37,247 nt of DNA from an uncultured Planctomycetaceae bacterium (GCA_937919915.1 CALFOL010000305.1:1-37247), one strand, 5' to 3'. Shown: positions 1 to 37,247, counted from the stretch's first letter. The notes: generated from the sequence alone by a model not told the origin. A program made the numbers and translations.

Positions 1-603
1 CGGGATTGTCCTTTTCTGGTCCCAGCAGGTTGTTGCGAGACCCGCGATGAGTGAACGCATCGTCCATCGTGATCACGGGGTAACACAACACGGCAAAGTC
101 CGGTCGGCTGCTGACTTTGTCGATCGGATCGACCGTCGTTGCGTCACCGAGATCAAAATGCGTTGCCGCAGTGGAAGCCAAATGGCCGCCCGCGGAAAAT
201 CCCCAGACGCCGATTCGGTTAGGATCAACCCCGTTGTCGGCGGCTGCACTGCGGACCGTGCGGATCGCTCGCAGCACATCGCCCTGTTGAATCGGATGAT
301 GGTATCCCTTCGAACCCAGCCGGTATCGTAAAATCCACGCGCTGATGCCACGTTCGTTCAACCATGCCGCGATCTGATGGCCTTCGTGATCCATCGCCAG
401 TCCGCCATAACCGCCTCCCGGACAAACGACAACGCCGCATCCGTTCGCTTTTTGCTTCGCCGCCGGAAACGCCAGCAACGCGGGTACGTCATGCTCCGCT
501 GAGCCGTTGGCACCCGGAGCACCTTCCGGCCAAAGTGGTTTCCAGTCCTCAGCGAAAGCGACTTGAGCACAGACCATCAGCAAAACTGTGAGACATCGCA
601 GCA
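1..603 (-). CDS. alpha/beta hydrolase, acetyl-xylan-esterase/BD-FAE-like, secreted; 3' end truncated by window edge
   Basis: Manual translation from the ATG at 603 (complement) stays open to position 1: [97 protein letters not shown]...[14 protein letters not shown]...; signal peptide, CPGGGYGGL oxyanion-type motif and GFSAGG nucleophile elbow. Absent from the ORF track because no stop lies inside the window. Confidence 0.9.
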
Positions 604-802
604 TGTTTGTGGAGTCCAGAAAGAGAGTGATCGGGGCGATTGTTATCATACAAATCTAACAGGGAAGACCGTCCAGGTCGATCAAAGCGGACCGCGGCGT
701 TTACGTGGTGGAGTGGACAGCCTGTCGCCATTCGAACGCCTACCATAGAAAACGCATCAATCGCCTTTCGAAAAGTCGGGCTTCTAGCCACAACCGGCGG
801 CG

Positions 803-2284
803 TTACACCAATACATCTTCAATCACATGACCATGCACGTCTGTCAGTCGCCGATCAATGCCGTTGTGATAATACGTCAGCCGTTCATGATCGAGGCCCA
901 GGATGCGCAGAATGGTCGCGTGGAAGTCGTACACCGTGGCCACATTCTCAACCGCCTTGTAGCCGAATTCGTCGGTGGCTCCGTATGTGAACGGTGCCTT
1001 CACGCCTGCGCCCGCCATCCATGCCGTGAATCCCGCTGGGTTGTGATCTCGACCGCTGGCTCCGGCCTGAAACGTTGGCATGCGGCCGAATTCCGTACAC
1101 CACACGACCAGCGTGTCCTTCAGCAGACCACGTTGCTTTAAGTCTTTCAACAGCGCGGCCGTTGGTTGATCCAGCACCGGGCCGTGTTTCGCATATTGCA
1201 CCTCCAGCGACTTGTGGCCGTCCCAGTTGCTCACGCCTTCGCCGCCGGTTTGGTATGCACCGTTGAACACCTGCACAAAGCGAACGCCCTTCTCGACCAA
1301 ACGCCGAGCCAGAATGCAGTTCTTCGCGTACGACGCCTTCAACGTGTTCTCGACGTCGTCCGCTCCATACATTTTGATCGTCGCGGCCGATTCTGTCGAC
1401 AGATCGCCGACTTCCGGAACGCTCAACTGCATCTTCGCCGCTAATTCGTAGCTGGAAATCCGCGCCGACAGTTCACTGTCACCGGGAAACTGTTCCAGAT
1501 GCTTTCGGTTCAACTGCTGCAGGAAATCGCGAGTCGCTTCGTCGGTCTTTGCATCGATACCGGCAGGGCGATCCAGATTTCGCAACGGCTGTGAAGCATT
1601 GAAGTCCGTCCCCTGAAACGCGGCCGGTAGAAATCCGGGGCCCCAGTTGTTGACGCTCGATTGTGGAGTTCCGCGAGGATCCGGAATCGCCACATAAGCC
1701 GGCAGGTTCTGGTTCTCCGTGCCCAGCGCCCACGTGGTCCATGCTCCCATGCTGGGAAAACCGTCCAGCGTAAAACCCGTCGACATAAAGTTCTCACCCG
1801 GCCCGTGCGTGTTCGTCTTGCCGGTGAGCGAATGAATGAAGCACATGTCGTCGGCCAGATCGCCGAGCATCGGGACCAGATCCGACACCATCTTGCCGCA
1901 CTCCCCACGCGGTTTGAATTTCCATGGACTCTTTGTCAGATTGCCCTGCCCTCCCTGAAATGTGATGAGCTTGTCGGCACCGGGCATCGGTTCGCCGTGT
2001 CGCTTGATGAGCTCCGGCTTGTAGTCGAACGTATCGATTTGACTGCAGGCTCCCGAACAGAAGATCATCAGCACATTCTTCGCCTTCGCCGGCACGTGCG
2101 CATCCCGAGCGGCGAATGGCTGAGACGGATCGATCTGCGGACGCAGTGGCGATTTCTCATCAGCCAACAGCCCCTGTTCATGCAGCAAACTGGCCAAGGC
2201 AATTCCGCCCAGCCCGCGTGCCGTGTCGACTAATAGCCGACGCCGAGATGTGAGCGGATGATTGTGCAATGTGTCGTAATTCAA
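803..2284 (-). CDS. DUF1501 domain-containing protein (Tat-type N-terminus), copy 1; TTG start
   Basis: 493 aa; [22 protein letters not shown] twin-arginine-like signal; [40 protein letters not shown] motifs typical of DUF1501. TTG start overlaps the upstream TGA (TTGA). Confidence 0.93.
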
Positions 2285-3312
2285 TTGACTATTCCCTTCT
2301 CTACTTCAGCCGGTGGACTTTCGACAAATTCCGCCAGCGCGATCACAGCCCAGCAGGCTCCCCAATACGTTGCCGTATCCGTGACATCATCCGCACTGTT
2401 CTGTTTTGTTCCATTTACCGGCCATGAACCATCTTCGTCCTGAGTTTGCTTTAGAAACAAAAGCGCCCGCGACACTTCCGCGTCCGCAGTAACAGCACCG
2501 TCCCTGGCCAGAGCATACAGCACGATACCAGTGCCGAGAGCATCGCTTTTTTCTGCGACCAACCAGCCCCAGCCGCCGTCTTCGTGTTGGTGTTCGAGTA
2601 TCGTCTTGCGAATCAGATCCGCCGCGTCGGACTTGCCTGCCGCACGTTGCACTAACAATCGTGTGGCCCACCATTCAATAGATTTCCCCTGAATCTTCGT
2701 TCCCAGCCACTCTGTTGCCGAAGCCAGGGCCGGCAGAAGAACCTCATCCGTCGCTCCTGAATCCCGCAGTGCCACCAGCGCCCACATGGTGCTGACTTCC
2801 TGCGTCTCTCGCTTCGGACGCTTTTGCAACGGAAGCTGCCCGCCTGCTTTCCATGATCCGTCTTTGTTCTGCGACTTTGCCAGAAAGCCGCGATATTCGG
2901 TTACCCAATCCGCTTGTGTGTTTGCCCCCGGCCGACCGAGCAACAACTGACCAACGGAATCGTTTTCTGCCAGCAGCGTTTCGTCACGCTTCGCTTCATC
3001 GCGCCGTTTGACCGCCACATGGTTGCTCCAGTCGCGTGACCATTCGTTCCAATCCTTAACCGCCTCTTCGTCAACCGCGAAGCCGTTCTCCGCTGCGCGA
3101 TTCAGAGCCCAGGTTGTAAACGTCGTCGTGTGACACGACACACACTTCTTGTCGTTTCTCCATTCCCTACCCCCAGCCTGAATGTACGGCAGGCTGCGTT
3201 CAACGATCGCACGAACATCCGTAGTCGCAGCTTCCTGAGCCATGCATTGACTGAGAAAGACGACGTGCAACAAGGCTATCGATGCCATGAGCCTGGTGAT
3301 CATAATGTACAT
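2281..3312 (-). CDS. Secreted alpha/alpha-toroid (squalene-cyclase/prenyltransferase-like repeat) protein with a CxxCH motif
   Basis: 343 aa; signal peptide; [17 protein letters not shown]; repeated QW-like motifs [22 protein letters not shown]. Confidence 0.8.
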
Positions 3313-3377
3313 CTTCCGGGTGCTTTAAAGCTCAACTCAAAACGATGCACGCACGGTACGGGCATCTTCTGCAAACT

Positions 3378-3409
3378 CCGAGCGGTAGCTCGAATGGGCT
3401 GTGGGCCTC
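3378..3409 (+). repeat. Dispersed repeat 'CCGAGCGGTAGCTCGAATGGGCTGTGGGCCTC', copy A
   Basis: 32 nt, two differences from copy B; lies immediately after the PSD1 stop at 3415. Confidence 0.8.
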
Positions 3410-3414
3410 CCGCC

Positions 3415-6282
3415 TCAGGGAACAAACAGAAATTCATTCGCATTCAACATCGCTCGAGCAAACTGCAGCCAGTCCGCACGGTCAACAAACTTCAAGGCCA
3501 CTGAAATTTCATCCGGTGTCGCCGTGCGGCCGAAGCACAATTCGTACGCTCGAACAACTTTCGCAGCCGGGTCCGCGCGTTCACGTTGCAGTCGTGCAGC
3601 CAGAAACTCCGCCTGCTGCATCACGAAGCGGCTGTTCAACAAATTCAGCGCCTGCAAAGGCGTGGTGGATCGACTGCGTTTGGGCGTGACAGAGCTACCA
3701 TCGGGGCAATCGAAGACCCCAAACACGGCGTCGCGTTCCTGTCGGACTTTGGTTTGATAAACCATGCGTCGCCAGTCCCCTGGGCCGAAGTCCTGCTTCG
3801 GAAAATAGTGTCGCACATTTTCCAGTTGCACCTCGAAGGCACTAAAACCCGGGCCACCCATCGTGGAATTCAGCTTGCCTGTCACCGCCACGATACAGTC
3901 ACGGATGCCTTCGGCTTCCAATCGCCGAGGCGGAAAACGCCACAACGATCGCGACGACGCGTCCACCAGCATGGCGGCCGCTTGCGGTTGACTGTCCTGC
4001 TGCCATGTCGCGGACATCAGAATCAAACGGTGGATATGCTTCAACGACCAACCGCTGTCGATCAACTCTGCTGCCAGCCAGTCCAGCAGCTTCGGATGAG
4101 TGGGTTTCGTCCCGTTGGCTCCGAAGTCGCTCGGCGTATCAACGATGCCCGTTCCGAAATGAAACTGCCACAATCGGTTCACCATGACCCGAGCCGTCAG
4201 TGGATTTTCTGCACTGGCGATCCACCTGGCCGTTTCGATTCGCCGCTGTTGCTCGGCTGAATCAGCGGCCAGTTGCACGCCTTCCAGCGACGCGATCCCC
4301 GCGGGCAAAACCTCTTCGCGCGGCGACGCAGGTTCACCACGATACAACCGATGAGTGGCGCCAGGTTGACGGAACGTGCCGGCATGCACCATGCGAGGCT
4401 TCGCCAGCACTTCACGCTGTTTTGTCACCCCCTGCAGTGACGTCAGCAATGCACGACCGGCTTCGGCTTCGTCCGGCGCAAACGCAGCGAAGTCATAATC
4501 TGGAGCATTGGATTCCTTATCTGGTGACTCCCGATCTTCAGAACTTGCCACCGGCGACCATGCCTTATCGTCCGCCGAAACATCGATGCGATAATCAACC
4601 GCCAGGCGATCGCCGTAGTTACCCTGACGATCACGCGCCCACACGATGCGATCGATCTTTCGAACATCGGCGAATTCAATCTTCACCCAGCCGCCATTGA
4701 CCTGCGCCGAAATCCAGCTGTTCGGATTTCCGTAAATGCCATCGTTGATCTGCGAGAGCTTGTGCAGCGGATGCACGAAGTCACCCGACGACGACGACTT
4801 TGCTCCCTCACTTGCCAGAGCCACGTTTTCATTGCTGGAAAACACTTCCAATTCGTCGATGCAGGCCTGGCCGGAACTCGTTCCGTTGATGGTGAATCGC
4901 ACAAACTTCGCAGGCACCGCGGCGAATTCTTCGACGTTCAACTTCGGATTGACGGCTGGCCGCTTCGCATCTTTCGAAACGAACTTTGCAAGTTGCTGTT
5001 TCAGTGTGGCAATGTCGGCATCAAGCATTGTGACCTGCTGTTGCGCGTCCTCCGGCAGCGGCAATGCCGTGTCACCATGCTGGACTCCCGCGAACACCGC
5101 CTGCATGGCGTAGTAGTCCGTTTGCGAAATCGGATCAAACTTGTGGTTGTGACAGCGAGCACAGCCGACCGTGAGTCCCAAAAACGCGGTACTGGTGGTG
5201 TTGATCATGTCGGCAAGTTCATCCTGCCGTTGCATCATCGTGAGATTCGGATCCTGACTCTTCACAATGTCAACTGGCCCCGCCACCAGAAACGACGTGC
5301 CGATCGGATCACCTACCGCATCGCCAGCGATCTGTTCGATGATGAACTGATCGTACGGCTTGTCGTTGTTGAAAGCGTCGATCACCCAATCGCGATACGG
5401 CCAGGCATTGGGCCGTTCACGATTGGTTTCGTAACCGTTGGTTTCTCCAAAACGTACAAGGTCCAGCCAGTGCTGAGCCCACCGTTCACCGTATTGAGAA
5501 CTCGCCAGTACCTGTTCCACGAGCCGCTTCCATGCATCCGGCTGACTGTCGTTGACAAATGCCTCAACCTGTTCCGGAGTTGGCGGCAAGCCGTGCATCA
5601 CCAAAAACAGCCGACGAATCAGCCGACGACGTTCGGCGGGTTTCGACATTCGCAAACCGACATCGCTGAGCTTTCCGGCGACAAAAGCGTCGATCGCATT
5701 TTTCGCTTCGTCGACCGGCGGAACGTCCGGTCGCGCCAACGGTTGAAACGACCAGTGGTCCGTTTTTCGATCTGCGACTTTCTGCTGAGTATCCTTCCAT
5801 GCGGCTGCATCATCGATCCATGCTCGCAGGATGTTGACGTGTTCTTCAGACAGAGGATCCGATTCCGGCGGCATGCGTTTGGCCGGATCTTTGTGCGTGA
5901 TAAGTTCGATGAGATAACTCTGATCACTGTGCCCGGGAACGACGGTTTTCTCCCCCGTGTTTCCGCCAATGAGCGCCGCCATCATCGAATCCAGCCGCAG
6001 CTTCGATTCCGATTCGTCCGGGCCGTGACAATTGAAACAATGTTCTTTCAGGATTGGTACGGCGTCGCGTTCAAAGTCGGGTTCGGCTGCCGTCAGACAT
6101 TGAGTCGTCAGCGTTATCATCGCCGCGAAAATCGCGAAGAGTGTCGTTCGGGGTGATGTCGTCAGCTGTTTGGATGATCGAGTTTTGCCACGAATCTCAC
6201 GAATCGGCACGAATTTGAGGGGCTCCGGATTCGTGACAATTCGTGCAGATTCGTGGCGAAATTGTAATACCCGGATATTCAT
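3415..6282 (-). CDS. PSD1 planctomycete cytochrome c / DUF1549 / DUF1553 protein with F5/8-type-C (discoidin)-like insert
   Basis: 955 aa; CFNCHG, CARCHNHKFDPI; LDLVRFGETNGYE; RVMVNRLWQFHFGTGIVDTPSDFG; central FVRFTINGTSSGQACIDELEVFSS...DGIYGNPNSWIS...GWVKIEFADVRKIDRIVWARDR. ATG overlaps the stop of the upstream DUF1501 gene (ATGA). Confidence 0.92.
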   Translation of the reverse strand: MNIRVLQFRHESARIVTNPEPLKFVPIREIRGKTRSSKQLTTSPRTTLFAIFAAMITLTTQCLTAAEPDFERDAVPILKEHCFNCHGPDESESKLRLDSMMAALIGGNTGEKTVVPGHSDQSYLIELITHKDPAKRMPPESDPLSEEHVNILRAWIDDAAAWKDTQQKVADRKTDHWSFQPLARPDVPPVDEAKNAIDAFVAGKLSDVGLRMSKPAERRRLIRRLFLVMHGLPPTPEQVEAFVNDSQPDAWKRLVEQVLASSQYGERWAQHWLDLVRFGETNGYETNRERPNAWPYRDWVIDAFNNDKPYDQFIIEQIAGDAVGDPIGTSFLVAGPVDIVKSQDPNLTMMQRQDELADMINTTSTAFLGLTVGCARCHNHKFDPISQTDYYAMQAVFAGVQHGDTALPLPEDAQQQVTMLDADIATLKQQLAKFVSKDAKRPAVNPKLNVEEFAAVPAKFVRFTINGTSSGQACIDELEVFSSNENVALASEGAKSSSSGDFVHPLHKLSQINDGIYGNPNSWISAQVNGGWVKIEFADVRKIDRIVWARDRQGNYGDRLAVDYRIDVSADDKAWSPVASSEDRESPDKESNAPDYDFAAFAPDEAEAGRALLTSLQGVTKQREVLAKPRMVHAGTFRQPGATHRLYRGEPASPREEVLPAGIASLEGVQLAADSAEQQRRIETARWIASAENPLTARVMVNRLWQFHFGTGIVDTPSDFGANGTKPTHPKLLDWLAAELIDSGWSLKHIHRLILMSATWQQDSQPQAAAMLVDASSRSLWRFPPRRLEAEGIRDCIVAVTGKLNSTMGGPGFSAFEVQLENVRHYFPKQDFGPGDWRRMVYQTKVRQERDAVFGVFDCPDGSSVTPKRSRSTTPLQALNLLNSRFVMQQAEFLAARLQRERADPAAKVVRAYELCFGRTATPDEISVALKFVDRADWLQFARAMLNANEFLFVP
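6188..6256. repeat. Inverted-repeat element, 'CCACGAATCT' family, inside the annotated 5' end of the PSD1 ORF
   Basis: CCACGAATCTCACGAATCGGCACGAAT ... GATTCGTGACAATTCGTGCAGATTCGTGG; imperfect hairpin of 69 nt; same family as 30563..30637. Confidence 0.85.
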
Positions 6283-7760
6283 ACCATCACCTCGGAAATC
6301 AAATGCCCATGTACATCGGTCAGACGGCGTTCAATGCCGTTATGATAAAACGTCATCTTTGTGTGATCGATGCCCAACAGGTGCAGCGCGGTGGCGTGCA
6401 GATCGTAGCTATACGTCGGCGATTCAACGGCCTTGAATCCCAGCTCGTCGGTAGCTCCAAAACCGACTCCACCTTTCACACCGCCACCTGCCATCCATGC
6501 CGTAAAGGCTCCCGCGTTGTGATCGCGCCCCTTTGCCGCGGCGCCCTGTCCGGCTGGCTGGCGACCGAACTCCGTCGTACACATCACCAGAGTCTCCTCA
6601 AGCAGTCCTCGTGCCTTCAAGTCCTTCAACAACGCCGACGCTCCCACATCAAGCACTCGTCCCCAATGCCCGTGATCGCGCGACAGGTCTTCGTGCGAAT
6701 CCCAGTTGGGACGAATTTTCTTCGCCGTTGTGTTCTCCGCACCGCAATAGATCTGCACGAAGCGGACACCGCGTTCAACCAATCGCCGAGCCAACAAACA
6801 CTGCCGGCCGAACGCCGAAGTCTGTTGATCGTCAAGGCCGTACGACTGCACCGTGTTAGCTGTCTCGCCGCTGATATCCGCGACTTCCGGAGCACTCAGT
6901 TGTAACCTTGCCGCCAGCTCATACGCCGCGATGCGGGCTTCGAGATCCGTGTTGCCAACTCGTTCTCGCAGGTGTTTTCGGTTCAGTTGCTGCAGCAGAT
7001 CAAGGTCCGCCCTGTCTGCGTCGCGATTCATGTTTGCCACGGTGGAAGGTGGAAATAAGTCCGCGATCGGTTGGCGACCAGCGGTGGTTTCCAGCGTCGT
7101 TGCCTGATACACGGCTGGCAAAAATCCCGAACCCCAGTTGATGATGCCTCCCGGCGGAAGCCCGGCGGGATCAGGCAATACAACAAACGCTGGCAGGTTT
7201 TCACTTTCACTGCCGAGGCCGTAGGTCACCCACGATCCCATGCTGGGAAAACCGGGCGACGTGAACCCGGTGTTCATCATAAAACATCCCGGCCCGTGCA
7301 ACGCCGACTTGCTGTGCATGGAATAGATGAACGCCATATCATCGATGCAGGTGGCCAGTTCCGGAAACAAGTCCGACATCCACAGACCCGATTCTCCATG
7401 CTGTCGAAACCGCCAGAAGCTCGGACGACAGTTGCCTGGCTTTGACGCAAAAAACTGCAGCTTACCGTCCGCATCAAACGGTTTCCCCTCGCGTTTGACG
7501 AGTTCCGGTTTGTGGTCGAACGTATCAACCTGACTCATGCCACCCGGACAGAAAATCTGAATCACGGCCTTCGCTTTGGCGCGATGATGAGTCCCATTGG
7601 CCAGCGTCGCAGCAGATGCCGCGGTCGCTTCCTGCTGCATCATCGCCTGAGCCGCCAGCCAGCCGAAACCTCCGGCGGCGGCCTGCAGGATCTCACGACG
7701 AGACGTCCCCGAATTCTCTGGTGGAGCAGCGTCATTCTGATTGTTACGGCTAATAGGCAT
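6279..7760 (-). CDS. DUF1501 domain-containing protein (Tat-type N-terminus), copy 2
   Basis: 493 aa; TSRREILQAAAGGFGWLAAQAM; IFCPGGMSQVDTFDHKPEL; HGPGCFMMNTGFTSPGFPSMGSWVTYGLG; GRDHNAGAFTAWMAGGG; paralogous to copy 1. Confidence 0.94.
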   Translation of the reverse strand: MPISRNNQNDAAPPENSGTSRREILQAAAGGFGWLAAQAMMQQEATAASAATLANGTHHRAKAKAVIQIFCPGGMSQVDTFDHKPELVKREGKPFDADGKLQFFASKPGNCRPSFWRFRQHGESGLWMSDLFPELATCIDDMAFIYSMHSKSALHGPGCFMMNTGFTSPGFPSMGSWVTYGLGSESENLPAFVVLPDPAGLPPGGIINWGSGFLPAVYQATTLETTAGRQPIADLFPPSTVANMNRDADRADLDLLQQLNRKHLRERVGNTDLEARIAAYELAARLQLSAPEVADISGETANTVQSYGLDDQQTSAFGRQCLLARRLVERGVRFVQIYCGAENTTAKKIRPNWDSHEDLSRDHGHWGRVLDVGASALLKDLKARGLLEETLVMCTTEFGRQPAGQGAAAKGRDHNAGAFTAWMAGGGVKGGVGFGATDELGFKAVESPTYSYDLHATALHLLGIDHTKMTFYHNGIERRLTDVHGHLISEVMV

Positions 7761-7765
7761 AGACC

Positions 7766-7944
7766 AAAGTAGTCATCACTCTCCGAGTGATGAACCTTCG
7801 CGGGATAGAATCATATTAGATAGAACATCGTCGCCGTGATATCGGCTCCTGTGAAACGTCTGATCACGGCCCCGGCAACCACTACTTGTGGCGGAAAGAT
7901 GCCATTCCGCTAAGTTCGTCACTCGGAGAGTGACGGCTACTTTA
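7766..7944. repeat. REP-pair/MITE-like element, 'GTCACTCTCCGAGTGAC' family
   Basis: Left end AAAGTAGTCATCACTCTCCGAGTGATGAACCTTCGCGGGAT; reverse complement of right end AAAGTAGCCGTCACTCTCCGAGTGACGAACTTAGCGGAAT; inner arms GCCGTGAT...ATCACGGC. The right end coincides with the PSD1 stop codon. Confidence 0.82.
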
Positions 7945-10944
7945 ATCAACATAGACAAACTCGTTCGCATTCAACAGAACTCGGCACAGGTGCGGCAAAC
8001 CCTGATCATTCACCAAACGCCCGGCGGCCGTTCGTTCGCCTTCCGTCGCCGGTCGAGAAAACGCCAGCTGAAACGCTCGATCAATTTGCTGCTCCAGCGT
8101 CTTCGCATCTCGTTGCAGCCGTTCCGCAAAGTACTCAGACTGCTTTAACATAAAATCGTTATTGAACATCGCCAGCGATTGCTGCGCGGTGGTTGTGACG
8201 TTTCGTTTCGGCGTGAAGTTGGCTGGATCCGCACAGTCCAGCGTCGCCAGAAACTGCTGGGGAGTCGTGCGAACGACAAAGCGATACACACTGCGCCGCC
8301 ACAGGTCGGGCGAATTCGCTGTCTTGTACGTATAGATCGGAGCATAGGCTTCCTGATAATCGAAGTCGCGATAACCGGGACCAAACATCTCCGCGTTGAG
8401 CTTCCCTGTGACGGCCAGAACGCTGTCGCGCACTGCTTCCGCTTCCAGTCGGCGAACGTTCATTCGCCACAGAAGACGATTATCGCTGTCGATCGCGGCG
8501 GCCCGTTTCGAATGTTCGCTGCTTTGACGATACGCGTGGGACGTCACGATCAGTCGATGGATGTGCTTCAGACTCCACTGCGACCGAATCAGTTCTGCTG
8601 CCAGCCAATCCAGAAGTTTCGGATGAGACGGCTGGCCGCCGCCGTAACCAAAGTCACTCGGTGTGTCGACGATCCCTTGCCCGAAATGCCAGTGCCACAG
8701 TCGATTCACGATCACCCGAGCCGTCAGCGGATTCTGCTCGTCCGTGATCCAGTTCGCCAGGGCCAACCGCCGCTGGCCTTCGTCCATTTGTTGATCGCCG
8801 AAGGTGACGTCCGCTTTCTTCCATCCCAGCGTGCCCGGCTGCACGACTTCTACCGTGGGAGTTTCCGGGTTGCCACGTACGAGCACGTTGACCTCAGGCG
8901 GTGGCTCTGCGACAACTCCGAAAAACACGGGCGGCTCGCCGAGCTGTGTTAATTCCTCGGCAAGCTGTTTCTGGCGCTGTTGAAGGTCCGCCAGTTGCTG
9001 CTGCCGTTCGACCGTGTGATGACTCGCAACCACGCGGGCTAAACGGGGATCTCCAAAACTGATCTGATCGTGGCTGTAGCCGTCGCCACCATCTGTTGAG
9101 ATCAACGTCAGAAACTTCGCGGCTCGCAGAATATCAAAGGCTATCGCATCGGCATCGTTGCGTCCAATCTTCCGCGACGCCTTCAATTCGCCGTCGAGCA
9201 GGACGTAGTACTCGGCGCTGGGTTCTTCTGTGCGGCCGCCGTATCCTGCCGTTGTTGAGAAACGAAATGCGGCGGCTTCGTCTGCGTCGTCATCCGACCA
9301 ACCGCTGCGAATGGCCTGCAGATCGAACGTGATTCCCGCGTTGGCGTGCAGGCCAATCATCGAATGCCCGGCGGTGTTGAAATCTGTCGCTCCGAGTTTC
9401 GTCGAAAACTGGCTGGACACCGGGCCATTGCGAATCATGTCCCACGCTTTGCCGCTGTTCGCGGGAAGGTCGTTCGCAGACAACTCCGTCGACGTGATTT
9501 GGGTTCGCTGGTTAGCCGGAACAAACACGCCATCGACGAATCGGTGTTCGCACTGACGAAAATCGCCCGGCTTGACGTTGCCAAGATCTCCGAACGGACG
9601 TTCCTGAGTCTTCCCGGTGCGAGCATCAATGCCGAGTCCCTTTTTGCCGGAACCGAAACCGTTGCCGCCACCCACGATGTCCGCCAGATCGATCGCCTTG
9701 CCTTCCAGCTGACCAATTTGTACCTGAACTTCACTGATCGCGTTTTCCAGCGTCTGTTTCTTCGCGGCATGATCTTTGCGAGCCTGCTGACTCACGTCGC
9801 GGTCGGCTCGTTTCAATCCGGCGAACACGGCCGTCAACTGGTAGTACTCGCGCTGCAGAATCGGATCAAGTTTATGGTCGTGACAGCGGGCACAATTGAC
9901 CGTCATTCCAACGGTCGCTGTCATCACCTGAGTCACCATGTCATCCAGATCAAGTGCCCGGGCGGCTCGGCGAAGTTCCGGGCTCTTTGTTTCTTCCTGT
10001 CCGACAAAATCCCACGGGCCGGCCGCCAGGAAACCTGTTGCGACGATCACATCCGCATCGTCCGGAGCGATCACATCACCGGCGATTTGTTCTCGCAGAA
10101 AGTGATCGAAAGGTTTGTCGTCGTTGAACGCACGAATCACGTAATCGCGATAGTGCCAGGCATTGTCGCGTCGCTTGTCACGTTCGAAGCCATGAGTGTC
10201 TGCATAGTGAGCAATATCCAGCCAGTGGCGAGCCCACCGTTCGCCGAAGCGTGGTGAAGCCAGCAATTGATCGACCAGATTTTCATAAGCTTGCGGATCA
10301 GGATCCGCCACGAATGTCGCCACCACTTCCGGCGACGGCGGCAGTCCGATCATGTCGATGTACAGACGTCGGACCAACGTTCTGCGATCTGCCTCGGCCG
10401 TCGGCTGCAGCCCGAGCTCAGAAAGCTTCGACTGCACGAACTGGTCTACCGTTGTGTCGCTCGTGTGTTGCAGGTTCTCAGCACTTAGCGGCTGCAGCGA
10501 CCACCATGACGAATCGGCTTTCGACTTTTCGCGCACGAAAACGTCGTCTGGCCACTCGGCACCACGGTTAATCCACCGCCGAATCGTGTCGACTTCCTTC
10601 GGCGAAAGAGGCCTGCCTGCCTTTGGCATCTGCGGTTGATTGCCGGTAAGGACCTGCAGCAGGTGACTGTCTTCCGCCTCTCCGGCCACCACGTATTCAT
10701 TATCCTTCAGATCAGCAAAGGTCTCCAGCGACAGATCGCCCTTGCTGCTCAACGAAGAATGACACCGCACGCAGTGCTGTTCAAAGATCGGCGCCACATC
10801 GCGCGCAAAATCGATCGCCCCGTCAGCATAGACGACTGACGTTGAAAAACAGAAAATCAGGGCGAGCCTTGAGCTGACAGCGCTGTCCATGTTTTCGGGC
10901 ACTTGATCAGACAGGAATGGGGCGGGGTTCGTCTGGGCCCACAT
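7942..10944 (-). CDS. PSD1 planctomycete cytochrome c / DUF1549 / DUF1553 protein with NPCBM-like insert; start possibly 10891
   Basis: 1000 aa; CVRCHSS, CARCHDHKLDPI; LDIAHYADTHGFE; RVIVNRLWHWHFGQGIVDTPSDFG; central GLHANAGITFDLQAIRSGW...FRFSTTAGYGG...YYVLLDGELKASRKIG. MDSAVSSRLALIFCFSTSVVYADG fits a signal peptide starting at 10891. Confidence 0.9.
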   Translation of the reverse strand: MWAQTNPAPFLSDQVPENMDSAVSSRLALIFCFSTSVVYADGAIDFARDVAPIFEQHCVRCHSSLSSKGDLSLETFADLKDNEYVVAGEAEDSHLLQVLTGNQPQMPKAGRPLSPKEVDTIRRWINRGAEWPDDVFVREKSKADSSWWSLQPLSAENLQHTSDTTVDQFVQSKLSELGLQPTAEADRRTLVRRLYIDMIGLPPSPEVVATFVADPDPQAYENLVDQLLASPRFGERWARHWLDIAHYADTHGFERDKRRDNAWHYRDYVIRAFNDDKPFDHFLREQIAGDVIAPDDADVIVATGFLAAGPWDFVGQEETKSPELRRAARALDLDDMVTQVMTATVGMTVNCARCHDHKLDPILQREYYQLTAVFAGLKRADRDVSQQARKDHAAKKQTLENAISEVQVQIGQLEGKAIDLADIVGGGNGFGSGKKGLGIDARTGKTQERPFGDLGNVKPGDFRQCEHRFVDGVFVPANQRTQITSTELSANDLPANSGKAWDMIRNGPVSSQFSTKLGATDFNTAGHSMIGLHANAGITFDLQAIRSGWSDDDADEAAAFRFSTTAGYGGRTEEPSAEYYVLLDGELKASRKIGRNDADAIAFDILRAAKFLTLISTDGGDGYSHDQISFGDPRLARVVASHHTVERQQQLADLQQRQKQLAEELTQLGEPPVFFGVVAEPPPEVNVLVRGNPETPTVEVVQPGTLGWKKADVTFGDQQMDEGQRRLALANWITDEQNPLTARVIVNRLWHWHFGQGIVDTPSDFGYGGGQPSHPKLLDWLAAELIRSQWSLKHIHRLIVTSHAYRQSSEHSKRAAAIDSDNRLLWRMNVRRLEAEAVRDSVLAVTGKLNAEMFGPGYRDFDYQEAYAPIYTYKTANSPDLWRRSVYRFVVRTTPQQFLATLDCADPANFTPKRNVTTTAQQSLAMFNNDFMLKQSEYFAERLQRDAKTLEQQIDRAFQLAFSRPATEGERTAAGRLVNDQGLPHLCRVLLNANEFVYVD

Positions 10945-11037
10945 CGTAACCTGATCGCTGACCGTTTGTTAATGATGTTGTGCGGATGGCCCTCGATCGG
11001 CCGGGTTCGACGGATTTTCCCCGGTCATCGGCCCTGT

Positions 11038-11112
11038 TTCCGTGTCTTCCGTGGTCAAAATGAATCCGCCAGCGCCAGGAGTCGACCACGAAAGACATAG
11101 AAAACACGGAAA
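11038..11112. repeat. Inverted-repeat element, 'TTTCCGTG...CGTGGTC' family
   Basis: TTTCCGTGTCTTCCGTGGTC ... GACCACGAAAGACATAGAAAACACGGAAA, imperfect arms, in the divergent intergenic region between PSD1 and the molybdopterin oxidoreductase. Confidence 0.75.
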
Positions 11113-11178
11113 GTCAGCTGCGGAAAAGTTTTCCGACTTACTCTTTCACCATCAGTTCGCCAGGAGTACGCTGCCAAA

Positions 11179-13107
11179 ATGCAGAACCTCATCCAAAAGA
11201 AAACGGCTTGTCCGCGCGACTGCCCTGATGCGTGTGGACTGATCGCCACGATCGAAAACGGCCGCGTCGTCAAACTGCAGGGAGACCCGGATCACCCGAT
11301 CACGCAGGGCTTCATCTGCGGACGAACAAGCCGTTTTCCCGAACAGCAAAATTCGACAGAACGACTCACTAAACCTCTGCTACGTCGCACCAAAAGCGGC
11401 GACTTCGAAGAAATCAGCTGGCCGGAAGCGTTGGACCTGCTGGCTAACAAGATGCGGCAGTTCCGCAGTGACTCCGGAGCCGCTTCAATTCTGCAATACC
11501 GCTGCGGTGGATCGCTGGGAATCATGAAGCATGTGGGCGATTACTTCTTTGAGAAGTTCGGGCCCGTCACTTCGAAGAGTGGCGACGTGTGTGCGGGTGC
11601 GGGCGAGGCCGCTCAGTTGACGGACTTTGGCGAATTCGACAGCAACGATTACTTCGACTTCCATAATTCGAAGACGATTTTTCTGTGGGGCAAGAATGTC
11701 TTCATCAGCAGCATTCACCTGATCCCGGAACTCAAGAAGGCCCGCGCGAACGGTACGAAGATTGTCCTGATCGATCCGGTGCATCATCAGACAACATCGA
11801 TCGCGGATGTTTACGTTCAGCCACGGCCGGGATCTGATTCCGCGATCGCCATGGGAATTGCGCGATGGTTGTTTGAAAACAAACGCATTGATCCGAAGGC
11901 TGCTGAGTACTGCGATCACGTTACGGAATTCCAGGCGCTGGCTCAGTCGAAGTCGATCGCAGAATGGGCGGCAATCGCGGACGTATCTCCGGAAGAGATG
12001 ATCACACTTGCCGAAGCTTACACCGACGGCCCAACGTGCAGCATGATCGGCTGGGGGCTGCAGCGCCGTCGTCACGGAGCGGCGACAATCCGCGCGATCG
12101 ATGCGTTGGCTGCCGTGTCAGGGAACCTCGGCATCCCCGGCGGCGGAGCGTCCTTCTACTTCGTGCGTCGAGGTGCGTTCGATTTCAGCTTTGCCAACCA
12201 AACTCCGGCGCCGCGAACGATTCCGGAACCGCTGCTCGGCCCCGGCATTCTTGCCGCCAGCGATCCGCCTATTCGTATGGCCTACGTCTGGGCCGCCAAT
12301 CCCGTGGCCATGCTGCCGGATTCAGAAACCGTGGCGAAAGCTCTGAGGACTCGTGAATTCACCGTCGTCGTCGATCCGTTTCTGACGGATACCGCAAAGT
12401 GTGCAGACCTCGTCCTGCCCACAACGACCTTTCTGGAAGAAGACGACTATATCGGTTCGTACGGTCATCATTATCTGGCCGAAGTGAATCCTGTCGTTGA
12501 ACCTCCCGAAGGTGTGCTGAGCGATCATGAAATCTTCCGCGAACTTTCACGGCGACTTGACCTGGCCGAAGAATTCGACGTCGACGCCAGCGTGTGGAAG
12601 CAGCGAGTCCTTCAGAAACTGAACGCCGCCGGAATCACATCGAACGACTTCAAAAACGGCTCTGTCAAAAACCCATTCGTCAGTGACGTGCTGTTCGCCG
12701 ATCGAAAATTCGGTACACCATCCGGCAAGGTGAATCTAATTCACGAACTGCATTCCGATCTTCTTCGCGTACCTGCGGAAACATCAATGCACGTGACTGC
12801 GTTGTCCACCAACAAATCGCAGGCGTCGCAATGGCCGCCGGAAACTCAAACGGGCCCAGCCGACGCCGCCGTTCATCCATCGTCAGTACCTGGCTACAAC
12901 GACGGCGATGTCGTCACTGTTTCAACAGAACGGGGTTCCATTCAGGTCCGCTTATGCTTCGACGAGCGCCAACGACCAGACGTGCTGCTGATGGATAAAG
13001 GCGGCTGGCACTCCGCCGGTCGCAGCGCGAATTCCCTGATCAACGCTGAAGTCACGGACGACGGTGAGTGTGCGGTCTATTACGACACGGCCGCTGTGAT
13101 TTCGTAG
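11179..13107 (+). CDS. Molybdopterin-dependent oxidoreductase (4Fe-4S, CPRDCPDAC type)
   Basis: 642 aa; CPRDCPDACGLIATIENGRVVKLQGDPDHPITQGFICGR; GNLGIPGGG; VLPTTTFLEEDD; MDKGGWHSAGRSANSLI. Confidence 0.92.
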   Translation: MQNLIQKKTACPRDCPDACGLIATIENGRVVKLQGDPDHPITQGFICGRTSRFPEQQNSTERLTKPLLRRTKSGDFEEISWPEALDLLANKMRQFRSDSGAASILQYRCGGSLGIMKHVGDYFFEKFGPVTSKSGDVCAGAGEAAQLTDFGEFDSNDYFDFHNSKTIFLWGKNVFISSIHLIPELKKARANGTKIVLIDPVHHQTTSIADVYVQPRPGSDSAIAMGIARWLFENKRIDPKAAEYCDHVTEFQALAQSKSIAEWAAIADVSPEEMITLAEAYTDGPTCSMIGWGLQRRRHGAATIRAIDALAAVSGNLGIPGGGASFYFVRRGAFDFSFANQTPAPRTIPEPLLGPGILAASDPPIRMAYVWAANPVAMLPDSETVAKALRTREFTVVVDPFLTDTAKCADLVLPTTTFLEEDDYIGSYGHHYLAEVNPVVEPPEGVLSDHEIFRELSRRLDLAEEFDVDASVWKQRVLQKLNAAGITSNDFKNGSVKNPFVSDVLFADRKFGTPSGKVNLIHELHSDLLRVPAETSMHVTALSTNKSQASQWPPETQTGPADAAVHPSSVPGYNDGDVVTVSTERGSIQVRLCFDERQRPDVLLMDKGGWHSAGRSANSLINAEVTDDGECAVYYDTAAVIS

Positions 13108-13647
13108 CTATCGAAACATGCGTCCGACATCCACGGCCAATGAACACTCGCCGCAGATGTCGACATTCAGCGTGTCACCGTGAGCCACCGGTTGATCCTC
13201 CCCGTCAGCGTCAAGCCGCAACGCTTCCAGCGTTTGCTGGTCCGGATCGATGATCCGATACCAGGGAACTGATTGCTGCCGGTAAATTGGCTTCTTGAAC
13301 GTCAGGTCCCGTTGGCGGGTGCTGGCAGAAAGGATTTCGACGACCAGCGCTGGGGGATTTTCGACATGTCGTTCTGGCGGTTCTCCGCAAACAATCGTGA
13401 CGTCGGGACGCAACACTGTGTCCCGGGAAACGATCCAGTCAATCTCAGCCATTACGGTTGCATTGCCGCGGGCTGATCTGATTGCAAGATTCAGTTTCGT
13501 GCTGATATTCCCCATCGATTGCGCGTGCCGCCCAAACGGACTGGGCATCATCGCGACGGCTGTGCCATCCCACAGTTCCCAGTCGCCTTCCCACAGTTGA
13601 TAGTCATCTACCGTGTAATGAGGCGTATATTTTTCAGCGGAACTCGT
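13108..13647 (-). CDS. Uma2-family (DUF820) endonuclease-like protein; no canonical start codon, possible degenerate copy
   Basis: ORF track gives 13108..13551, but homology to the copy at 22464..23003 continues in frame to an ACG at 13645..13647: (ACG)SSAEKYTPHYTVDDYQLWEGDWELWDGTAVAMMPSPFGRHA. Conserved VLRPDVTIVCG and LVVEILSASTRQRDLTFK. Confidence 0.75.
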   Translation of the reverse strand, partial: TSSAEKYTPHYTVDDYQLWEGDWELWDGTAVAMMPSPFGRHAQSMGNISTKLNLAIRSARGNATVMAEIDWIVSRDTVLRPDVTIVCGEPPERHVENPPALVVEILSASTRQRDLTFKKPIYRQQSVPWYRIIDPDQQTLEALRLDADGEDQPVAHGDTLNVDICGECSLAVDVGRMFR

Positions 13648-13688
13648 GAGCTCTTCGATCGTCAGCAGTTCTCAGAAAATCGTGGCGC

Positions 13689-13819
13689 GGTGACTGACAC
13701 GGCAACTCAGTTGTTCAAGGTGGGCTGTCTCCACGGCGACTGAACTGTTTCACTGTAATGACTTACGTCGATCGCATTCTTCGCAGTGTGAAAAACTGAG
13801 TTGCCTTAGGGTGACTGAC
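13689..13819. repeat. MITE-like element: 12-bp perfect inverted repeat flanked by a 10-bp direct repeat
   Basis: GGTGACTGAC (13689..13698), AC, GGCAACTCAGTT (13701..13712), 81 nt, AACTGAGTTGCC (13794..13805), TTAG, GGTGACTGAC (13810..13819). Confidence 0.65.
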
Positions 13820-14117
13820 CCTCTGAGTGGCATTCTAGCCGTCCGGGGAATAGCCTGACAGCGAATAATCGACAACAATTGAATGTAGCCCAGGCGACCG
13901 ATTCTTCGTTGCCATGAGATCCGAAATATCTTCAGATTGCCTGATCCGACCTGCCGAGCGACGGATTCTCTGTGGGTCACGCGAAAATCCTCAATCGGCG
14001 ATGTCAGGCCACTTAGAATCGTTATTCTTCGCTAACAAGGTCCCTTCACCTCGGATACAACTCGGCTCTTCGGGCAGGGTTTCGTGATTCAGCAGTCATA
14101 TTCAATGGATTGAACGT

Positions 14118-17100
14118 ATGTCTCTTGCAGACCAGATTCGGAATCAGTTTTCTTCCGCCGTACGTGAGCGAGGCACGCGGTATTTTCGTCAGCGGCTTGT
14201 GACAAACATTACGCAGGCACACGGCACCACGTATGCCAACGTCAGTAACGGGTATGGCAACGGGTATGAGGTGATGGTCGACCAGGCTGCTAACGGCCAC
14301 GTCGACGAAATGGACTGCACGTGTCCGTACTTCGACGGCAACGGTCCCTGCAAGCACATCTGGGCCACGATCCTGAAGATCGACGCGACGAGCGGGACCA
14401 GAGCCGCGATCACACCACCAACTTCGCCGCCACCGCCGAGTTGGTCGCAACGTCTGGATGCGGTTCTGCGGCTTGAACAACAACGCGATGACCGAGTCAC
14501 CACCGGCGTCGTGCATCGGAAGAAGGAAGTCTGGTACGTCATCGACGTCGAACGCTCGCAGCAAAAAAAATCGCTTGTGATCGAACTGCAGTTCCGGGAA
14601 GAAGGCCAGAGTGGCGCGATGGGCACCATCAAGGAGTGCAAGCTGAACGAAGAACGGATCAGCAGCTTCTCGGACGCAGAACATCGTCAGATACTCCGCG
14701 AACTGCTCGACTGCCTGAAGGCCAACCAGCCGGATGATCCGTATGCCGCTCAACGAAATCATTACAGTTCCTACCAGCCTGCAGGCCATTCGCGAGTGAC
14801 GCTGCCTACAGCAGCTGGATCTCGCCTGCTGCCATTGATGGCCGCGACCGGACAGCTTCGATGGTCGCTGAGTGCTTCGACGTTCGGTCAGCAATCAGAC
14901 GCGCTCGACCGGCGCGTTGCCTGGGCGGGAACCGATCCGTGGACGTTTGAAGTTCAGTTTCAGGAGAAACGGAAGGACCAGCACTGGCTTATTCGCGGCA
15001 TGTTGGCAGCCGAATTAGATGGCAGTCGAACCGAACGCCTTGTGCGCGATGCCGTTCTGGTCAGTGAATCGGGATTTGTGCTGTTCGAAGAATCCATCGG
15101 TCCGTTGGTACCATCGTCAGACAGCCCATGGTTTGAAGTCCTCCGCCAGGTTGGCGAACTGAAGGTTCCGTTCAAAGAGCGGGAATCATTCGTCAAAAAG
15201 ATCCTTAGCAGCAAGTCGCTGTCCACGATCGATTTCCCAACACGATTGGTTGGCAAATCCGCTCCAACGGAATGTCGGCCTCGGCTGCGGTTTCTCAAAC
15301 CAGACGCGCTGCCAGGCCACTTGCAGAATTCACCATGCGTCTTTGGAGCTGTCGACTTCGTTTACGGTGATGTCGAAGTACGTCGACTGGATGATCAGGC
15401 TGGCGTCTGGGATGAAAAATCGTCTCGCGTTGTCTGGCGGAACGCCGAACAGGAATCGCAATACGAGAAACAACTACTCGATTGCGGCATCGACTTCGTT
15501 CGGGCTGACGGATGGAATCGCGGCGAGGTGGAAGTTCAGGTTCTGCGCCGTGTGATGCCAGAGACCGTGCGGCAACTGATTGATCTCGACTGGGAAGTCC
15601 GCGCGGCGGGCATTCAAATTCGCAAGCCCGGTGATTTCAAGATCGGAGTCACGTCGGGGCAGGACTGGTTTGACCTTGACGCAGAATTCGATTTTGACGG
15701 CGTCAGCGTCGCTCTACCGGCGTTGCTGCAGGCGGTTCGCAACGGCGACCACTTTGTGAAACTCGGCGATGGCTCGCAGGGGCTGCTTCCAGAGGAATGG
15801 ATTCAGCGTTACGCGAAAATTGCCGGGCTTGGCGAAGTCGTCAACGACAGCATTCGATTTCGCCCGTCTCAGGCGATGATTCTCGATGCCTTGCTGGACG
15901 CTCAGCAGGGAGCCACGCGCGATCGAGACTTCGCCTCCTTCTGCCGTAAGCTGAAGAATTTCGCCGGGATCAAACCAAAAGCAGCCCCGCGAACTTTCCG
16001 TGGCGATCTCCGCGATTATCAGAAAGACGGACTCGGCTGGCTTAACTTTCTACGTGAGTTTCGACTCGGCGGATGCCTTGCGGACGACATGGGACTGGGC
16101 AAGACCGTGCAGGTTCTCGCGATGCTCGACTCTCGCCGCACCCGCAAACTGAAATCCGAAGAAGTCAGGAAGCCCTCGCTGATTGTTGTTCCGAAAAGCC
16201 TGATCTTCAACTGGATGGCCGAAGCCGAACGCTTCGCGCCGAATCTGACGATCATCAACTACACGGGAACAGCCCGAACCGAAGTCTTCAGCGATATCGC
16301 CGACGCCGATGCCATGATCACAACGTACGGCACGCTGCGGAAAGACATCACACAGCTCACAGAAATGGAATTCGACTATGCCGTGCTTGACGAATCTCAG
16401 GCGATCAAGAACTCAGGTTCCCTGTCGTCGAAAGCATGCCGACTCATCAAAGCCGATCATCGACTGGCCATGACGGGAACCCCCGTCGAAAATCATCTGG
16501 GAGAACTGTGGTCGCTGTTTGAGTTTCTGAATCCCGGAATGCTGGGTTCCAGCAATGCGTTCAAGGCCCTCACGCGCGTTCGCAATGCCGATGACGAAGA
16601 CGATAATGGTCAGCAGCACCTGCAGACAGTCGCTCAGGCACTGCGTCCCTTCATGTTGCGGCGCACCAAGGAACAGGTCTTGACCGAACTGCCGGGCAAG
16701 ACCGAACAAACGCTGTACTGCGACATGCCGCCGAAACAGAAAAAACTGTACAATGAACTGCGCGACTACTACCGCATCCAACTCGATTCGAAAATCAAAA
16801 CGGACGGGCTGAAGAAGTCCAAGATCCACGTTCTTGAAGCATTACTGCGACTGCGTCAAGCCGCCTGCCACCCCGGTCTGATCGACAAACATCGCGCCAA
16901 AGAAGCCAGCGGCAAAGTGGACGTAGCCATCGAGCAGTTGGTGCAACTTGCGGCCGAAGGTCACAAGGCGCTCGTGTTTTCGCAATTCACGAGTCTTCTA
17001 AGCATTGTGAAAGCGCGACTCGACAAAGAAAAAATCCCCTACGAATATCTCGACGGCAAAACCAACAAACGTCAGGAACGAGTCGAAGCGTTTCAGAACA

Positions 17101-17414
17101 ACAAAGACTGTCCGCTGTTTTTAATCAGTCTGAAAGCGGGCGGCCACGGACTGAATCTCACGGCCGCCGACTACGTCTTCATACTCGATCCGTGGTGGAA
17201 TCCGGCTGTCGAAGCACAGGCCGTCGACCGAGCTCACCGAATGGGTCAGGAACAGCACGTCTTCGCCTATCGACTCATCTGCCGCGACACCGTGGAAGAA
17301 CGCATTCTGGAAATGCAAAAAGAAAAACGCCTGCTCGCCGACGCCATCGTGTCAGCCGACGGCAGCCTGATCAAGAGCCTGACTGCGGAAGACCTGCAGC
17401 TGCTGTTGAGCTAA
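14118..17414 (+). CDS. SNF2-family DEAD/DEAH-like helicase with N-terminal SWIM zinc finger
   Basis: 1098 aa; CTCPYFDGNGPCKHIWA (SWIM), DDMGLGKTVQVLA (Walker A), DESQAIKN, MTGTPVENHLGELWSLFEFLNPG, LKAGGHGLNLTAADYVFILDPWWNPAVEAQAVDRAHRMGQ. Confidence 0.96.
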   Translation: MSLADQIRNQFSSAVRERGTRYFRQRLVTNITQAHGTTYANVSNGYGNGYEVMVDQAANGHVDEMDCTCPYFDGNGPCKHIWATILKIDATSGTRAAITPPTSPPPPSWSQRLDAVLRLEQQRDDRVTTGVVHRKKEVWYVIDVERSQQKKSLVIELQFREEGQSGAMGTIKECKLNEERISSFSDAEHRQILRELLDCLKANQPDDPYAAQRNHYSSYQPAGHSRVTLPTAAGSRLLPLMAATGQLRWSLSASTFGQQSDALDRRVAWAGTDPWTFEVQFQEKRKDQHWLIRGMLAAELDGSRTERLVRDAVLVSESGFVLFEESIGPLVPSSDSPWFEVLRQVGELKVPFKERESFVKKILSSKSLSTIDFPTRLVGKSAPTECRPRLRFLKPDALPGHLQNSPCVFGAVDFVYGDVEVRRLDDQAGVWDEKSSRVVWRNAEQESQYEKQLLDCGIDFVRADGWNRGEVEVQVLRRVMPETVRQLIDLDWEVRAAGIQIRKPGDFKIGVTSGQDWFDLDAEFDFDGVSVALPALLQAVRNGDHFVKLGDGSQGLLPEEWIQRYAKIAGLGEVVNDSIRFRPSQAMILDALLDAQQGATRDRDFASFCRKLKNFAGIKPKAAPRTFRGDLRDYQKDGLGWLNFLREFRLGGCLADDMGLGKTVQVLAMLDSRRTRKLKSEEVRKPSLIVVPKSLIFNWMAEAERFAPNLTIINYTGTARTEVFSDIADADAMITTYGTLRKDITQLTEMEFDYAVLDESQAIKNSGSLSSKACRLIKADHRLAMTGTPVENHLGELWSLFEFLNPGMLGSSNAFKALTRVRNADDEDDNGQQHLQTVAQALRPFMLRRTKEQVLTELPGKTEQTLYCDMPPKQKKLYNELRDYYRIQLDSKIKTDGLKKSKIHVLEALLRLRQAACHPGLIDKHRAKEASGKVDVAIEQLVQLAAEGHKALVFSQFTSLLSIVKARLDKEKIPYEYLDGKTNKRQERVEAFQNNKDCPLFLISLKAGGHGLNLTAADYVFILDPWWNPAVEAQAVDRAHRMGQEQHVFAYRLICRDTVEERILEMQKEKRLLADAIVSADGSLIKSLTAEDLQLLLS

Positions 17415-17440
17415 GGCTCGAACGGCCATGCACATGGGGC

Positions 17441-17640
17441 GGCACATGCTGGCGCAGCCTGCTTGTGTGGCGCAGCCATGGGAAACCGCTCTGGCGGCTG
17501 CAACGCAGGTTGAACCGTGGCAGATCAATACGTGACTTCCTGCAGTTAAACGTGCCAGCAGTACGGAAAGTTCTTTTCGGAGACAGACTCTGATAGCGGT
17601 TTCCGATCGCTTCGCGACACGCCGTCTTTGAAGGCGTGCC
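17441..17640. repeat. Inverted pair of 'GGAAACCGCT' hairpin units (BIME/MITE-like, ~200 bp)
   Basis: Left unit GGCACATGCTGGCGCAGCCTGCTTGTGTGGCGCAGCCATGGGAAACCGCTCTGGCGGCTGCAA; right unit, reverse complement, GGCACGCCTTCAAAGACGGCGTGTCGCGAAGCGATCGGAAACCGCTATC. Confidence 0.7.
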
Positions 17641-17692
17641 AACCCAAGGCCCCCAAGCCGCGCCTTATATTGCGAATTCTTCAGGGTTCCGA

Positions 17693-17721
17693 TTGACGCG
17701 ATTCTCTTTAGTGACTACTGT
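17693..17721 (+). promoter_or_regulatory. Putative sigma70-type promoter for the GntR-ABC operon
   Basis: TTGACG - 17 nt - TACTGT, upstream of the ATG at 17754; the -10 match is weak (3/6). Confidence 0.35.
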
Positions 17722-17729
17722 ACTACCAA

Positions 17730-17743
17730 TCTAGAACACTAGA
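17730..17743. promoter_or_regulatory. Putative palindromic operator TCTAG-AACA-CTAGA
   Basis: Perfect 5-bp arms 10 nt upstream of the GntR-family start codon. Confidence 0.4.
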
Positions 17744-17753
17744 ATGGCGTGCT

Positions 17754-18146
17754 ATGATCATTTCGATTGATGCTTCCAACGGCCTGGCGATTTACGACCA
17801 GATCGTTCGGCAAATCAAATTCGCGATCGCCAGCGAAGTGCTGCGGCCTGGTGAAATGGTGCCTTCCGTCCGGGAAATGGCTAAGCAAACAGCCGTCAAC
17901 CCGAACACGGTGTCGCGTGCTTATCGCGAATTGCAGTCGGAAGGAATTCTGGAAGTCGTCCGCGGGACTGGACTTCAGGTCACCAAAACGGCCGTGAAGC
18001 AGTGCCGCAAAGACCGCCAGGGACTTATCCAGGAACGGCTGCGAGCCGTGCTTGAGGAAGCTCAGCAAAGCCAGCTTGGCGATGACGAAATCCGTCAGCT
18101 GTTTGAATCAGAACTGGCTCGACTTAACGAAAAGGGGGATGCGTGA
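17754..18146 (+). CDS. GntR-family transcriptional regulator (YtrA-like, no large effector domain)
   Basis: 130 aa; GLAIYDQIVRQIKFAIASEVLRPGEMVPSVREMAKQTAVNPNTVSRAYRELQSEGILEVVRGTG; followed by an ABC transporter. Confidence 0.93.
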   Translation: MIISIDASNGLAIYDQIVRQIKFAIASEVLRPGEMVPSVREMAKQTAVNPNTVSRAYRELQSEGILEVVRGTGLQVTKTAVKQCRKDRQGLIQERLRAVLEEAQQSQLGDDEIRQLFESELARLNEKGDA

Positions 18147-19048
18147 TGAGTGCCGTCTTTGAGCTGAAGAATGTCACAAAGCAGTTCGGCCGTCAGGTCG
18201 CGCTGAACAATGTTTCGCTGGTGGGTGAAAGCGGGACCGTTGTCGCGTTACTGGGCGAAAACGGAGCTGGCAAGACCACCGCACTGCGAATTCTGCTGGG
18301 GCTGCTGGAACCGGACAGTGGAGCGGCGCGCGTCTTTGGCCTGGACAGCTGGAACCATGGTCAGGAAATTCGCCGACGTGTCGGATATGTTCCCGACCGC
18401 CCCGCCCTTTACGAATGGATGACGGTTGACGAAATCGGCTGGTACTGCGGTGGCTTCTATGATCAGTCATTCGTCAAAAATTATCGCCGCATGATCTGCG
18501 AATTCGGGCTGCCGCTGAAGAAACGCATCAGCACGATGTCGCGAGGCATGAAGGCGAAAGTCGGGCTGGCGTTGTCGATTTCTCACGAACCCGAATTGCT
18601 GATTCTGGATGAACCCACGTCGGGCCTCGATCCGATCGTCCGGCGAGAATTCCTCGAAAGCATGGTCGATGTGGCGGCAACAGATCGTACGGTGCTGCTG
18701 TCGAGTCACCAGATTCCCGAAGTTGAACGTATTGCGGATGTTGTCTGCATTGTAAAGCACGGTCAGCTGGAAATTGTTGAACGGCTGGAAGACCTCAAGG
18801 CAAGCCTCACGGAATTAACGGTGACAATGCAAAACGGAGCCACCGACATTCCGACTCCGCCCGGCGTGCTGATTCATCGAATCCAAAAAGATCGTCAGTG
18901 GCGTTTGCTGGTTCGTCACGCGCGGGCATCGGAAATCGAAGAATTTCGGCAGGACGTCAACGTCGCGGCGGTCGAATTGAAGCAGCCGACGCTGGAAGAC
19001 ATTTACGTCGGCTACATGCAGGGCGGTTCAAGTGATGGCAAGAGTTGA
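18146..19048 (+). CDS. ABC transporter ATP-binding protein
   Basis: GENGAGKTTALRILLGLLEPDSG (Walker A), MSRGMKAKVGLALSI (signature variant), LLILDEPTSGLDP (Walker B). ATG at 18146 overlaps the GntR TGA; GTG at 18143 is an alternative start. Confidence 0.94.
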   Translation: MSAVFELKNVTKQFGRQVALNNVSLVGESGTVVALLGENGAGKTTALRILLGLLEPDSGAARVFGLDSWNHGQEIRRRVGYVPDRPALYEWMTVDEIGWYCGGFYDQSFVKNYRRMICEFGLPLKKRISTMSRGMKAKVGLALSISHEPELLILDEPTSGLDPIVRREFLESMVDVAATDRTVLLSSHQIPEVERIADVVCIVKHGQLEIVERLEDLKASLTELTVTMQNGATDIPTPPGVLIHRIQKDRQWRLLVRHARASEIEEFRQDVNVAAVELKQPTLEDIYVGYMQGGSSDGKS

Positions 19049-19092
19049 ACTCTGATGTGGAGCAAGTTTCGAAAAGTCGAGGTCATCTGCAG

Positions 19093-19148
19093 CGAAAGTC
19101 GTCAAGACTTTCGGCGGGGTAATTCCGAAATTCTTGACGAGCTTCGCG
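19093..19148. repeat. REP-like hairpin pair, 'CGAAAGTCGTCAAGACTTTCG' family
   Basis: CGAAAGTC-GTCAA-GACTTTCG (8-bp perfect stem, 19093..19113) followed by degenerate inverted copy CCGAAATTCTTGACGAGCTTCG. Confidence 0.75.
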
Positions 19149-19231
19149 ACAGGAAAAAGTAAACGGCTCAGGACTTCACGCAACGTTGCAAGACTGGTGG
19201 CACGAAGAACAACGGCGACAGGTGCAGAAAT

Positions 19232-22200
19232 ATGAACTCATCAATTGCTCTAAGACTTCTGTGGAAAGAGTACCGCATGCAGCGGGGACTCTGGCTGGCG
19301 ATGGCGTTTGGCTGTTTCGTGATTCAGGCAGTCATTTCCCTGGTAACGCAAAACAGTCTGGACGCATTGCTGGGCATGGTGCCGACGGTGGTAATGCTGA
19401 CGTTCTTCTACACCATCGGATCCGGCGCAATTTCATTCGCCATTGAACGCGAAGAAGGCACGCAGATCAGGCCAGTGATGCTTGGCTGTCCAGCCGGGCT
19501 GACGCTGACGGTTAAAGTTGTGTTTGGAATCCTGGCAACGATTTTATTGTTCGTAACGACTGCCTGTTCCGGCCTGCTAATGTCACAGGGCAGTCTCACT
19601 CTGCCAACAGGTTTTATCCCCAGGAACGTTCCTGACGCCATGCTGCCCGTCGTTGTTTTGATGGTTGCTCTGGTATATCTGGGAGCACTGTTGTGGTCGA
19701 TGTTCTTTTCGCTGTTAACTCGAACGGTCATTCTCGCGCTTGGACTTGCGGTGATCGCGATGATTGCGTCGTACTCATTCGTTGCTGTTGTGCTGTCCGA
19801 GGCGTTTGACGTGCGTCGCCAGTCACCGACCGCCGTGGAATTCTTCGTCGCGTCGCTGTTGCCGATTGGACTTTCGCTGCTGTTGCTGCTCGTCAACTAT
19901 CTGTTGACTCATCATTGGCTGAATCATGTGTTTTTTGATCAGCGAACAGTCAAATCGCCTTCGTTCTTCCGTCGATTCCGCCTGAGCCGATCTTCTTTGG
20001 ATGGTGGGTTGACCGTTGAAATCGGTGGTGAAGATCGCACGGCCTTCGAAGTGATTGATGCTGACGTCGCCACGGTCCAACCGCCGCCGCGAATTGGCCT
20101 GAGTCTGCTGTATTCGATGTGGGGGCCGAATCGCTGGCGTCATCTGCGGTTTTTGCGCTGGAAGGAAGCTCTGGAAACAAGAAAAGCGTTTCTCGGTTTT
20201 CTGCTCGCTGCAGTGCTGTTCGTTATCTGGAATGCCAGTAGGCTTTGGGGTCCGAACGACGCTGCTGGTGTTGTAGCGTTCTTTGGTTTTGGAGCCTGTC
20301 TTTGCTGCGGCGTGATGGCGTTCCGCAAAGAACAGACGGGCCATCTGTATCAAAAACTCGCCGACATGGGGCTGAATCCGCGAACGGTATGGTTCAGCAA
20401 ACATCTTGTCTGGCTGGTGCGAGCGTTCATCAGCTTTGTCATGATTTTGGTGTTTGCTGTACTGACGGTCGACTTGACTCGTGGGGCAATGGGACCAATT
20501 GACCTGAGCTGGCTTGACGCACGGTTTGATCGTTCGACGACCTCACCAGTCCGAGGATTGATGGAGATTGCGGCAGGCATCATGACCCTGGGGCTCACGA
20601 TGTATGCCATTGGCCAGGCCTGTTCGCAGCTGATTCGTTCCTCCATCGTGTCGATCTTTGTTGCGTTTCTACTGGCGATGATCACGTTCGGATGGGCTTC
20701 GGCGTGTGGGTTCTTTGGTGTTCCTTGGATGTTGTCCGTGTTGCCTCTGGCCGTTGGCTGTCTGCTGGTCACATGGTTTCGCACGCGGTCATGGATGCTG
20801 GACGACCACCGCCGACAGACATGGACGCTGCCAGCGATATCCATCATCGCTGCGGTTGCCTGTGCGTATTTCGGTACAGGTCTGTTCCGAGTTTATCAGG
20901 TGCCGTGGGTTGCGCCCGTTTATGCCAGTGCTGACGGCACGAACCCATCCGCAAACATCCGCGATGGCTTGAGCGACGAACAACGCACGCGTTTGCTGTC
21001 TCCGGTGACGGCAAAGGAAAAAGAAACGTTTGCGATGTATCGCAGGGCGGCCGAATTGCTGCCCGTGGATTCGCCCGAGACGAAAGAAGCGGTCCGCAAA
21101 ATTCTGCAGGAAGCAACGGCTTCTGCTGAGTGTGCTGAGTTCAGCCCGGCCGATGCCAACTTGTTAACCGTCAAGGAATCCACCGCCACTAAGATATTCA
21201 CGTCCATTGTCAATGGAGTTCTGACTGACGCATACAACCAACATGAAGCTGGACATCCGGACGTTGCCCTGGATCGGTTTCGTAGTGCTTTCGCAATCAG
21301 TCGACATGCGGCCGGTCGCGGCGAGCAGGTTGCATTTTTTAACAGTCGGCAATTGACGAATAAGACGCTAACGGCAATTCAGCAGTGGGCTCAACACGAA
21401 GATGTCGGCAAGCCGCTGCTTGAACGTGCAATGGAAATCATTGACGAGCATCGTAAGCAAATGATTTCGCTGGAGGCCGTAGGTTATGCAACTGCTGTGG
21501 TGACACGTAACACGCTGAATGCCGATGTGCTGACATTGACAGAACTGATTGGCCACTCCGAGGACAAGTTCACGTTCCTTCTGGCGACGCAGTTTCCCGG
21601 TGAACGAACTCGCTGGCAACGCCTGATGAACAATCTGGATTCGTATGATGCCGCGACGACAGCCGATTACCGCAGGCAGCAGTTGGCGGCGAAGAATGGA
21701 TCCGGAAACGGAATGTCCGAATGGTTGGATCAAGAAACTGTACACCTTCTGTCCAGCGGACAGACGTACTCCCACCTACCGCCACGGCACCTGCGTCAGT
21801 CAACACCGGCCATGAACCATCTATGTCATGGAACTCCGCTGGTTCGCTGCCGACAGGACGTCGCCACGGAATGCGAAATTCGAGCCACAAAGGTCATGCT
21901 GCAATTGCTGCTGGCGCGCTCAGAATCAAAAACGTACCCGGAAACGCTGAGCGAATTCGACGCGTCACTGAACGACCCGTGGAATAACCAGCCTTTTGTG
22001 TGGTACCCAAAAGGGCTGGGTGCAAATCTGATGCAACGCGATATCACAGTCGTTGCGGCGAACACTCCGTTTCTCGTTTCGACACCCGGCAATATGGTAC
22101 GCATTCAACCCCAGCTTTTGCCGACAGCGGAAAGCGAGGCCCTTGCCAACCTCCACAGTGGTGCCTCGTCCGGCATGAGCGGTTTTGGTTTTGACGATCC

Positions 22201-22393
22201 AGAGCCAGTCGCCGATGAGGATGCCGATCTATTGCAGTGGCAACAAGCTGAAGAAGCGTTGATGCGCAAAGTGTTTCAGTTGACTGTAATCGGACGAATT
22301 GTCGGCTCGACAGACTTTTCGATCTGGAAACTGCCGGCGCAGGACGTAGCAGATGAAGCGGAAGTGGATGAAGCCGAGGCCGAAGCTGAATAG
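19232..22393 (+). CDS. ABC-type permease with a large C-terminal extracytoplasmic domain
   Basis: 1053 aa; many hydrophobic segments in the first ~570 aa (e.g. GLWLAMAFGCFVIQAVISLV, AFLLAMITFGWASACGFFGVPW), then ~480 aa largely hydrophilic; downstream of the ABC ATPase. Confidence 0.85.
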   Translation: MNSSIALRLLWKEYRMQRGLWLAMAFGCFVIQAVISLVTQNSLDALLGMVPTVVMLTFFYTIGSGAISFAIEREEGTQIRPVMLGCPAGLTLTVKVVFGILATILLFVTTACSGLLMSQGSLTLPTGFIPRNVPDAMLPVVVLMVALVYLGALLWSMFFSLLTRTVILALGLAVIAMIASYSFVAVVLSEAFDVRRQSPTAVEFFVASLLPIGLSLLLLLVNYLLTHHWLNHVFFDQRTVKSPSFFRRFRLSRSSLDGGLTVEIGGEDRTAFEVIDADVATVQPPPRIGLSLLYSMWGPNRWRHLRFLRWKEALETRKAFLGFLLAAVLFVIWNASRLWGPNDAAGVVAFFGFGACLCCGVMAFRKEQTGHLYQKLADMGLNPRTVWFSKHLVWLVRAFISFVMILVFAVLTVDLTRGAMGPIDLSWLDARFDRSTTSPVRGLMEIAAGIMTLGLTMYAIGQACSQLIRSSIVSIFVAFLLAMITFGWASACGFFGVPWMLSVLPLAVGCLLVTWFRTRSWMLDDHRRQTWTLPAISIIAAVACAYFGTGLFRVYQVPWVAPVYASADGTNPSANIRDGLSDEQRTRLLSPVTAKEKETFAMYRRAAELLPVDSPETKEAVRKILQEATASAECAEFSPADANLLTVKESTATKIFTSIVNGVLTDAYNQHEAGHPDVALDRFRSAFAISRHAAGRGEQVAFFNSRQLTNKTLTAIQQWAQHEDVGKPLLERAMEIIDEHRKQMISLEAVGYATAVVTRNTLNADVLTLTELIGHSEDKFTFLLATQFPGERTRWQRLMNNLDSYDAATTADYRRQQLAAKNGSGNGMSEWLDQETVHLLSSGQTYSHLPPRHLRQSTPAMNHLCHGTPLVRCRQDVATECEIRATKVMLQLLLARSESKTYPETLSEFDASLNDPWNNQPFVWYPKGLGANLMQRDITVVAANTPFLVSTPGNMVRIQPQLLPTAESEALANLHSGASSGMSGFGFDDPEPVADEDADLLQWQQAEEALMRKVFQLTVIGRIVGSTDFSIWKLPAQDVADEAEVDEAEAEAE

Positions 22394-22405
22394 TCAATCG
22401 GGTAC

Positions 22406-22456
22406 CACACCTTCGCGGAAGGTGTGCAGCGCAGCCGCAGGAAACCGCTTACTCGG
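22406..22456. repeat. 'GGAAACCGCT' hairpin unit (same family as 17441..17640)
   Basis: CACACCTTC-GCG-GAAGGTGTG (9-bp perfect stem) + CAGCGCAGCCGCAGGAAACCGCTTACTCGGCTGC. Confidence 0.72.
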
Positions 22457-22463
22457 CTGCAAA

Positions 22464-23003
22464 CTACGAAAACAACCTGTCAACGCGAACGGCGAGCGAA
22501 CAGTCGCCGCAAATATCGACCATCAGCGATTCGGCATGATCGACTGGCTGGTAATCGCCGTCGGCGTCTAATCTTAACGCCTGCAATGTGTTTGCTTCGG
22601 GGTCGATGATCAGATACCACGGCACGGCTTGTTGCTGGTAGATTTGCTTCTTGAACGTCAGATCACGTTCGCGTGTACTGGCGGACAGGATTTCGACAAC
22701 CAGTGCCGGGACTTGTTCCACATGCTTTTCCGGAGGGCCGCCACAAACGACGGTTACGTCGGGACGCAGAATGGTGTCGCGAGAAATGATCCAGTCGATT
22801 TCTGCAAGCACTGTGGCGCGACAGCCGGAAGCTTCAACCGCAGAGTCAAGTGCTGCCGCAATTCGGACGTTAGCGCTAGCATGTCGACCGAACGGACTGG
22901 GTGTCATTGCCACGGCCACACCGTTCCACAGCTCCCAATCTCCCTCCCAGTGCTGATAGTCGTCGATTGTGTAGTGCGGTTGGTATTTTTCGACCTTGCT
23001 CAT
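22464..23003 (-). CDS. Uma2-family (DUF820) endonuclease-like protein
   Basis: MSKVEKYQPHYTIDDYQHWEGDWELWNGVAVAMTPSPFGRHASANVRIAAALDSAVEASGCRATVLAEIDWIISRDTILRPDVTVVCG...LVVEILSASTRERDLTFKKQIY; start at 23003 preferred over 23078 by comparison with the paralog. Confidence 0.9.
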   Translation of the reverse strand: MSKVEKYQPHYTIDDYQHWEGDWELWNGVAVAMTPSPFGRHASANVRIAAALDSAVEASGCRATVLAEIDWIISRDTILRPDVTVVCGGPPEKHVEQVPALVVEILSASTRERDLTFKKQIYQQQAVPWYLIIDPEANTLQALRLDADGDYQPVDHAESLMVDICGDCSLAVRVDRLFS

Positions 23004-23206
23004 GCAGGAAATGCCTGACAGGTGGGTAAGTTTAGACGCTTTCATTGTCCAGCGGCTGGCTTTTAAGTCAAGATGCATTCAACGCAGAACGCTGCTGAGT
23101 TCTTACACAGTGTCTACCGGATCTTATCGTGTTCATTTGTCGTTGCTTGCAGTCGCGCCTGTGGCGAAGCATAAGCAACCCCAACCATTCCACTGGATCG
23201 TTTTCC

Positions 23207-26200
23207 ATGCGCCCGTCAGTTCTTTTTATGGTGCTCAGCCTGCCGTTTCTCGCTGCTGCTGTTGCCGACGACCTCCCCACAGGGGTCAGCAATTCGCAGA
23301 ACCCGGCCGACGTTTCTCTGACGCCCGCTGAGTCACTGGCACGCATGACTGTGCCGGACGGTTTTTCCGTGACGCTGTTTGCGGGCGAACCGGACATCCG
23401 GCGACCGATTGCATTCGACTTCGATGATCGCGGGCGACTGTGGGTGGTGGAAAACTATTCGCACCCTAAGTGGAAAGAAGGTAACGGCACAGATCGCATC
23501 GTTATTCTCGAAGACACGGACAACGACGGACAGTTCGACAAACGAAAGATCTTCTACGACAAGGGACGATACCTGACCGGATTGGCCGTGGGGCACGGCG
23601 GAGTGTGGATCGCCAACACGCCGGAACTTTCTTTCATCCCGGATCGCGACGGAGACGATCAGCCGGATTCTGCCCCGCAGGTGATGTTGGATGGCTTTCA
23701 GGTTTCTTCCAACAATGTGCTGAACAATTTTCATTGGGGACCAGACGGCTGGCTGTATGGAGCCATCGGTCTGTCGTCGAACTCGCTCGTCGGCAAACCG
23801 GGCGCACCGGCTGACCAACGCGTGCAGATCACACGCGGTCTGTGGCGGTTTCATCCGGTGACTCATGTGTTCGAAAAAATTGCGGAAGGCATGGTGAATC
23901 CGTGGGGAGCCGACTTCAACGAATACGGCGACCTGATCACGGCCAACACCGTGATCGCGCATCTGTGGCACATCGTGCCCGGCATGTATTGCGAACGGCG
24001 AGCCAACGAGCGAGACAATCCGTACGCTTACAGTCGCATTCAGACGATCGCGAATCACCTGCACTGGGGCGGCGGCGGTTGGCAAAGCTCGCGAGCTCCC
24101 GAAAACCAGAAGCCGCCGACAAAAGATGACGACGCTGGTCACCACGATGACAAATACCACCGGCACTCCGTCGCTGGCGGCGGGCACGCTCATTGCGGCG
24201 CGATGATTTACCTGGCGGACAACTGGCCGAAGAAGTACCGCGGAACGTTTCTGACGAACAACCTGCACGGTAGTCGAGTCAACAACGACCGGCTGGGGCC
24301 GAAGCGATCGACCTACGTCGGCGAACATGCAGAAGACTTGTTGTTCGCGAACGACCCGTGGTTTCGCGGGATGAACATCAAGTACGGCCCTGATGGCGGA
24401 GTTTACATTTCCGACTGGCACGACTTTGGCGAATGCCACGACAGCGACGGCAGTCATCGCAGCAGCGGGCGCGTGTACAAATTCGTCTACGGTACCGTCG
24501 ACAAGCCACGGACGAATCTGCAGCAGCGTTCGTCGCTGGAGCTCGCGGAGCTGCATCTTCACAACAACGAATGGTACGTCCGACACGCGCGGCGGCTGCT
24601 GCACGAACGAGCTGTCGGCGGTAGCGACATCAGCGAGGCCACTGCTCGTCTGCGAGAAATCTTCGCGGGTGATGCTGAAGAAACGGACAAGCTGCGAGCA
24701 CTTTGGACGCTGTACTGCGTGGGCGAGTTGCCGCAGTCGAAACTTGTCGAATTGCTCCATCATCGCAGCGAACACGTTCGCCGATGGGCCGTGCGATTTC
24801 TCGTCGACCACCGGCCCTGCGACACGTCGCCTCATTCTGTTGACGACGCGATCTCTGCGGAAACGATCGACCGCTTCACTCACTTGGCGGCCAACGATGC
24901 GTCGGCCAAGGTTCGGCTCGAAGTGGCATGTGCTCTGCAACGGCTTCCACACAAACATCGGCTGCCAATCGCTGCTGCTCTGACAAGCCACGCGGAAGAC
25001 GCGACCGATCCGTATCTGCCGCTGATGACGTGGTATGGACTCGAACCGGCCGTGCCGAACAACGCAGTGGCGGTTTTGCGTCTGGCGGCTGCGTCAAAAC
25101 TTTCGTTGGTCCGGCAGTACATCGCACGACGACTGGTCGATCAGGAATCTCCAGCGATCGACGCGGTCATCACTGCCGCCGCCAGCCACAAGAAGGAAGC
25201 CGTTCGCCGCGATTTGCTGCTCGGAACGGTTGAAGCTCTCGACGGACTGGGCACTCAACAGCCTCCACAAACCTGGTCGCATCTCTACGCAGAAGTTGCC
25301 ACAGCGAAGGATCCTCAACTGCGATCGATCGCCGTTAAGCTGGCAACAATCTTCGGTGACAAGCAGGCTATTGGCAATCTGCGAAACACCGTCATGAACA
25401 ACGATTCAGATGACGCGGATCGTCGCGAAGCTCTGACCTCCCTGCTGCAACTTGAAGATGGAGCTCCCGTCGACATGCTGCACAAGCTTGTCAACGAAGA
25501 TTCCGCCCTGCGGCGCGACGCGATTCTGGCACTCGGCGTGAAAAATTCGCCCGCAACCACGAAAGTGTTGCTCGCCAGCTACGCATCGCTGACACCTCAG
25601 CAAAAGCAAGATGCTGTTGGTGTCCTGGCAACGAGGCAATCGTTCGCCAATGCTCTGCTGGATGCCATCGAAGACGGCAGCGTCGACCGCAGCGATGTTT
25701 CGGCTTACACGCTACAGCAACTGCGATCGTTCAACGTCGACGAGTTACAAAGTCGCATCAAAACTCTCTGGGCCAACGACACGGCCACGCTGCTGAAGTC
25801 GGATGAAATCGTGGCCTACCAAAAACGCATGTCACCCGACTTTCTGGCTCAGGGAAGCGCCACGGCCGGTCGTCTGGTGTTTGCTCGAACCTGTGCCAAG
25901 TGCCACACGCTGTTCGGCGAAGGCGGCACCATCGCACCGGACCTGACGGGTTCCGGCCGCAGGAAACCGGACTACGTGCTGCGAAATTTGATCGATCCCA
26001 GCGCCGAGATCGACGCGGCCTATCGTTTGACCACCGTGCTGACCGCCGATGGCCGATTGTTCAACGGTTTCATGATGCATCAGGATGACAAGTGGCTCAT
26101 CGTGAGAACTCTGGACGCCAGGATTCGACTCAACCTGAACGACGTCGACGAACTAGTAACGTCGAATGTCTCGATGATGCCCGAAGGCATGCTGCGAACC

Positions 26201-26281
26201 TTCACCACCGAACAGGTCCGCGACCTGCTGGTGTATCTCGCCAGCGACGACCAAGTGGCTCTGCCAGAATCGACACAGTAA
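23207..26281 (+). CDS. PVC-type membrane-bound dehydrogenase (beta-propeller) with HEAT-like repeats and C-terminal cytochrome c
   Basis: MRPSVLFMVLSLPFLAAAVADD signal; RMTVPDGFSVTLFAGEPDIRRPIAFDFDDRGRLWVVENYSHP; HEAT-like middle; CAKCHTLFGEGGTIAPDLTGSGR. ORF track start 23129 is probably too far upstream. Confidence 0.92.
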   Translation: MRPSVLFMVLSLPFLAAAVADDLPTGVSNSQNPADVSLTPAESLARMTVPDGFSVTLFAGEPDIRRPIAFDFDDRGRLWVVENYSHPKWKEGNGTDRIVILEDTDNDGQFDKRKIFYDKGRYLTGLAVGHGGVWIANTPELSFIPDRDGDDQPDSAPQVMLDGFQVSSNNVLNNFHWGPDGWLYGAIGLSSNSLVGKPGAPADQRVQITRGLWRFHPVTHVFEKIAEGMVNPWGADFNEYGDLITANTVIAHLWHIVPGMYCERRANERDNPYAYSRIQTIANHLHWGGGGWQSSRAPENQKPPTKDDDAGHHDDKYHRHSVAGGGHAHCGAMIYLADNWPKKYRGTFLTNNLHGSRVNNDRLGPKRSTYVGEHAEDLLFANDPWFRGMNIKYGPDGGVYISDWHDFGECHDSDGSHRSSGRVYKFVYGTVDKPRTNLQQRSSLELAELHLHNNEWYVRHARRLLHERAVGGSDISEATARLREIFAGDAEETDKLRALWTLYCVGELPQSKLVELLHHRSEHVRRWAVRFLVDHRPCDTSPHSVDDAISAETIDRFTHLAANDASAKVRLEVACALQRLPHKHRLPIAAALTSHAEDATDPYLPLMTWYGLEPAVPNNAVAVLRLAAASKLSLVRQYIARRLVDQESPAIDAVITAAASHKKEAVRRDLLLGTVEALDGLGTQQPPQTWSHLYAEVATAKDPQLRSIAVKLATIFGDKQAIGNLRNTVMNNDSDDADRREALTSLLQLEDGAPVDMLHKLVNEDSALRRDAILALGVKNSPATTKVLLASYASLTPQQKQDAVGVLATRQSFANALLDAIEDGSVDRSDVSAYTLQQLRSFNVDELQSRIKTLWANDTATLLKSDEIVAYQKRMSPDFLAQGSATAGRLVFARTCAKCHTLFGEGGTIAPDLTGSGRRKPDYVLRNLIDPSAEIDAAYRLTTVLTADGRLFNGFMMHQDDKWLIVRTLDARIRLNLNDVDELVTSNVSMMPEGMLRTFTTEQVRDLLVYLASDDQVALPESTQ

Positions 26282-26285
26282 TTTC

Positions 26286-26440
26286 ATCCGCGTCTTCCGT
26301 GAAATCCGTGGTTCCGTTCTTGACTACGGATAACGCGGATAGCACGGATGAAACGCAAAGGATGCGAAGGCGCAAGGACGCAAAGGATGTACTGATCAAC
26401 GCGATTCCGTTGCACCTTCGCGTCCTTGCGCCTTTGCGTG
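26286..26440. repeat. Composite intergenic repeat: 'ATCCGTG' arms plus 'GCAAAGGCGCAAGGACGC' inverted repeat
   Basis: GCGAAGGCGCAAGGACGCAAAGG (26364..26386) pairs with CCTTCGCGTCCTTGCGCCTTTGC (26415..26437), 21/23; flanking ATCCGCGTCTTCCGTGAAATCCGTGG / CGGATAACGCGGATAGCACGGATG. Confidence 0.8.
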
Positions 26441-26532
26441 ACGTTCTTCTCTCAAGTTTGCCGCTTCCATTGATTGCAGACCGCGGTATCCTGTGCCGAA
26501 CAACAGCACTCAAGACGGTACCGGGAACCTCA

Positions 26533-27351
26533 ATGGATCTTCAACTTCAGGACAAAGTCGCTCTGGTCACAGGCGGTTCCAAGGGCATTGGCCTTGGAAT
26601 CGTACGTTCGTTGATCGCGGAAGGCGTCAAAGTAGTCAACGTAAATCGCAGTGAAGCCGAAGGCCGCGCACTGGAAGCGGAATACGCATCGCAGGACAAA
26701 GACTGCGTGTTCGTTCAGGGCGATTTGACGGACACCGACGCGTGTCGCAACGCGGTCGAAACAACTCTGCAACGCTTCGGTCGGATTGACATTCTGGTCA
26801 ACAACGCGGGAGTCAACGACGGCGCGGGACTCGACGCCGGCCCGGAAGCGTTCGTCGCGTCGCTGCAGAAGAACCTGATTCACTACTACGCGATGGCTCA
26901 TTACGCACTCGACGCATTAAAGCAGTCGAAAGGCTGTATCATCAATATCGGTTCGAAAGTGTGCGAAACCGGCCAGGGCGGAACGTCGGGCTACGCCGCA
27001 TCGAAAGGCGGAATCAACGGCCTGACACGCGAATGGGCGGTCGAATTGGCTTCGGACGGTGTTCGAGTCAACTGTGTGCTGCCCGCAGAAACCTGGACGC
27101 CGCTGTACGAAAAGTGTCTCGACGCGATGCCCGATCCTGCAGCTGCAAAGTCTGAAATCGAACGGTTGATTCCGCTGGGCCAACGTTTCACAACGATCGA
27201 AGAACTAGCTGACATGGCCGTGTTCCTTGCGTCGCCGCGTTCCAGTCACACCACCGGCCAGATCATCTTCGTCGATGGCGGGTACACTCACTTCGACCGC
27301 AAATGCACGATGGCCAGCGACGTGGCTGGCTTTGGCGCCGCTGCGAAGTAA
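26533..27351 (+). CDS. SDR-family oxidoreductase
   Basis: MDLQLQDKVALVTGGSKGIGLGIV (TGxxxGxG), NNAG, GYAASKGG (YxxxK), GQIIFVDGGYTH. ORF track start at 26092 runs through the repeat and the upstream CDS and is rejected. Confidence 0.95.
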   Translation: MDLQLQDKVALVTGGSKGIGLGIVRSLIAEGVKVVNVNRSEAEGRALEAEYASQDKDCVFVQGDLTDTDACRNAVETTLQRFGRIDILVNNAGVNDGAGLDAGPEAFVASLQKNLIHYYAMAHYALDALKQSKGCIINIGSKVCETGQGGTSGYAASKGGINGLTREWAVELASDGVRVNCVLPAETWTPLYEKCLDAMPDPAAAKSEIERLIPLGQRFTTIEELADMAVFLASPRSSHTTGQIIFVDGGYTHFDRKCTMASDVAGFGAAAK

Positions 27352-27358
27352 CCATTCT

Positions 27359-27375
27359 ATTCGTGAAATTCGTGA
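27359..27375. repeat. Solo half-arm of the ATTCGTG/CACGAAT repeat family
   Basis: ATTCGTGAAATTCGTGA between the SDR and methyltransferase genes. Confidence 0.45.
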
Positions 27376-27406
27376 TTCGCATTTTTAGATATGTATCACC
27401 CAGAAC

Positions 27407-28720
27407 ATGGCAAAACGTTCCCAACATTTTTCGCAGGCGGCTGGTAGCAATTCCTCTGATTCGGCACCAGCACAACTGAGCCAAATCGAACGCCTGGCTC
27501 CCGATCCCGCTGCGCCGATTCCGATCGTTGTGGTGAAGAATCGAGTTTCTCACGCGGCCGTGTTTCGCAAGATGATCGATTCCGCCGAAGGTGCGAAACC
27601 CGGTGATCTGGTTGCCGTGTATACCAAAACGAAACAGCTACTCGGTTACGGGCTGTACAATTCCCGCAGTGAAATGGCGCTGCGGATGTTGTGGCGAGAG
27701 CCCGAACTGCCGACGGACGAACGATGGGATCACAAGCTGCAAACCGCTGTGCAGCTCCGACGTGACGTTCTGAAGCTGGACGGCCACACAGACACGTATC
27801 GCGTCGTCCATGCCGAAGCCGACGGACTGCCGGGCCTGGTCATCGACCGTTTCGGCGACGTATTGTCCGCCGAGGCATTCAGCCTGGGAATGTATCGCCG
27901 GGGCACCGCGATCCTGCAACGCCTGGCCGCGCAGCTGGGAACAAAACACACGATTGTTCAGACGAGTCCGATGTTTAAAGCTCAGGAAGGTTTTGACCCG
28001 CCGACTGTGATGTCCGAAGGCTGTCCGTCGGAAGTGATCGTCCAGGAATACGGCACCCGATTCAAAGTGAAGTTCGCGGGCGGCCACAAGACGGGATTCT
28101 TCTGTGACCAGCGCGAAAACCGCCGCAAGCTGGCCGAATTCTGCGAAGGCAAAAGCGTTCTGGATCTGTGCTGCTACACCGGTGGATTCGCTGTGCAGGC
28201 CATGAAGCTCGGCAAGGCCAAAGAAGCCGTCGGTGTGGACCTCGACGAAGAACCGCTGAAGGTGGCCAAAGATAATGCCAACCTGAATCAGGTGCGAGTC
28301 CGCTTTGTGCAGTCGGACGCGTTCAACTACATGCGTGACATGGTCGCCGCCAACAAACAGTTCGACGTTGTCGTGCTGGATCCACCGAAGCTGATCCGCA
28401 CGCGGATGGAAATCGAAGACGGCACACGCAAGCACTTTGACATGAACCGGCTGGCCATGCGGCTGGTTAAGCCCGGCGGTTTGCTCCTGAGCTGTACGTG
28501 CGCCGGCCTGCTGCCGGATTCCGAGTTCATGAGTTTGCTATGCACGGCCGCTCGACAATCCGGCGAAGAAACTTCGCCCGCTCAGGACGGCAAGGGTGCT
28601 CGTCATGCGGCCCGAGACATGCAGATCATCGCCAAATCCGGCGCTGCTCCCTGTCATCCCGTCGGCGGCAACAATCCGGAAACCGAATACCTGAAAGCCG
28701 CATGGATGGTGTTCGGATAG
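27407..28720 (+). CDS. Class I SAM-dependent rRNA methyltransferase, RlmI-like (PUA + methyltransferase)
   Basis: 437 aa; GLPGLVIDRFGDVLSAE, VLDLCCYTGGFAVQAMKLGKAKEAVGVDLDEEPL, VVLDPPKLIRTRMEIEDG, LLLSCTCAG. Confidence 0.92.
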   Translation: MAKRSQHFSQAAGSNSSDSAPAQLSQIERLAPDPAAPIPIVVVKNRVSHAAVFRKMIDSAEGAKPGDLVAVYTKTKQLLGYGLYNSRSEMALRMLWREPELPTDERWDHKLQTAVQLRRDVLKLDGHTDTYRVVHAEADGLPGLVIDRFGDVLSAEAFSLGMYRRGTAILQRLAAQLGTKHTIVQTSPMFKAQEGFDPPTVMSEGCPSEVIVQEYGTRFKVKFAGGHKTGFFCDQRENRRKLAEFCEGKSVLDLCCYTGGFAVQAMKLGKAKEAVGVDLDEEPLKVAKDNANLNQVRVRFVQSDAFNYMRDMVAANKQFDVVVLDPPKLIRTRMEIEDGTRKHFDMNRLAMRLVKPGGLLLSCTCAGLLPDSEFMSLLCTAARQSGEETSPAQDGKGARHAARDMQIIAKSGAAPCHPVGGNNPETEYLKAAWMVFG

Positions 28721-28742
28721 CCACTCGAAGAAGCCCGTGTTT

Positions 28743-29405
28743 CTACAGAGCCCAGTTGACTTCCGTCTGTCCGTTCGCCGCAAGATACTCATTGATTTTC
28801 GAAAACGGCCGACGGCCAAAAAAACCATGCCGGGCTGACAGCGGTGACGGATGCGCCGATTCAAGAATCAAATGCCGCGTGTCAATCAGAGGGGCCTTCT
28901 TCTGAGCCGGCTTGCCCCACAACACAAACGCGACCGCTGCGCGCTCGTTGACGACTTCGATGATCCGCGTCGTGAATTCTTCCCAGCCTTGTTTGTGATG
29001 CGAATTCGCTTCGTGAGCTCGAACCGTCAGCACCGTGTTCAGCATCAGCACGCCCTGTTCCGCCCACGCTTCGAGGCAACCGTGATCTGCCGGCGGAATC
29101 CCCTGATCGCTTTCGCGTTCCTTGAAAACATTCCGCAGGGACGGCGGAATCTTGATGCCGCGCTGGACGGAAAAGCTCAACCCATGAGCCTGTCCATCAT
29201 CGTGATACGGATCCTGTCCAAGAATCAGAGCCTTCACATTGTCCAGCGGAGTGAGACGCAGAGCCGTAAAGACTTCCGCTTTGGGCGGAAAGACCTCATG
29301 AGCCGCTCGCTGTTCGGCCACGTACTTCTGCAGCTTCTGGAAGTATGGCTTTTCGAATTCGTCGGCGAGAGCCGTACGCCAGCAGGTTGGGAGTTGATTT
29401 ATCAT
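28743..29405 (-). CDS. ung: Uracil-DNA glycosylase (family 1)
   Basis: 220 aa; LILGQDPYHDDGQAHGLSFSV, VLMLNTVLTVRAHEANSHHKQGWEEFT, LESAHPSPLSARHGFFGRRPFSKINEYL. Confidence 0.97.
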   Translation of the reverse strand: MINQLPTCWRTALADEFEKPYFQKLQKYVAEQRAAHEVFPPKAEVFTALRLTPLDNVKALILGQDPYHDDGQAHGLSFSVQRGIKIPPSLRNVFKERESDQGIPPADHGCLEAWAEQGVLMLNTVLTVRAHEANSHHKQGWEEFTTRIIEVVNERAAVAFVLWGKPAQKKAPLIDTRHLILESAHPSPLSARHGFFGRRPFSKINEYLAANGQTEVNWAL

Positions 29406-29448
29406 CGCCGCAGAATACAGGATTGAATCCGGAAGTTGCAGTATGGTG

Positions 29449-29889
29449 CTATTTTTCGCTTTGGGTCGCGATCATAGCATTCTGCACGTCTTCCTGACTG
29501 ATCAGGCGCACCGGCAACGTGAGTTCCACTTCACCGCGAAGGATTCCGATTTGCAGCACGTCTCCCGGCGTTGTCTGGACGATCACTTCGTAAATCTGCT
29601 GAATGTTTGGGTTGGGAATTCCGGCAACCTCGGTCAATTGATCATCCGCAGCAATTCCCGCTTCTTCCGCGCCGCTGGCCGGCACAGTACCAGTGATCGT
29701 CAACGGCGATTCCTCGATCGATTGAAACGTCAGTCCAAGAAAGCCGTGTGTCGCTGCCGGGGCAACTGCGGATGCAGCATCTTTGCTCGGTGCTTCGGCT
29801 AAATTCTCAACGCAGCCGCACAGCGTCATGACCAGCAACAAGCAGCCCACGCCAGCGTTCGCTCGCAATACCTTTGATCTCTGTCGCAT
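29449..29889 (-). CDS. Small lipoprotein with a PDZ-like domain
   Basis: 146 aa; LLLVMTLCGC lipobox; HGFLGLTFQ...SGAEEAGIAADDQLTEVAGIPNPNIQQIYEVIVQTTPGDVLQIGILRGEVELTLPVRL. Confidence 0.8.
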   Translation of the reverse strand: MRQRSKVLRANAGVGCLLLVMTLCGCVENLAEAPSKDAASAVAPAATHGFLGLTFQSIEESPLTITGTVPASGAEEAGIAADDQLTEVAGIPNPNIQQIYEVIVQTTPGDVLQIGILRGEVELTLPVRLISQEDVQNAMIATQSEK

Positions 29890-29892
29890 GAG

Positions 29893-30465
29893 TTAAGACT
29901 TCTCCTGACGGCAATATCGGGTCGAGGCTTCCATAGAGTACTTCGCTTCCAGATCAACATCGTTGAACGTGCGGTCTTTCCCCCACGCGAACACTTTTTC
30001 GAAGAAGGGCAGCAGCCGGTGTGACTGCAGTTTTTCCAGAAAAAACATCTCGTGCTCTTTTTCCTTGATGCCCATTTCGTACAGCGTGGCGTGATGGTCG
30101 GTGATTTCCACTTCTTCAAAGTAATGCATCATCCGGAAGTACTCACACACGTTGCCGCTTTCCAGTCGTCCGGCGAAGTAAAACGGCATAAACCAGCCGA
30201 TGACATAGCAACACGCCGAGATGAGTCGCCCGATCACATGAAATTTGATTTCATACCACTTCGAAACCGGAATGTCGTATCGCCGTATGATCGCCAGAAC
30301 TTCGCGGCGATGATTCCACTCATCCTCTTCAATCTGCTTGATGGCGGCCTTTTGTTCCGGATCCTTGATCGAATTCGCGTGCCCGGTGTACGCCAACGCA
30401 GCCGCTTTTTCCGCGGAGTACGCCATTCGCAGCAGGTTGACCAGTTTGGGATGATCTAAGTTCAT
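29893..30465 (-). CDS. Ferritin-like diiron protein, demethoxyubiquinone hydroxylase (COQ7)-like
   Basis: 190 aa; EKAAALAYTGH, IEEDEWNHRRE (ExxH), FEEVEITDHH, KEKEHEMFFLEKL (ExxH). Confidence 0.75.
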   Translation of the reverse strand: MNLDHPKLVNLLRMAYSAEKAAALAYTGHANSIKDPEQKAAIKQIEEDEWNHRREVLAIIRRYDIPVSKWYEIKFHVIGRLISACCYVIGWFMPFYFAGRLESGNVCEYFRMMHYFEEVEITDHHATLYEMGIKEKEHEMFFLEKLQSHRLLPFFEKVFAWGKDRTFNDVDLEAKYSMEASTRYCRQEKS

Positions 30466-30562
30466 GATCCTGTTTCGTAAAGGTCACCATCGAAACCGTT
30501 TTGATATGTCTAGCTTAACAGGGAGTCGGGGCATTCACCCGGTAACATGTTCGATTGATTGG

Positions 30563-30637
30563 CCACGAATCTCATGAATCCGCACGAATCTGTTCGGCTC
30601 GCTGCGATTCATTCGTGCGGATTCATGAGATTCGTGG
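30563..30637. repeat. Perfect 27-bp inverted repeat, 'CCACGAATCT' family
   Basis: CCACGAATCTCATGAATCCGCACGAAT (30563..30589) - 21 nt - ATTCGTGCGGATTCATGAGATTCGTGG (30611..30637). Confidence 0.92.
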
Positions 30638-30716
30638 CTGAATTTGATCCCGTTCTGCTGACGGCAGGTTGACTTCCGGCTCTGGTCGGCCATCCTTTCG
30701 ACTTCTTCCTCTGTTC

Positions 30717-30748
30717 GAGGCCCGCAGCCCATGCGAGCTACCGCTCGG
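30717..30748 (-). repeat. Dispersed repeat 'CCGAGCGGTAGCTCGCATGGGCTGCGGGCCTC', copy B
   Basis: Reverse complement matches 3378..3409 with two differences over 32 nt. Confidence 0.8.
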
Positions 30749-30816
30749 AATTTCCAGATGATGCGCATCGTGTGCACATCATCTGTGTGACTCTAACCAC
30801 CCGAAAGCTTGATTCC

Positions 30817-31971
30817 ATGTCCAAACGCGTCGTCCTTGCCATGAGCGGCGGTGTTGACAGTTCGGCGGCTGCCGTACTGCTGCATCGGCAGGGGTACGAA
30901 GTCATCGGCCTGTTCATGCGTTCCGGCGAAACAGAAAAGCAGGCCTGCGCCGTTTCCCCGGGCGGGCTGCTGCCTGTGCTGGACACGCCGGCTCACAAAC
31001 AGGGCTGCTGCAGCGCCGAAGACGCCGCGGACGCTCGACGAGTGGCCGACCAACTGGGCATTCCCTTCCATTCGCTCAACTTTTCCGATTCGTTCAAGCG
31101 AATCAAAGACTACTTCGCCGACGAATATCTGGCAGGGCGAACTCCCAACCCGTGTGTACAGTGCAACAACTGGCTGAAGTTCGGCAAGCTGTGGACGTTC
31201 GCTCAACAGGTCGGAGCCGACCACATCGCCACCGGCCACTACGCGCGCATCATCAAAGACGAAACCACGGGCGAATATTCGCTTCACTGTGGCAGCGATC
31301 CCAACAAGGATCAGTCGTACGTGCTGTTCGGCATCGAACGCGATTTGCTGAGCCGTATCCTGCTGCCAGTCGGCGGTTATCAAAAGCCCGACATTCGCAA
31401 GTTCGCAGAAGAGGCGGGTCTGAAGGTCGCTCAGAAAAAGGACAGCTACGAAATCTGTTTCGTCCCTGGTGACGACTACGCCGGTTTTCTGAAAAACTAT
31501 CGTGGAGTCGAGGGCACAGAAGGTGACTTCGTCGACACGAAGGGCAACGTTCTCGGCCAGCACGCCGGCTTTGAAAAATTCACGGTCGGTCAGCGCAAGG
31601 GCCTCGGCATTGCGTTCGGCGAACCTCGCTTCGTGATCCGCATCAACCCGGAAACGCGTCAGGTCGTGCTCGGCCAGCGCGAAGATCTCGCGGCCAATCG
31701 CGTTCACATCAATGGCTTAAACTGGCTGACGGATGCTCCAACGAATTCGTTCGAATGCAGCGTCAAAGTGCGCTACCAGCAGGCATCAAGAGCCTGCAGC
31801 GTCGAATTCACCAGCGAAGACACCGCCGTGATCACGCCGCATGAACCAATCATCGGGGTCGCGCCCGGCCAGGCTGCGGTGTTCTACGACGGCGATAAGG
31901 TGCTGGGTGGAGGCTGGATTCAGTCGTCAGCGAACGTTGGTGCAGGGATAGCAGAGGTGGAATTGAGTTAG
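30817..31971 (+). CDS. mnmA: tRNA 2-thiouridine(34) synthase MnmA
   Basis: MSKRVVLAMSGGVDSSAAAVLL (PP-loop), NPCVQCN, DQSYVLFG, YEICFVPGDDY, FTVGQRKGLG. The upstream Met at 30772 is unsupported. Confidence 0.96.
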   Translation: MSKRVVLAMSGGVDSSAAAVLLHRQGYEVIGLFMRSGETEKQACAVSPGGLLPVLDTPAHKQGCCSAEDAADARRVADQLGIPFHSLNFSDSFKRIKDYFADEYLAGRTPNPCVQCNNWLKFGKLWTFAQQVGADHIATGHYARIIKDETTGEYSLHCGSDPNKDQSYVLFGIERDLLSRILLPVGGYQKPDIRKFAEEAGLKVAQKKDSYEICFVPGDDYAGFLKNYRGVEGTEGDFVDTKGNVLGQHAGFEKFTVGQRKGLGIAFGEPRFVIRINPETRQVVLGQREDLAANRVHINGLNWLTDAPTNSFECSVKVRYQQASRACSVEFTSEDTAVITPHEPIIGVAPGQAAVFYDGDKVLGGGWIQSSANVGAGIAEVELS

Positions 31972-32042
31972 AGTGAAGACTTGATGCCACGGAAGGTTCA
32001 GAGTGCCGTCAGCAGTAAGCACTGGCAGACAATGTGACCGAG

Positions 32043-35000
32043 TCATGCCGACTCACCGACTGGCAGTTCCACTGATCGGTCCGAAAACACAGTCGTCACG
32101 TAATACAGCGTCGGAGCCAGCACCAGCACGATGGCTGTTGCCAGCATGAGGCCGAAAGCAAGGCTGGTGGCCATGGGGATCAGGACGAGTGCCTGGCGGT
32201 TGGTTTCCATCAGGATCGGCAGCATGCCGCCGATGGTTGTGATCGACGTTAACACGACCGGGCGGAAGCGGCGTTCGCCGGCTTCGAGGATGGCATCTTT
32301 GAGCGGCAGGCCGCTGCGGTAGCGGCTGTTGATGAAGTCGATGAGTACGATCGAATCGTTCACGACGACTCCGGACAGTGCCACAAGGCCGTAGATGCTG
32401 AACAGCGTGAACGGCAGGCCCTGGATGATGTGGCCGCCGATGGCTCCGACCGCGCCGAAGGGGATGATGGCCAGAATCAACAGCGGCTGCACGTACGATT
32501 TGAATTCGATCGTCAGCAGCAGAAACATGGCTCCGATAACTGCGATGAAGCCGTAATACATGCTGTTCATCGATTCGTTCGTCTGTTCCTGCTGACCTTC
32601 CCACAGCACTCGCAGACGTGGATATTCCTGCTGTATTTCCGTCATGAAGTTCGCTTTGAAATCGCTGGTGATTTCAAACGCATTGCCCACGTCTTCGTCG
32701 ACATCGGTGCTGATCGTGATTGATCGCATCTGGTCGAGGCGATTGATCGTCGAAAAGCTGCGGCCCAGATCCACCTGAGCCAGCTCGGTCAGCGGACGTT
32801 CGGCACCGTCGTCGCCACGGACTCGCAGTTCGTCGAAGCTGGCGAAGGACGTGCGTTCTTCCCTGGGATAGCGGACTCGCAATTCCACTTCATGCCGACC
32901 GCGCTGCAGTCGCATGACTTCTTCGCCGTAATAGGACGCTCGGACCGTGCTGGACAATTCAGCCAGGGAAATGCCCATCGTGCGAGCTTCGTCTTTGATC
33001 TTTAGTCGGTATTCCCACTTGCCCGGTCGCCCGCCCGCCGAGATGTCGAACACGCCGGGATATTGTTCCAAACGAGCCACACATTTGTTGATGGCTTCTT
33101 CCAGTTGATCCGTATCTTCGTTGCGAGCGAGCAGAGAGAATTCAATTGGCGCCGCCGCGATGCTGCGCGGGCCGGCGCCGAACGACAGATAGTCGACGCC
33201 TTCGAATCGGCCCGCTTCTTTTCGCCAGCGCGCCACGATTTCCTGGCTGGTGATGCGGCGATCTCCCGTGTCGATCAGGCTGACCGTCATACTGCCGACA
33301 TGACTTCCCGACGACACAGCACCATATGTGCTGGCGCCGTAGCCGACGGCTCGGTGAGTGTGTGTGGCGATGCCCTTGGGATTATCGGTCAGCTTTTCGT
33401 CGATGCACTGCTGATTGAGTCGGTTGAAGGCGTCTTCCAGTTGTTTGGTGGCCGCATCCGTGACGGATTCCGGCGTGCCATCGGGAAAGGCCATCACGAC
33501 CGTGCAAAATGTGGAATCCAGTCGCGGCAGAATGATGTACGGCACGATGCCCGACCGGACGACTCCCACGGTCACGATCAACAGTGACGCGGCGATGCTG
33601 AGCACCATCACCGGGTACTTCAGCGACCATTTCAACAGCGGCATGTAGAACGTGCGTTGCACCCAGTCGAGAGCTCCACAGCACGCGCGATTGGCGATTC
33701 CCAGCAACCACGACAGCGGCTTCAGCGGGTTCAACAGCCACGCGAGCGACGACGTAAAGAAGGATTTGTCGTGAGCCAGGTGTGATGGCAGAATCGTCAG
33801 AGCTTCCGCCAGCGAGAACATCAAAATGGCGATCACCGCCATTGGCAACACGGTTGTGAAACGTGCCAGTGTTCCTGTCATGAACAGCATGGGCAGAAAC
33901 GCGATCATCGTCGTCAGCACGGACGTGACGACGGACGGCATCACTTCCACAGTGCCATCAATCGCAGCCTGCATGGTCGTCTTGCCCATCTTGCGATGCA
34001 CGTACACGTTTTCGCCGATCACGATAGCGTCGTCGACAACAATACCCAGCGTCATCAGGAAGGCGAACATTGATACCATGTTCAGCGTTTGGCCGGTGTA
34101 CAGCATCACAAAACACGCGCCGCCGATGGAAATCGGAATCCCGAGCGCCACCCACATCGCCAGCCGCAGTTCCAGAAACAGAGCCAGCATCAGGAACACC
34201 AGAATCAGTCCCTGCCAGCCATTTTTGGAAAGCAGGGCCAGCCGAGCTTCCACATCGTCCGTGCGGTCGCGGAAGAAGATCAGTTCGTAGCCGTCCGGCA
34301 TTTCACGGTTGCGAACATATTCGTAGACGTCTTTCTGGACCGCCAGAATGTCTTCCGTCTGAGTGGTACTCACATCGATCGGCAGACCCGGTCGACCGTT
34401 GATGCGACTGATGGCGGAATCGTCGGTGAAGGCATCGTGAATTGTTGCGAGGTCGGCCACGGTCAGCACGACTCCGTTCGGTTGAGTCAGCAGCGGCACA
34501 TGAGCGATCTCTTCCCCCAGGTTCTGCCGATTACTGCCGCGCAGCAGGATTTCCTGGCTTTCCGTTTTCAGCGTGCCGCTGGGGATTTCGACGTTTTCAC
34601 GGCGAACAATGTCGGCCACCTGCTGCAGCGTGAGGTTGTGTTGTCGCAGCGTGTGTTCTGAGATTTCAATGTCGATTTGATAGCGTGGGACACCGAGTAC
34701 TTCCGCCTGCGAAATAGAATCCAGCAGCAGCAGTTCGTCGCGCACAGTTTCCGCGACATCTCGCAACGCAAGGCGTCCGTCTATCGTTTCATCATCCGGC
34801 CCGAGGACACCCACGTTGAGCGCTGTTGTGCGTGGCTCGCGGCGGCGGATTTGCGGTTCTTCGGCCAACGCCGGCAGACTGGGAATCTGGTCGACTCGCG
34901 AACGAATTTCGCCAAGGATCATCTGTACGTCGGCTTCGGAAACGGCAGCCTGTAGTTCCAGCGTGACCAGGCCGTTGCCTTCGCGAGCACGTGATGTGAT

Positions 35001-35240
35001 GCGGCGAACACCTTCGACAGAACGCACGGCTTCTTCGATGCGCTGGCAGATGCCTTCTTCGACTTCTTCCGGGCTGGCACCGCGATATTCGACTTCGACT
35101 TCAATTTCATCGAGAGCCGTGTAGGGAAAGAACTCACGGCGCAGCTGCGTGAGACTCCACGCTCCGAGGGCCAGAATCGCCAGCATACAAATGTTCATCG
35201 CGGGCGAATTGTTCACGCACCATTTGACTATCCCCTTCAT
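32043..35240 (-). CDS. RND-family efflux transporter permease (HAE1/AcrB-like)
   Basis: MKGIVKWCVNNSPAMNICMLAILALGAWSL...; LMTLGIVVDDAIVIGENVYVHR; TILPSHLAHDKS; ALSGVVVNDSIVLIDFIN. Start set to 35240, not 35477, because ATG at 35240 overlaps the HlyD stop and the upstream extension is a repeat read in another frame. Confidence 0.94.
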   Translation of the reverse strand: MKGIVKWCVNNSPAMNICMLAILALGAWSLTQLRREFFPYTALDEIEVEVEYRGASPEEVEEGICQRIEEAVRSVEGVRRITSRAREGNGLVTLELQAAVSEADVQMILGEIRSRVDQIPSLPALAEEPQIRRREPRTTALNVGVLGPDDETIDGRLALRDVAETVRDELLLLDSISQAEVLGVPRYQIDIEISEHTLRQHNLTLQQVADIVRRENVEIPSGTLKTESQEILLRGSNRQNLGEEIAHVPLLTQPNGVVLTVADLATIHDAFTDDSAISRINGRPGLPIDVSTTQTEDILAVQKDVYEYVRNREMPDGYELIFFRDRTDDVEARLALLSKNGWQGLILVFLMLALFLELRLAMWVALGIPISIGGACFVMLYTGQTLNMVSMFAFLMTLGIVVDDAIVIGENVYVHRKMGKTTMQAAIDGTVEVMPSVVTSVLTTMIAFLPMLFMTGTLARFTTVLPMAVIAILMFSLAEALTILPSHLAHDKSFFTSSLAWLLNPLKPLSWLLGIANRACCGALDWVQRTFYMPLLKWSLKYPVMVLSIAASLLIVTVGVVRSGIVPYIILPRLDSTFCTVVMAFPDGTPESVTDAATKQLEDAFNRLNQQCIDEKLTDNPKGIATHTHRAVGYGASTYGAVSSGSHVGSMTVSLIDTGDRRITSQEIVARWRKEAGRFEGVDYLSFGAGPRSIAAAPIEFSLLARNEDTDQLEEAINKCVARLEQYPGVFDISAGGRPGKWEYRLKIKDEARTMGISLAELSSTVRASYYGEEVMRLQRGRHEVELRVRYPREERTSFASFDELRVRGDDGAERPLTELAQVDLGRSFSTINRLDQMRSITISTDVDEDVGNAFEITSDFKANFMTEIQQEYPRLRVLWEGQQEQTNESMNSMYYGFIAVIGAMFLLLTIEFKSYVQPLLILAIIPFGAVGAIGGHIIQGLPFTLFSIYGLVALSGVVVNDSIVLIDFINSRYRSGLPLKDAILEAGERRFRPVVLTSITTIGGMLPILMETNRQALVLIPMATSLAFGLMLATAIVLVLAPTLYYVTTVFSDRSVELPVGESA

Positions 35241-36892
35241 GCGAGGACTCTCGATGGTCGTCTTTCGCTCCGCGAAAGAACGATACGGCACGCTCTTTCG
35301 CGGAGCGAAAGGCGACCAACTGCAGTAAGTAGGCCGGACCAAGGCCGCCGTATGTGCCGGAACAGCACAAACCAGGTCTTCGCGAATCGAGACTCTGTCA
35401 CGGAGAGTTGTTCTCCGCCGACGTTCGCCGTTCCGGCATTCGCCCTGGTTTGCTCGGTCCGGCCTACGACTCCCCATTGCGTACCAACGGTCGCGTTCTT
35501 GTCCGTGGCTGAATTCGATAATTGTTTCTTCGCTCCCGGCTTCTTCTTTTTCTCCGCCCCCTTCAGCATCACCGGGATCCCTTCCCGCGCATTCGGCACG
35601 GGTGACACGATCACCTTATCGTCCGCCGACAAGCCGCCACGGCTGCGATCAATCAGCGCCTTGCCATTCTGTGTGCACACAATTTGAATTTGTGCCATGT
35701 GTAACTTGCCGTCACGCATCAGCCACAGTCGTTTCCCCGGACGCACGGCCGTTTCATCGACAGACAGCATCGGCGTTGGTGCCGCCGCCTGGAGTTCGAC
35801 GGATACGAACATCCCACGCACCAGTGCCAGCGGTCGCGAGTTGTCACCGGACGGAATGACGTCCGACTGACGCGGCGCATCAACGACAATGCGGCAGGGC
35901 AGCGTGCGAGTTTTCTCATCCAGCCCGAGTCCATCCTGTCGGTCAAGCACGCCCTGCCAGGTGAATGTTCGTCCGCCGCGTTCGTAACGGATCGTGGCTT
36001 CCAGCGGCGGCAAGGCGTAGGCGGATTCTGAGGTTTCGGTCTGATCGTCGCCAAGCTGTTGAGACAGCACGATGTCGGCGTCCTGGTTTCGCAGGCTGCA
36101 TAACACTTCGACGGCCGACGTGTCTTCGATGACGGCCAGCGCCGTTCCCGCGCTGACAACACTGTCCGCTTCGGCCGACACAGCAATGACGACTCCGGCA
36201 AACGGCGCTTTGATGTCCGTTCGTTCCAGATCGAGTTCCGCCTGTTTCAGTTGCAGCTTGTTCAGTTCCGACGTTTGTTTCAACGTTACCAGTTGGGCCA
36301 CTGTGTTCCGCGCCGTGTTTTCGAGGTCGGTCAGCTTTTCTCGGCTTTCCAGTTCCCCACGTTTGACGCGGTCGAGATCTGCTTCTGTGCCGGCTTTGGT
36401 GGCCAGCAGCCGCTGTATCCGAGCCACCTCGCGCTGTTCGAGTTCGACGGTTTCGTTTGCAAGCTGTACCAATCGTTCGGTGTTGGACAGTTCGACTTCC
36501 AGTGCCTTCACCATCGCCGCGGATTGTTTGATTTGTTGCTGCAGTTGTTCGATCGTAATTTCGAAATCGCGTCGATCGATTTTGAACAGCGTATCGCCGG
36601 CGTCAACATAGCGGCCTTCCTGCAGTCCGTCCGCTTTGAATACGATTCTTCCGGAAACCTGAGATGCAATCTGCAGTTCTCGAAACGGCACCGCGACGCC
36701 AGTGGCCTTGATGCTGATACCTCCCGTGTGTTCGACGGGTTGCACAACGGACACTATGGTCGCTTTGCTGGAAGGCGGTTTCGGCGGTTTCCTTGGTGGT
36801 TGCTTACCGAGCAAAAGGAAGGTGTAAACGGAACCTCCGAGGAGCAACGCAGGCAACAGAAAGTTCAACAGGATCGAGGTGAACCGTTTCAT
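35237..36892 (-). CDS. Periplasmic adaptor (HlyD/RND membrane fusion) protein with a repeat-derived C-terminal tail
   Basis: 551 aa; ISIKATGVAVPFRELQIASQVSGRIVFKADGLQEGRYVDAGDTLFKID; LERTDIKAPFAGVVIAVSAEADSVVSAGTALAVIED; the last ~75 aa are encoded by the repeats at 35256..35467. Confidence 0.92.
   Translation of the reverse strand: MKRFTSILLNFLLPALLLGGSVYTFLLLGKQPPRKPPKPPSSKATIVSVVQPVEHTGGISIKATGVAVPFRELQIASQVSGRIVFKADGLQEGRYVDAGDTLFKIDRRDFEITIEQLQQQIKQSAAMVKALEVELSNTERLVQLANETVELEQREVARIQRLLATKAGTEADLDRVKRGELESREKLTDLENTARNTVAQLVTLKQTSELNKLQLKQAELDLERTDIKAPFAGVVIAVSAEADSVVSAGTALAVIEDTSAVEVLCSLRNQDADIVLSQQLGDDQTETSESAYALPPLEATIRYERGGRTFTWQGVLDRQDGLGLDEKTRTLPCRIVVDAPRQSDVIPSGDNSRPLALVRGMFVSVELQAAAPTPMLSVDETAVRPGKRLWLMRDGKLHMAQIQIVCTQNGKALIDRSRGGLSADDKVIVSPVPNAREGIPVMLKGAEKKKKPGAKKQLSNSATDKNATVGTQWGVVGRTEQTRANAGTANVGGEQLSVTESRFAKTWFVLFRHIRRPWSGLLTAVGRLSLRERACRIVLSRSERRPSRVLA
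35256..35317. repeat. REP-like hairpin, 'CTTTCGCTCCGCGAAAG' family
   Basis: GGTCGTCTTTCGCTCCGCGAAAGA (35256..35279) - 14 nt - TCTTTCGCGGAGCGAAAGGCGACC (35294..35317): 24-bp arms, one mismatch; each arm is itself palindromic. Confidence 0.9.
35329..35467. repeat. Inverted-repeat element with 12-bp perfect ends GTAGGCCGGACC
   Basis: GTAGGCCGGACC (35329..35340) and GGTCCGGCCTAC (35456..35467); internal shared GCCGGAAC and CAAACCAGG blocks. Confidence 0.82.
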
Positions 36893-37043
36893 CGGTGGCT
36901 TCGGCAGGAATGAGCAAGGCAGGCGGGCAAATCATCTGCAGAAACCAAGCCCGTGTCACGCGAGAAAGCCGACTTCGCGGGGCAATCGCTGGCGAAGGTG
37001 GGATTCTATCGTTTGGCGGGTCGTTATGCTGGCAGCGATGGGC

Positions 37044-37178
37044 GCGGGTCTCCTGACGTCTCCTGACCCCGCCCTGTCTTTAACCGAAGGTCTCCACTTG
37101 CATGGCAGCATTTCTCTGGCCTGCTCGTGCGCGCGGGAGAGACCTTCGGTCAATCATGTGCGCGGTCGGGAGACCCGC
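37044..37178. repeat. Nested two-block inverted repeat (GCGGGTCTCC...ACCGAAGGTCTC)
   Basis: Left arm GCGGGTCTCCTGAC...TTAACCGAAGGTCTC; right arm, reverse complement, GCGGGTCTCCCGACCGCGCACATGATTGACCGAAGGTCTC; also a tandem 10-mer GTCTCCTGAC x2 (37048..37067). Confidence 0.82.
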
Positions 37179-37247
37179 ACGCAGCGCGGACTTACAACCG
37201 CGGCTCACCTGTTACTCGGGAATCGCGAAGCTAAGGCTTTGGGACAG

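Follow-up and report, generated by a model that had tools for sequence, protein, structure and literature searches.

The stretch of DNA considered here (the window) is a whole contig of 37,247 nucleotides (G000:C305) from an uncultured Planctomycetaceae bacterium. Its source genome is a draft assembly of 7.2 Mb in 925 contigs, and for the genome as a whole we relied on pattern searches and a sample of loci. The window carries an array in which a PSD1 gene, a DUF1501 gene, a second PSD1 gene, an open reading frame of 343 amino acids and another DUF1501 gene follow one another. The features at the junction between the first of these DUF1501 genes and the PSD1 gene behind it, together with related repeats elsewhere in the window, are the following:

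6279..7760, minus strand: DUF1501 gene, the upstream partner (open reading frame; PF07394, E = 4e-141)
6286..6293, minus strand: Shine-Dalgarno-like GAGGTGAT, which doubles as codons of the DUF1501 C-terminus (sequence; duplex energy)
6279..6282, minus strand: ATGA overlap of the DUF1501 stop with the PSD1 start (sequence, open reading frames; three syntenic relatives)
3415..6282, minus strand: PSD1 gene (PSCyt1-PSCyt2-PSD1), 955 aa (open reading frame; Pfam)
6188..6256, minus strand: palindromic repeat, copy 1, with two arms of three CACGAAT heptamers each; in-frame part of residues 9-32
6208..6210, minus strand: in-frame GTG within the right arm (V25), a possible alternative start (sequence)
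6079..6147, minus strand: hydrophobic signal segment TTLFAIFAAMITLTTQCLTAAEP, PSD1 residues 46-68 (translation, hydropathy)
6118..6120, minus strand: next in-frame ATG past the repeat, which would truncate the signal (sequence)
27359..27374 (within 27352-27380), minus strand: fragment of this repeat family comprising one arm, directly behind the stop of the open reading frame 26092-27351
30562..30638, no strand assigned: palindromic repeat, copy 2, with perfect arms of 28 bp, intergenic between divergent genes

The PSD1 gene is intact: its open frame of 955 aa contains every domain, namely PSCyt1 (E = 7.5e-17), PSCyt2 (4e-79) and PSD1 (7.9e-88). Both the sequence and the open reading frames bear out the overlap of its start codon with the DUF1501 stop in an ATGA at 6282-6279, as described in the first-pass annotation, and the translation agrees with the further claim that the palindrome is read in frame ahead of the signal segment, from which the palindrome-encoded residues are separated by a basic stretch. 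The same operon contains another stop/start overlap at 2281-2284, between the 343-aa open reading frame and the next DUF1501 gene.

The palindrome itself (6256..6188) spans 69 nt with an MFE of -38.2. Folded as RNA together with its flanks (79 nt), it reaches -43.1 kcal/mol compared with -17.3 kcal/mol for shuffled sequences (z -9.1; 0 of 200 shuffles), and the same stretch folded as DNA gives a z of -8.1. The hairpin also forms in a 181-nt fold of the mRNA, where it starts 26 nt past the A of the PSD1 ATG and therefore need not cover the initiation site. A search for transcription terminators yielded 0 sites, so that a terminator was rejected as a reading of the palindrome, and an Rfam search of the window gave no match to a known RNA family.

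A comparison with related junctions, which had been proposed as a check on the locus, could be made with three relatives of good homology and the same gene order: G012:C18 (L118), whose DUF1501 protein is 76% identical, G018:C488 (L117) and G004:C226 (L116). They share the order PSD1 - DUF1501 - PSD1 with the window; in G018 and G004 the array continues into another DUF1501 gene, as it does in the window, and the G012 contig stops behind the second PSD1 gene. This arrangement is uncommon, in that PSD1 comes first in many of the relatives examined, and of the best 30 PSD1 loci within the order, a DUF1501 gene immediately precedes PSD1 in the window and in G012 only. The junctions of all three relatives are free of any unusual hairpin (z 0.13 in G012, -1.2 in G018 and -0.7 in G004), and all three keep the PSD1 start at the DUF1501 stop or next to it: the stop and start overlap as ATGA in G012, like in the window, and as GTGA in G018, while the ATG of G004 lies 7 nt downstream of the stop's first base.

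PSD1 begins with MNIK in G004 and with MNIR in the window, and the leader that precedes the hydrophobic core varies in length, from 45 aa in the window and in G012 to 10 aa in G018 and 9 aa in G004. Without the palindrome, the leader of the window would comprise 22 residues. In G012, the ATGA provides the only usable start, and the resulting leader of 45 aa lacks a palindrome, so that long leaders seem to be tolerated at this junction; we considered whether this leader might be a decayed copy of the repeat, but it shows no excess folding (z 0.13). Judged from these three relatives, a start at the DUF1501 stop appears to be usual at the junction and the palindrome not, with leader length apparently free to vary. 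The comparison thus supports a coupled PSD1 start that is independent of the repeat, and, as the hairpin-free relatives retain this start, the repeat most likely entered a coupled junction that already existed. With PSD1 identities of about 55-63%, these relatives do not allow an alignment of the exact empty site, and the ancestor could have carried the repeat.

The coupled start is further marked by GAGGTGAT, an 8-nt match to the anti-Shine-Dalgarno sequence located 3 nt ahead of the ATG, with its GAGG core 7 nt from the ATG. Its predicted duplex with the 16S tail amounts to -13.3 kcal/mol, in line with the ribosome-binding site proposed earlier just upstream of this ATG. It had been cautioned that the match could be coincidental because it also encodes the DUF1501 C-terminus. 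This double use is real, but several DUF1501 homologs that have no overlapping gene end otherwise, for instance in GACCTGCTGGCC TGA, and lack such a match. Where the start overlaps and the PSD1 protein is of the same type, the duplex energies are -13.3 (window), -9.3 (G012) and -14.3 kcal/mol (G018); three DUF1501 homologs that overlap a different PSD1-like gene range from -4.9 to -6.4 kcal/mol, and G004, with its start 7 nt further on, has -5.9 kcal/mol. Given the absence of the match from several uncoupled homologs and the energies of -9.3 to -14.3 kcal/mol in the window, G012 and G018, this informal comparison of a few cases suggests that the match is more than a by-product of coding.

The palindrome belongs to a dispersed repeat family. 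The window contains three traces of it, i.e. the two copies and the one-arm fragment, and the genome as a whole has few copies: apart from the two in the window, others lie on contigs C5, C285, C307 and C754, in addition to weaker traces. Beyond this genome, a search of 170 genomes of the taxonomic family recovered CCACGAATCTCACGAATC, with at most one mismatch, from 24 of them and no more than 52 times from any one, while the reversed control gave 0 throughout. At the level of the class, 23 of 249 genomes have three consecutive heptamers (control: 0), and at the level of the phylum, 29 of 119 have the degenerate form CACRNAT three times in a row (two control hits overall). The repeat family is thus patchy across Planctomycetota. 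Palindromes built of CACGAAT, CACAGAT or CACGGAT in steps of 9-10 nt occur in G054, G147, G143, G159, G008, G263, G393 and others, the largest number of three-heptamer arms in a genome being 179, in G393; outside the family, the CACAGAT versions dominate among the matches listed. In one further genome (G100:C379:2325-2713), an array of palindromes alternates in arm direction every ~73 nt. In the limited literature covered, we found no description of this repeat family and no text match to its related forms, and the matches listed for CACGAAT forms were only short 10-mers, none of them in work on planctomycetes by title; within these bounds, the family is likely new.

The family has a common design, in which each arm consists of three CACGAAT heptamers at a spacing of 9-10 nt, the loops vary and the flanks read AAC/GTT. 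Next to the outermost heptamer, the flank has C at position -1 in 171 of 174 cases, A at -2 in 157 of 174 and A again in 108 of 174; the copies in the window belong to a minority with GC in place of AAC. In 39 paired elements, the outer spacers agree between the arms more often than after shuffling (0.64 vs 0.51), the inner spacers less often (0.23 vs 0.32, ~1.4 standard deviations), and the inner spacers are of equal length in 35 of 39 (20 expected), a spacer signal for which lineage structure can account in part. The paired elements consequently resemble a stem with regular internal loops, where the heptamers pair and the inner spacers tend not to. Loops of common ancestry are found among the copies in G054 (14 of 120 pairs) but hardly in G147 (0 of 28) or G143 (1 of 28). 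From the agreement of the spacers and the comparison of the loops, it appears that the heptamers, rather than the entire hairpin, are the conserved unit. Given paired heptamers, unpaired inner spacers and variable loops, the elements might be sites for a recombinase or a single-strand binding enzyme that regenerates them; that these heptamer-iterated repeats (CACRNAT in 9-10 nt steps, three per arm) form an undescribed, phylum-wide class of palindromes of this kind, and that the PSD1 leader is one of the sites where they are tolerated on landing, is an idea we put forward only tentatively.

The extent of the insert in the PSD1 leader bears on a related claim, namely that a multiple of three nucleotides had been inserted. 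This is not supported as it stands: the 69 nt describe the palindrome only, and the family flank seems to extend beyond its 3' side, where GCAAAACTCG resembles, by eye, the reversed outer flank of the relatives' copies (GAGTTTTGGC). The insert is therefore probably longer than 69 nt, even if the 3' end of the window copy (GCAAAACTCG) did not score highly in an ungapped flank profile.

Where the copies sit was assessed in a sample of 52 elements, a few of which are nested calls of a single element. Forty-two of them lie in no long open reading frame and 10 in one with at least 100 further codons; a Pfam scan of 8 of these 10 spanning frames assigned a family to none, and frames without a Pfam match can be real. 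The copy in the PSD1 leader is the only one found within a recognisable gene. Furthermore, the frames differ between copies: the spanning frames read the arms as TTNLTN, PRITRI, NHESE or PRITQM, and the PSD1 copy reads RHESARI.

These numbers affect the analogy with the palindromic elements of Rickettsia, which had been drawn for this locus and of which, according to the review PMC10969869, nearly half lie in open reading frames. The likeness is a dispersed palindrome read in the frame of a gene that is otherwise intact. Of the planctomycete copies sampled, 10 of 52 lie in long frames, with no Pfam family in the 8 scanned. A habit of in-frame insertion as in Rickettsia was thus not borne out: in-gene copies are the exception here, the one recognisable case lies in a leader and not in the body of a protein, and no single encoded peptide is conserved. 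Judged by the share within open reading frames and by the encoded peptide, the Rickettsia analogy is weak.

A further parallel is offered by the GTAG/CGTC REPs, dispersed hairpins that are mostly extragenic and in some cases found at the N-terminal ends of open reading frames, where they may be harmless or misannotated (PMC3733652). In structure, these stem-loops of 20-40 bp differ from the planctomycete elements, whose arms consist of three 7-nt modules, whose length is ~60-240 nt and whose ends, with AAC/GTT flanks (AAC|CACGAAT), show no GTAG/CGTC. An origin as RAYT/TIRYT elements found no support at the 30 top-scoring loci of the Y1 transposase (PF01797), none of which has paired heptamers within ~1.5 kb; Y1 genes are present in 46 of 48 genomes, so that their presence is uninformative on the repeat. 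The enterobacterial RU/ERIC repeats can be fused to open reading frames, in one case within a predicted signal peptide (PMC2759123), but they are a different repeat, and the copy described here lies upstream of the hydrophobic core behind a start coupled to the upstream gene. In general terms, the elements are dispersed and have terminal inverted repeats and a length of 70-300 bp, like MITEs, with some copies slightly shorter. Integron attC sites, considered on account of the AAC/GTT flanks, were set aside, as G or T, and not pyrimidines, predominate at positions -6 to -4.

We consider it probable that a dispersed hairpin repeat was inserted after the coupled start of PSD1 and is translated ahead of the signal core, with no special role in the gene. 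Three other readings deserve consideration. The first concerns the start codon. The interval from repeat to signal is indeed free of ATG, GTG and TTG, as had been stated, but there is an in-frame GTG within the repeat, at 6210-6208. If PSD1 started there, the repeat would have supplied a new start and part of the n-region and the ATGA would be a leftover; MPIREIRGKTRSSKQLTTSPRT would then precede the hydrophobic core, an n-region of more usual length that makes for a normal-looking signal peptide, and a GGAG is found 12 nt upstream. Yet this GTG lies within the stem, and its Shine-Dalgarno sequence is weak and distant, for which reasons we rank it as a rival start only; moreover, the ATGA carries the 8-nt match, and the PSD1 genes of the relatives begin at or near the stop. 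On balance, this reading is unlikely.

A second reading, which we regard as quite improbable, takes the repeat as an untranslated RNA element, such as an attenuator, an mRNA stabiliser or a processing site; PSD1 would then begin further downstream, either at 6120 or from a non-canonical codon. The strong hairpin at the junction would suit this role, such hairpins can act on mRNA, and most sampled copies of the family lie outside long open reading frames. Against it stand the lack of a terminator-like site and the frame from the ATGA, which is open through the entire leader. The only ATG, GTG or TTG before the signal is the GTG in the repeat, and the next ATG does lie at 6120-6118, as had been noted, where a start would remove most of the signal. 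That the translated repeat is functional in itself, its hairpin slowing ribosomes behind the start and thereby setting the DUF1501:PSD1 ratio or aiding export, has the position and stability of the hairpin in its favor, but is very improbable in view of the three relatives that lack it and the location of most other sampled copies outside genes.

Under the insertion reading, a hairpin repeat of a Planctomycetota-wide family, mobile or otherwise dispersed, would have inserted a few codons past a PSD1 start that overlaps the DUF1501 stop. Ribosomes that end DUF1501 would begin PSD1 at the ATGA, aided by the Shine-Dalgarno-like sequence, and, as the arms are open in the PSD1 frame, would read through the repeat. 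The ~24 extra residues, given their position ahead of the hydrophobic core of the signal, would be lost during export or else be tolerated as part of the leader, and the repeat would have been kept because it is open in frame and lies ahead of the signal core, playing no special role in the PSD1 gene. The dispersed copies elsewhere in the genome and in the 24 genomes of the family, set against the empty reversed control, count in favor of insertion. On the other side stand the warning that repeats at N-termini may in fact lie outside genes and reflect misannotation (PMC3733652), the modest identity of the relatives, the draft state of the assembly and the in-frame GTG, which could be the start. 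Taken together, translation of the repeat as a harmless stretch ahead of an export signal is very probable.

The locus thereby adds a further bacterial lineage, far from Rickettsia, in which translation of a palindromic repeat within an intact gene is very probable. It also suggests a simple rule for where such repeats may be tolerated, namely in the interval from the start codon to the signal core, and it has led to a repeat family of Planctomycetota with an unusual and testable design.
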